Assembly (NCBI RefSeq): GCF_014199615.1
Contig: NZ_JACHOB010000002.1
Span: forward strand, 248,001 to 312,000
DNA length: 64,000 bases
Direction of reading: 5' to 3'
Origin: Parvularcula dongshanensis
GTDB lineage: Bacteria; Pseudomonadota; Alphaproteobacteria; Caulobacterales; Parvularculaceae
The notes under the pieces were generated by a model that saw only the letters and a list, made by a program, of their open reading frames with translations, was not told the DNA's origin and did not search any database. The number at the start of each line of letters is the position of its first letter. The first letter of the stretch is position 1. Positions 1 through 64,000 of the stretch are shown here, piece by piece. The translations under genes were made by a program, and so were the position numbers.

Positions 1-93
1 GACGACGCCCGCGCGCCCAGCGACGCCGCTGCGCTGCCCGTACTCCTCGTACTCCTTATTCCCTGCAGCCCCCCGGGAGCGGCATCGGACTAG
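1..93 (+). CDS. ilv operon leader peptide, 3' part (start lies before the window)
   Basis: The frame from base 1 is open to TAG at 91-93 and has no ATG, GTG or TTG, so the start lies upstream of the window. Codons at 40-60 read Val-Leu-Leu-Val-Leu-Leu-Ile (GTA CTC CTC GTA CTC CTT ATT), several of them uncommon in a high-GC genome, followed by Pro-Cys-Ser-Pro-Pro-Gly-Ala-Ala. This resembles the end of the E. coli IlvL leader, where a Val/Ile run is followed by Pro-Pro-Cys-Gly-Ala-Ala. A terminator hairpin and ilvD follow. Seen: composition, stop and position. Inferred: ribosome stalling on these codons senses branched-chain aminoacyl-tRNA. It could instead be the C-terminus of an ordinary upstream gene. 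Confidence 0.6.
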   Translation, partial: DDARAPSDAAALPVLLVLLIPCSPPGAASD

Positions 94-113
94 GCGTACC
101 AGCCTCCGACGCG

Positions 114-140
114 AAGCTCCCTCCGGGGAGCTTTTTTGTT
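114..140 (+). terminator. ilv attenuator terminator hairpin
   Basis: AAGCTCC (114-120) pairs with GGAGCTT (127-133) across a 6-base loop, and T132-T137 form the U-tract. It lies between the leader stop and the ilvD ATG. GGGAGC at 75-80 can pair with GCTCCC at 116-121 as a competing antiterminator. GCCGCT (25-30) or GCTGCCCG (33-40) can pair with CGGGAGCGGC (74-83) as the pause helix. These are the four segments of a classical attenuator, although no folding energies were computed. Confidence 0.7.
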
Positions 141-171
141 TCTGACCTCAGACTTCGAACGACAGATCGTA

Positions 172-1854
172 ATGACAAAGACCAAACGCAGCGACGCGAT
201 CACCAAAGGGCCGAGCCGGGCGGCTGCGCGCGCCATGCTGCGCGCGACCGGCATGACCGACGAAGACTTCGACAAGCCGATGGTCGCGGTCATCAACACC
301 TACTCCTCGGTCACGCCCTGCAACATGCACCTGCGGGACCTGGCGCCCAGCGTCCTGAAGGGCGTGCGCGAGGCGGGCGGCTGGCCGGTGGAGTTCGGCG
401 CCCTCGTCGTCTCGGACGGCATCACTATGGGCCATGAGGGCATGCGCGCGAGCCTGATGAGCCGCGAGGTCATCGCCGACTCGATCGAGCTGGCCGTGCG
501 CGGGCACGCGCTCGACGCGGCGGTCATCATGGTCGGCTGCGACAAGACCATCCCCGCCGCCGCCATGGCGCTCGCGCGCCTCGACGTGCCCGGCGTCGTC
601 TTCTACGGCGGCACGATCGCGGCGGGCTGCCCCGCCTCGGGCGCCAAGGCCGGACAGGACATCTCGATCCAAGACGCCTTCGAGGCGGTGGGCGCGCACG
701 GACGCGGCGCGATCGACGATGCGGAGCTCGGCGCGATCGAGCGCGCCGCCTGCCCCGGCGCGGGCTCCTGCGGCGGTCAGTTCACGGCCAACACCATGGC
801 GATGGCCCTCGCCTTCTTGGGGCTGGCTCCGATGGGCGCGGGCGATCCGCCCGCCGAGCATCCGGACAAGGCCGCCGAGGCCGAACGCTGCGGCCGCCTC
901 GCGGCGGAACGCGCCTTCGCGGAAGGCGGGCGCAGCTTCGTGACGGAGACGAGCCTGCGCAACGCCGCGCTCTCGGTCGTCGCCTCGGGCGGCTCGACCA
1001 ACGCGGTCCTGCACCTCGCCGCCATCGCGGCCGAGGCGGGTACGCCCTTCTCGATCGACGCCTTCGACGCCCTCTCGCGCGAGACGCCGGTGATCGCGAA
1101 CCTCAAGCCCGGCGGCCGCTACCTCGCCCAGGACCTTCACGCCGCCGGCGGCTGCCGCCGGTTCGGCCGGGTGCTGATGGAAGGCGGCTTCCTCGAGGAC
1201 GCGCCCACCGTTTCGGGCAAGTCTCTCTTCGAAGAGTTGAAAGGCGCCGAGGAGAGCGCCGACCGCGACGTGATCCGCCCCTTGGAAAACCCGGTGAAGA
1301 AGACCGGCGGGCTGCGCGTCCTCTACGGCGACGTCGCGCCCGAGGGGGCGGTCCTGAAGACGGCGGGCTACGCCGACGCGGCCTTCGAAGGCCCCGCGCG
1401 CATCTTCGAGAGCGAGGAGGACTGCTTTGCCGCGGTCCAGCGCGGCGAGATCGTGGCGGGCGACGTCTGCGTCATCCGCTATGAGGGCCCCGCGGGCGGC
1501 CCTGGCATGCGCGAGATGCTGGCGGTGACCGCCGCGCTCGCCGGCCAAGGCCTCGCGGGCAAGGTCGCGCTGATCACGGACGGCCGGTTCTCCGGCGCTT
1601 CCCACGGCTTCGTCATCGGCCACGTCGCGCCCGAGGCCGCGCGCGGCGGACCGATCGGCCTCCTGCAGGAAGGCGACATCATCCGCATCGACGCGGAGGG
1701 ACGCAGGATCGACGCCGACATCGACTGGGACGCACGCAGAGCCGCGCACACGCCCCGCCCGCTCCGCCGCATGGGCGGCTACTTCGACAAGTTCGCAGCG
1801 CTGGTCGGCTCGGCGAGCCAAGGCGCAACAACCATCATCCGCGAGGGAAAGTAA
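172..1854 (+). CDS. ilvD: dihydroxy-acid dehydratase IlvD
   Basis: Dehydrates 2,3-dihydroxy-isovalerate and 2,3-dihydroxy-3-methylvalerate to the 2-keto acids that precede valine/leucine and isoleucine. From the ATG at 172 the protein is 560 residues, normal for the family. The three expected iron-sulfur ligands are visible: Cys50 (TPCN), Cys123 (GCDK) and Cys200 (GAGSCGG), with the GCDKTIP lysine at 125. An in-frame TTG at 136 falls inside the attenuator U-tract, so the ATG at 172 is preferred. It is the first structural gene of the ilv operon and ends 4 bases before ilvC. Confidence 0.97.
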
Positions 1855-1858
1855 GATC

Positions 1859-2884
<1,026 letters not shown>

Positions 2885-2886
2885 TC

Positions 2887-3072
2887 GTGACGCGGCCGGC
2901 CTCTCCCGCCGAACGGGCGCGCAAGCGCTACGATCGCCTGGTCGCGGCCGGCCGCGTCCGCCTGCCCGAGCCGCCTGCCCCGGCGGCGCGGCCCGAACCC
3001 GAAGCGCCGTCCGAGGAGGACGCTGCGACCCCCGCCAACCCCTTCGCCGTCTTCATGGGATGCGCGCCATGA
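2887..3072 (+). CDS. small hypothetical protein between ilvC and ilvB
   Basis: 61 residues starting at GTG 2887, two bases after the ilvC stop, with a GGAG ribosome-binding site at 2876-2879. Its TGA (3070-3072) overlaps the ilvB ATG (3069-3071) as ATGA, the arrangement of translationally coupled genes. The N-terminal half is basic (RARKRYDRLVAAGRVRLPEP). The middle is Pro/Ala/Glu-rich and probably disordered. No signal peptide, membrane segment or known domain was recognised, so the function is unknown. Spacing and overlap argue for a real gene, but chance opening of a high-GC frame is not excluded. Confidence 0.55.
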   Translation: MTRPASPAERARKRYDRLVAAGRVRLPEPPAPAARPEPEAPSEEDAATPANPFAVFMGCAP

Positions 3073-4766
3073 GCCAGACCGCCAGAACCATCGCCCCCGA
3101 CGCCGAACCGAGGCCCATGACGGGCGCCCGCCTCGTGGTGGAAGCGCTCGTCGCCCATGGGATCGAGACCGTGTTCGGCTATCCCGGCGGCGCGATCATG
3201 CCCGTCTACGACGCCCTGCCGGGCTCCGGGCTTCGCCACATCCTCTGCCGTCACGAGCAGGCCTGCGCCTTCGCCGCGGCCGCTGTCGGGCGGATGACGC
3301 GCAAGGCCGGGGTCTGCATCGCGACCTCCGGCCCCGGCGCCACGAACCTCGTGACGGGCATCGCAGACGCCTACATGGACTCCGTCCCTCTGGTCGCGAT
3401 CACCGGCCAGGTCGCGCAGCCCGTCATGGGCACGGACGCCTTCCAGGAGATCGATACCTTCGGCATCACCATGCCGATCGTGAAGCACAGCTACATCGTT
3501 CGGCACGCGGACGACATCCCGGCCATCATCGCCGAGGCGTTCGACATCGCCGAGCACGGACGCCCGGGCCCCGTCCTGATCGACATCCCCAAGGACGTGC
3601 AGATGGCGGCGGCCGAAGGCGGCTCTTACGCCGCGCGGCATACGCCCGCCCCCTGCCTGGACGAAGAAGGGCTGCGCCGGGCCGAGGCCGCGGTGCGCGA
3701 AGCCAAGAAGCCGCTCTTCTACATCGGGGGCGGCACCGTCCGCTCGGGCGCCGTGGACGAGGTCCGTGCCCTCGTCGCACGGTCGGGCATCCCCGCCGTG
3801 TCGACGCTGCAGGGCCTCGGCGTCCTGCCGACCGGGCACCCGCAGTTCCTCGGCATGCTGGGCATGCATGGCAGCCGCGCGGCGAACATGGCGGTGCAGG
3901 AGTGCGACCTCCTGATCAACGTCGGCGCCCGCTTCGACGACCGCGCGACCGGCGCGCTCGAGAAGTTCGCGCCGCACGCGCGAGTGATCCACTTCGACAA
4001 GGACGCGAGCGAGATCTCGAAGCTGCGCCGCGCCGACGTGCCGGTCTCCTGCGACCTCAAGCCCGCTGTGCGCTCCTTCCGGCCGGAGCCCTCCGGCATC
4101 GAGCCGTGGGTGAAGCTGAACGAGGAGCGACGCCAGGCCTGCGCGCCGCGCTACGACGCGCCGGTCAGCGGCATCTATGCGCCCGCCCTCCTTCACCGCC
4201 TGTCCGAGAAGGCGGGGGACAAGTTCGTCGCCGTCCCGGACGTCGGCCAGCACCAGATGTGGGTCGCGCAGCACTGCCGCTTCTCGCGGCCCCAGGCGCA
4301 CATCACCTCGGGGGGCCTCGGCTCCATGGGCTTCTCCCTGCCGACGGCAGTGGGCGCGAAGTTCGCAGAGCCCGACGCCTGCGTCGTCTCGATCTCGGGC
4401 GACGGCGGCTTCATGATGAACATTCAAGAGCTCGCCACGCTGCGCCGCTACGGCGTGCCGCTCAAGGTGATCGTCCTCAACAACTCCCACCTCGGCATGG
4501 TCCGTCAGTGGCAGGACCTCTTCTTCGAGGGCAACCGCTCCGAGGTCGACCTTTCGGACAACCCCGACTTCGCCGTCGTCGCGCAGGCCTTCGGCGTCGA
4601 GGCGTTCACGATCGACAAGCCGGAGGAGGTCGAGGCCGGGCTCGACCGCCTGCTCGGCGCCGAAGGGCCGATCCTGATGCACGTCGTCATCGACCCCAAC
4701 GAGAACGTCTGGCCGCTGGTCGCGCCGGGCAAGGCGAACCACGAGATGCTGGACAAGGAAGGCTGA
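3069..4766 (+). CDS. ilvB: acetolactate synthase large subunit
   Basis: Thiamine-diphosphate enzyme joining pyruvate with pyruvate or 2-ketobutyrate. With the start at 3069 it has 565 residues. An ATG three codons earlier (3060) overlaps its own GGGA ribosome-binding site, while 3069 is spaced correctly and overlaps the preceding stop. Domain order is N-terminal pyrimidine-binding with catalytic Glu63 (RHEQA), a central domain, and a C-terminal diphosphate-binding domain with GDGG at 444-447 followed by LNNSHLG. The regulatory subunit gene begins one base after the stop. Symbols ilvB, ilvG and ilvI are used interchangeably for this family. Confidence 0.96.
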   Translation: MSQTARTIAPDAEPRPMTGARLVVEALVAHGIETVFGYPGGAIMPVYDALPGSGLRHILCRHEQACAFAAAAVGRMTRKAGVCIATSGPGATNLVTGIADAYMDSVPLVAITGQVAQPVMGTDAFQEIDTFGITMPIVKHSYIVRHADDIPAIIAEAFDIAEHGRPGPVLIDIPKDVQMAAAEGGSYAARHTPAPCLDEEGLRRAEAAVREAKKPLFYIGGGTVRSGAVDEVRALVARSGIPAVSTLQGLGVLPTGHPQFLGMLGMHGSRAANMAVQECDLLINVGARFDDRATGALEKFAPHARVIHFDKDASEISKLRRADVPVSCDLKPAVRSFRPEPSGIEPWVKLNEERRQACAPRYDAPVSGIYAPALLHRLSEKAGDKFVAVPDVGQHQMWVAQHCRFSRPQAHITSGGLGSMGFSLPTAVGAKFAEPDACVVSISGDGGFMMNIQELATLRRYGVPLKVIVLNNSHLGMVRQWQDLFFEGNRSEVDLSDNPDFAVVAQAFGVEAFTIDKPEEVEAGLDRLLGAEGPILMHVVIDPNENVWPLVAPGKANHEMLDKEG

Positions 4767-4767
4767 G

Positions 4768-5058
4768 ATGACGATCGAGACCTTCACCATCGAGAGCGAC
4801 GACGTGAACGGCACGCTGCGCCGCGTCTGGACCGTGATCGAGCAGCGCGGCTGGTCCGTCCGCTCCCTCCTCGTCGAGGAGGTCGAGGGCGGCGTCATGA
4901 CCCGCGTGCAGGTCAGCCCCTACGGAAACAACCGCTCGATCGAGACGCTCCGCTTGCAGATCGAGCGCCTCTACAACGTCCGTCGCGTGACGCTGGAGCG
5001 CCGCAGCCGTCAGAAGCCGAGCCGTTGGAAGGAGATCCCCCATGCGGCCGTCATCTGA
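4768..5058 (+). CDS. ilvN: acetolactate synthase small subunit, short ACT-only form
   Basis: A 96-residue protein with one ACT fold (about residues 3-75, including a VNGTLRRVWTVIEQRGW helix region), predicted to bind and activate the IlvB catalytic subunit. Usual alphaproteobacterial IlvN/IlvH proteins are about 160-190 residues with a second C-terminal domain, which is absent here. In size it is closer to the E. coli IlvM type, which is valine-insensitive. It starts one base after ilvB, and its last 17 bases overlap ilvA in another frame. Function is clear from position and the ACT fold. Feedback behaviour is inferred. Confidence 0.85.
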   Translation: MTIETFTIESDDVNGTLRRVWTVIEQRGWSVRSLLVEEVEGGVMTRVQVSPYGNNRSIETLRLQIERLYNVRRVTLERRSRQKPSRWKEIPHAAVI

Positions 5059-6316
5059 GGCGTTGGCGCTCGAAGAGGAGCCTGCCGTAGGAAACCCCCT
5101 CGGCTTGCCCGAACCCGAGTGGACCGCGATCACGACCAAGGCCGACCCCGCCTGGGGCGAGATCTTGGAGACGCCGTGCCTGAAGAGCCGCAAGCTGTCC
5201 GAAGAGACGGAGTGCGAGCTCCACCTCAAATACGAGAACCTTCAGTACACAGCGGCCTTCAAGGAGCGCGGCGCGCTCGCGAAGCTCCTGTCGCTGGCCC
5301 CTAAGGAACGCGCCTGCGGCGTCATCGCGGCGTCGGCGGGCAACCATGCCCAGGGCCTCGCCCGGCACGCGGCGCTCCTCGGCATCGAAGCGACGATCGT
5401 GATGCCGCAGCACACCCCTTCGGTGAAGGTCGAGGCGACGCGGCGCTTCGGCGCCAAGATCGTGCTGCACGGCGACGGCTTCGAAGAGGCGAACGCCGAG
5501 GCGCAGCGCGCCTGCGCGGCGGACGGCCTGACCCTCGTCCACCCCTTCGACGACCCTTACGTCTGCGCGGGGCAAGGCACGGTCGCGGCGGAGATGCTAG
5601 CCCAGGTCCCGGACATCGACACGCTCGTCGTGCCGATCGGCGGGGGCGGCCTCATCGCGGGCATCGCGTCCGTCGCGAAGGCGCGGCGTCCGGACGTCCG
5701 CGTGGTCGGCGTCCAGGCCGCGCTCTACCCCGGCATGATCAACGCGACCGAGAACCGGGCGGAGCCCTGCGGCGGCATGACGCTCGCCGAGGGCATCGCG
5801 GTCTGCAACCCGGGCGTCCTGACGCGCAGGATCGTCGGCGAGCTCGTCGACGAGATCGTCACGGTCGAGGAGCGCGACCTCGAGCGCGCCCTCTCCCTCC
5901 TCCTCGCGACGCAGAAGACGCTAGTGGAGGGCGCAGGGGCTGCAGGCCTCGCCGCGATCCTGGCGCATCCCAAGCTATTCGAAGGCCGCACGGTCGGCAG
6001 CGTCCTTTGCGGCGGGAACATCGACACCCGTCTCCTCTCCTCGATCCTGATGCGCGACCTCGCGCGCCAGCGGCGCCTCGCGCGGCTTCGGATCACGTTG
6101 ACGGACGTCCCCGGCCAGCTGACGCGGGTCTCCGCCGCGATCGGACGGGCGGGCGGCAACGTCATCGACGTCGCCTACCACAAGGTCTTCAACGACCTGC
6201 CGGCGAAGCAGACCCACCTCGACATATCGGTCGAGGCGAATGACGGCGCCCACATGGACCGCATCATCGAAACCTTGCGCGCGGACGGCCTACCCGTCGA
6301 GACGGCGAACTACTAA
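5042..6316 (+). CDS. ilvA: threonine dehydratase with C-terminal ACT domain
   Basis: PLP enzyme deaminating threonine to 2-ketobutyrate, the first committed step to isoleucine. The 424 residues comprise a fold-type II catalytic domain with the Schiff-base lysine at 74 (AAFKERGA) and a glycine phosphate loop GGGGL near 200, then one ACT domain from about residue 348 (RLRITLTDVPGQL). This matches the shorter Bacillus/Corynebacterium-type IlvA and not the 514-residue E. coli form. The start overlaps ilvN by 17 bases. It is the last gene of the ilv operon, followed by a 196-base gap with the leu leader. Confidence 0.94.
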   Translation: MRPSSEALALEEEPAVGNPLGLPEPEWTAITTKADPAWGEILETPCLKSRKLSEETECELHLKYENLQYTAAFKERGALAKLLSLAPKERACGVIAASAGNHAQGLARHAALLGIEATIVMPQHTPSVKVEATRRFGAKIVLHGDGFEEANAEAQRACAADGLTLVHPFDDPYVCAGQGTVAAEMLAQVPDIDTLVVPIGGGGLIAGIASVAKARRPDVRVVGVQAALYPGMINATENRAEPCGGMTLAEGIAVCNPGVLTRRIVGELVDEIVTVEERDLERALSLLLATQKTLVEGAGAAGLAAILAHPKLFEGRTVGSVLCGGNIDTRLLSSILMRDLARQRRLARLRITLTDVPGQLTRVSAAIGRAGGNVIDVAYHKVFNDLPAKQTHLDISVEANDGAHMDRIIETLRADGLPVETANY

Positions 6317-6363
6317 GCTGCCGTCAAAGGCGGAACGACGCTGAACCCCTCGGGAGGCCCAAG

Positions 6364-6435
6364 ATGCAACGAGCGAGCGGAATGAGAACGCTATCACTAT
6401 ACGGACGGCGCCTTAGCGGCACCTCGGGGGCGTAA
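6364..6435 (+). CDS. leu operon leader peptide
   Basis: A 23-codon ORF with a near-perfect ribosome-binding site GGGAGG (6352-6357) spaced six bases from its ATG. It encodes MQRASGMRTLSLYGRRLSG and four more residues before TAA. The Leu codons are CTA (6391-6393), CTA (6397-6399) and CTT, which are rare choices in this GC-rich DNA. It sits 77 bases upstream of leuA. Position, ribosome-binding site and rare Leu codons suggest a leucine-sensing leader peptide. Three Leu codons are fewer than in enteric leuL, so mechanism and strength are inferred. Confidence 0.6.
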   Translation: MQRASGMRTLSLYGRRLSGTSGA

Positions 6436-6493
6436 GCGTCCGAGGCGAAACGGTTTCCCTTTTCATATTCCGTCCCCACCTTCCGGGGAACGG
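6403..6493 (+). promoter_or_regulatory. leuA leader with alternative RNA helices
   Basis: Two hairpins follow or overlap the leader ORF. CCTCGG...CCGAGG (6422-6445) is capped by a GC-closed GUAA tetraloop and followed by a pyrimidine-rich CCCTTTT (6457-6463). CCGTCCCC (6470-6477) pairs with GGGG-A-ACGG (6485-6493). GGACGG (6403-6408), just after the Leu codons, is exactly complementary to CCGTCC (6470-6475), so the second hairpin has a competitor. The ribosome-binding site AGAGG (6503-6507) and the leuA ATG follow directly. Neither hairpin has a strong U-tract, so translational control is as possible as transcriptional attenuation. Confidence 0.45.
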
Positions 6494-6512
6494 TCCGCTT
6501 CCAGAGGCTTCC

Positions 6513-7693
6513 ATGACCTACACCCCCGCGCCGATCGTCCGCATCTTCGACACCACGCTGCGCGACGGCGAGCAGTCGCCCGGCTACTCGATGACGATGA
6601 AGGGCAAGCTGCGCATGGCCCGTGCCCTCTCCGCCCTCAAGGTGGACGTGATCGAGGCGGGCTTCGCCGCCGCCTCCCCCGGTGACGCCGAGGCCGTGCG
6701 CGCCGTGGCGGAGGAGGCCGACGGGCCCATCGTCTGCTCCCTCGCCCGCGTGACCGAGCGCGACATCGACGCCGCGGCCAAGGCCCTCGACACCGCCAAG
6801 CGCAAGCGTGCCCACGTCTTCATCGGCACCTCGCCGCTGCACCGCGAGCACAAGCTCAAGATGCGCAAGGGCGAGATCCTGGACGCGATCGACCACGGCG
6901 TGCGCTACGCCCGCAAGGTCTTCGGCGACGTCGAGTTCTCGGCCGAGGACGCGATGCGGACCGAGAAGACCTTCCTGGCCGAGTGCCTGAAGACCGCGAA
7001 CGAGGCCGGCGCGACGACGCTGAACGTGCCCGACACCGTCGGCTACTTCACGCCGGAAGAGACGCATCGTCTCTTCTCCTACCTGATCGAGGCGGTCGAG
7101 CCGGACGACGACACGGTCTTCTCCGCCCACTGCCACGACGACCTCGGCATGGCGGTCGCGAACTCCCTCGCCGCTGTGCGCGCCGGGGTCCGCCAAATCG
7201 AGTGCACGATCAGCGGCATCGGCGAGCGCGCAGGCAACTGCGCGATGGAAGAGGCCGTGATGGCGATCAAGACGCGCCGCGACAGCTACGGCGTCGACAC
7301 CCTGGTGGACACGACGCAGTTCTACGACGCGGCGCGCACGCTCGAGGACATCACCGGCGAGAAGGTCGCGCGAAACAAGGCGATCACCGGCCGCAACGCC
7401 TTCGCCCACGAGGCGGGCATCCACCAGCACGGCATGCTCGCGAACCGCGAGACCTACGAGATCATGAAGCCCGAGGACGTCGGCGCGCCGCATTCGAGCC
7501 TGGTCCTCGGGAAGCACTCCGGTAAGCACGCGCTCTTCGCGCGCCTCGAGCAGCTCGGTCACGAGGTCTCGCCCGAGCGCCGGGACAGCGTCTTCGCCGC
7601 GTTCAAGATCCTGGCCGACGAGAAGCACGAAGTGTCGGACGAAGAGTTGCGCAGCCTGGTCTCGGGCGCCTCGAACCGGGTGGTGCCCGCGCT

Positions 7694-7697
<4 letters not shown>
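6513..7697 (+). CDS. leuA: 2-isopropylmalate synthase, form without the C-terminal regulatory domain
   Basis: Condenses acetyl-CoA with 2-ketoisovalerate, the entry step to leucine. The TIM-barrel signature [12 protein letters not shown] is at 13-24, the metal-binding AHCHDDLG near 205-212, GIGERAGN near 237 and [11 protein letters not shown] near 298. The protein stops at 394 residues, shortly after the linker (communication) region. Typical LeuA has 510-570 residues with a further leucine-binding regulatory domain. The stop overlaps the leuC GTG (GTGA), so the short end is genuine operon structure and not a window artefact. A homocitrate or citramalate synthase is possible for the family, but leuCDB context favours LeuA. 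Confidence 0.9.
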
Positions 7698-9094
<1,397 letters not shown>

Positions 9095-9097
9095 GCC

Positions 9098-9141
9098 TTC
9101 ACCCCAAATCGAAGATTTGGACCTCTCACAGAGGGAGAGGT
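9098..9141 (+). repeat. REP-like two-hairpin element, copy 1
   Basis: A 44-base unit made of two adjacent hairpins: CCAAATC-GAA-GATTTGG (9104-9120) and ACCTCTC-N7-GAGAGGT (9121-9141). It aligns without gaps to the reverse complement of 9177-9220 at 32 of 44 positions. Several stem differences are compensatory, so pairing is kept. It begins four bases after the leuC stop. Confidence 0.65.
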
Positions 9142-9176
9142 AGGCAAGCGGCGACCTTCCCTCTCGATACGCGCCC

Positions 9177-9220
9177 GTCTCTCCCTTTGGGAGAGACCGA
9201 CATCTTCGATGTCGAGTGAG
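9177..9220 (-). repeat. REP-like two-hairpin element, copy 2 (inverted)
   Basis: This is the inverted partner of the element at 9098-9141. It contains GTCTCTCCC-TTT-GGGAGAGAC (9177-9197), a perfect 9-bp stem, and CGACATC-TTC-GATGTCG (9198-9214), a perfect 7-bp stem. The two copies face each other across about 35 bases, like the paired units of bacterial interspersed mosaic elements. They may stabilise or process the leuC-leuD mRNA junction. Confidence 0.65.
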
Positions 9221-9244
9221 GGCAAGCAACCTTAGACGTACGCA

Positions 9245-10875
<1,631 letters not shown>

Positions 10876-10938
10876 CGCCGCATTCGGCACCGGCGCCGAG
10901 CGCTCTACCTTCCATTCGAGACGGTAGGAGCCTCACAC

Positions 10939-12093
10939 ATGGACGGCAGCGCGGCGCTGACGGCGGAGACGGTTCCGTCGATAGACGAGATCGGCAAGGC
11001 GGCCTGGGACGCGCAGGCGAACCCTGAGGGCCGCCCCTTCCACCCCTTCGTCGCCTACGACTTCCTGCACGCCCTCGAAGAGTCGGGCTCGGTGAAACCG
11101 GAGACCGGCTGGGCGCCCCGCCACCTCGTCCTCAAGCGCGACGGCGAGGTGATCGGCGTGCAGCCCGCCTATCTGAAGGGCCACAGCCAGGGCGAGTACG
11201 TCTTCGACCACGCCTTCGCCGACGCCTACCGCCGGGCGGGAGGCCGCTACTACCCCAAGCTCCTCTCCGCCGTCCCCTTCACGCCCGCGACCGGGCCGCG
11301 ACTCCTCTCCGCTACCGAGGAGGGCCGCGAACTGCTGGCGAGCGTCGGCCCGCAGGTCGCGGACCAGCTTAGCCTTTCGACCTTCGCCGTGAACTTTCCC
11401 GAACCGGCCGAGAAGGACCTCCTCGAAGCCTCGAGCTACCTCATCCGCAGCGGGCAGCAGTACCACTTCCGCGATGCGGGCTACGGCGACTGGCAGGGCT
11501 TCCTCGGCGCCCTCAATGCCCGGCACCGCAAGTCGCTGCGCAAGGAGCGCGAGGCGGTCGCGTCCTGCGGCGTCGACATCCGCTGGCTGACCGGCAGCGA
11601 CGTCACCGAGGACGTCCTCGACGCCTTCTGGACCTTCTATCAGGACACCGGCGAGCGAAAGTGGGGCTCGCCCTACCTGACCCGCTCCTTCTTCAGCCTT
11701 CTGACCGAGCGGATGGCGGACCGTCTCCTCTTCATCATGGCCTACAGAAACGGACGGCCCATCGCTGGCGCGATGAACCTGATCGGGGACGAGACGCTCT
11801 ATGGCCGCTACTGGGGCCGGACCGAGCACGTGCCGTTCCTCCACTTCGAGGTCTGCTACTACCAGGCGATCGACTTCGCCCTCTCCCGCGGGCTCTCGCG
11901 CGTCGAAGCGGGCGCCCAGGGCGAGCACAAGGTCGCCCGCGGCTACGCGCCGGTCGCGACCTACTCCGCGCACTGGTTCCGCGACGCGAACTTCCGCGAG
12001 GCCGTGGCGCACTACCTGGCCCATGAGCGCGAGGCGGTGGACGAGGAGATCGCGTATCTGAGCGAGTTCACACCCTTCAAGCGGAAGGAATGA
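10939..12093 (+). CDS. FemAB/GNAT-like protein of the DUF482 (COG3146) type
   Basis: A 384-residue soluble protein. The N-terminal HPFVAYDFLHALEESG, the NARHRKSLRKERE block in the middle and the C-terminal GAQGEHKVARGYAP are typical of the DUF482 family, which shares the FemAB/GNAT acyltransferase fold and has been loosely linked to peptidoglycan. No signal peptide or membrane segment is seen. A purine-rich GGTAGGAG ribosome-binding site precedes the ATG. Its stop overlaps or abuts the next small gene. The substrate is unknown; family assignment is from recognition of these blocks. Confidence 0.8.
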   Translation: MDGSAALTAETVPSIDEIGKAAWDAQANPEGRPFHPFVAYDFLHALEESGSVKPETGWAPRHLVLKRDGEVIGVQPAYLKGHSQGEYVFDHAFADAYRRAGGRYYPKLLSAVPFTPATGPRLLSATEEGRELLASVGPQVADQLSLSTFAVNFPEPAEKDLLEASSYLIRSGQQYHFRDAGYGDWQGFLGALNARHRKSLRKEREAVASCGVDIRWLTGSDVTEDVLDAFWTFYQDTGERKWGSPYLTRSFFSLLTERMADRLLFIMAYRNGRPIAGAMNLIGDETLYGRYWGRTEHVPFLHFEVCYYQAIDFALSRGLSRVEAGAQGEHKVARGYAPVATYSAHWFRDANFREAVAHYLAHEREAVDEEIAYLSEFTPFKRKE

Positions 12094-12131
12094 CGCGTTA
12101 CCCTCTCGCCGAGCACTCGGGGGAACGCGTC

Positions 12132-12641
12132 GTGAAACGTCATCTTCGGTTCGCCTCGCTGGGCGCCGCCTTGCTGCTCGCCGCCTGCGCGACCTCGGAA
12201 GGACAGTTGCAGCCCGGCTTCCGCCTGCCGTCCAAGACCGGATACAGCTACTTCAGTTGGGGCAAGCCGAACGTCAGCCGGTCGCAGTACGACGACGCGT
12301 CCGTCGACTGCGTGATCGAGGGCGCCTCCGTCGCGGTCGATCCGCAGGCGCTCGAGGACTTCGCGTTCGCGCTCGATCCGGGCGACGCGGTGGACCTCGC
12401 CCGCATCCGCAACGTCGAGATGTCGCGGGAACGGGCGGTGATCCGGGAGCGGCGCGAGGCGATCGAAGGCTGCTTGTGGCGCCGGGGCTTCGTCAAGTTC
12501 GGCCTGACGCCGGACCAGCTCGCGACGCTCGAGACGCTCGACCAGGGGACGCCGGAGCGGCGAGAGTACCTCTACGGCCTCGGCTCCGACCCCATGGTCC
12601 TCGCAGCGCAGGCCCTACCGGAGCTTCGGCCCGAACAGTAG
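12132..12641 (+). CDS. small lipoprotein of unknown function
   Basis: From the GTG at 12132 the product is 169 residues and starts MKRHLRFASLGAALLLAACAT, a lipoprotein signal with lipobox LAAC (lipid-bearing Cys at about 19). GGGGAA at 12119-12124 is a suitable ribosome-binding site. An ATG at 12090 would overlap the previous stop but put 14 extra residues before the signal, so it is disfavoured. The mature part has two further cysteines (VDCVIEG, EGCLWRRGF) that could form a disulfide. No known domain was recognised. Likely periplasm-facing and anchored in a membrane. Confidence 0.75.
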   Translation: MKRHLRFASLGAALLLAACATSEGQLQPGFRLPSKTGYSYFSWGKPNVSRSQYDDASVDCVIEGASVAVDPQALEDFAFALDPGDAVDLARIRNVEMSRERAVIRERREAIEGCLWRRGFVKFGLTPDQLATLETLDQGTPERREYLYGLGSDPMVLAAQALPELRPEQ

Positions 12642-12699
12642 CGGCGCTGTCGCTGGACAGGCGGGCTGCCCGGGACCACGATGCGGACGGGAGGATGCC

Positions 12700-13143
12700 A
12701 TGAAACTCATCGCCTTCGCTGCCGCCCTTCTCCTCGCTGCCTGCGCGACGACCTCTGCCGATCCGGGCGCCGGGGGCGTCGAGCGCTACGTCGGCAAGCC
12801 GATCACGGCGGGCGGCTACAACTACCAGGTGACGAGCCGCCTGCGCGCCGTGCGGTCGGGCGAAGACGAGTGGGGGGTCTACCTCTACGGCACCTATAGC
12901 GGGACCGCCCCCGCCCTTCTCACCACGGCGCGCGTGAACGGGCAGGAGACCGAGTTCTCCGAACGGGACCGCCGGGTAACGTCGCCCTCGAACGTCCGGG
13001 AAAGCTTCGTTCTTCTCGTCCCGCGAGAGCTTCTGGCGGAGGAAAGCGAACCCTTCTCCGTCGAGCTCGTCGGCACGCGCCGGTCCGTCAGGCTTCAACT
13101 GCCCGAAGAGCGGCTCGAGGAGATCCGGGACGTGATCGAGTAG
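12700..13143 (+). CDS. small lipoprotein of unknown function
   Basis: 147 residues beginning MKLIAFAAALLLAACATTSAD, a clear lipoprotein signal with lipobox LAAC and Cys at about 15. The mature region is rich in predicted beta strand (YNYQVTSRLRAVRSG, WGVYLYGTYSG, FVLLVPRELL) and ends with an acidic helix. GGGAGGATGCC just before the ATG provides the ribosome-binding site. It follows another lipoprotein gene by 58 bases, suggesting co-transcription. No family recognised. Confidence 0.75.
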   Translation: MKLIAFAAALLLAACATTSADPGAGGVERYVGKPITAGGYNYQVTSRLRAVRSGEDEWGVYLYGTYSGTAPALLTTARVNGQETEFSERDRRVTSPSNVRESFVLLVPRELLAEESEPFSVELVGTRRSVRLQLPEERLEEIRDVIE

Positions 13144-13224
13144 ACCCTAGCGCGGGCCGCGCACGGGGCTGGACCTTTGGTGCTGCCGTCGCTTTGTTGC
13201 CGCCGAAGCTTCGGAGGAGCCGCG

Positions 13225-13656
13225 GTGAGCCTCGACCATGCCTATGAAGACGACAACGTCTTCGCTCGGATCATCCACGGCGAGATGCCGGCTGCCAAGG
13301 TCTACGAAGACGAGGCGGTTCTGTGCTTCATGGACGCCTTCCCGCAGTCCGAAGGGCACGTCCTCATCGTGCCGAAGGACGTGAAGGCGGTGAACCTCCT
13401 CGATACGCCGACGCAGGTGCTACACCGCCTGATCGTAAGGACGCAGGCCGTCGCGGGCGCCGTGGTCGACGCGCTGAGCCCCAACGGCGTGCGCATCGTG
13501 CAGTACAATGGCGAGGCAGCGGGCCAGTCTGTGTTCCACGTCCACTTCCACGTCATTCCCGTCTATCGCGACCGGCAAGAAAAGCCGCACGGGTCGAGCC
13601 CCGCGCCGATGGAAGAGCTGGAACGCATCGCAGGAGTGATCCGTGAACGACTCTGA
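13225..13656 (+). CDS. HIT-family (histidine triad) nucleotide-binding hydrolase
   Basis: 143 residues from the GTG at 13225, preceded by GGAGG at 13213-13217. An upstream ATG-like frame from 13177 adds an unlikely Cys/Arg stretch. The catalytic triad motif is HVHFHVIP near residues 97-104, and FARIIHGEMPA and GHVLIVPK are the usual N-terminal blocks. HIT proteins hydrolyse nucleoside phosphoramidates or dinucleotides. The end overlaps the following dehydrogenase by 14 bases. Confidence 0.93.
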   Translation: MSLDHAYEDDNVFARIIHGEMPAAKVYEDEAVLCFMDAFPQSEGHVLIVPKDVKAVNLLDTPTQVLHRLIVRTQAVAGAVVDALSPNGVRIVQYNGEAAGQSVFHVHFHVIPVYRDRQEKPHGSSPAPMEELERIAGVIRERL

Positions 13657-14374
13657 ACGCAGGCTGATCCTCGTCACGGGCGCCTCGCGCGGCATCGGCC
13701 GGGCGGCGGCGCTGGAGATGGCGCGCCGCGGCCACCACGTCCTGTGCCTCGCCCGCACGGTCGGCGCGCTCGAAGCGCTCGACGACGAGGTCGCGAAGCT
13801 TGGGGGGCAGTGCAGCCTCATCCCCGCGGACCTGACCGACGAGGCGGCGATGGAACGCCTACCAGGCGCCCTCGCGGAGCGCTTCGGCAAGCTGGACGCC
13901 CTCATCCTGAACGCTGGGACCCTTGGCGAGCTGACGCCGGTAACGGACGTCGACGGCAAGCTCCTCTCCTCGGCGATGACGCTGAACGTCACCGCGAATT
14001 GGCTTCTCCTCGGCGGGCTCGACCCGCTGCTGAGGGCTTCCGAGGCCGGCCGTGTGGTCGGCGTAACCTCGGGCCGGGCGCGCAAGGCCGTGCCCTTCTG
14101 GGGCCTCTACGCCGCGAGCAAGGCGGCGTTCGAGCGGCTGATCCTGACCTACGCTGCGGAGCGCGAGAACGGCGCGGTCAAGGCGAACCTCGTCGACCCC
14201 GGTCCCATCGCGACCCGAATGCGGCAGAAGGCGATGCCCGGCGAGGATCAAAGCACTCTGCCTCAGCCGGAAGACCTCGCCCCTCTCGTCGCGGACATGG
14301 CCGAGCCGAGTTGGGAGGAGAGCGGAACCCTCGTCAGCTTCAAGGCGTGGCGCGAGGATCGGCCCACGTCCTGA
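13643..14374 (+). CDS. short-chain dehydrogenase/reductase
   Basis: 243-residue Rossmann-fold oxidoreductase starting at GTG 13643 inside the end of the HIT gene. Cofactor loop TGASRGIG at 12-19, NAG at 90-92, and catalytic Ser143, Tyr156 and Lys160 (YAASK) are all present, so it should be active. DPGPIATRM after the catalytic lysine is typical. The arginine pattern after the second strand (CLARTVG) hints at NADP preference. The substrate cannot be told from sequence; the closest naming analogue would be the YciK-like reductases. Confidence 0.92.
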   Translation: MNDSERRLILVTGASRGIGRAAALEMARRGHHVLCLARTVGALEALDDEVAKLGGQCSLIPADLTDEAAMERLPGALAERFGKLDALILNAGTLGELTPVTDVDGKLLSSAMTLNVTANWLLLGGLDPLLRASEAGRVVGVTSGRARKAVPFWGLYAASKAAFERLILTYAAERENGAVKANLVDPGPIATRMRQKAMPGEDQSTLPQPEDLAPLVADMAEPSWEESGTLVSFKAWREDRPTS

Positions 14375-14387
14375 AGGCGAACGAGGA

Positions 14388-14410
14388 AGGAAGCGGCGCA
14401 CCGCTTCTTA
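14388..14410 (+). terminator. probable terminator after the HIT-SDR pair
   Basis: AGGAAGCGG (14388-14396) pairs with CCGCTTCTT (14401-14409) across loop CGCA, a 9-bp stem with one G-U pair, followed only by a short T-rich end. It lies 14 bases after the dehydrogenase stop, in a 132-base convergent gap. No other feature is seen in that gap. Confidence 0.4.
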
Positions 14411-14506
14411 CGCCCCTCCGGCCGAAGCCTCTCAGCGATGGGGCGGGGATGAACCCGGGGCGGCTGGCGGCGGCCGGCTTTGGTCTTCGGACGCGCCGAG
14501 GACGAC

Positions 14507-15688
14507 CTATCGCTGCATGGTGAAGTTGAAGGACGTGAGGTGATCGCGAAGGCAGGCCGGATCGAGGTTACCGGCGTCGGCCTCCCAGTCCTTCATCTCT
14601 TTCAGAATGGTTTGGCTGAAGATTTCCTGTGGGATCTCGGCGAGGACGCGCGGCTCGATCACGTGGCCGTCCGTGTCGAGATGGTAGCCGACGAGCACCG
14701 CTCCGATGTAGCCGTCACGCATCGCCGCGGCCGGGTAGTGCATATCACGCTTGGTCCACGAGACTTCGCAAAGGATCTCCGCGCCGTCCGCCCCCTCCCT
14801 CGTCATCAAGCTGTCCCACGAGAACCGGCCGCGATGCCCTTCGAAGGCCCAGTCCTCGGGAACTTCGTAGTCCATGGACCTGCCGATCGCGACGGCAACG
14901 CCGTTCCACGCTCTGGTGAGATGCTGGTTAGGGTCCATCTCGTCGAGGCGTTTCGTCTTCGGAAAGAGCGCGGCGGCGGCGTCCAGGAGTATTTGAGCGT
15001 CCGCTAGGCGCTCTTCGTATCCAGCGCTGCTCTTCGCGTCCGTCCGGCTGTAATACTTCGAATCAAACCGGCTGCGGCGGCTCGCGATCAGGGCGGCGGC
15101 CCGATTGGTCAAGATGGAGGCTTGGCGCGAGTCCGACACGCCCGGCTCCTCGGCCAACCGCCGTTCGAACAGGGTCGCGGCGTCGTAGGCGAGGCCGTAC
15201 TCGTCTGCGACGTAGGCCCTGACGATCGACTGATCGTAGACACTGACGAGGACGCTCGTGAGAGCCTCCTGCGGCGGGTAGGTCTCGATCGCGGCCAGGA
15301 GCGCCTCACGATTGGAGCGCCGCCGCAGGTGGTGGACGTTCTTCGCGAAGGCGTCCGCCAGCCGCAGTTCGGTCAGCGTGAAGTTCCCAAGGCCGAGCCC
15401 CTGCTCGCCGAGTGCCAAGGCCCGAGCGGCGGCTTCTTCGGCCTCCTCGGGGTCGCGGAGCAGGACCTCCCACAGGTAATTCTGTGCCAGAAGCGCCGTC
15501 GTCTCGTGCCCGCCGAGTTCCGTCTCGGCGGCGCGCCAGGCGGCCTCGGCATAACGCGTGGTCGCCGCCGCGTCGCCCGCCTGCTGGGCGGCGAGGTAGG
15601 CCTTGTACTCTTCGAGGTGACGACGGTCTTGAGCGGCCGCGCCCGACAGCGCGAATGCGGCCAGCAACACGGCTAGAGCCTTGATCAT
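14507..15688 (-). CDS. secreted TPR-like protein with TonB-like C-terminal domain
   Basis: From the ATG at 15688 the protein is 393 residues and starts with a Sec signal (MIKALAVLLAAFALSGAAAQ). A longer frame to 15742 adds a polar stretch before the signal and is rejected. Residues about 25-260 are Ala/Leu/Glu-rich helical repeats of TPR type. Near the C-terminus GAVLVGYHLDTDGHVIEPRV, followed by a partner-helix region ending EMKDW, looks like a TonB C-terminal fold. There is no cytoplasmic anchor, so it is probably a periplasmic protein that uses the fold for protein or wall contacts. Function unknown. Confidence 0.7.
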   Translation of the reverse strand: MIKALAVLLAAFALSGAAAQDRRHLEEYKAYLAAQQAGDAAATTRYAEAAWRAAETELGGHETTALLAQNYLWEVLLRDPEEAEEAAARALALGEQGLGLGNFTLTELRLADAFAKNVHHLRRRSNREALLAAIETYPPQEALTSVLVSVYDQSIVRAYVADEYGLAYDAATLFERRLAEEPGVSDSRQASILTNRAAALIASRRSRFDSKYYSRTDAKSSAGYEERLADAQILLDAAAALFPKTKRLDEMDPNQHLTRAWNGVAVAIGRSMDYEVPEDWAFEGHRGRFSWDSLMTREGADGAEILCEVSWTKRDMHYPAAAMRDGYIGAVLVGYHLDTDGHVIEPRVLAEIPQEIFSQTILKEMKDWEADAGNLDPACLRDHLTSFNFTMQR

Positions 15689-15746
15689 CGGTGGTATCCC
15701 CTGTGCCCGGCTAGACGGTAACGCAGCCGTCGGAGACCGCAAGGCT

Positions 15747-17039
15747 CTACTCGCGAGAGCGGCGCCGGGCCTCGTAAGCGCGCATCTGCTCGGCGATCCT
15801 GGCCTCGGCGCCGCGGTCCGAGGGTTCGTAGAAGCGCTGCCGCGCCATGCCTTCGGGGAAGTAGTTCAGGCCCGCATGACCATCGGGCGTGTCGTGATCG
15901 TACTCGTAGCCCTGGCCGTAGCCTTCTGACTTCATGAGCTTCGTCGGGGCGTTGAGGGCGTGGCGCGGCGGGGGCAGCGTGCCGGTCTCGCGGGCGGCGG
16001 CCTTCGCCAGCTTGAGCGCGCGGTAGGCGCGGTTCGACTTCGGCGCGCTGGCGAGGAAGGCGACCGCCTGTCCGATGGCGTGATGGCCTTCGGGGTCGCC
16101 AAGGGCCTCGTAGGCCGCCCGGGCCGCAATGACGAGCGGCAGGGCGCGGGGGTCGGCGTTGCCGATGTCCTCGGACGCGATGACCGTCAGGCGGCGCAGG
16201 ACGAAGCGGGGGTCCTCCCCGCCCTCCAGCATCCGCGCGCACCAGTAGAGCGCGGCGTCGGTGTCCGACCCCCTGATCGACTTCTGCAGCACGCTGGCGA
16301 GGTCGTAGTGCGCCTCGTTGTCGAAGCTCGGCGCACGGCGCTGGACGAAAGCGGCGAGGTCCTCGGGCCCCAGTGGCGGCGTGCCCTTCGGCAAAGCGCG
16401 GAGGGATTCTACGAGGCTCAGGAGGAAGCGGCCGTCGCCGTCCGCCATGCCGAGAAGGGACGCCCTGCCCTCCTTCGTGAGCGGCAAGGAGGCGTCGCCC
16501 TCCGCGCGGGACAGGATGGTCGCCAGCGCGTCGTCATCCAGGCGCTTGAGGCGCAGCACTTGGCAGCGCGACAGGACGGCGGGGTTGAGCGCGAAGCTCG
16601 GGTTCTCGGTCGTGGCGCCGACGAGGGTGACCGTACCCGCCTCGACGTGAGGCAGGAAGGCGTCCTGCTGGCGCTTGTCGAAGCGGTGCACCTCGTCGAC
16701 GAAGAGGAGCGTCCCCTGCCCCGCCGCGCGAGCGGCCTCCGCCTCGGCGAAGGCCTTTCTGAGGTCTGCGACGCCCGAGAGGATCGCCGAGAGCTGGACG
16801 AAGCGGAGCTTCGTCTCCGCGGCCAGGAGCCGGGCGATGGTGGTCTTGCCCGTGCCGGGCGGGCCCCAGAGGATGAGGCTTTGCAGGGAGCCTGCATCCA
16901 GCATACGGCGCAGCGTACCGCCCTCGCCCAGGAGGTGGTCCTGCCCCACGACCTCGGACAAAGCCTGCGGACGCAAGCGGTCGGCGAGCGGACGCGGGGC
17001 GCCCGTCTCGAGCCCCGCCGAGCCGAAGAGGTCGCTCAC
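15747..17039 (-). CDS. rarA: replication-associated recombination protein RarA (MgsA)
   Basis: AAA+ ATPase acting at stalled replication forks, related to clamp-loader subunits and RuvB. 430 residues with Walker A GPPGTGKTT at 59-67, Walker B FVDEVHRF at 113-120, sensor GATTENPSF, and a C-terminal region with the characteristic DIGNADPRAL and LNYFPEGM blocks. The start overlaps the upstream protease stop by four bases, so the two are co-transcribed. Placement after rplQ and a DegP-family protease is common in alphaproteobacteria. Confidence 0.95.
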   Translation of the reverse strand: MSDLFGSAGLETGAPRPLADRLRPQALSEVVGQDHLLGEGGTLRRMLDAGSLQSLILWGPPGTGKTTIARLLAAETKLRFVQLSAILSGVADLRKAFAEAEAARAAGQGTLLFVDEVHRFDKRQQDAFLPHVEAGTVTLVGATTENPSFALNPAVLSRCQVLRLKRLDDDALATILSRAEGDASLPLTKEGRASLLGMADGDGRFLLSLVESLRALPKGTPPLGPEDLAAFVQRRAPSFDNEAHYDLASVLQKSIRGSDTDAALYWCARMLEGGEDPRFVLRRLTVIASEDIGNADPRALPLVIAARAAYEALGDPEGHHAIGQAVAFLASAPKSNRAYRALKLAKAAARETGTLPPPRHALNAPTKLMKSEGYGQGYEYDHDTPDGHAGLNYFPEGMARQRFYEPSDRGAEARIAEQMRAYEARRRSRE

Positions 17040-18436
17040 CGTCCGACCCTGAGGGTCGTGACGCGGCCGTCCTGCGTCCTGAGGGTCAGCGCGTAGAGGC
17101 GCGCGGGCTGCGCGAGGGCGCGTTCGAGCGCCTTCGTGTCGTCCGTCTCCTCGCCGTTGACGCCGAGGACGACGACGCCCCGGCCGATGCCGTAGCGGGC
17201 GGCGTAGGAGCCGGGCTCCGTGTCCGTGACGACGACGCCGGTCTCGAAGGGGTCGCGGCCGAGACTCTCTGCGAGCGCTGGCGAGAGGTTCGCGACGGTG
17301 GCACCCGAGAGCGGCTGCTGGCCGGTGAGTCGACGCTCGTCCGCATCGGGGCGGTCCGGTGGGAAGGCGAGCGTCGCGGTCAGGTCCCGCGCCTTGCCGT
17401 CGCGCAGGATGGACAGCTTGGCCTTGCTGCCGGGGTCGAGCGTAGCGGGACGGTAGCGTAGCGCCTCCGGCTCGAAGACGTCCTGGTCGGCCACCGCGAG
17501 GACGACGTCCCCCTCCTCGAGACCGGCCTTGTCGGCCGGACCATCGGGATAGACCGCGGTGACGAGCGCGCCGCGCGGACGATCGAGGCCGAGGGCGCTC
17601 GCGATCCGCGCATCGATCGCGGTCGCTTGGACGCCGAGCCAGGGGCGGCGCACCACCGCCTCGCCGCCCTCGGCGGAGGCCACGACGCGGCGTACGAGGT
17701 TGCCTGGGATCGCGAAGCCGATGCCGTTCGAGCCGCCGGAGCGCGAGTAGATCGCCGTGTTGACGCCGAGCAGCGCGCCCGAGGCGTCGACCAGCGCCCC
17801 GCCCGAATTGCCTGGGTTGATGGCCGCATCGGTCTGGATGAAGAACTGATAGTCCGACGCGCCGGCGGCCGAGCGCGAGACCGCCGAGACGATGCCGGAC
17901 GTGACGGTCTGACCCACGCCGAAGGGATTACCGATGGCGAGGACGACGTCGCCGACCTCGGCCGCGTCTGAATCCGCGAAGGGCAGTGCGGGCAAGCCCT
18001 CCGCATCGATGCGAAGGATGGCGAGGTCCGTCTGCTGGTCGGCGAGGACGACCTCCGCGTCGAACTCCCGCCTGTCCGCTAAGACGACACGGATCGCCGT
18101 CGCGCCATCGACGACGTGGTTGTTCGTCACGATGACGCCCTCCGGGTCCACGATGACGCCCGAGCCGAGCGAGCGCTCCACCCGCTCCCGCGTGCGGCCG
18201 CCGAGCCCGCGATCGCCGAAGAAGTCGCGGAAGAACGGGTCGTCGAACATGGAGCGCGCCCGTGTCTGGACGGTGCGTTCGGAGAAGACGTTGACGACGG
18301 CGGGCGCGGCCTCCTCGACGATCGGCGCGTAGGAGGCGCGCAGCGCGGCGTCGGTCGGCGGCGCGACGGTCTGGGCTTGAGCGGAAGACAGCGGAAGGAC
18401 GAGCGCGAAGAGCACGCCGGCGAAGAGGGTTCTCAT
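17036..18436 (-). CDS. DegP/DegQ-family periplasmic serine protease
   Basis: Trypsin-like HtrA protease for envelope protein quality control. With the ATG at 18436 it has 466 residues and a signal peptide (MRTLFAGVLFALVLPLSSAQA). A GTG at 18466 adds ten residues and abuts the upstream terminator. The catalytic triad is His107 (TNNHVV), Asp137 (DLAIL) and Ser211 (GNSGG), followed by two PDZ domains (about 255-345 and 380-460). The acidic/aromatic insertion DDPFFRDFFGD after strand one is typical. DegP, DegQ and MucD cannot be separated here. Confidence 0.94.
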   Translation of the reverse strand: MRTLFAGVLFALVLPLSSAQAQTVAPPTDAALRASYAPIVEEAAPAVVNVFSERTVQTRARSMFDDPFFRDFFGDRGLGGRTRERVERSLGSGVIVDPEGVIVTNNHVVDGATAIRVVLADRREFDAEVVLADQQTDLAILRIDAEGLPALPFADSDAAEVGDVVLAIGNPFGVGQTVTSGIVSAVSRSAAGASDYQFFIQTDAAINPGNSGGALVDASGALLGVNTAIYSRSGGSNGIGFAIPGNLVRRVVASAEGGEAVVRRPWLGVQATAIDARIASALGLDRPRGALVTAVYPDGPADKAGLEEGDVVLAVADQDVFEPEALRYRPATLDPGSKAKLSILRDGKARDLTATLAFPPDRPDADERRLTGQQPLSGATVANLSPALAESLGRDPFETGVVVTDTEPGSYAARYGIGRGVVVLGVNGEETDDTKALERALAQPARLYALTLRTQDGRVTTLRVGR

Positions 18437-18467
18437 GCTACGCAAGCTAGCCGGGGCGACGCGCACG

Positions 18468-18493
18468 AAAAAGGCCGCCCCGAGGGCGGCCTC
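18468..18493 (-). terminator. terminator after rplQ
   Basis: On the minus strand GGCCGCC-loop-GGCGGCC (stem arms 18485-18491 and 18473-18479) is followed by TTTTT (18472-18468). It lies between the rplQ stop and the protease gene, closing the rpsM-rpsK-rpoA-rplQ unit. Confidence 0.85.
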
Positions 18494-18517
18494 ATGACTC
18501 TTCGGGAAGACGGAGAC

Positions 18518-18937
18518 TCAATCTTCGTCGTCGAAGTCCGCTTCGGCCGTCGGACCGGAATCCATGCCCTTGGCGGTCTCGTCGCGGTCGACGAACTCGA
18601 TCACCGCGATCGGCGCGTTGTCGCCGTGACGGAAGCCCGCCTTCATGACGCGGGTGTAGCCGCCCTGGCGCTCCGCGTAGCGAGGACCGAGCGTCTCGAA
18701 GAGCTTGCCGACCATGGCCGCGTCGCGGATCTGGCTGATCGCCTGGCGGCGAGCGGCGAGGTCGCCCTTCTTGGCGAGGGTGACGAGCTTGTCCGCGATG
18801 GGGCGCAGCTCCTTCGCCTTGGGCAGGGTGGTGGTGATCTGCTCGTGCTTGATCAGGCTCGCCGCCATGTTGGCGAACATCGCCTTCCTGTGGCTGGCCG
18901 TGCGGTTGAGCTTACGATGGGCGACGCCGTGGCGCAT
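18518..18937 (-). CDS. rplQ: 50S ribosomal protein L17
   Basis: 139 residues. The N-terminal [20 protein letters not shown] and [20 protein letters not shown]-like block are diagnostic of bL17, which lines the peptide exit region. A family-variable C-terminal tail ends in acidic DFDDED. It is the last gene of the alpha-type ribosomal group, 94 bases after rpoA and followed by a strong terminator. Confidence 0.97.
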
Positions 18938-18990
18938 GGGGTGTCTCCACTGCTCCGGAACCCGTTCTACTCAAAGGCCCGGATGGTTTG

Positions 18991-19026
18991 GAAAAGGAAA
19001 GCGCCCGCCCCTTCTGGAGCGGGCAC
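18991..19026 (-). terminator. hairpin with U-rich tail between rpoA and rplQ
   Basis: On the minus strand GCCCGC (19024-19019) pairs with GCGGGC (19008-19003), followed by GCTTTCCTTTTCC. It may be a partial terminator or processing site that sets rplQ level relative to rpoA. The U-tract is interrupted, so full termination is doubtful. Confidence 0.4.
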
Positions 19027-19031
19027 GAAGC

Positions 19032-20048
19032 TTAGGACTGGTCCTCGTACTTGCGAGCCAGCTCCTCGATGTTGTCCGGCGGCCAGTCCGGCACGTCCAT
19101 GCCGAGGTGGAGGCCGAGGGTCGCAAGGACTTCCTTGATCTCGTTCAGCGACTTGCGGCCGAAGTTCGGGGTGCGAAGCATCTCGCCCTCGGTCTTCTGG
19201 ATCAGGTCGCCGATGTAGACGATGTTGTCGTTCTTCAGGCAGTTGGCCGAGCGGACCGACAGCTCGAGCTCGTCGACCTTGCGCAGCAGCGCCGCGTTGA
19301 AGAGCAGCTCGTCGTCCTGCGACGCGCCGGTGTCCTTCTTCGGTTCGTCGAAGTTGACGAAGATCTGCAGCTGGTCCTGCAAGATGCGGGCGGCGTAGGC
19401 CGCGGCGTCGTCCGGCGTGACCGCGCCGTTGGTCTCGATCTCGAGCAGCAGGCGGTCGTAGTCGAGCACCTGACCCTCACGGGTGTTCTCGACCCGGTAG
19501 GAGACGCGGCGAACGGGGCTGTAGAGGCTGTCGACCGGGATCAGGCCGATCGGCGCGTCTTCGGGCCGGTTGCGGTCGGCGGGGACGTAGCCCTTGCCGG
19601 TCTGCACCGTCAGCTCCATGCGCAGATCCGCGCCCTCGTCGAGGGTGCAGATGACGTGATCCTTGTCGAGGACCTCGATGTCGGCCGTCTCCTGGATGTC
19701 GCCGGCGGTGACGACGCCGGGCCCCTGCTTGCGCAAGGTCAGGCGCTTCGGCCCGTCGACGTGCATGCGCAACGCGAGCTGCTTCAGGTTCAGCACGATG
19801 ATCGTGACGTCCTCGCGGACGCCCGGAATGGAGCTGAACTCGTGCACCACGCCGTCGATTTGGACGGCCGTGACGGCCGCGCCCTGGAGCGACGACATCA
19901 GGATGCGGCGGAGCGAGTTGCCGAGGGTCAGGCCGAAGCCGCGCTCGAGCGGCTGCGCGATGAGGGTCGCACGGCGCTGCGGGTCGAAGCCCGCCTCGAC
20001 CTCAAGCTTGTTCGGCTTGATCAGGTCCTGCCAGTTCTTCTCTAACAT
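19032..20048 (-). CDS. rpoA: RNA polymerase alpha subunit
   Basis: 338 residues. The N-terminal assembly domain (about 1-235) shows [22 protein letters not shown]-type sequence. After a linker, the C-terminal DNA/activator-binding domain (about 250-320) shows [14 protein letters not shown] and [15 protein letters not shown]. It is full length with all expected blocks. The 46-base gap to rpsK shows no structure of note. Confidence 0.98.
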
Positions 20049-20094
20049 AAGCGGATCTCTCCGAGGGGCCGCCCGCGACGACGGCCCGTAAAAA

Positions 20095-20502
20095 TCAGAC
20101 GCGGCGGCGTTTGCGGGGGCGAACGCCGTTGTGCGGAATGGGCGTGACGTCCTTGATGTTGGTGACCGTCAGGCCGGCCGCTTGCAGCGCACGTAGGGCG
20201 CTTTCCCGGCCGGTGCCAGGGCCGCGTACCAGAACGTCGACGGAGCGCATGCCGTGGTCCATCGCCTTCTTGGCCGCGTCCTCGGCGGCCATCTGCGCGG
20301 CGAAGGGGGTCGACTTGCGCGAGCCCTTGAAGCCCATCATGCCGGCCGACGACCAGGAAACGGCGTTCCCCTGCTCGTCGGAGATCGTCACCATGGTGTT
20401 GTTGAACGACGCGTTCACGTGAACGACGCCGTTGACGATGTTCTTGCGTTCGCGGCGGCGCGGGGCGGCGCGGCCGGCGCCGCGGGCGGGTTGGCGTGCC
20501 AT
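20095..20502 (-). CDS. rpsK: 30S ribosomal protein S11
   Basis: 135 residues from the ATG at 20502, whose A is also the last base of the rpsM stop (TAATG). Upstream open frame in rpsM is rejected. It carries [15 protein letters not shown], the [10 protein letters not shown] block, [13 protein letters not shown] and the basic C-terminus [13 protein letters not shown], all typical of uS11 on the small-subunit platform. Confidence 0.97.
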
Positions 20503-20870
20503 TACTTCTTCTTCCCTGCGATCGGCTTGGCGGGCCCTTTGCGGGTCCGAGCGTTGGTGTGAGTGCGCTGACCGCGGACCGGCAGGCCGCGACGGTGACG
20601 CAGGCCGCGATAGCAGCCGAGGTCCATCAAGCGCTTGATGTTCTGAGCGTTCTCGCGACGAAGGTCGCCCTCGACCGTGTAGTCGCCGTCGATCGTCTCG
20701 CGGATGCGCAGGACTTCGGCGTCGGTCAGGTCCTGGACACGACGCGCCTCGTCGATCCCGACCTTGTCGGTGATCTCCTTGGCCAGCGAAGGGCCGATAC
20801 CGTGGATGTAGGTCAGCGCGACATGAACGCGCTTGTTGTTCGGGATGTTCACCCCAGCGATGCGTGCCAT
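20502..20870 (-). CDS. rpsM: 30S ribosomal protein S13
   Basis: 122 residues beginning [20 protein letters not shown], with the [18 protein letters not shown] tail block that reaches the decoding centre. The start at 20870 was chosen over an upstream in-frame one at 20897, which precedes the conserved N-terminus. Unusually, it is not directly behind adk. Three accessory genes intervene, and rpsM has its own promoter-like sequence 82-109 bases upstream. Confidence 0.97.
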
Positions 20871-20951
20871 CAGGCAACCTCTTGAAAACAATAGCAACGC
20901 CAGCGCACGCGAAAGCGGGGCGCAGCGCGGCGGAACGCAGTGCGAAGGGGG

Positions 20952-20979
20952 CTTATAAGGGGTGCGGCGGCGCGGTCAA
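20952..20979 (-). promoter_or_regulatory. sigma-70-type promoter for rpsM-rpsK-rpoA-rplQ
   Basis: On the minus strand TTGACC (20979-20974), a 16-base spacer and TATAAG (20957-20952), each one or two changes from consensus. It lies in the 208-base gap between the acyltransferase stop and rpsM, pointing at rpsM. The remaining gap is GC-rich leader in which I see no gene. Confidence 0.65.
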
Positions 20980-21078
20980 GGCGGCGTCGGCTCTCTGGCC
21001 TGACTTCGGCTGCCGATCGCCGGAGGCGGTGGATAGCATGCCCCGCCCCGAGCTTCGCGTGCGAGCCCCGCCCCTCGA

Positions 21079-22143
21079 TCAATCGCGGTTCGCGACCACG
21101 AACCGCGCCGAAGCGCCAGTCTTCGAGCCGAACCGACCTTTGATTGCTCTGCGAGCCGGCGCCTCGAGATGACGATAGCTTAGGTGCGCCAGAATGAGAG
21201 TAGCGACGCTCACACAAACGATAACCGGCGTCCACAACGGTTGAGGCACCAGCTTTCCGCCGAAAACAAACGCTGAAACCGCATAGTAGACCGGCATGTG
21301 GATGAGATAGATCGAGTAGGAGATGTTCCCCAGCCACCGCAAGATCGGACGGATGAGCACGTGACTTCGAAGCGCGAGTAGCACCAGGGCCGGCCAAGCA
21401 GTCAGCCCGAGCCAGGCACCGTAGCTGACCTTAGGGGGGTGAACGAGTATTCCCGCCGCGATGATTGCAACGAGGGTCCAGCTCATACACGGTACAGATC
21501 GGAGCCGCCAGGCGAAATGGCCAGCAAAGAAGCCGACGAACCCGCGAGAAACGTGGTCAACACCGGCATGCCCTCCTACCGTCAGGAACAGTCCAAATAC
21601 AACAGCAGCAAATGCCACCGTGACGAGTGATCTTCCCCCTCGGCGTGCGGCGAAGAAGAACACTGCGTAACACAGTGCCTCTACAGATATCGACCAAGCC
21701 GGCGCATTGAAACTGACATCCTCCGATATTCCGACTTCTTGAAGCATAAGAAGGTTCAGGACGAAGTGCCTGAGGTCGTATGTTTCTTGAACTCGAACCG
21801 ATACGGTGCTGTACGGAATCAAAACTACTGCAGCCAACAACGTCACGAAGTGCAGCGGATAAAGGCGAGCGAAGCGGCTAACGAAAAAGGTTCGGCCGGT
21901 CGTTTTCCCTCGAAGTTCTCCACCTTCCAAGTAGACGTGCGAAAACACAAAACCTGATACGACGAAGAATAGGTCTACTAACGTCCATCCATACGCATGC
22001 AGCCAAGTGAATACCGGAAGTCCATCAAGAGGACCTGTTCTTCCGGCACCAAGGATTTCTCCCTGATGAAATACGAACGCCACTAGAAGTGCAGCGATAC
22101 CCCGCAACGCGTCGATCTGCTGAAGGTGGGGTTTCGTCGCCAT
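21079..22143 (-). CDS. acyltransferase family 3 (OafA/YrhL type) membrane protein
   Basis: From the ATG at 22143 (start MATKPHLQQIDALRG) the product is 354 residues. A TTG at 22164 is the alternative. It has the family opening LRGIAALLVAFVFH with the conserved His, the FFVVSGFVFS and FFVSRFARLYPLH blocks, and about ten hydrophobic segments, ending with SYRHLEAPARRAI. Such proteins acylate sugars, lipopolysaccharide or other surface molecules at the inner membrane. Base composition is distinctly lower in GC than its neighbours (45-48% by hand count over 21721-21840), suggesting acquisition. It lies downstream of two PAP2 genes on the same strand. Its substrate is unknown. Confidence 0.88.
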   Translation of the reverse strand: MATKPHLQQIDALRGIAALLVAFVFHQGEILGAGRTGPLDGLPVFTWLHAYGWTLVDLFFVVSGFVFSHVYLEGGELRGKTTGRTFFVSRFARLYPLHFVTLLAAVVLIPYSTVSVRVQETYDLRHFVLNLLMLQEVGISEDVSFNAPAWSISVEALCYAVFFFAARRGGRSLVTVAFAAVVFGLFLTVGGHAGVDHVSRGFVGFFAGHFAWRLRSVPCMSWTLVAIIAAGILVHPPKVSYGAWLGLTAWPALVLLALRSHVLIRPILRWLGNISYSIYLIHMPVYYAVSAFVFGGKLVPQPLWTPVIVCVSVATLILAHLSYRHLEAPARRAIKGRFGSKTGASARFVVANRD

Positions 22144-22185
22144 AGGTTGCCTGCCGTACTTCAATGAAGGCTGTACTTGAAACTC

Positions 22186-23238
22186 TTACGTTTCGGCCGA
22201 CAAATCGCTATCCGTTTTCTGCAATATCCGATCGACGCTCAGCCAGATGACGACCACACCGATCAATGATGCAACTCCGTCGGTGGCGTAGTGCCACCCC
22301 GTGTAGATCGAACCGAAGAAGATCGAGGCCGCGAAGAACCAGCCCGCGACACCCAATCCTCGGCCGAAACGGCTCAGGAAGAGCGCATTGAGCACGACAG
22401 CCGCACAGTGAATGCTCGGGAAGGCGCTTATGCCACTGCCAAGGCCTGGCGCCTCCGTCTCGTAGAGGCGGAGGAGATATTGCGCGTAGCCATTGGTTCC
22501 GCGCCCGATCGGAAGAAGATCCAGCGCCGGCGCCAGGTCCGCGAAACGATCGCCGCCGAAGAAGCGATCGTAGAAGATGGGGCCAACCGACGCGGAGCCT
22601 GCTGCGACAGCGATGCCCAAGACGAAGATCGTGAGGAAGTAGCTCCAGACGTACTGCGTCCGCAATCGACTAGGCGGGAGCCAGGCCGCAACTAGGATAC
22701 CGCCCGTCCAATAGATGAGCCACGGGAGTTGGTAGAGCCACAAGACTAGGCTTCCGAGCCAAACCGGCGCCGCGTGGGCAAGGCGCCACGCGTCGGTGCC
22801 GAGGACAGCACGCTCCGCGTCCGCCAGGAAGCGATCTGCGTAGAAAGGCACGACATCGGGGATATGCGCCTTGCAGGTCGACAAGGATGCAAGGCCGATG
22901 AGGTAGGCCACGGTGACGGCGCCTGCCCCCGCCCCGCGGGTCCTGACGACCTGAAGGAACCATCTCGTCGGCCGCCGAGGCTCGAGCGCGATCGAAACCG
23001 CAAAGCCGAAGACGAGTCCTATAGGCAGCATGAGGCCGATGACGATGCCAATCAGGCGGCTCACCTGGTAAGACATGGCAGACGGATCGACGATCCACGC
23101 ACAAAGACCAACGACGGCGACGAGTCCGTAAACCGGCCAAAGGTCGTTGGCTGCGCTCTTGGTGCTCCTCACCGGCGCGCGGAAACGCTCCACGAAGCCA
23201 GAAGTACGTTGGGCAAGGGGGTTGGACGACTCACGCAC
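22186..23238 (-). CDS. PAP2-superfamily membrane enzyme (PAP2_3-like), copy A
   Basis: 350 residues, starting at a GTG that overlaps the stop of copy B by eight bases. About seven or eight hydrophobic segments are seen. The catalytic motifs near the C-terminus are FPSIHCAA and GWHYATDG, giving the two histidines and the aspartate of the PAP2 charge relay. The classical first motif KXXXXXXRP is absent, as in the PAP2_3/Aur1-like branch that transfers lipid head groups. It shares VPFYAD, GASVGPIF-like and PS-x-H blocks with copy B, so the pair arose by tandem duplication. Substrate unknown. Confidence 0.82.
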   Translation of the reverse strand: MRESSNPLAQRTSGFVERFRAPVRSTKSAANDLWPVYGLVAVVGLCAWIVDPSAMSYQVSRLIGIVIGLMLPIGLVFGFAVSIALEPRRPTRWFLQVVRTRGAGAGAVTVAYLIGLASLSTCKAHIPDVVPFYADRFLADAERAVLGTDAWRLAHAAPVWLGSLVLWLYQLPWLIYWTGGILVAAWLPPSRLRTQYVWSYFLTIFVLGIAVAAGSASVGPIFYDRFFGGDRFADLAPALDLLPIGRGTNGYAQYLLRLYETEAPGLGSGISAFPSIHCAAVVLNALFLSRFGRGLGVAGWFFAASIFFGSIYTGWHYATDGVASLIGVVVIWLSVDRILQKTDSDLSAET

Positions 23239-24301
23239 GAAGCTGGCTCTCGGTGCGCGTTTGAGGAGTTCGTAGGTAGGAGCCCGTTCCCTTCCAGATA
23301 AGCGTTACGCCTACCAGCGAGACCAACCCATCCACCACGTAGTGCCAACCGGTGTAGACTGAACCGACGTAGATGCAGGCGGCGAACAGCCAGGCCAACG
23401 TTCCTGCCAACCTATGAACCTGTGACATGTAGAGCGCGTTCAACGTAACGGCCGCGCAGTGCATGGACGGCAAAGCAGAGATCCCGCCCCCGAGCCCGGC
23501 CCTACCTTCTGTGTGCAACGAGTAGAGGTAGTCGGCATAGCGCACGACGCTGTCACCGAACCGGACCGATTGAAGAGCTCGGCTCAGGTCGCCGAACCGC
23601 TCTCCACCGTAGATACGATCGAAGAAGATCGGCCCAACCGAAGCGCCAAACGTCGCGGCGACGACGCCGATAAGAACGAGCACGAGGAAGAAGCTTAGAA
23701 GGTATTGCGACCGCAGAACGCTCGGCTTGAGCCACGCGACGACGACGTAGAGTCCCGTCCACCATGCGAACCAGGGCAGGTGGTAGGAGTAGAGAAGGAA
23801 AGACCCAAGCCGCGGTCCAAGCGCATCGTGAAGCAAGCGCCACGGATCGCTACCGAGAAGAGACGACTCGAGTGCAACGATCGCGGGATCCGCGTAGAAT
23901 GGGACGAGGTTTGGAATTGCCGACTTGAACGTGGTGAACGCGGCAAGCCCGGCAAAAAGAGCGGTCACGGCGATGAGGGCACGGGCACCCCGTTCTCGAA
24001 CAAGCCGAGCGATGCCGCCGATCGGACCGTTCGGGTACCGGAGAATCCCGAACGCAAGCGCAGCGGGCACTGCAAGAGGCAGAACCTGAGCCGTGAAACG
24101 CGGAATGAATCGTCCAATCTGCGCAGCGAAAGTTGCCGTATCAAACAGCAGCGCGCTGCCTGCGAATATCGTAACGAAAATGTATACGTGGTGGTCTCTC
24201 GTCCATCCCGTAAGGTCTAGACCTCGGTTCCGTAGCGACGTCGTCACGCCACTACCGAGTAACGGACCTGAAACTTCCGACCGAGGTGTCACCGCGCCCA
24301 C
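23231..24301 (-). CDS. PAP2-superfamily membrane enzyme (PAP2_3-like), copy B
   Basis: 356 residues from a GTG at 24301. Motifs ALPSMHCAA and GWHYVVDG supply the catalytic His/His/Asp, and GASVGPIFFDRIYGGERF is shared in altered form with copy A (GASVGPIFYDR-type there being ASVGPIFYDRFFGGDRF). Multiple membrane segments; no cleavable signal. It is the first gene of a three-gene same-strand group with copy A and the acyltransferase, placed between adk and rpsM. A role in phospholipid, sphingolipid or polyprenyl-linked glycan remodelling is plausible but inferred only. Confidence 0.82.
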   Translation of the reverse strand: MGAVTPRSEVSGPLLGSGVTTSLRNRGLDLTGWTRDHHVYIFVTIFAGSALLFDTATFAAQIGRFIPRFTAQVLPLAVPAALAFGILRYPNGPIGGIARLVRERGARALIAVTALFAGLAAFTTFKSAIPNLVPFYADPAIVALESSLLGSDPWRLLHDALGPRLGSFLLYSYHLPWFAWWTGLYVVVAWLKPSVLRSQYLLSFFLVLVLIGVVAATFGASVGPIFFDRIYGGERFGDLSRALQSVRFGDSVVRYADYLYSLHTEGRAGLGGGISALPSMHCAAVTLNALYMSQVHRLAGTLAWLFAACIYVGSVYTGWHYVVDGLVSLVGVTLIWKGTGSYLRTPQTRTESQLRA

Positions 24302-24359
24302 CTATTCAGGCTCTCAACTCAGACCGCTTACGCGCTCAAAGCTAATGGGCACTGAATAG
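24302..24359 (-). repeat. 8-bp inverted repeat at the adk/PAP2 border
   Basis: CTATTCAG (24302-24309) and its exact reverse complement CTGAATAG (24352-24359) flank about 42 bases just upstream of the PAP2 copy B start. It could be a long-loop hairpin, a regulator site or a junction scar. The rest of the gap to adk (to 24424) holds only a short hairpin around the adk stop. Confidence 0.3.
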
Positions 24360-24424
24360 ACGAGAAGGCAGCGTCGGAGCTACCGCAGACGCTCAATCGA
24401 TCGGACTTATCGAACCTTCGATCT

Positions 24425-25005
24425 TCAACACGCGTCCAGCACGCTGTCGATCTCGGCGCTGACCGCTTCGACGGGCTGCATGCCGTCGATGGTCTTGAGG
24501 AGGCCTTGCGCCTCGTAGTGCGGCACGAGCGGCGCCGTCTGTTCTCTGTAGACGCCCTGACGCTTCGCGAAGGTGGCAGGATCGTCGTCGCGCCTCGGCG
24601 GCGCGCCGGCGGCCTCGGTCTCGGCGACGCGCTTCGCACGGCGCGCCTCGAGCGCGTCGTGATCGACGTCCAGGAGGAGGACGCAGTCGAGCGACTTGCC
24701 CTTCCGCGTCAGCATCTCATCGAGCATCCGCGCCTGCTCGACCGTCCGCGGGAAGCCGTCGAGGAGGAAGCCCCGAGCGCAGTCCGCCATGTCGATCCGT
24801 TCGGAGATGATGCCCGCGACGATGTCGTCGGAGACGAGCTCGCCGCGGTCGATGATCGCCTTCGCCTGACGCCCGACGTCGGACCCCGCCGCGATCGCGG
24901 CGCGGAGCATGTCGCCCGTCGAGAGCTGCGGGATGTCGCGCCGCGCTGAGATGTAGGCGGCCTGCGTGCCCTTCCCCGCGCCCGGTGGTCCCAGGAAGAT
25001 GACGA

Positions 25006-25009
<4 letters not shown>
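24425..25009 (-). CDS. adk: adenylate kinase, short form
   Basis: Interconverts AMP + ATP and two ADP. 194 residues from the ATG at 25009, which overlaps the secY stop as ATGA. P-loop GPPGAGKGT at 7-15, AMP-site STGDMLR, DGFPRTVEQA, and a short lid with no zinc cysteines. A larger open frame running back over secY is not used. secY-adk is the conserved pairing. The canonical next gene, rpsM, is displaced by the PAP2/acyltransferase block. Confidence 0.96.
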
Positions 25010-26352
<1,343 letters not shown>

Positions 26353-26416
26353 GGCGATCCCGGGGGCGATCTCGGAACGAAAGGTCCGTCAGAGGCGGAC
26401 TTGGCGGCCGGGCGGA

Positions 26417-26477
26417 CGACACGCAAGGGCGTGCCGTCTCGTAAGGGGCGCCGCCGACCCATCGTGGATCGGCGGCG
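26417..26477 (-). other. two hairpins in the rplO-secY gap
   Basis: CGCCGCCGA (26449-26457) pairs perfectly with TCGGCGGCG (26469-26477). Next to it GACG-A-CACG pairs with CGTG-C-CGTC at about 26417-26440, with one mismatch. There is no U-tract, so these look like processing, pausing or translation-control elements ahead of secY and not terminators. Confidence 0.45.
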
Positions 26478-26489
26478 AGTCGTCTTGGT

Positions 26490-26981
26490 TTAGGCGTTCT
26501 GCTTGTGCGGACCGCGAAGGCGCTGGTGCTTCTCGGGACGCGTGATGGTCACGGAACCGCCCGCCTTCTCGATGGCTTCGCGCGCGCTCTTCGTCGCGTA
26601 GGTCACGGTGAGGTCGAGCTTGGCCGTGAGTTCGCCAGAGCCGAGGACGCGAACGCCGTCCATCGCGCGCGGCAGGTAGCCCGCTTCACGAAGCGCCGCT
26701 TCATCGATGGTCGTCGTGCCGGCATCGGCCATCGCCTGGAGCTTATCGAGGCTGACCTCGGCGTAGCTCTTCGCGTTGGGCGTAAGGAAGCCGCGCTTCG
26801 GCAGACGCATGTGGAGCGGCATCTGACCGCCCTCGAAGCCCTTGATGGCGACGCCGGAGCGGGACTTCTGACCTTTGACGCCTCGGCCGCCGGTCTTGCC
26901 ACTGCCGGAGCCGATACCGCGGCCGACACGCTTCTTGGGCTTGCGGGCGCCCGCATTGTCACGAAGATCGTTGAGACGCAT
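26490..26981 (-). CDS. rplO: 50S ribosomal protein L15
   Basis: 163 residues with the glycine-rich N-terminal signature [15 protein letters not shown] and the RLPKRGF block. The C-terminal globular part contains [13 protein letters not shown]. Standard uL15, which reaches into 23S rRNA. Placed between rpmD and secY as in other spc operons. Confidence 0.97.
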
Positions 26982-27064
26982 CGCGTCCTCCTGAATGACT
27001 AGCGGCGGCGCCCCATGCGCCGCCTCGCCTGTGCCCTATCGGGCGACGTTCGGTTGGGGCCGGC

Positions 27065-27247
27065 TTACTCGCCGACCACCTGAACCATGTGCGCGACCTT
27101 CCGGATCATGCCGCGCACAGCGGGCGTGTCCTCGAGTTCGCGGATGCGGCCGATCTTGCCGAGGCCGAGCCCTTTGAGGGTCGCGGCTTGGTCCTTCGGG
27201 CGGCGGATCGGCGACCCGGTCTGACGGACGGTGATCTTGTCAGCCAT
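27065..27247 (-). CDS. rpmD: 50S ribosomal protein L30
   Basis: 60 residues from [14 protein letters not shown] (ATG at 27247); an upstream ATG at 27259 adds MRVV and is not conserved. [12 protein letters not shown] and the terminal VAHMVQVV are typical of uL30. The 83-base gap to rplO contains an 8-bp hairpin (GGCGGCGC/GCGCCGCC). Confidence 0.96.
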
Positions 27248-27255
27248 GACTACCC

Positions 27256-27837
27256 TCACGCAGCGTCGGCGGCGGATGCGTCGGTCAGGACCTCGGCGCG
27301 CCGGTTGATGATGTCGGAGACCTTGAGGCCGCGCTTGGCAGCGATGGCTCGCGGGTTCGACTGGTTGGTCAGCGCGTCCACGGTCGCGCGAACCATGTTG
27401 TAGGGGTTCGACGTGCCCACGGACTTCGCAACGACGTCCTGAACGCCCAGCATCTCGAAGACGGCCCGCATCGGACCGCCGGCGATGACGCCGGTACCCG
27501 GAGGCGCCGTGCGAAGGACGACCCGGCCCGCGCCGTGACGCCCTTGGGCGTCATGGTGCAACGTGCGCCCGTCACGAAGCGGCACGCGGATCATGTTGCG
27601 CTTCGCTTCCTGGCTCGCCTTGCGGATCGCCTCCGGCACTTCGCGCGCCTTGCCCTTGCCGTAGCCGACACGGCCCTTCTGATCGCCGACGACGACGAGC
27701 GCGGCGAAACCGAAGTTCTTGCCGCCCTTCACCGTCTTGGAGACGCGGTTAATCGCGACGAGGCGGTCCTGAAACTCGTCCCGCTCCTCTTCGCGCCGAC
27801 CGCGCCCGCGGCCACCCGATCTCGGTTCTCTTGCCAT
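27256..27837 (-). CDS. rpsE: 30S ribosomal protein S5
   Basis: 193 residues with an Arg/Gly/Glu-rich N-terminal extension, then [17 protein letters not shown] and [15 protein letters not shown] of the uS5 RNA-binding fold, and the second-domain block [16 protein letters not shown]. Eight bases separate it from rpmD. Confidence 0.97.
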
Positions 27838-27848
27838 GGTTGCAGCCC

Positions 27849-28211
27849 TCAGAACTTCAGGCCGCCCTCACGGGCGGCGTCCGCCAGGGCTTTCACCCGG
27901 CCATGATAGATGTAACCGCCACGGTCGAAGACGACCTCTTCAACGCCCGCGGACTTGGCCCGCTCGGCGAGGAGAGTGCCCACTTTCGCGGCGGCGTCGG
28001 TGGTCGAGCCCTTGCCGTCCTCGCGGAAGTCCTTCTCCAGCGACGAGGCCGAGGCGAGCGTGCGCCCCTGAGCGTCGTCGATCAGCTGCGCCGAGATGTT
28101 CTTCGACGAGCGGAAGACGGAGAGGCGGACCTTGCCGCCGGACTTGCGCGCGAGCGCCGACCGGGTACGGCCGGCCCGGCGGGCTCTCTTTTGAATGTTG
28201 GTCAGTGCCAT
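27849..28211 (-). CDS. rplR: 50S ribosomal protein L18
   Basis: 120 residues, binding 5S rRNA. Basic N-terminus with [20 protein letters not shown], and [20 protein letters not shown] near the end. Length and order after rplF are normal. Confidence 0.97.
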
Positions 28212-28257
28212 AAGCGTTCGCAGAAGGTGTAGGACCGCGCCCCAAGGGGCAGCGGGC

Positions 28258-28791
28258 TTACTTCTTCTTGCCCTCCTTCCGGAAGATGTACTCGTTCTCG
28301 TACTTGACGCCCTTGCCTTTGTAGGGCTCCGGCGGACGGAAGCCGCGGATCTTAGCGGCGGTCTGACCGACGACCTGCTTGTCCGAGCCCGTGATCTCGA
28401 TCTCGGTCGGCCGCGGCACGTTGATCGACACGCCTTCGGGCGGCGTGAAGAGAACGTCGTGACTGAAGCCGAGCGCCAAGGAGAGGTCCTTGCCCTTCAT
28501 CTGGGCACGGTAGCCAACGCCGACGAGTTCGAGCTTGCGCGTGAAGCCGTTCGAGACGCCCTCGAAGGTGTTCGCGACCATGGTGCGGGACATACCCCAC
28601 ATGGACCGCGCTTCCTTGGACTTGTTGATCGGCGTGATCTTCACGCCGCCATCGCCCATCTCGGCCGTGCAAAGCTCGTTCACGACGAACTCGGCGGTCC
28701 CCTTCGGGCCCTTCGCCTTGACCGTCTGTCCCTCGACGCTTGCGGTCACGCCGCTCGGTACGGGAACTGGTCTTTTTCCGATCCGGCTCAT
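28258..28791 (-). CDS. rplF: 50S ribosomal protein L6
   Basis: 177 residues beginning [15 protein letters not shown]. The duplicated L6 fold is visible, with the conserved [13 protein letters not shown] block near the C-terminus that contacts the GTPase-associated centre. The start overlaps the rpsH stop by one base. Confidence 0.97.
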
Positions 28792-29189
28792 CAGTACACC
28801 TCGCAGAGGACTTCGCCGCCGACATTGTGCTCGCGCGCGGCGGCGTCGGACATGACACCCTTCGGCGTAGACAAGATCGAGATGCCGAGGCCGTTGCGAA
28901 CCGGCGAGATGTCCTTGATCGACGTGTAGACCCGGCGACCGGGCTTCGACACGCGCTTCATGAACTGAATGACCGGCTGACCGTCGAAGTATTTCAGCTC
29001 GATCTCGAAGTCGCGCTTGTTGTTCGCGTGCTCCACCTTCGTGTAGCCGCGGATGTAGCCTTCGGCCTCGAGCACGTCGAGGACGCGCCCGCGCAGCTTC
29101 GACGCAGGGGTCGTGGTCTTGGACATACCGCGCAGCTGAGCGTTGCGGATGCGGGTCAGCATATCGCCGACGGGATCGTTGATCGCCAT
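28791..29189 (-). CDS. rpsH: 30S ribosomal protein S8
   Basis: 132 residues with [14 protein letters not shown] at the N-terminus and the [16 protein letters not shown]-terminal signature of uS8, a central-domain assembly protein that represses the spc operon in E. coli. Whether that feedback exists here was not tested. Confidence 0.97.
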
Positions 29190-29199
29190 TCTCGCCTCC

Positions 29200-29505
29200 T
29201 TACCAGCTCGACTTCACGAGGCCTGGGATCTTGCCCAGCGAGCCGAGCTCGCGCAGCGCGATCCGAGACATCTTCAGCTTGCGGTAGTAGCCGCGGGGCC
29301 GACCCGACACGAGGCAGCGGTTGCGGATGCGCGTCGGGGACGAGTTGCGCGGAAGCTCGGCGAGCTTCATCGCCGCCCGGAACTTCTCCTCGGGGCTCGT
29401 CGACTCGTCGCGCATCTGCGCCTTCAGCGCATCGCGCTTGCCGGCGTAGCGCGAAGCCAGCTTCCGCCGCTTCACGTCACGCTCGATCATGGACTTCTTT
29501 GCCAT
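29200..29505 (-). CDS. rpsN: 30S ribosomal protein S14 (zinc-free form)
   Basis: 101 residues, the long type without paired CxxC zinc motifs. Only one Cys is present, in [20 protein letters not shown], the conserved C-terminal block. The basic N-terminus [16 protein letters not shown] is typical of alphaproteobacteria. Confidence 0.97.
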
Positions 29506-29572
29506 ATCTTCTGTCTTCTCTCCTACGGCTGGTTTCCGAGCCTGCCGGACCTGGCCTTAGCTGTCGCGCCGC

Positions 29573-30151
29573 CTACTGACGGAACGGGAAGTTGAACGCC
29601 TTGAGAAGCGCGCGCGCTTCTTCGTCATTGGTCGCGGTCGTGGCGACGATGATGTCCATCCCGCGCTGACCCTCGACCTTGTCGTAGTCGATCTCCGGGA
29701 ACACGATGTGCTCCTTCAGGCCCATCGCGAAGTTGCCGCGGCCATCGAAGCTCTTCGCGTTGAGACCACGAAAGTCCCGCACGCGGGGCAACGCGATCGT
29801 CGTCAGGCGATCGATGAACTCGTACATGCGGTCGCCGCGCAGCGTCACCTTGACGCCGAGCGCCATCTCTTCACGCACCTTGAAGCCGGCGATCGACTTC
29901 TTGGCGGTCGTGATGACCGGCTTCTGACCGGCGATGGCCTGCATCTCCTGGAAGGCTTGGTCGACGACCTTACGGTCGTTCACCGCATCGCCCACGCCCA
30001 TGTTCAGGACGATCTTGGAGATCTTCGGCACCTGCATCGGGTTCTGGTAGCCGAACTGCTCCTGCATCTGTCCGCGGATCCTGTCCCGGTAGAGCCGGCG
30101 CAGCCGCGGCGTGTAGGTGTCCGCTTCGGACCGTTCGAGCGTCTCAGACAT
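29573..30151 (-). CDS. rplE: 50S ribosomal protein L5
   Basis: 192 residues, 5S rRNA-binding. [26 protein letters not shown] and [13 protein letters not shown] are diagnostic. Its start overlaps the rplX stop by eight bases, and a 67-base gap follows before rpsN. Confidence 0.97.
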
Positions 30152-30458
30152 CGAGGACCTCCCCGGTGCGCTTGGCGATCCGGACTTTCTTGCCGTCGCG
30201 GACCTCGAAGCCGACGCGGGTCGGCTTGCCGTCCTTCGGGTCTTTGAGCGCGACGTTGGACAGGTGGATGGACGCCTCGCGCTCGACGATGCCGCCGGCG
30301 GAGCTCTGCGAGGGGCGGGTGTGCCGTTTGATGCGGTTCACGCCCTGAACGACGCAGCGGTCCTCCTTAGGAAGCACGCGCAGGACCTGACCTTCGGCCC
30401 CGCGGTCCTTGCCAGCGAGAACGACGACCGTATCGCCCTTCTTGATCTTCGCGGCCAT
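30144..30458 (-). CDS. rplX: 50S ribosomal protein L24
   Basis: 104 residues from [18 protein letters not shown] (ATG at 30458), a KOW-motif protein starting large-subunit assembly. A longer frame reading back into rplN is rejected because the KOW start is so well conserved. Two bases separate it from rplN. Confidence 0.96.
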
Positions 30459-30460
30459 GG

Positions 30461-30829
30461 TTACAGCACCTCCGGAGCGAGGCTGACGATCTTCATGTGG
30501 CCCGACCGGCGAAGCTCGCGCGTCACGGGGCCGAAGATCCGGGTGCCGACCGGCTCCTTGTTGTTGTTGATGATGACGGCGGCGTTGCGATCGAAGCGGA
30601 TCACGGAGCCATCGCGCCGCTTGATGTCCTTGGCGGTGCGGACGACCACGGCCTTCATGACCTGGCCCTTCTTGACGCGGCCGCGCGGCAGCGCCTCCTT
30701 GACGGACACCACGATGATGTCGCCGACCGACGCGTATTTGCGTTTGGCGCCGCCGAGCACCTTGATGCACTGAACGCGCTTGGCGCCAGAGTTGTCGGCG
30801 ACGTCCAGATTGGTCTGCATCTGGATCAT
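30461..30829 (-). CDS. rplN: 50S ribosomal protein L14
   Basis: 122 residues beginning [19 protein letters not shown] with [19 protein letters not shown] and the [12 protein letters not shown]-terminal block. Standard uL14 at the subunit interface. A 79-base gap with a small GCGTGG/CCACGC hairpin precedes it. Confidence 0.98.
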
Positions 30830-30908
30830 GCTTGCCTCCTTGGCCCACTTGGGACCCGGTTAGGATGTGAACGCGTGGGCGCCACGCAGACGCGACGCCC
30901 GAATGACT

Positions 30909-31166
30909 TTACGCTTCGGCCGTAGCTTCCGCCGACTGGTCGGTGATGACTTCCCAGCGCTTCAGCTTCGACTTCGGCGGGCATTCGCGGATCTGAACCA
31001 CGTCGCCCACCTTGTATTGGTTGGCCTCGTCATGGGCGTGATAGCGTTTGGAACGCCGCACGACCTTCTTGAGGAGCGGGTGCGAATAGGCCCGATCGAT
31101 GCGGACCACAACCGTCTTGTTCCCCTTATCGGAGACGACGGGACCTTGAAGGATACGCTTGGGCAT
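30909..31166 (-). CDS. rpsQ: 30S ribosomal protein S17
   Basis: 85 residues, an OB-fold protein with [20 protein letters not shown] and the [14 protein letters not shown] block. Its start shares one base with the rpmC stop. The C-terminus is slightly Ala/Glu-extended. Confidence 0.97.
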
Positions 31167-31381
31167 CAGGCGGACTCTTGAGTTGTGGCGGCGTCGGCCT
31201 TGCGCTGAGTCTGGACCGTCTTGATCCGCGCGATGTCCTTGCGGACCTCGCGGACGCGTCCGGTCTTCTCCAGCTGGCCCGAGGCCTTCTGGAAGCGGAG
31301 ATTGAACTGCTCGCGCTTGAGTTCAAGGAGGCGCGTTGAGAGTTCGTCGTCGGTCATGCCGCGGACGTCTTCGGACTTCAT
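31166..31381 (-). CDS. rpmC: 50S ribosomal protein L29
   Basis: 71 residues of two helices with [20 protein letters not shown], the family signature, and a slightly longer C-terminal tail than usual. Tightly packed between rplP and rpsQ. Confidence 0.96.
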
Positions 31382-31384
31382 GGC

Positions 31385-31798
31385 TTACTCCCCGATCCGC
31401 TTGACGATACGCGTCTTCACCGGGAGCTTCGCCGCCCCGAGCGTCAGCGCTTCGCGCGCCACGTTCTCGGGCACGCCGTCGATCTCGAACATGATCCGGC
31501 CCGGCGCGACGCGCGCGGCCCAGTACTCAACCGAACCCTTACCCTTACCCATCCGGACTTCGGTCGGCTTCTTGGTGACCGGCACGTCGGGGAAGATGCG
31601 GATCCATACCCGGCCAGCCCGCTTCATGTGGCGGGTAATGGCACGGCGGGTCGCCTCGATCTGGCGGGCCGTGATCCTTTCGGGCTCCATCGCCTTGAGG
31701 CCGAAGGAGCCGAAGTTGAGATCGGTCCCGCCCTTGGCGGTCCCCTTGATCCGGCCCTTGTGCTGCTTGCGGAACTTGGTCCGCTTCGGCTGCATCAT
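31385..31798 (-). CDS. rplP: 50S ribosomal protein L16
   Basis: 137 residues opening [19 protein letters not shown], with [20 protein letters not shown] and the [13 protein letters not shown] block including the glutamine-loop region of uL16. Three bases from rpmC. A strong palindrome lies in the gap before it. Confidence 0.97.
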
Positions 31799-31828
31799 GG
31801 TGGCAGTTCCTTGACTGTCGCTCCGGTT

Positions 31829-31851
31829 TCGGGGGAGGCGCCCTCCCCCGA
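31829..31851 (-). other. perfect 10-bp hairpin between rpsC and rplP
   Basis: TCGGGGGAGG (31829-31838) and CCTCCCCCGA (31842-31851) are exact reverse complements around a 3-base loop, in a 70-base gap inside the S10 group. There is no U-tract on either side. Processing or translational control of rplP is the likeliest use. Confidence 0.5.
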
Positions 31852-31868
31852 CCTGAAGCGGTTAAACT

Positions 31869-32603
31869 CTAGCTATCGCGCCGAGGACGACGGTCCCTGT
31901 CGCGATCGCGGTCCCGGCCCGACGGCGCACCCGTCTGGTTTTCCATCAGGCGGCGCTCATGGGCAGAAGGGTCGTGCTCGAGGATCTCGCCCTTGAAGAT
32001 CCAGACCTTGATCCCGATCGCACCATAGGTCGTACGCGCCGTCGCGGTGCCGTAGTCGATATCCGCACGAAGCGTGTGAAGCGGCACGCGCCCCTCACGG
32101 TACCACTCCATCCGCGCGATCTCGGCACCGCCGAGGCGGCCCGAACAGTTCACCCGGATACCGAGCGCACCCATGCGCATCGCGGTCTGCATGGCCCGCT
32201 TCATCGCGCGGCGGAAGCTCGCGCGGCGCTCGAGCTGCTGAGCGATGTTCTCGGCGACGAGCGTCGCGTCGGTCTCAGGCTTGCGGATCTCGACGATGTT
32301 GAGGACCGTCTCGGAGGACGACATCTCCGACAGCTTCTGGCGAAGCTTCTCGATGTCGGCGCCCTTCTTACCGATCACCACGCCCGGACGGGCCGAGTAG
32401 ATGGTGACACGGCACTTCTTGTGAGGCCGCTCGATGACGATCTTGGAGACGCCGGCGTTCTTCAGGTTGTCGAGCAGATACTGGCGGATCTTGAGGTCCT
32501 CGTGGAGGAGGTCCCCATAGGCGGCCTTGCTCGCGTACCAGCGGCTGTCCCAAGTGCGGTTGATCCCGAGGCGCAGGCCGATCGGGTTTACCTTCTGACC
32601 CAT
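31869..32603 (-). CDS. rpsC: 30S ribosomal protein S3
   Basis: 244 residues with [20 protein letters not shown] at the start, a KH domain signature [15 protein letters not shown] near residue 75, and the C-terminal domain block [20 protein letters not shown]. The last 20 residues are an Arg/Asp repeat tail ([16 protein letters not shown]), probably disordered and RNA-binding. It overlaps rplV by one base. Confidence 0.97.
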
Positions 32604-32983
32604 TATGCGGCCTCCTCTTGCTCGCGGACCACGATCGTGATCTCGGCGAACGGCTTCAGGATCTTGCCCATGCGACCACGCGCACGCGGCTTATAGCGCT
32701 TCATGACCAGGTTCTTGCCGACGAAGGCCTGGTCGACGACCAGGGCGTCGATGTCCAGGTCGTGGTTGTTCTCGGCGTTCGCGATCGCGCTCTCGAGGAC
32801 CTTCTTGACGTCCTTAGCGATCCGCTTGCGGCTGAACTCGAGCTCGTTGAGCGCGCGCTCGACGGACTTGCCGCGAATGGACTGCGCCACGAGGTTCAGC
32901 TTCTGCGGGCTCGCGCGCAGCATGCGCGCCTTCGCCATGGCCGAGTCGTCCGTAAGGCGACGGGGGTTTGCGGACTGTCCCAT
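32603..32983 (-). CDS. rplV: 50S ribosomal protein L22
   Basis: 126 residues. The opening [18 protein letters not shown] is the alphaproteobacterial form of uL22, so the long start at 32983 is kept. The [21 protein letters not shown] block and the exit-tunnel hairpin region [11 protein letters not shown] are present. Confidence 0.97.
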
Positions 32984-33261
32984 TACCGCCTCTTCGCCTT
33001 CTTGTCGGCCCCATGGCCGTAATAGGTCCGGCTCGGCGAGAACTCGCCCAGCTTGTGACCGACCATGTCCTCGGTGACGTGCACGGGAATGAACTTCTGG
33101 CCGTTATAGACGTTGAAGGTCAGCCCGACGAACTGCGGAAGGATGGTGCTGCGACGGGACCAAGTCTTGATCCCGCCCTTGTGCCCACCGCCGGACGCAT
33201 CCTCTGCCTTCTTAAGCAGGTAGCGATCGACGAAGGGACCTTTCCAGACTGAGCGTGGCAT
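32983..33261 (-). CDS. rpsS: 30S ribosomal protein S19
   Basis: 92 residues opening [20 protein letters not shown], with [20 protein letters not shown]. Standard uS19 of the head domain. The stop region overlaps the rplV start by one base. Confidence 0.98.
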
Positions 33262-33280
33262 AGAGGGTTTCCCTTAAGTC

Positions 33281-34120
33281 CTACTGGCCCTTCCGCTTCG
33301 CGTGGCGCGAGCGGATGATCAGGCGGTCGGTCGATTTGTTCGAGCGGGTGCGTTTGCCTTTGGTCGGCTTGCCCCACGGCGTGACGGGGTGGCGGCCACC
33401 TGAGGTACGGCCTTCACCGCCACCATGAGGGTGATCGACCGGGTTCATCGCGACGCCGCGGACGGACGGACGCTTGCCCATGTGGCGCTTGCGGCCAGCC
33501 GAGCCGATGTTCGTGTTCGCGTGGTCCGGGTTCGACACCGCGCCGATCGTCGCGCGGCATAGACCGTGTACGAGGCGGACCTCACCGGACTTCAGACGGA
33601 TCTGCGCATAGTCGCCGTCCCGACCGACGAGCTGCACGTAGGTGCCCGCCGAACGCGCGATCTGACCGCCCTTGCCGGGCTTCATCTCGACGTTGTGCAC
33701 GATCGTGCCGACGGGGACGTTGGCGAGCGGCATGGCGTTGCCGGGCTTGATGTCCGCCCGGTCGGCCGAGACCACCTTGTCGCCGACGGCGAGCCGCTGC
33801 GGCGCGAGGATGTAGCTCTTCTTGCCGTCGCCATAGGCCACGAGCGCGATGAACGCCGAACGGTTCGGGTCGTATTCGAGCCGTTCGACCGTCGCGATCG
33901 CATCGAAGCGGTCACGCTTGAAGTCTACTACGCGGTAGAGCTTCTTCGCGCCGCCGCCGATACGGCGTGCGGTGATCCGGCCCTTGTTGTTGCGCCCGCC
34001 TGACTTGGTCAGACCTTCGGTCAGCTGCTTCTCGGGACGGCCCTTGTAGAGCTCGCTCCGGTCCACGGTGACGAGCTGGCGCCGCGAGGGACTGGTCGGG
34101 TTGTAAGTCTTCAGTGCCAT
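33281..34120 (-). CDS. rplB: 50S ribosomal protein L2
   Basis: 279 residues. [19 protein letters not shown] in the first third and [15 protein letters not shown] near the C-terminus, including the conserved histidine near the peptidyl-transferase centre. Full length. Confidence 0.98.
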
Positions 34121-34124
34121 GGTC

Positions 34125-34436
34125 TCAAAGCCCCGTCGTCACGTCGAGCGACTGGCCGTCCTCGAGCGTCACGATCGCCTTCTTGACGTCGGAACGCGTG
34201 TAGGGACGACCGCGGAAGCGCTTGTTCTTGCCCTTGGAGCGAAGCGTGTTCACGCCCGCCACCTTCACGCCGAACAGCGCCTCGACGGCTTCCTTGATTT
34301 GCGGCTTCGTCGCATCGAGCCGCACGCGGAAGACGTGCTGATTGTTCTCGGCTGCGATCGTCGCCTTCTCGGTGATCACCGGGGAGACGAGCGTATCGTA
34401 GTGCCGTTCCTTCGGATCGCGCTTGGTCTCGCTCAT
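34125..34436 (-). CDS. rplW: 50S ribosomal protein L23
   Basis: 103 residues with [20 protein letters not shown] and the [17 protein letters not shown] block. Docking site for SRP and trigger factor at the tunnel exit. It overlaps rplD by four bases. Confidence 0.97.
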
Positions 34437-35053
34437 GATGCCAGCCTCGCTTCCAGGGCCTCAGCGGCCGACTTCGTCAGGATCAGCTTCTCGCGGCGCA
34501 GGATGTCGTAGACGTTGGCGCCGACGACCGGCAGCACGTCCACGTCCTTCAGGTTCCGTGCAGCGCGGGCGAAGCCCTCGTTCACGGTCGCGTCCACGAA
34601 GAGCGCGTTCTTAAGGCCGAGCCCCGTCAGCTTCTCCGCCAGCGCCTTCGTCTTCGCGCCGTCGAAGCTCAGATCGTCGATGACGATCAGCTCGGCCGCG
34701 TTGGCCTTGGCGCTGAGCGCGTGGCGCAGCGCGAGGGCACGGACCTTCTTGGGCAGCGCGATCGCATGGCTACGCGGACGCGGACCGTGGGCGACGCCGC
34801 CGCCCCGGAACTGCGGCGCCTTCTTGTTGCCGTGACGGGCGCCGCCGGAACCCTTCTGGCGGACGAACTTCTTCGTCGTACCGGCGATCTCGCCGCGTTC
34901 CTTGGTCTTGTGCGTGCCCTGCTGACGCTTGGCGAGCTGCCAAGTCACACAGCGGTGGAGGATGTCACGGCGGGGCTCGAGGCCGAAGACGGCGTCGTTC
35001 AGCTCCACCGTGCCGGCCTTGCCGGCATCCAGGGTGAGAACGTCGATCTGCAT
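34433..35053 (-). CDS. rplD: 50S ribosomal protein L4
   Basis: 206 residues. The extended tunnel loop [20 protein letters not shown] and [20 protein letters not shown] are clear. In E. coli L4 represses the S10 operon; a matching target site here was not identified. It overlaps rplC by one base. Confidence 0.97.
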
Positions 35054-36021
35054 TATTCCTTGCCTCCGCCGGCATCGGCGTTGCCGCCGGCTCCATCCGT
35101 CTCGGCGCCGTCGGCCGATCCGGCCTCTTTCGCCTCAGGGGTTTCGCCCTGGCTACCTTGGTTCGGGCTCGCTGCGCTCTGCTCGGCTCCGCCCTCGGCT
35201 TTCGCTTCGGACTCGGACGGGATCGGCGCGTCGAAGGATCCGACCGGCGTCTTGTCGCCCGCTTCGGCCATCGTGCTCTCGGGCTCTTCGACCTCGGGCT
35301 CCTCGCCCTTCAGGGCAAACGCCCCGGGCAGCGGCGCGTCTTCGGGCAGCGGCTTCTTGATGGCGTCCTTGATCATGACCCAGCCGCCTTTGGAGCCGGG
35401 AACGGCGCCTTTAACGAGGATCAGACCGCGCGCCACGTCGGTGCGGACGACTTCCAGGTTCTGGGTCGTGACGCGGACGTCGCCCATGTGCCCGGCCATC
35501 TTCTTGCCCTTGAAGACCTTGCCGGGGTCCTGGCACTGTCCGGTAGAGCCGTGCGAGCGGTGGCTGATGGACACGCCGTGTGAAGCCCGAAGGCCGCCGA
35601 AGTTGTGTCGCTTCATGCCGCCCGCGAAGCCCTTACCGACCGAGGTGCCGACGACGTCGACGCGTTGGCCGGGAACGAAGTGATCCGCCGTCAGGGTCGC
35701 GCCGATCTCGATCAGCGCGTCTTCGGGCACGCGGAACTCGGCGAGCTTCCGTTTCGGCTCGACGCCGGCCTTCGCAAAGTGGCCGCGCATCGGCTTCGAC
35801 GTACGGGAGACCTTCGCCGTGCCCGCGCCGAGTTGCAGCGCGATGTAGCCGTCGCGCTCGACCGTGCGGTGCGCGGTGACCTGGCAGCCCTCGAGGCTGA
35901 CGACCGTGCAGGGCACGTGCGTGCCCTCGGCCGTGTAGAGCCGGGTCATACCGAGCTTCTTGCCGATGATGCCCGTCCGCTTTTGAGACTGCGCCGGCAT
36001 GGGTTGGGGGTTGTGCGCCAT
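35053..36021 (-). CDS. rplC: 50S ribosomal protein L3 with long acidic C-terminal tail
   Basis: 322 residues. Residues about 15-235 are ordinary uL3: [53 protein letters not shown] and the terminal [12 protein letters not shown]. From about 236 onward an extra 87 residues rich in Glu, Ala, Gly, Ser and Pro follow, with very few basic residues, unlike the core. Usual L3 is 205-250 residues. The tail is in frame and ends at the overlap with rplD, so it is not a read-through artefact. Confidence 0.96.
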
Positions 36022-36026
36022 CGCTC

Positions 36027-36338
36027 TTACGCCCCCAGCTTGATCTCGACGTCGACCCCTGCGGACAGATCGAGCTTCATCAGCGCGTCGATCGTCTGCG
36101 GTGTCGGCTGCACGATGTCGAGGACGCGCTTATGCGTGCGCATCTCGAACTGCTCGCGGGACTTCTTGTTGACGTGCGGGGATCGCAAGACGGTGTAGCG
36201 GTCGATATGGGTCGGCAGCGGGATGGGGCCGCGCACCTGCGCGCCGGTCCGCTTGGCCGTGTTGACGATCTCAACCGCGGAGCTGTCGAGCACGCGGTGA
36301 TCGAACGCCTTGAGGCGTATCCGAATGTTCTGTTGCAT
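36027..36338 (-). CDS. rpsJ: 30S ribosomal protein S10
   Basis: 103 residues with [20 protein letters not shown] and [20 protein letters not shown]. First gene of the S10 group, five bases before rplC; also known as NusE in antitermination. A terminator-like hairpin after tuf sits in the 117-base gap upstream. Confidence 0.98.
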
Positions 36339-36402
36339 CTAAGGCGTCCAGTTTGGGCTCATGCACCGCCCCGAAGCGCTCGGGGGCCAGAGGAGCCGGG
36401 TG

Positions 36403-36434
36403 AAAAAGAGCGGGCCGCGTTGCGCGCGGCCCGC
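36403..36434 (-). terminator. terminator between tuf and rpsJ
   Basis: On the minus strand GCGGGCCGCG (36434-36425) pairs perfectly with CGCGGCCCGC (36419-36410), followed by TCTTTTTC. It may end the str transcript or act as a partial attenuator before the S10 group. No clear promoter for rpsJ was found in the remaining short gap. Confidence 0.75.
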
Positions 36435-36455
36435 CCGGAAGTCAAGCCCGAAGGC

Positions 36456-37631
<1,176 letters not shown>

Positions 37632-37678
37632 TCGTCTCTCCGTAGTCTGACGAGTTGGTACCGATGAAACTGGAAGGC

Positions 37679-39772
<2,094 letters not shown>

Positions 39773-39831
39773 GATGGGTCCTTCAGAGCGCTGCCGCCGG
39801 CCCTGTAGGGCCGGGAGCGCTTCGGTTCAAA

Positions 39832-40302
39832 TTACCAACGGTAATGCGAGAACGCACGGTTGGCCTCGGCCATCTTATGCGTGTCCTCGCGCTTCTTGAC
39901 GGCGGTGCCGCGGTTCTGCGCGGCGTCCATGATCTCACCCGACAGTCGGTCGACCATGGTGGTCTCATTGCGCTTACGCGCCGCCGCGATCAGCCAGCGC
40001 ATGGCGAGCGCGCTCTTGCGGTCCGGGCGAACCTCGACGGGAACCTGATAGGTCGCACCGCCGACACGCCGCGAGCGAACCTCGACGGCGGGCGTGACGT
40101 TCTCGAGCGCCTCGTGGAACAGGTCCACCGGCGGGCGCTTCATGCGCTGCTCGATACGGTCCATCGCACCGTAGACGATCTTCTCCGCGGCCGATTTCTT
40201 CCCGTCCAGCATGACGTAGTTCATGAACTTGGAAACGGTCGTGTCGTGAAACTTCGGATCCGGGTGGATCGTGCGTTTCTCTGCGCGCCTGCGTCGTGAC
40301 AT
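39832..40302 (-). CDS. rpsG: 30S ribosomal protein S7
   Basis: 156 residues opening [18 protein letters not shown], with [38 protein letters not shown] and the terminal [16 protein letters not shown]7 is the str-operon repressor in enterics. It is 33 bases from rpsL. Confidence 0.98.
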
Positions 40303-40335
40303 GGGCTTCTAATCCTCGATCTTTAGCGCTGACGC

Positions 40336-40707
40336 TTACTTGGGCCGCTTGGCGCCGTACTTCGAACGGCGCTGCTTGCGGTCCTTGACGCCCTGGGTGT
40401 CCAGCACGCCGCGCAGAATGTGATAGCGAACGCCGGGAAGGTCCTTCACCCGGCCGCCACGGATCAGGACCACCGAGTGCTCCTGAAGGTTGTGACCTTC
40501 GCCTGGAATGTAGCTGATGACCTCGTAGCCGTTCGTCAAGCGCACCTTGGCGACCTTACGCAGCGCCGAGTTCGGCTTCTTCGGAGTCGTCGTGTAGACG
40601 CGCGTGCAAACGCCCCGCTTCTGCGGGTTGCCCTGCAGGTGCGGAACCTTGTTGATCTTCCGCTTCGGCTTGCGCGGCTTGCGGATCAGCTGTTGAATCG
40701 TCGGCAT
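40336..40707 (-). CDS. rpsL: 30S ribosomal protein S12
   Basis: 123 residues from [17 protein letters not shown] (ATG at 40707); an upstream in-frame ATG at 40734 adds a non-conserved MNGTRHGTR. Lysines at 43 (TPKKPNS) and 88 (GRVKDLPG), where streptomycin-resistance changes occur, are wild type. First gene of the str operon. Confidence 0.97.
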
Positions 40708-40785
40708 CCGGGTCCCGTGTCTGGTTCCGTTCAAAATCTTCCCTGCCGGAGCTGCGAGGCGCCGCGGGCTACATCATCGCGTTTA

Positions 40786-40815
40786 GGCGCGTCTCCGAAG
40801 CCTTCGGAACGCGCC
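40786..40815 (-). promoter_or_regulatory. stable hairpin in the rpsL leader
   Basis: GGCGCGT (40786-40792) and CCGAA (40795-40799) pair with TTCGG (40803-40807) and ACGCGCC (40809-40815) around a GCC loop, with one small internal loop. It lies in the untranslated leader between the promoter candidate and rpsL. The rest of the roughly 280-base gap shows no ORF with a ribosome-binding site. Function unknown. Confidence 0.5.
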
Positions 40816-40911
40816 GGCGATCTATGCCACCCATGTCGTCTTGCCCGGGGTTGTTTCGAACTGAGCTTCGAGGAAGCTTCGTCGACAGCGCCCCATCCGG
40901 CGTGAGCGCGG

Positions 40912-40940
40912 CCCATACGCGCGCGAGCGGCGTCCGTCAA
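40912..40940 (-). promoter_or_regulatory. sigma-70-type promoter for the str operon
   Basis: On the minus strand TTGACG (40940-40935), a 17-base spacer and TATGGG (40917-40912). The -35 is one change from consensus; the -10 is weaker. It lies about 200 bases upstream of rpsL and just downstream of the sulfotransferase stop. Confidence 0.5.
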
Positions 40941-40985
40941 CACTTCGGCAGGGGACGAAAGCGATGCGACGCCCCGGGGCGGCCC

Positions 40986-41942
40986 TTACTTCAGAAGCTT
41001 GATATTGATCGCTTCGATCCGGTCCATGAGCCGGGCGTGGTTCGGCAGCCGCAAGCGGCGAGCGACGTGCTCGGCCGTCCAAAGCGGCAGACCGTACCGA
41101 TCGATCGCGAACCGCTGCCTTCCGATCTTGCTCTCCAGCCCGAGTTGAAGCGCGCGTAGCGGACTCGGCTTCAAGGTCGTCTTGCGATCGTAGCGCTCGT
41201 CGTCCGGGATCTCGCGCAGACGCCAGTTGATCTCGGCCGCCTCTTGGGGGCTCAGTTCGTTCTGCCAGGTCTTGATGCGGTTCGCCTTGGGCGCGCTGTA
41301 CGTGCTCGATCCCGGCGGCGTCAGCACCGCCTCGTGGAAGGGAAGATCGACCTTCTGTAGCACGCTACGAAGCGCCGATTCGGGGGCCGAGGTCAGGTCC
41401 TCGAAGGTGAGTTCGGCGTAAGTTCCGTTCCCCGCGTCGAGATGCGACTTCGCCTTCTGCCAGTCCTGCTCCGCCTGCAGCCATACGCCGACGCCGTGAT
41501 AGGCGTTCCCCGCCCAACCCATGCGCATAGAGGACAGCGCGACGTCACGCGGATCTCGGACGAGGTGGACGAAGCGTGCGTTCGGGAAGGCGTGCGCGGC
41601 GATGTCGAAATGGCGGTGGAGCGTCAGCAGCAGGAGGCCGTCCTGCGGCATCTCCTGCGCCAGGACCGCTTCCATCATCTGCCGGATCGGTCCCGGGCCC
41701 GGGGGTGTGACGCCTTGCAACTTCGTACTGCGTGCCGTGGCGAGGTTGTGGGCGAAGGCAGCCTGCTCGTCGGGTGTCCCGCCCGTCCGCAGCGCTTGCG
41801 GCGAGATACCATCGAAGAGGAAGTCGCTCTCCCCCCGCCCCAGTAGCTGCGGGTGCTGGCCAAGCATTAAACGCAGGAGCGTCGTGCCGGAGCGTAGAGC
41901 ACCGCAAAGGATGAGGAGGCGGGGGCCGTAGTCGGGGGTCAT
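40986..41942 (-). CDS. sulfotransferase family protein
   Basis: 318 residues. The 5'-phosphosulfate loop is at about 12-21 (LCGALRSGTTLL), and the 3'-phosphate-binding block FVHLVRDPRDVALSSMRMGW follows near residues 124-143, as in PAPS-dependent sulfotransferases. No signal peptide, so cytoplasmic, possibly membrane-associated. It lies nine bases after a glycosyltransferase gene, suggesting that the two modify the same surface glycan or lipid. The acceptor cannot be deduced. Confidence 0.88.
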   Translation of the reverse strand: MTPDYGPRLLILCGALRSGTTLLRLMLGQHPQLLGRGESDFLFDGISPQALRTGGTPDEQAAFAHNLATARSTKLQGVTPPGPGPIRQMMEAVLAQEMPQDGLLLLTLHRHFDIAAHAFPNARFVHLVRDPRDVALSSMRMGWAGNAYHGVGVWLQAEQDWQKAKSHLDAGNGTYAELTFEDLTSAPESALRSVLQKVDLPFHEAVLTPPGSSTYSAPKANRIKTWQNELSPQEAAEINWRLREIPDDERYDRKTTLKPSPLRALQLGLESKIGRQRFAIDRYGLPLWTAEHVARRLRLPNHARLMDRIEAINIKLLK

Positions 41943-41951
41943 CGCTTTGTC

Positions 41952-42959
41952 CTACTTGTACTCGACGATCGTGCGGCGCCCCATCGCCGTTTCCCAGAGG
42001 CACCGCGCCGCGCCGAACGTCTCCGCAACGTTGGAAAGCATCAAGAAGGCTGCGTAGCGGGGCGGCTTGGGAACACGGCCGGAGAAGCGCTTGGCCAGGC
42101 GCAGCCACTTCGCGGCGTAGAGGGCGACGACGAGGAGCGCCACGGGCCAAAACCCGACCGCCAAGGCGAGAAGCGCCAAGATCGGGAGCCCCGCCCCCCA
42201 AACGATCGTTCGCGCCAACTCCTTGACGTAGTGGCCTTCGCGCCAGTGCATCAGCGCGCCGAGCGTCCAGGCGTAGCCCGCTCTGACGGCGTGCCGCCAC
42301 CAGGGGCCGAAGCTGTAGATAGCGGCGTCGTGGAGCGTCATCTCCGCGTCGAGCCTGTGGACCCTACCCCCCGCCCGACGGAGGCGCAGGCACAGTTCGG
42401 GCTCCTCACCCGCGATGACGTTGGGATCGAAGCCGCCGGCCGCCGAGAAGGCCGCCGCGCGGTAGAGCGCATCGCCGCCGACGGCGTCCGCCTCTCCGAC
42501 GGGCGTATCCCACTCGAGGTCGCAGAGCGTGTTGTACCAACTCGATTCGGGCCGAACCTCACGCCTTCGTCCCGCGACGGCGACCGTATCGGCATGGTCG
42601 GCTAGAAATCGGGTCGCGTGGGGGAGCCAACCGGGCTGGAGGACAGTGTCGCCATCGAGGAACTGTACCGCGTCGACCTTCGCCTCCCGCGCCAGCAGGG
42701 CGAAACCCTCGTTACGCGCGCGACCGGCGCTGAACGGTCGGCTCATGTCGAGCGAATGGACGAAGAGCCCCGCCCTGCGCGCCGCTTCGACCGACTCGTC
42801 GGTCGACCCTGAATCGACGTAGACGGCAGGAAGGCGTGGCGGAAGAGAGGCTAGACACCGCACGAGGCGCTCGCCCTCGTTCCGTCCGATGACGACGACG
42901 CCGATGCGCAGCGATAGCGCGCCGCCGCCCTGCCCCTCTACCGGTTCCGCGTTCGTCAT
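41952..42959 (-). CDS. glycosyltransferase family 2 with C-terminal membrane segments
   Basis: 335 residues. GT-A fold blocks: IGRNEGERLVRCL, YVDSGSTDES, a DXD-like FLDGDT, GGDALYRAAAF and AGEEPELCLRLRRAG. Hydrophobic segments near residues 250-285 (AGLPILALLALAVGFWPVAL) anchor it to the membrane. Inverting transfer of a sugar to a lipid or polysaccharide acceptor is expected. It starts close to the terminator after rpoC, and is followed by the sulfotransferase. Confidence 0.88.
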   Translation of the reverse strand: MTNAEPVEGQGGGALSLRIGVVVIGRNEGERLVRCLASLPPRLPAVYVDSGSTDESVEAARRAGLFVHSLDMSRPFSAGRARNEGFALLAREAKVDAVQFLDGDTVLQPGWLPHATRFLADHADTVAVAGRRREVRPESSWYNTLCDLEWDTPVGEADAVGGDALYRAAAFSAAGGFDPNVIAGEEPELCLRLRRAGGRVHRLDAEMTLHDAAIYSFGPWWRHAVRAGYAWTLGALMHWREGHYVKELARTIVWGAGLPILALLALAVGFWPVALLVVALYAAKWLRLAKRFSGRVPKPPRYAAFLMLSNVAETFGAARCLWETAMGRRTIVEYK

Positions 42960-42967
42960 GACCCCTC

Positions 42968-42998
42968 GAAATGCAAGGACCCCGCCGAAGCGGGGTCC
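42968..42998 (-). terminator. terminator after rpoC
   Basis: On the minus strand GGACCCCGC (42998-42990) pairs perfectly with GCGGGGTCC (42985-42977) around a TTCG tetraloop, followed by TTGCATTTC. The stem is very stable but the U-tract is imperfect. The same stem-TTCG design is used after rplL. Confidence 0.7.
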
Positions 42999-43028
42999 CC
43001 TGCTCTTAGCTTAACCTCTCGCAGCGCC

Positions 43029-47300
<4,272 letters not shown>

Positions 47301-47344
47301 TCAGTCGGTCGGCGCAGGGGGCCGAGGCCCCCTGCCCTTCGTCG

Positions 47345-51430
<4,086 letters not shown>

Positions 51431-51459
51431 TACAGGTCCCTTCAGCGGTGCAGCGGGCG

Positions 51460-51519
51460 GTCTGGCACCCCCCGGCTCGGGGAGGCCCGCAGCGTGCGAC
51501 CGCGGGCGGTATGCCAGAC
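51460..51519 (-). promoter_or_regulatory. three-way-junction structure in the rpoB leader
   Basis: Outer stem GTCTGGCA/TGCCAGAC (8 bp, arms 51519-51512 and 51467-51460) encloses two hairpins: CCCGC...GCGGG, and a 7-bp C/G stem (CTCCCCG-AGC-CGGGGGG with one G-U pair). It ends 29 bases before the rpoB ATG. Pairing was found by eye on the minus strand. Function is unknown. It could be a regulatory leader or a processing target. Confidence 0.5.
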
Positions 51520-51616
51520 GCCGAAACGCGCCCTTGCCATGCAGCAAGCGCGCGCCGTCGCGTCACACCAGAGTCAGTTTTTCTTAACGAATGATCGTTG
51601 CACGTGCACAGCCATC

Positions 51617-51637
51617 CCCCCGGGGCCGCACCGGGGG
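51617..51637 (-). terminator. GC-rich hairpin after the fimbrial operon
   Basis: CCCCCGG (51617-51623) and CCGGGGG (51631-51637) form a 7-bp stem 55 bases after the last fimbrial gene, with no U-tract. It may limit read-through into rpoB. The 261-base gap from 51431 to 51691 also holds the rpoB leader fold, and an AT-richer patch (about 51568-51600) where an rpoB promoter might lie, but no consensus -35/-10 pair was found. Confidence 0.3.
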
Positions 51638-51691
51638 TGAGCGGGGCAAGTAGACCGCGTGCCACCGGATTGCAAGCGCTGGGCTGCGGTT

Positions 51692-52546
51692 TCAGTGCGG
51701 CACGACGTCTATGACGATCTCGTCACGGTAAGTTCCGGAGAAGACGGGCCCGACCTCGTCGACCTGTACCCGCAAGGGGTAGGCGGTTCCTGCCCAGTCG
51801 AGGGCGGGACTGCGCGTCACGCGCAGGGGTTGGGTCAGCACTGCGCTCACGCCGTCGAGTTCGATTCGGTAGGGAACGATCTGGTCGGCACGCTCATCGT
51901 GCACGAGGACGCCGCCGTTCTGGGAACTGACGGTGATCTCGCTCGCCGTGTTGGCGCGGACGGTGACGAAGACATCGCGGAAGACGCCGTCCGTCAACGT
52001 GCCGAGGTCGATGAAGGCGACGCTGAGCGCAGGGTCGAACGCACCCGAAGTCCCTGCCAGCACGACCTGCGCCCGTGCCGGAACCAGAAGTCCGAGCGGA
52101 ACCGCGACGAGTTGCGAGAGCACCTCGCCGCTAGGAGAAAGAAGCGTCAGGTCCAGAAGCGCCTCGTAGGTGCCCGGCGGCGAGACGTAGCCGGGGCTCA
52201 CCACCGCGCCGAACTCCGCGACCGACCCCGTCCCCTCCGAACGCATAGGCAGGGCGAGGACGGCGCCCTCGTTTGCCGTGACCGCGTCGCGCAGCACGTA
52301 AGGAAGCGCACCGCCGGGCCCTTGAAAGACCAGCGCCGCGCCGGCCGCAGGCTCTACCCGCAGCGATGCCCCCTCGGGCGCGTCCTGCGCGGCGACCGCG
52401 AGGCGAACGATGACCCCGTCGCTGGCGTAGGGCTCGTAGGCGGGCTCGTCCTCTCGCCGGACGTCGAGGACGGCCGCGTCCTGAACGGCCCCCGACTGAA
52501 CGACCGACGCCGCGAGCAGCGTTGCAATGAGAAGCGGCAGGCGCAT
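51692..52546 (-). CDS. secreted protein of the chaperone-usher operon, probable tip or adhesin component
   Basis: 284 residues from the ATG at 52546 (a GTG one codon earlier is also possible). Signal peptide MRLPLLIATLLAASVVQSGA, then beta-rich sequence with paired strands such as TYEALLDLTLLSP and DVFVTVRANTASEITVSSQN. It ends FSGTYRDEIVIDVVPH, resembling the last strand of fimbrial subunit or coat-U-like domains (compare AGGYSDTIQLQM in the major subunit). Last gene of the fimbrial operon, overlapping the usher stop, where tip adhesins are often encoded. Assignment is from position and fold-like features. Confidence 0.6.
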   Translation of the reverse strand: MRLPLLIATLLAASVVQSGAVQDAAVLDVRREDEPAYEPYASDGVIVRLAVAAQDAPEGASLRVEPAAGAALVFQGPGGALPYVLRDAVTANEGAVLALPMRSEGTGSVAEFGAVVSPGYVSPPGTYEALLDLTLLSPSGEVLSQLVAVPLGLLVPARAQVVLAGTSGAFDPALSVAFIDLGTLTDGVFRDVFVTVRANTASEITVSSQNGGVLVHDERADQIVPYRIELDGVSAVLTQPLRVTRSPALDWAGTAYPLRVQVDEVGPVFSGTYRDEIVIDVVPH

Positions 52547-54996
52547 CACTCTTCCGCCAGCCTCAGCTCTCCGAGGCGTACGAGCCCCTCCTCCCCCTCC
52601 TCGACCTCGATCACGGCCACTACGCGGCCTTCCGGCGCGAGCGTCACGTCGTACTGGCCGGGCCTCAGGCCTTCAGCGACGAACCGGCCGGTCCTGTTGG
52701 TGAAGAAGGCCGCGGGATCCCCGCTTCCGTCTCTTGCGACCAAGGCGCCGATGGCGAGCGCCACGGGTTCGCCATCAGCGCCGACGAGCGTGCCCATGAC
52801 CGTGGCGGACGCCCCGGAGCCGACCGTGTAGACGTAGCCGGCGACGGCCCCCGGGAAGGCCTCCACCTCCGGCGGTCCCATGTCGTAACCGACCGGGAGT
52901 TCCTCGACTTCCAGCATCATGGTCTCCGTCCTGTAGGCGACGCGCAGGGGGTGAAGCGCCGGGCCGAGCCGTCCGGTCCTCGCCGCGACCTCCCCGCCGG
53001 GCCGCACGACCGTCAGTTCGCGCCCCTTCAGCGACTCGTGCAGGTCGATGACCGCGAAGCCCGCCCCGAAGGGTCGCCCGGCCGCGACGCGGCCGTCGGC
53101 GATGCCGACGCCGACGGCGACGCGCCCCGAGGTCTCCGAGCTGACGAACCCTCGTCGGCGGCTCGATCGGTGCTCGAGCCCGAGCTCCGCCCTGTTCGTG
53201 ATCAGGCTCACGGCGGCATCGACCGACTCGCTCACGCTGTCGTCGGTTGCCAAGAGGCGGCCGCTCCACTCCCCCACGCCCTGCTGCCCGATCCGGAGGA
53301 TCTGGGCCTGCGTGGTGCGCTCGTCGCTGTCATAGGTGACGCGGCCGCGCAGACGATCACCCAGCCGCTGCGAGACGGAGAACAACACCGCCTCCTCATG
53401 GGAGGAACCGAAGACCGGATCGCTGACCTGCTCGTAGCGCGCCGTCAAACCGAAGGTCACCTCGCGCAGCGCGACCGACACACCGAGAGAGGCCGCGGCC
53501 GTCTCGACCTTCCCGCGCTCGCTCCACTGGCCCGCCGCCGTGAAGTTCCAGGCGCCGCTGCGAAGCGTGTAGAGGAGGTTCGCGTCGACACGCCGCGGCT
53601 CGCTTCGGACCGGACCGAAGGAGAGCTGGGCGAGCGGCCCGAACCCCGCCTCGGCGATCCCGAACTGCGCGTCGATCCTGTGGCTTGTCGGGGCGGTCGG
53701 ATTCGATTGCCAGCTGTAGCGGGCCTGCGCCGCCCCCGCCCGCGCCGCGCGGTCCTGCAAGGCGCCTTCGACCGCGAAGACGCCGATCGGGGTTCCAAGG
53801 GCGGCGCGCGCCGAGACCTGCCAGTCCTCGTCGACGGCAAGGCCCGCAGCGCCGAGGGTGAGCTGAGAGGTCAGACCGCGATCGTACTGCGCGACGAGAA
53901 CGGTCTCACCGCTCGTCTCGGGAAACGCCCCCCCGCGGCGGCGCAACCCCCCGGCCGCGAGCGCGAAGCGCGATCGCCCCTGAGCGAGGAGGTCGACATC
54001 GACATAAGCGCCAAGGACCGCGACCTCGCGCCGTGCCAACCCGTCTTCGATCAGCACACGCACATCGTTGCCGCCCGTGATCAGGGGAAGGTCCGACAGG
54101 TCGTAGGAGCCAGCCGGGAGGCGCTCGGTCAGTACCGCCCCCCCGTTCACTTCGACCGTCACCAGGCTCTCGCGCTCGAGGGTGAAGCTCGTCGCGCCGT
54201 TTGGCCGTAGGTTGGCGAAGGGTTGGATCGCCGCGTAATCTCGGAACACGCCGACGCCGACGAGGTCCGGAGAGGTCTGCAGGCGCGAAGGGGAAACGGG
54301 GCGAAGCGTACCGGCCAGAAAACGGACCGCCCGCTCGAAGTCGTCTTTGAAGATCGCTGCGTCCGTGACGACCGCCGGGTGCTTGGCTCCCTCCAGGAGG
54401 TCCGCCGAGGCGATGAGGTTCCATCCCCCAAACCCGCCGAGATTGGCCACCGCGTCCAGGCGCCCTTCGAGCGGCGCGAGCCCTTCGTTCGGCCCTTCGT
54501 GAACGTAGCGGGGACGAAGATCGAGAACGAAGCCTACGGCAATGTCCGCAGGTTCGAGCTGTCCGTCCGACGGCGCGTCCGAGAACGGACGGACCGCGAT
54601 GCGCTGCGTTCGCCGCATCGCCGGGGGAAGCTCGATGTCGACACTCAGGCTGGCCGGATCGTAGGTCACCGCCAGCCCCCGCTCGAGCAGCGCCGCGGCG
54701 GATACCAGGCTCTCGTCGTCCAAGAGAGCGATCTCCTCGACGAAGCCGTCCTGTGCGAGCGTCGCGAGAAGGTCGCGAAGCGCGCCGCTCTGGAACCACA
54801 CCCTTCCCTCCATGCTGACCCCGACGGCGAGGTCCCTTCGGTACTGACCGTCCACGGAGACAGGCAGATCGAGTACGAAGTCGGGGGCTGCATCGGCCGA
54901 CGGGGCACCGCGTGCGGCCTGGTCGAACGGCTCTACCGCCAGAGCGGAGACAGGCAGGAAGAGAAGGACCGCCGAAGCAAAACGAAGCGAAGGCAC
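52546..54996 (-). CDS. outer-membrane fimbrial usher protein
   Basis: 816-residue outer-membrane usher with signal peptide MPSLRFASAVLLFLPVSALA. Seen: an N-terminal domain, then a long beta-barrel region with alternating hydrophobic strands, a plug-like region (VTVEVNGGAVLTERLPAGSY, TGGNDVRVLIEDG), and C-terminal domains with GRFVAEGLRPGQYDVTL. Belongs to the usher family used by alternate chaperone-usher (coat protein U type) pili. It follows the chaperone gene by 12 bases. Confidence 0.85.
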   Translation of the reverse strand: MPSLRFASAVLLFLPVSALAVEPFDQAARGAPSADAAPDFVLDLPVSVDGQYRRDLAVGVSMEGRVWFQSGALRDLLATLAQDGFVEEIALLDDESLVSAAALLERGLAVTYDPASLSVDIELPPAMRRTQRIAVRPFSDAPSDGQLEPADIAVGFVLDLRPRYVHEGPNEGLAPLEGRLDAVANLGGFGGWNLIASADLLEGAKHPAVVTDAAIFKDDFERAVRFLAGTLRPVSPSRLQTSPDLVGVGVFRDYAAIQPFANLRPNGATSFTLERESLVTVEVNGGAVLTERLPAGSYDLSDLPLITGGNDVRVLIEDGLARREVAVLGAYVDVDLLAQGRSRFALAAGGLRRRGGAFPETSGETVLVAQYDRGLTSQLTLGAAGLAVDEDWQVSARAALGTPIGVFAVEGALQDRAARAGAAQARYSWQSNPTAPTSHRIDAQFGIAEAGFGPLAQLSFGPVRSEPRRVDANLLYTLRSGAWNFTAAGQWSERGKVETAAASLGVSVALREVTFGLTARYEQVSDPVFGSSHEEAVLFSVSQRLGDRLRGRVTYDSDERTTQAQILRIGQQGVGEWSGRLLATDDSVSESVDAAVSLITNRAELGLEHRSSRRRGFVSSETSGRVAVGVGIADGRVAAGRPFGAGFAVIDLHESLKGRELTVVRPGGEVAARTGRLGPALHPLRVAYRTETMMLEVEELPVGYDMGPPEVEAFPGAVAGYVYTVGSGASATVMGTLVGADGEPVALAIGALVARDGSGDPAAFFTNRTGRFVAEGLRPGQYDVTLAPEGRVVAVIEVEEGEEGLVRLGELRLAEE

Positions 54997-55008
54997 CGGT
55001 CCCGCGCC

Positions 55009-55755
55009 CTACTGCGCGAGAAGGGCGACCTCCATATTGGTCGCCGTGAAGCCGTCCGGCAGCGGCACGATCAGCTCCCGCTGCGTTCCGGGAAGCATCA
55101 GGTTGGATGCACCGTTCAGCCAAGGTTCCATCGCCTTGCCGTCGTAGACTTGCCGTTCGCCGTTCGCCGTCAACGCGAGCCGCATGTCGAGCAGCCGCGC
55201 ATAGGCCTTTCCCTCGTTCATCAGCGACAGCCTCGCATACCCGCCCGGCGCCTCCTCAACCGCGCTCGCCACCACCTTCGGCTTCGCGCCTGCCGGCACG
55301 ACGTTGACCAAGGTCGCGAAGTTCACGGCGAGCGCGACCCCGGACCTTTGCTCGCCCGTCAGATCGACCGGGATCTGATTGACGTGGATCCGGTAGGCCC
55401 TCGATTCCTTTATCGTAGGATCACCGATGTACCGCACACGAACCGATTGAGTCTTGCCCGGTTCGATCATCATCTGGGGCGGAAAGACGAGGAAGTCGTC
55501 CTCGGACGAGGTCAGAACCTCCTCACCGTCTTCGCCAAACGTCAGAGCGTCGACGAGGATCTCGAGGGTGATCGGGTAGGCTCTGGTGTTCTCGACCGTC
55601 AGCGTCGTCTGGCTGCCCGAACCGCTCGGCCGCAGGTCGAACCGCATCGGCTGGACGCTATGCGCTTGTGCGCTCAGCATCGAACCCGCGGCGATCATCA
55701 CCGCACCGGCGGCCAGCAGAATGCGGACTATAGCGGACGGTCTCGTCGCATGCAT
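55009..55755 (-). CDS. periplasmic fimbrial assembly chaperone
   Basis: 248 residues, PapD-like two-domain immunoglobulin fold. Signal peptide through about residue 31 (MIAAGSMLSAQA). Domain 1 has VQPMRFDLRPSG, TLTVENTRAYPITLEI and the subunit-binding GKTQSVRVRYIGDP; YRIHVNQIPVDL is the usual edge-strand block. Delivers subunits to the usher encoded next. Confidence 0.88.
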   Translation of the reverse strand: MHATRPSAIVRILLAAGAVMIAAGSMLSAQAHSVQPMRFDLRPSGSGSQTTLTVENTRAYPITLEILVDALTFGEDGEEVLTSSEDDFLVFPPQMMIEPGKTQSVRVRYIGDPTIKESRAYRIHVNQIPVDLTGEQRSGVALAVNFATLVNVVPAGAKPKVVASAVEEAPGGYARLSLMNEGKAYARLLDMRLALTANGERQVYDGKAMEPWLNGASNLMLPGTQRELIVPLPDGFTATNMEVALLAQ

Positions 55756-55824
55756 TGGTCGTACTCCCCCTTCGGACCCGAACGAGATGGCCGGGGGGGC
55801 CTTCGCCCTCCCGGCCTGGACGGC

Positions 55825-56325
55825 TTAGTTCGCCGTCATCTGAAGCTGGATCGTGTCCGAGTAGCCGCCTGCCCACAGGCCGGTGGAGTTCAGCGTCACG
55901 CTGATGAGACCGCTTACGCCGCCTGCGAGCGCGTAGGCCGAACCCGGGCCCGCATTGCCGCTGGCCGTCTTGTCGTTCCCACCCGGACCGTTCGTGGTGA
56001 AGCCGAGGCCGTCATACGCCCCGATCCCGGTACCGGAAACGGCAAGGGTGTAGTTGACGACTTGATCTTCGTTATCGTCGCTTTCGAGACCGTTCTCGAC
56101 GGAACGGATCGTCAACTTGGCGCCGTCCGCGTCGTTGCAGCGAACGGAGAAGTCGTCGCTGAGCGAAGCGCCGGCCGTCAGTGCCGGGAACTGAATCGAA
56201 CCGAACAGATCGGTCACGGCACAGACGGGCTGCACGACGCCGCGGATCTGGCCGCCTCCGGCCTGCGCGAAGGCGGGCGTGACGAAGGCAGCGGACAGGA
56301 CCGCAAGGCTTGCTAGGCGTTTCAT
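55825..56325 (-). CDS. major fimbrial subunit, spore-coat-U (SCPU)-like
   Basis: 166 residues from the ATG at 56325 with an AAGGAA ribosome-binding site. Longer frame to 56391 is rejected because the signal peptide (MKRLASLAVLSAAFVTPAFA) would be internal. The mature part has two cysteines (PVCAVTDLFGSIQFP and SVRCNDADGA) likely to form a disulfide, and ends LWAGGYSDTIQLQMTAN, the final strand pattern of SCPU-type pilin subunits that complements neighbours during assembly. First gene of the operon, hence probably the main shaft subunit. Confidence 0.82.
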   Translation of the reverse strand: MKRLASLAVLSAAFVTPAFAQAGGGQIRGVVQPVCAVTDLFGSIQFPALTAGASLSDDFSVRCNDADGAKLTIRSVENGLESDDNEDQVVNYTLAVSGTGIGAYDGLGFTTNGPGGNDKTASGNAGPGSAYALAGGVSGLISVTLNSTGLWAGGYSDTIQLQMTAN

Positions 56326-56457
56326 GGCATTTCCTTCCAGGTTTTTTCTGGAACTCTCCCCCACGGAAAGTTCTCCTCGTTGAGAGGACAAAACGCAGTC
56401 ATCACAGAGGTTTCGCGTCGCTCTCCTTCAACGCGATGCAGACTTTGCTGCTAAAAT

Positions 56458-56485
56458 ATGATATAGGTAAGTTACTGTTGGTTAA
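56458..56485 (-). promoter_or_regulatory. promoter for the fimbrial operon
   Basis: On the minus strand TTAACC (56485-56480), a 16-base spacer and TATCAT (56463-56458, five of six consensus), in a patch of AT-rich DNA unusual for this genome. It leaves an untranslated leader of about 125 bases before the subunit gene. The 253-base gap also holds the terminator after rplL and nothing else recognised. Confidence 0.5.
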
Positions 56486-56529
56486 TATGGCAGTTCGTCT
56501 GAGTAGCGTTGTTCGACCGCCCCCGTCAT

Positions 56530-56555
56530 AAAAAAGGCCCCGCCGAAGCGGGGCC
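56530..56555 (-). terminator. terminator after rplL
   Basis: On the minus strand GGCCCCGC (56555-56548) pairs with GCGGGGCC (56543-56536) around a TTCG loop, followed by a run of six T (56535-56530). A textbook intrinsic terminator separating rplJL from the fimbrial operon and rpoBC. Confidence 0.9.
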
Positions 56556-56578
56556 TCAGTACTACGTAGACGGAAGGA

Positions 56579-56959
56579 CTACTTGAGTTCGACCGACGCG
56601 CCAGCCGCTTCGAGCTTGGCTTTGAGGTCGTTGGCTTCGTCCTTGGAGACGGCTTCCTTGACGGTCTTCGGCGCGCCTTCGACCATGTCCTTAGCTTCTT
56701 TGAGGCCGAGACCCGTGATCGCACGGACTTCTTTGATGACGTTGATCTTCTTGTCGCCGGCCGCCGTCAGGACGACGTCGAACTCGGTCTGCTCTTCGGC
56801 CGCCGCACCGGCGTCGCCGCCAGCCGGACCCGCCATCATCACCGCGCCGCCGGCGGCGGGCTCGATGCCGTACTCGTCCTTGAGAAGGTTCTTCAGCTCG
56901 TTGGCTTCGAGCAGGGTGAGGCCGACCAGTTGTTCGGCGAGGGCTTTGATGTCTGCCAT
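56579..56959 (-). CDS. rplL: 50S ribosomal protein L7/L12
   Basis: 126 residues: N-terminal dimerisation helix region ([20 protein letters not shown]), an Ala/Gly hinge (about residues 38-55), and the C-terminal factor-binding domain with [20 protein letters not shown] and [13 protein letters not shown]. Separated from rplJ by 12 bases and followed by a strong terminator. Confidence 0.98.
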
Positions 56960-56971
56960 GATAAAGGTTCC

Positions 56972-57493
56972 TTACGCGTTCTCGCGCTCTTCGAGCGTCT
57001 TGAGGATGGAGGCGATGTTCGACGCCGGCGCGGTGACGGCGTTGATGAGGTTCGAGGCGGGGGCCATGAGCTGACCGACGATGGAGGCGATGATCTCCTC
57101 GCGGCTCGGCATCTCGGACAGGGTGTCGATCCCCTTGGCGTCCATGGCCTGGTCGCCCATGCGTCCGCCGAGGATTTCGAGCTTCTCGTTCTCCTTGGCG
57201 TACTTCACGATCACCTTGGGCGCGGTGACCGGGTCTTCTGAGTAGGCGATGACGGTCGGGCCGGTGAAGAGGTCGGCGACCTCGCCACCAGGAGCGTCCT
57301 TCAGAGCGATCTTGGCGAGGCGGTTCTTGACCACCTTCACGCCGCCGCCCGCCTCGCGCATGCGCGCACGCAGGTCCGACACCTCGGCCACCGTCATGCC
57401 GTGATTGCGCATCACGACGACGACCTCGTTGTCGTTCAGGACGCCCTGCATCCACGCGACCTGATCGCTCTTCTGTTCCCGGGTAAGGGGCAT
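56972..57493 (-). CDS. rplJ: 50S ribosomal protein L10
   Basis: 173 residues from MPLTREQKSDQVAWMQGVL (ATG at 57493). Upstream frame to 57619 is leader. KVVKNRLAKIAL and LFTGPTVIAYSEDPVTAPKV are typical of uL10, and the C-terminal helix (SNIASILKTLEERE) binds L7/L12 dimers. rplK and rplA, usually upstream, are not next to it here. Confidence 0.97.
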   Translation of the reverse strand: MPLTREQKSDQVAWMQGVLNDNEVVVVMRNHGMTVAEVSDLRARMREAGGGVKVVKNRLAKIALKDAPGGEVADLFTGPTVIAYSEDPVTAPKVIVKYAKENEKLEILGGRMGDQAMDAKGIDTLSEMPSREEIIASIVGQLMAPASNLINAVTAPASNIASILKTLEERENA

Positions 57494-57588
57494 AGCAACC
57501 TTCAGTCGGTGCGCACGCGCCGAAGCGCGCCCGCGGGGCGATTGGGACCGGCGAAGGAGTAGAGGGAAAGGCGAGAGGTCGGACCCGG

Positions 57589-57619
57589 CCCATAGGGCCG
57601 CCCGCCTGATGCCTGTCAC
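57589..57619 (-). promoter_or_regulatory. possible rplJ promoter
   Basis: On the minus strand GTGACA (57619-57614) and TATGGG (57594-57589), spaced 19 bases, or 18 with CTATGG. The -10 and following GCCG match the str-operon promoter candidate, but spacing is long. The leader from here to rplJ (about 95 bases) could carry an L10-type control site. None was identified. Confidence 0.3.
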
Positions 57620-57661
57620 CTCGCCTCGGCAGGGCTTATGGATGCCTGCTGTCTTCGACGG

Positions 57662-57744
57662 GCGCGGGGCTCACCCCCGCGCGGGCGGGCCTCTATCGGA
57701 TCGGAAGGCGGCTGTCCACCCTGCGATCCGATACAGGCCCGCCC
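57662..57744. repeat. tandem strong inverted repeats between the amidohydrolase and rplJ
   Basis: GCGCGGGG (57662-57669) pairs with CCCCGCGC (57675-57682). Next, GGGCGGGCCT-ct-ATCGGATCG (57683-57703) is mirrored by CGATCCGAT-ac-AGGCCCGCCC (57724-57744), a 21-base arm with one two-base mismatch and a 20-base loop. The larger palindrome starts six bases after the amidohydrolase stop. It may be a terminator without U-tract or a palindromic repeat element. Confidence 0.55.
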
Positions 57745-57749
57745 GACGG

Positions 57750-59066
57750 CTACTCCGGCGACTTGTAGACCCGGCCGTCCTTCATGACGAAGTCGACGTC
57801 GAGGAGCGCTTCGATGTCGGAAAGGGGGTCCTCGTCCACCGCGACGAGGTCGGCCTTCTTGCCGGCTTCGACCGTGCCGATCAGGTCTTCCTGTCCGAGG
57901 TTCCGGGAGCCTTCGACGGTCGCGGCCCGGATCGCCTCCATCGGCGTCAGGCCCGCTTCGACCAGAAGCGGAAACTCTCGCGCGTTCTCGCCGTGCTTCG
58001 AGACGCCCGTGTCGGTGCCGAAGGCGATGTTGATTCCCTGTTCGTGGGCGAGGCGGGCCATGGCGAGCATGTTGGGCCCGACCTCGGCCGCCTTCGCCTT
58101 CTGGAAGGGCGTAAGGAAGGTGTCGGGGTCCTTCGCCCACTCGGCGACGGTGACACCGGCCAGGATGGTCGGCACGAGGTAGGCGCCGGACCGCTTGAAG
58201 AGCTTCGCCGAGCCCTCGTCGAGGTAGGTGCCATGCTCGATCGAATCCACGCCCGCCCGAAGCGCCGCGTCGATACCGCCCTTGCCGTGCGCGTGCGCGG
58301 TCGCCTTGCGTCCCATCGCATGGGCCGTCTCGACGATGGCGGCGAGCTCCTCGTCGGTGAACTGCTGGCCCGTTCCCGTCGCGGTGTTCGAGAGCACGCC
58401 GCCGGTCGAGGTCAGCTTGATCTGGTCCGCGCCCCGGCGGATCTGCTCGCGCACGGCCTTGCGGCACTCCTCGGCACCGTCGCAGACGCCGCTCGAGTGC
58501 AGGAGCTCGGCGACGTCGTCGCGATAGCCTTGCGTGCCGTCCGCATGCCCGCCCGTCGGCGTGATGATGGCCCCGGCCGCGAAGATGCGCGGGCCTGGCA
58601 GGTAGCCCTTTTCGGTCGCCGCGCGCAGCGCGAAGATCGCATCACCGCTGCCCGCGCCGACGTCCCTTACGGTCGTGAAGCCCGCCATCAGCGTATCGCG
58701 CGCGTGCTTCGCGCCGATGAGCGCGTTGCCCGCATCGGACATCTCGACCCGCTGCAGCCGCTGGTTCGGGTTGTTCTCGGAGAGAAGGTGGACGTGGCCG
58801 TCGATGAGGCCGGGCATCACAGTCATCGCCTTCAGGTCGTGGACGACGACGTCGTCGGACGCCTCGGCGGTGGCGCCCGCCTCGCTCAGATAGCCCTGTG
58901 CCACCCGCTCGATCCGGTCGCCGCGGACGACGATCGTGACGTCGTGCAGCGGTTCCTCACCGGGGACGGCGAGAAGCGTTCCGGCTTGAACGAGGTGGAC
59001 GGTCTCCGCCGCGGCGGAAGAGAGGATGAGAGCGGGGAGGACGAGGAGGGAAAGGACGAATCGCAT
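57750..59066 (-). CDS. secreted metal-dependent amidohydrolase (imidazolonepropionase-like)
   Basis: 438 residues from the ATG at 59066, with a signal peptide (MRFVLSLLVLPALILSSAAA). An upstream start at 59102 would bury it. Metal-site motifs of the amidohydrolase superfamily: VMPGLIDGHVHL, the lysine block ADQIKLTSTGG, ATAHAHGKGG, SIEHGTYLD and FGTDTGV near the end, followed by DLVAVDEDPL. Similar proteins are periplasmic dipeptidases or prolidase-like enzymes. The substrate here is unknown. Confidence 0.85.
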   Translation of the reverse strand: MRFVLSLLVLPALILSSAAAETVHLVQAGTLLAVPGEEPLHDVTIVVRGDRIERVAQGYLSEAGATAEASDDVVVHDLKAMTVMPGLIDGHVHLLSENNPNQRLQRVEMSDAGNALIGAKHARDTLMAGFTTVRDVGAGSGDAIFALRAATEKGYLPGPRIFAAGAIITPTGGHADGTQGYRDDVAELLHSSGVCDGAEECRKAVREQIRRGADQIKLTSTGGVLSNTATGTGQQFTDEELAAIVETAHAMGRKATAHAHGKGGIDAALRAGVDSIEHGTYLDEGSAKLFKRSGAYLVPTILAGVTVAEWAKDPDTFLTPFQKAKAAEVGPNMLAMARLAHEQGINIAFGTDTGVSKHGENAREFPLLVEAGLTPMEAIRAATVEGSRNLGQEDLIGTVEAGKKADLVAVDEDPLSDIEALLDVDFVMKDGRVYKSPE

Positions 59067-59117
59067 CGGCGCATTAGAAGCGCGCGCCGCCGCCGCCGTC
59101 ACCCCCCGCCTACAGCG

Positions 59118-59963
59118 CTAGGACGAGGTCGGCGGCCCGCCCACGTAGAGGCGCACATCGGCCTCTTCGGGCGCGAGGATGTCCGCCGCGACTCCGTCGG
59201 AGGGGCCAGGCTGCGCCGGCAGCGCGGCCGACTGAAGCGCGCTCAGGATGATGCCGCCCGGCTCGGCGGCGGCGCCTTCGACGCTGATGAAGACGCCGTC
59301 GCCCTGGAAGGTCGTCAGAACGCCGTAAGGCCCGATCGTCGCGATGCCCGCGCCCCGGAACGCGGCCGCGAGCTGCGCGGCGTAAAGGCGCGCGCGCTCG
59401 TCCGGGGCGGAGGTCACTTCGATGCTGAAGTCGCCGGCGTAAGGCGCGAGCTCGGCGATGATGGTGTTCGCCTGCTCTTGGGCGAGGAGGGGCCCGGGGG
59501 TCGGGCGGAGCAAGGCTTCGGCCTCTGGCGGAAGTGGCCTGACCGGCTGCGCGGCTTCCGACTCGCCCAAGCGGCTGGCGCGCTCAAGCGCCGGCGGCTC
59601 GTCCGTTCCCGCCTCCAGCGCCTCGACCTGCGCTGCGAGCCGCTCGACCTCCGCGTCGGCCAGCTTCGTCTCGAGTTCGTCCGCGCGCTCGGAAGCAGCG
59701 ACGGCCCGGGCTTCCGCCTCAGCAAGCCTGGCGCGAAGTCGCGCAGCGTCCCCGGCCTCGTCCTGCTCCGCCGATATCTGGGCACGTTCCTGCCCCTGTT
59801 CTGCAAGCGCCGCGAGGCGTCTGTCCTGCTCGCTGCCGGTGCGAAGCACGACGACGGCACACAGAAGCGCGATCAGCGTCGACACGACGAGGCCACCGGC
59901 CGCGAGGTTGTGCAGCAAACCCAGCAGAGAGCCGGAAAGGGAAGTCATGCGTCGCCCGCCCAT
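59118..59963 (-). CDS. membrane-anchored coiled-coil protein of unknown function
   Basis: 281 residues from the ATG at 59963; an ATG at 59948 (MTSLSGSLL) is equally possible. One membrane helix at about 24-41 (VVSTLIALLCAVVVL), then a long Ala/Glu/Arg-rich coiled coil (about 45-118), a Pro-rich linker, and a C-terminal alpha/beta domain with IEVTSAPDERARLYAAQL and ALQSAALPAQPGP blocks. No enzyme motif recognised. It is divergent from ispDF across a 117-base gap that shows no convincing promoter. Confidence 0.7.
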   Translation of the reverse strand: MGGRRMTSLSGSLLGLLHNLAAGGLVVSTLIALLCAVVVLRTGSEQDRRLAALAEQGQERAQISAEQDEAGDAARLRARLAEAEARAVAASERADELETKLADAEVERLAAQVEALEAGTDEPPALERASRLGESEAAQPVRPLPPEAEALLRPTPGPLLAQEQANTIIAELAPYAGDFSIEVTSAPDERARLYAAQLAAAFRGAGIATIGPYGVLTTFQGDGVFISVEGAAAEPGGIILSALQSAALPAQPGPSDGVAADILAPEEADVRLYVGGPPTSS

Positions 59964-60080
59964 CGAGATGTCCTTCTCATCAAGGTAAACTGGCCCCTAT
60001 GATGTCGACAATCAGGAAGTTCACGGCAACGTGAAGTCGTAGCCGAACCGTCCATCGGCAGGCACGGCTAGAGCGCAGCA

Positions 60081-61253
60081 ATGACATCCACTCCAAAGAT
60101 CGCAGCATTGATCGTCGCGGCGGGGCGCGGCGCCCGGTCAGGGCGGGCTGGTCCCAAACAGTTCGAGCCCGTCGGGGGCGAGCCGGTCTTGAGGCGCACA
60201 TTGCGCGCCTTCGAGACCCACCCCCGCGTCGCCTCGATCCTGACCGTGATCCACCCCGACGACGAGCACCGGTTCCGAGAAGCCGCCGGCCCGAAGGCGC
60301 GCTTCGTTCACGGGGGCGCGGACCGGCAGGCCTCCGTCCTGTCGGGTCTGACGGCGTTGCAGGTCGATCCACTGGACTTCGTCCTCATCCATGATGGTGC
60401 CCGGCCCTTCGTCTCCCATGCCACGATCGACGGTGTGCTGGCCGCTCTCGAGGCAGAGGACGCTCCGGACGGCGCCATCGCCGCCCTCCCCGTCTCCGAC
60501 ACGCTGAAGAGGGGTGCGATGGGCCGTTCGACCGGAACGGCGCCGCGCGACGACCTATGGCGGGCGCAGACGCCGCAAGGCTTCGCCTTTCCGGCCATCC
60601 TCGCCGCCCACCGCGAAGCGGCCCCGGGGCGTGCCACCGACGACGCGAGCGTCATCGAGGAGCGCGGGGGCCAAGTCGTCCTGGTCCCCGATGCACCCAC
60701 CAACATCAAGCTGACCTTCCCAGGAGACTTCGCCATGGCAGAGGCCCTGCTCGCCGCGAACGAGGAGACGCGCGTCGGCTTCGGCTACGACGTCCACGCC
60801 TTCACCGACGGCGACGCCGTGACGATCGGCGGGATCGTCATCGCTCACAGTCACAGCCTCGCCGGCCACTCCGACGCCGACGTGGCGCTGCACTCGATCA
60901 CCGATGCGCTCTACGGCGCGCTCGGCGAAGGCGACATCGGGCGGCACTTCCCACCCTCGGATCCGCACTGGCGCGGGGCGGATTCGCGCGTTTTCCTACG
61001 CCACGCGGCGAGCCTCCTTGCAGAGCGTGGGGGACGGATCTCGAGCGCCGACGTCACGATCATCTGCGAGGCGCCCAAGATCGCACCGCACGCAGACAGG
61101 ATGCGCGACGTCGTCGCCGAGTGCCTGGGCTGCGAGGCGTCCCGCGTGTCGGTCAAGGCGACGACGACCGAAGGCCTAGGCTTCCAAGGCCGCCGGGAGG
61201 GCATCGCCGCGCAGGCCGTCTGCGCCGTTCGCCTGCCGACGGCACGCCCGTGA
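60081..61253 (+). CDS. ispDF: bifunctional IspD/IspF isoprenoid synthesis enzyme
   Basis: 390 residues, MEP pathway. Residues 1 to about 226 are IspD (CTP:MEP cytidylyltransferase) with LIVAAGRGARSGRAGPKQFE and FVLIHDGARPFV. Residues from about 231 are IspF (2C-methyl-erythritol 2,4-cyclodiphosphate synthase) with FGYDVHAF, the zinc-binding DVH, AGHSDADVALHSITDAL and GDIGRHFPPSDP. Fusion of the two is common in alphaproteobacteria and skips the intervening IspE step. Its stop overlaps the pncC GTG. Confidence 0.97.
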   Translation: MTSTPKIAALIVAAGRGARSGRAGPKQFEPVGGEPVLRRTLRAFETHPRVASILTVIHPDDEHRFREAAGPKARFVHGGADRQASVLSGLTALQVDPLDFVLIHDGARPFVSHATIDGVLAALEAEDAPDGAIAALPVSDTLKRGAMGRSTGTAPRDDLWRAQTPQGFAFPAILAAHREAAPGRATDDASVIEERGGQVVLVPDAPTNIKLTFPGDFAMAEALLAANEETRVGFGYDVHAFTDGDAVTIGGIVIAHSHSLAGHSDADVALHSITDALYGALGEGDIGRHFPPSDPHWRGADSRVFLRHAASLLAERGGRISSADVTIICEAPKIAPHADRMRDVVAECLGCEASRVSVKATTTEGLGFQGRREGIAAQAVCAVRLPTARP

Positions 61254-61720
61254 GCCGCCTCGCCGCGGAGATCGTCGCGCGCGCCGCGGCGCTCGGCCGT
61301 CGCGTGACGACGGCGGAGTCTTGCACCGGCGGCCTGATCGCCGCCGCGCTGACCGAGGTGCCGGGTAGCTCCGCCGTGTTCGGAACCGGGCTCGTAACCT
61401 ATGCAAACGAAGCGAAGACGGCGCTTCTAGGCGTGCCTGAACCGATGCTGGCGGCGAACGGCGCAGTCAGCGAAGAGGTCGCTCGCGCCATGGCTGAAGG
61501 CGCCCTCAGCCGCACGGGGGCCGACCTCGGAGTGGCCGTGACCGGCATCGCCGGTCCGTCGGGCGGCAGCGCGGAGAAGCCGGTCGGCCTCGTCTGGTTC
61601 GGCCTCGCGGGGCTCGGCCCGACGATTACCGCCCAGCACGTCTTCGGCGGCGACCGGTCGCACGTCCGCGCGCAGGCCCGCGACGAAGCCTTACGCCTTC
61701 TTCTGTCCCGGTTAGATTAG
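61250..61720 (+). CDS. pncC: nicotinamide-nucleotide amidase (CinA C-terminal domain family)
   Basis: 156 residues from the GTG at 61250 (GTGA overlap with ispDF). VTTAESCTGGLIAAALTEVP near residues 19-38 supplies the catalytic serine region; VTYANEAKTALLGVP, GAVSEEVARAMAEGA and VAVTGIAGPSGG are the other family blocks. Recycles nicotinamide mononucleotide in NAD metabolism. It is the stand-alone domain, without the CinA competence part. Convergent with the receiver gene 12 bases away. Confidence 0.93.
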   Translation: MSRLAAEIVARAAALGRRVTTAESCTGGLIAAALTEVPGSSAVFGTGLVTYANEAKTALLGVPEPMLAANGAVSEEVARAMAEGALSRTGADLGVAVTGIAGPSGGSAEKPVGLVWFGLAGLGPTITAQHVFGGDRSHVRAQARDEALRLLLSRLD

Positions 61721-61732
61721 GTCCGGCCCGCT

Positions 61733-62113
61733 CTACGCGACGGCGCGTTCTTCGAAGCCGGCCCGGCGCATCACGTCGCGCAGGCTCTCGCGGTCGAACG
61801 GCTTGAGCACGTGATAGGGTGCCCCCGCGGCGCGTGCGAGCGCGAACTGCCGTGCATCGTTCTCGGTCGCGCAGAGGATAATCACCGGCCGCTTGTCGAC
61901 CGGGAAGTCCGCCGCCGCACGGAGCACGTCGAGCGCCCCCATCGCCGGCAGGTCCCAGTCCAGGAGCAGCACTTCCGGCATTCCCTCTTCGCAGGCATCG
62001 AGGGTGGCGTCGGGGCCGGCCGCCTGACGCACGGAGTGGCCGAGGCCGGTCAGGAGCCGTCCTGCGACGTCCCGCATGGCCTCTGAATCGTCCACGATCA
62101 GACAATCAGCCAT
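61733..62113 (-). CDS. single-domain response regulator
   Basis: 126 residues, receiver domain only. Acidic pocket Asp8/Asp9, phospho-acceptor Asp52 (LLLDWDLP), Thr83, and Lys104 (VLKPF) are all present, so it should be phosphorylatable. No output domain. It lies downstream of chpT on the same strand with a 121-base gap holding a CtrA-like box, suggesting that it takes or donates phosphate in the cell-cycle phosphorelay (compare CpdR or DivK). Partner is inferred from context only. Confidence 0.85.
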   Translation of the reverse strand: MADCLIVDDSEAMRDVAGRLLTGLGHSVRQAAGPDATLDACEEGMPEVLLLDWDLPAMGALDVLRAAADFPVDKRPVIILCATENDARQFALARAAGAPYHVLKPFDRESLRDVMRRAGFEERAVA

Positions 62114-62190
62114 CTGCTTTCCTCGCTGCGGCCGCCCCCGGGCGGGAGTGTTGCCGTCACGTATACCGAGCCACGTTTACGCCCAAAGCT

Positions 62191-62205
62191 TGAAGGCCGC
62201 GTTAA
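62191..62205 (-). promoter_or_regulatory. CtrA-like box before the receiver gene
   Basis: On the minus strand TTAA-N7-TTCA (62205-62191), one change from the TTAA-N7-TTAA consensus, about 78 bases upstream of the receiver start. TTAA is scarce in DNA this GC-rich. Confidence 0.4.
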
Positions 62206-62234
62206 GAGCGCCGCGCAAATTCGAGCGTTCCGCC

Positions 62235-62867
62235 TTACTGCCTCGGCAGCGTGGCGGTGAATACGACCGTCTCCTCATCGGCGGCCCGAGCGTCGATGGC
62301 ACCGCCGATCGCGCTCGCGATGAGCGCGGCCAGGTAGCCCGGCGACGCCTTCGCCTCGAGGTCGGCGGCATCGCAGGCCAGCGCGCGCGCCAGGTCGTCC
62401 CCGAGCTTGGCCCGCGGCCCCTTCGCCGTGACGGTGAACCCGGCCTCGCTCGGCGCCGCGGTCACGGTGCTGCCGGCGCGAGGAACGCATCGTTCGGCGA
62501 CGAGAAGGAGGTTCAGAAGGATGCGGGCATGCGGCTTGTCCATCGGGCCCGGCGGCATGTCCCAAGCCAGGTCCGCCTTGACGTGACGATAGTAGCCAAG
62601 CGCGAGCTCCTTCGCCTCGCCGGCGTCGATGTGCCCGTTCCAAGAGCCCGAAGCGCCGAAGGCGGTGCGTGCGAAGGTCAGGAGCGCGACCGTCTTCGCC
62701 GTGCTCTCCCGGATCAGGTTCATCGCATGGTCGCGCATCTCCTGGTCCTGCTCCTCGTCGAGGACCTCGAGCCCGGTGTTGAGCGCGCCGACCGGGTTGA
62801 CGAGGTCGTGGCACAGACGCGAGGCCAGCAGGGAAGAGATGTGGACGACGTCGCGGGGATCGGACAT
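62235..62867 (-). CDS. chpT: histidine phosphotransferase ChpT
   Basis: 210 residues. Helical-hairpin dimerisation region with the phosphorylated His20 in ASRLCHDLVNPVGALNTGLE, then a degenerate HATPase-like domain lacking ATP-binding boxes. In Caulobacter ChpT passes phosphate from CckA to CtrA and CpdR. Finding it here places the organism among alphaproteobacteria with that cell-cycle circuit. It precedes a receiver gene on the same strand. Confidence 0.93.
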   Translation of the reverse strand: MSDPRDVVHISSLLASRLCHDLVNPVGALNTGLEVLDEEQDQEMRDHAMNLIRESTAKTVALLTFARTAFGASGSWNGHIDAGEAKELALGYYRHVKADLAWDMPPGPMDKPHARILLNLLLVAERCVPRAGSTVTAAPSEAGFTVTAKGPRAKLGDDLARALACDAADLEAKASPGYLAALIASAIGGAIDARAADEETVVFTATLPRQ

Positions 62868-62908
62868 GGGGCGGGCTCCGGCAAAAGGGACTGGCTAGAA
62901 CGCGAGGG

Positions 62909-62923
62909 TTAACCCGGTGTTTA
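62909..62923 (-). promoter_or_regulatory. CtrA-like box before chpT
   Basis: TTAA-N7-TTTA on the plus strand (62909-62923), TAAA-N7-TTAA read toward chpT, one change from consensus, 42 bases upstream of the chpT start, in the gap after the M23 peptidase stop (62868-62964). Confidence 0.45.
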
Positions 62924-62964
62924 CCGCCCGGCGCGCCCCGCGTCCCCTTCCCTCTTCGCCGTGC

Positions 62965-64000
62965 TCAGTCCGCCGCGGCCACCGCGTAGGGCGCACCGCG
63001 CAGGGCATCGGTCCGGGCTCGCTCCGCCTCGAAGGCTTCGAGACGCTCACCGTCCAGCTGCCGCCCGTTCGCGACCTCGAGCGTCATCGGGTTGAGCGCC
63101 ACCTTGTCCTTCGTCACCTCATAGTGAAGGTGCGGTCCCGTCGACCGGCCGGTCGTGCCGACATAGCCGATCACGTCGCCTTGCCGAACCCGCGCGCCCG
63201 CCCGCATGCCGGGTGCGAAGCCGCTCATATGGGCATAGGCGGTCTCGTAGCCGTTCTGGTGCCGGATGCGGACGTAGTTGCCGTAGGTGCCGAACGGCCC
63301 TGCCTGCTCCACGATGCCGTCGCCCGCCGCCATGATCGGGGTCCCGCTATGGGCGCCGAAGTCCACGCCCTTGTGCTGCTTGGTGTAGCCAGAGATGGGA
63401 TGGCGCCTCGTACCGAAGCCGGAGGTGACCCGCGCGCCCTCGATCGGCGTCTTCATCAGCATGCGGCGCGCGCTCTGCCCGTTGACGTCGAAGTAGGCGG
63501 GCTCTCCCTCAATGCTCGAAAGGTAGTAGCCCCGCGCGCGGGTCCCGCCGCGCCAGGTCATGGCGGCGAAGACGATGTCGCCCGTGCCCAGCATCGTGCC
63601 ATCGGCATCGTAGCGGACTTCGTAGACGACCTCGAAACGGTCCCCCCGGCGGATGTCGCGGGCGAAGTCGACGTCGTAGAGAAACATGTTGGCGAGCTTA
63701 GACAGCACCTCGCGCGGGACTTCTGCCCGACGGCCGGCGGCAAAGAGGCTGTCGGGAATGGTGGAGGCCGCGGCCGCGTAGCGGACCTCGACCTCGGGCA
63801 TCTCGATCGCGGCCTTCCATCCCTCCGCGTCTCGCTCGGCGGTCAGAAGGCGGCCGTCTTCGCCGTAGAAGCGCAGACGGGTGAGACGGGCGTCCGCATC
63901 ACCGGCGGAAGCGTTGGCGGGCGATGCCGCCGCGAAGGCGACATCCACGGTCGTACCCGGCGATACCTCGTCGAGCGGCGCGAGCGCACCGAGCGCCGCG
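62965..64000 (-). CDS. M23-family murein endopeptidase, 5' end beyond the window
   Basis: At least 345 residues are visible; the frame stays open to the window edge (LAPLDEVSPGTTVDV precedes the first in-window GTG), so the start lies outside. A middle domain (LSKLANMFLYDVDFARDIRR, GDRFEVVYEVRYDADG) resembles the OapA/YebA-type domain. The C-terminal LytM domain has zinc ligands in HKGVDFG and HLHYE, plus SGFGTRRHPISGYTKQHKG. Probably a periplasmic DD-endopeptidase acting on cell-wall cross-links. Confidence 0.93.
   Translation of the reverse strand, partial: AALGALAPLDEVSPGTTVDVAFAAASPANASAGDADARLTRLRFYGEDGRLLTAERDAEGWKAAIEMPEVEVRYAAAASTIPDSLFAAGRRAEVPREVLSKLANMFLYDVDFARDIRRGDRFEVVYEVRYDADGTMLGTGDIVFAAMTWRGGTRARGYYLSSIEGEPAYFDVNGQSARRMLMKTPIEGARVTSGFGTRRHPISGYTKQHKGVDFGAHSGTPIMAAGDGIVEQAGPFGTYGNYVRIRHQNGYETAYAHMSGFAPGMRAGARVRQGDVIGYVGTTGRSTGPHLHYEVTKDKVALNPMTLEVANGRQLDGERLEAFEAERARTDALRGAPYAVAAAD

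Follow-up and report, generated by a model that had tools for sequence, protein, structure and literature searches.

A putative ribosome-mediated attenuator ahead of an ilvD-first branched-chain amino acid operon in Parvularcula dongshanensis

The locus examined here raises the question of whether a large set of genes for isoleucine, valine and leucine synthesis in Parvularcula dongshanensis is governed by an attenuator of the classical kind, as had been proposed from the first 140 bases of a 64,000 nt stretch of contig NZ_JACHOB010000002.1 (assembly GCF_014199615.1; positions 248,001 to 312,000). This whole stretch is referred to as the window, and positions are counted within it unless stated otherwise. 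The genome comprises 3.13 Mb in 16 contigs. The anatomy of the leader, its recurrence in relatives, the competing helices, the match to the pathway and the recognition of known attenuators together lead us to conclude that a classical ribosome-mediated transcription attenuator for branched-chain amino acids very probably heads a nine-gene operon that begins with ilvD.

The leader and the genes behind it

The features of the locus are as follows.

1–93, + strand: 3′ part of the leader-peptide frame, stop codon TAG at 91–93, read directly (peptide of the whole putative 38-codon leader: MPHRDDLTDDARAPSDAAALPVLLVLLIPCSPPGAASD)
40–60, + strand: control codons GTA CTC CTC GTA CTC CTT ATT (Val Leu Leu Val Leu Leu Ile)
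75–89, + strand: antiterminator 5′ arm (75–80 GGGAGC, 82–83 GC, 85–89 TCGGA)
105–121, + strand: antiterminator 3′ arm (105–109 TCCGA, 111–112 GC, 116–121 GCTCCC)
113–137, + strand: intrinsic terminator (terminator scan), 9-pair stem GAAGCTCCC/GGGAGCTTT at 113–134, loop TCCG at 122–125, T-run at 132–137
172–1854, + strand: ilvD, dihydroxy-acid dehydratase, starting at ATG 172 (TIGR00110, above cut-off)
1859–2884, + strand: ilvC, ketol-acid reductoisomerase (TIGR00465, above cut-off)
3060–4766, + strand: ilvG-type acetolactate synthase (AHAS) large subunit (NF006524, 846 bits, cut-off 738)
4768–5058, + strand: ilvM-sized acetolactate synthase small subunit, 96 aa, ACT_5 (PF13710, above cut-off)
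5042–6316, + strand: ilvA, threonine ammonia-lyase (profile search)
6513–7697, + strand: leuA, 2-isopropylmalate synthase (profile search)
7694–9094, + strand: leuC, 3-isopropylmalate dehydratase large subunit (profile search)
9245–9826, + strand: leuD, 3-isopropylmalate dehydratase small subunit
9823–10875, + strand: leuB, 3-isopropylmalate dehydrogenase, from an ATG within the frame 9739–10875 (searched as 9820–10872)

The frame at 1–93 had been read as a leader resembling the end of E. coli IlvL. The Val-Leu-Leu-Val-Leu-Leu-Ile run and the Pro-Cys-Ser-Pro-Pro-Gly-Ala-Ala tail are read directly (the codons 3′ of the control run are CCC TGC AGC CCC CCG GGA GCG GCA TCG GAC TAG), but the frame in the window is only the 3′ end of the leader, and no ATG, GTG or TTG occurs in this frame within 1–93. 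Two in-frame start-like codons lie in the 78 bases 5′ of base 1, GTG at L033:1923, which sits in the putative promoter, and GTG at L033:1977, 24 bases 5′ of the window. By exclusion our best guess at the start is the latter, from which the whole leader would span 38 codons. The upstream extension suggested with the original prediction has thereby supplied a candidate start codon, with no clear Shine-Dalgarno sequence ahead of it. The leaders of relatives start, by eye, at a similar distance, several of them with ATG. The open frame does not continue into a long conserved gene; it reaches back to the stop codon of the preceding gene, about 200 bases 5′ of the window, which has a GXGXG domain at its end (domain search) and, judged by eye, is gltB-like. 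TTGCG and GTTA(A/G)C are common to several of ten aligned upstream regions, and we take them to be the −35-like and −10-like elements of a putative promoter in the gltB–ilvD gap. A promoter scan from base 1 onward returned no promoter, including none between the T-run and ilvD.

The nine genes behind the leader lie on one strand in the order ilvD-C-G-M-A-leuA-C-D-B. They had initially been given as ilvDCBNA, which has to be amended to ilvD-C-G-M-A followed by leuACDB, the large AHAS subunit being IlvG-type and the small one IlvM-sized in the NCBIfam searches (the three NCBIfam matches of the latter are all under cut-off). The T-run ends 34 bases from ilvD, and in other loci the distance to the ilvD match is 14–104 bases. 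All nine genes would be cotranscribed, although further promoters could sit in the gaps ahead of ilvG (175 bases), leuA (196) and leuD (150). A 61-codon frame on the + strand (2887–3072) between ilvC and ilvG overlaps the ilvG start; it has no NCBIfam match and no Pfam match above cut-off, and P. oceani has a 50 % identical stretch in the corresponding position (L034, 8707–8898). The leuC–leuD spacer (9115–9225) contains inverted repeats, with CTCTCCCTTTGGGAGAG at 9179–9195 and a copy with 2 mismatches at 9123–9139; genome-wide, the motif has a single exact occurrence.

Distribution of the leader and kinship with known attenuators

Two partly overlapping sets of relatives were compared. An ilvD match is present in 54 of 61 genomes of our collection, from which the best 30 loci, the own locus included, were analysed, and the second set consists of the best 80 of 581 loci from named organisms. 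The nearest IlvD proteins among the latter are from Parvularcula oceani (80 %) and P. mediterranea (75 %), in a set from which the same or very near genomes may be absent. Counts of 30, 80, 89, 108 and 110 keep the overlap between the sets (L006 and L034, for example, have the same leader), and counts of 81 refer to distinct leader sequences.

With a leader defined as at least 7 Val/Leu/Ile codons in 10 plus a T-run upstream of ilvD, 26 of the 30 collection loci (own counted) and 63 of the 80 named loci have one. The exceptions in the collection are L025, which is below the cut-off, and L030–L032, with a more distant IlvD (47–50 %). Thirteen of the 17 named loci that have no leader carry leuD-leuB immediately upstream, and in one just 53 nt are available upstream. 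Three loci that missed the criterion (L055, L076 and L113) nevertheless match the leader model R1 described below, at E 0.081, 9.4e-5 and 0.0045, respectively. The distance from the leader stop to the end of the T-run is 44–65 nt in 85 of 89 loci; it is 19–22 nt in L051, L071, L083 and L108 because the script chose the nearer T-run, and in the fold analysis the later one was sought. Chance is a poor source of such frames: a frame with at least 8 Val/Leu/Ile codons in 10 was found in 82 of the 108 upstream regions with the full 450 nt (of 110), compared with 2 of the 108 opposite strands and 6 of 1080 dinucleotide shuffles.

By title, the named loci with a leader are from Parvularcula, Marinicaulis, Aquisalinus, Maricaulis, Robiginitomaculum, Hellea and Terricaulis, from Hyphomonadaceae and Caulobacteraceae bacteria, from many Brevundimonas and from Lysobacter sp. 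cf310, together with one metagenome-assembled genome labelled Bordetella and some loci titled Alphaproteobacteria alone. Loci of Citromicrobium, Novosphingopyxis and Alteriqipengyuania, which we take to belong to the Sphingomonadales, also have it. Though an ilvD-first arrangement is indeed not the enteric layout, as was pointed out in the original prediction, it is common among these relatives and hence not peculiar to this genome, and relatives likewise carry a Val/Leu/Ile run and alternative helices. Most leader-bearing named loci have ilvC, an AHAS large subunit gene and leuA downstream of ilvD, and an ilvA of the window type follows, as far as the loci reach, only in two Parvularcula species and the Lysobacter. 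The AHAS large subunits encoded downstream of ilvD/ilvC share 73–85 % identity with that of the window in L034 and L035 (Parvularcula), about 60 % in many others and 42–44 % in L036–L039, L041–L044 and L046, as if the gene had been swapped out in one branch.

The model R1 was built from 29 leaders of Parvularculaceae-like loci; with just 5 pairs in it, it relies mostly on sequence. In the order, searched under stricter filters, 97 of 249 genomes were matched, 96 of them once, and 152 gave no match. The order meant is that of the genome collection, presumably the broad Caulobacterales of GTDB; NCBI places Parvularcula in the Parvularculales. One family member has its match (G019:C11:24684-24818) on one contig and its best ilvD match, a distant one, on another; a divergent pair (G504:C33:75881-76582) is present in a single genome of the order. 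In 299 Pseudomonadota genomes R1 gave 14 matches in 13 genomes, the own genome included. Twelve of the non-own matches precede ilvG (6), ilvC (3) or leuA (3), identified by tblastn with the window proteins, and the remaining one precedes a thrA-like gene, its protein read by eye. Shared constraint, and not shared ancestry, may underlie these matches.

The resemblance to the end of E. coli IlvL that had been noted is weak at the protein level, where 8 Parvularculaceae leaders gave no match to Pfam PF08046 (IlvGEDA_leader) at E up to 10, and better at the RNA level, where R1 recognises IlvL leaders, one of which matches PF08046 at 5.4e-20. Hence, the present leader probably works like ilvL though it lies outside the PF08046 profile. 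It has in common with ilvL of the enteric ilvGMEDA operon a Val/Leu/Ile codon run, a GC-rich arm (GGGGCGGC or GGGAGCGGC) followed by the stop codon, an intrinsic terminator and an IlvG-type gene behind. In E. coli, ilvG directly follows the leader and ilvE is present, whereas here ilvD is first, ilvC and leuACDB are added, and ilvE is not among the nine genes. The leaders found by R1 ahead of ilvC and leuA, known from sequence alone, likewise have a Val/Leu/Ile frame, similar arms and terminator and a branched-chain amino acid gene behind them, but differ in that ilvC or leuA is the first gene.

Also alphaproteobacterial is the attenuator of Caulobacter crescentus ilvBN, for which passages of PMC4117421 (citing Tarleton 1994) describe tandem Ile and Val codons and ribosome-mediated termination, and a figure legend in the same paper also names an ilvIH leader. 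As described there, it heads ilvBN and not, as here, the ilvD of a nine-gene pathway operon. A passage of PMC1273637 records a leader peptide for ilvB, likewise from the Alphaproteobacteria. The ilvD motif of PMC8632094 was considered as a counterpart and rejected, being a Veillonella element according to passages of that paper. Among the literature matches listed, no title or abstract opening announces an ilvD leader in these bacteria, nor do the extracted passages of PMC4117421, PMC2965389, PMC1273637 and PMC1183508 contain one; Tarleton 1994 and Vitreschak 2004 may describe part of it.

Competing helices in the leader RNA

The arms proposed earlier for the antiterminator and terminator are correct in substance; the scan puts the terminator stem at 113–134 with the T-run at 132–137, and folding gives the antiterminator. 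When the nascent RNA is folded without the terminator 3′ arm, 75–80 pairs with 116–121, 82–83 with 111–112, 85–89 with 105–109 and 93–95 with 102–104. The terminator 5′ arm overlaps the antiterminator 3′ arm, so that 116–121 is contested. The antiterminator 5′ arm is inside the leader frame, just 5′ of the stop codon, which is itself within the antiterminator. Taking the front edge of a ribosome to be about 12 nt ahead of a stalled codon, the stop is placed such that a terminating ribosome would cover 75–89, and the control codons at 40–60 such that a stalled one would not. In 1–12700, six terminator-like sites were found on both strands (3.8 ± 2.1 in shuffles), of which the leader terminator is the only one on the + strand.

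The minimum-energy fold of the full own leader, from the GTG to 137, is the terminator form, and the own nascent RNA minus the terminator 3′ arm folds into the antiterminator at −26.2 kcal/mol (z = −2.95). Among the distinct leaders, the nascent RNA has z < −2 in 69 of 81, and 77 of 81 form the terminator, with at least 80 % of the 5′ arm engaged, once a ribosome is set at the stop codon. In the stalled state, the engagement of the terminator arm averages 0.63 against 0.50 in shuffles (at least 0.6 in 54 of 81), an excess that is modest because the arm is C-rich. This occupancy is often low in a group made up mostly of Brevundimonas, in our view because the last Val/Leu/Ile codon taken by the script may lie in the arm. 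The folding proposed as a check thus gives both alternative forms in the own leader. A protector (1:2) hairpin would favour termination when the leader is untranslated; the full own leader does fold with the terminator, but only 2 of 81 nascent folds leave the terminator arm largely free of upstream pairing. The fold of the own 21–137 also contains the pause pairing that had been placed at 25–40 (about 25–30 with 78–83); no evidence for its conservation was found.

Covariation was assessed in alignment A4, comprising 83 R1-matched leaders from 84 sources and fitted to a model that already holds 5 antiterminator pairs, against 500 shuffles with relatedness uncontrolled. On three of five pairing measures, and with that same proviso on relatedness, both helices exceed all 500 shuffles. 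For the terminator, 85.9 % of cells are paired (79.6 ± 0.6 in shuffles), 29 cells are double-changed (8.4 ± 2.2) and the covariation score is 0.130 (0.043), each with 0/500 shuffles as high. The corresponding values for the outer helix of the antiterminator, again with 0/500 as high, are 86.9 % (84.3 ± 0.5), 15 (4.8 ± 1.8) and 0.111 (0.080). The other two measures are not beyond every shuffle, pairs with a double change being matched or exceeded in 62/500 (terminator) and 14/500 (antiterminator), and further pair types in 33/500 and 23/500, respectively. Sliding the partners by 1–3 columns lowers the paired percentage to 40–52 % (terminator) and 26–64 % (antiterminator), with double changes similar to the real ones (terminator 25 at +1 and 29 at +2; antiterminator 14 at +3). 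Within the Parvularculaceae only (alignments A1 and A2), no measure for the antiterminator is clearly beyond shuffles because the pairs are too conserved there. The terminator in this family has 20 double-changed cells against 7.7 ± 1.9, though these are two columns that mostly divide one genus from the rest and may represent one event. In an arm-swap test, own pairs were favoured in seven of eight groups (fractions 0.56–0.97); in Parvularcula, own arms pair no better than with those of other clades (fraction 0.35).

The leader frame, the control codons, both helices, their recurrence, the spacing and the genes are shown by sequence and by comparison with relatives. We infer from them a promoter, the GTG start, translation of the leader, termination and a response to starvation, which would operate as follows. 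RNA polymerase would start in the gltB–ilvD gap, with a ribosome translating the 38-codon leader behind it. Under a shortage of charged tRNA-Val, tRNA-Leu or tRNA-Ile, the ribosome would stall at 40–60 and leave 75–89 free to pair with 105–121, thereby using up the terminator 5′ arm and allowing transcription into ilvD-C-G-M-A-leuA-C-D-B. With an ample supply of these amino acids, it would instead be the stop that the ribosome reaches, at 91–93, and the ribosome would cover 75–89, whereupon 113–121 would pair with 126–134 and transcription would end at 132–137.

Other readings of the same locus were weighed. The frame might encode a small hydrophobic protein with an action of its own, the terminator merely ending its transcript; hydrophobicity would be expected of a 38 aa peptide built around VLLVLLI, and a Sinorhizobium leader peptide is reported (PMC7298713) to function in trans. 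However, as judged by reading the leaders, the residues flanking the Val/Leu/Ile run differ from one leader to another in sequence and in number, and the stop moves, whereas the RNA arms persist, rare synonymous codons concentrate in the control run (below), and a protein gives no role to an antiterminator that shares an arm with the terminator, so that we consider this reading very improbable. Slightly less probable still is a metabolite-sensing riboswitch or protein-bound RNA leader in which the frame is incidental. A strongly structured nascent RNA and a terminator ahead of a biosynthetic operon would suit it, but a search of Rfam 15 with 601 bases returned only 7 matches at E 2.6–7.7, all below the gathering scores, and none relevant at E up to 10; relatives also have the Val/Leu/Ile frame, which is nearly missing from antisense and shuffled sequence, and by eye there is no constant aptamer-like core apart from the shared arms. 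A similarly slight chance attaches to a leader that is not regulatory, the terminator ending another transcript and ilvD having its own promoter downstream of it, since, even though the transcription start is inferred and the promoter scan began at window base 1, the T-run stands so close to ilvD here and in other loci, the scan was empty between them, the preceding gene stops well upstream of the window, and the leader/terminator geometry is kept across loci. Ribosome-mediated attenuation, which the original prediction had placed ahead of ilvD, is the reading in which the leader, the control codons, the competing helices and the recurrence in relatives all have a place.

Choice of control codons

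Codon usage was referred to eight genes, namely seven of the nine operon genes (excluding ilvM and leuB) and the next gene. In these, GTA accounts for 0.4 % of 254 Val codons and ATT for 0.7 % of 152 Ile codons (one codon each), and CTT for 6.4 % of 282 Leu codons, yet among the seven control codons of the leader GTA occurs twice and ATT and CTT once each. Under the eight-gene frequencies, GTA at two of two Val codons has a probability of 1.6e-5. In 71 of 81 loci the GC3 of the Val/Leu/Ile control codons falls short of that of the same codons of ilvD (Wilcoxon p 8e-13, relatedness uncorrected), and in 65 of 81 it is below that of the preceding leader codons. The bias is weakest in Robiginitomaculum-like loci (GC3 0.54 against 0.60). 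In 22 leaders, mostly of Brevundimonas, CTG makes up 14 % of the Leu codons of the control run against 94 % of those of ilvD.

The 40 tRNA matches in the genome include one gene each for tRNA-Leu GAG, CAG, TAG, CAA and TAA and for tRNA-Val TAC, GAC and CAC. No tRNA-Ile (GAT) is among them, and this gene may be in an rRNA operon that is absent from the assembly. Passages of PMC1183508 explain the codon bias of attenuators by selective charging of isoacceptors and caution that codon rarity is only part of the rule. The Salmonella leu attenuator treated in them also has control codons (CUA) that are little used in genes, and differs from the present leader, in which GTA, CTC/CTT and ATT serve three amino acids together. 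Low usage of the control codons, not charging, is what our data show. An idea to which we give about even chances is that a single leader, old in this order, reads the three amino acids via codons of particular isoacceptors (Leu CTC/CTT with one tRNA-Leu GAG gene, Val GTA and Ile ATT) and so sets the whole nine-gene isoleucine-valine-leucine pathway, the preferred synonyms being avoided clade after clade.

The mechanism is a textbook one, and it is the layout, the breadth and the codon rule that are worth recording. A nine-gene branched-chain operon that begins with ilvD would be headed by a classical attenuator, and its leader has counterparts in 97 of 249 genomes of the order. Control codons that avoid the preferred synonyms lend themselves to a clean test of why attenuators use particular codons and, if the idea of isoacceptor reading is true, the selective-charging theory of attenuator codons would become testable outside the enteric bacteria.
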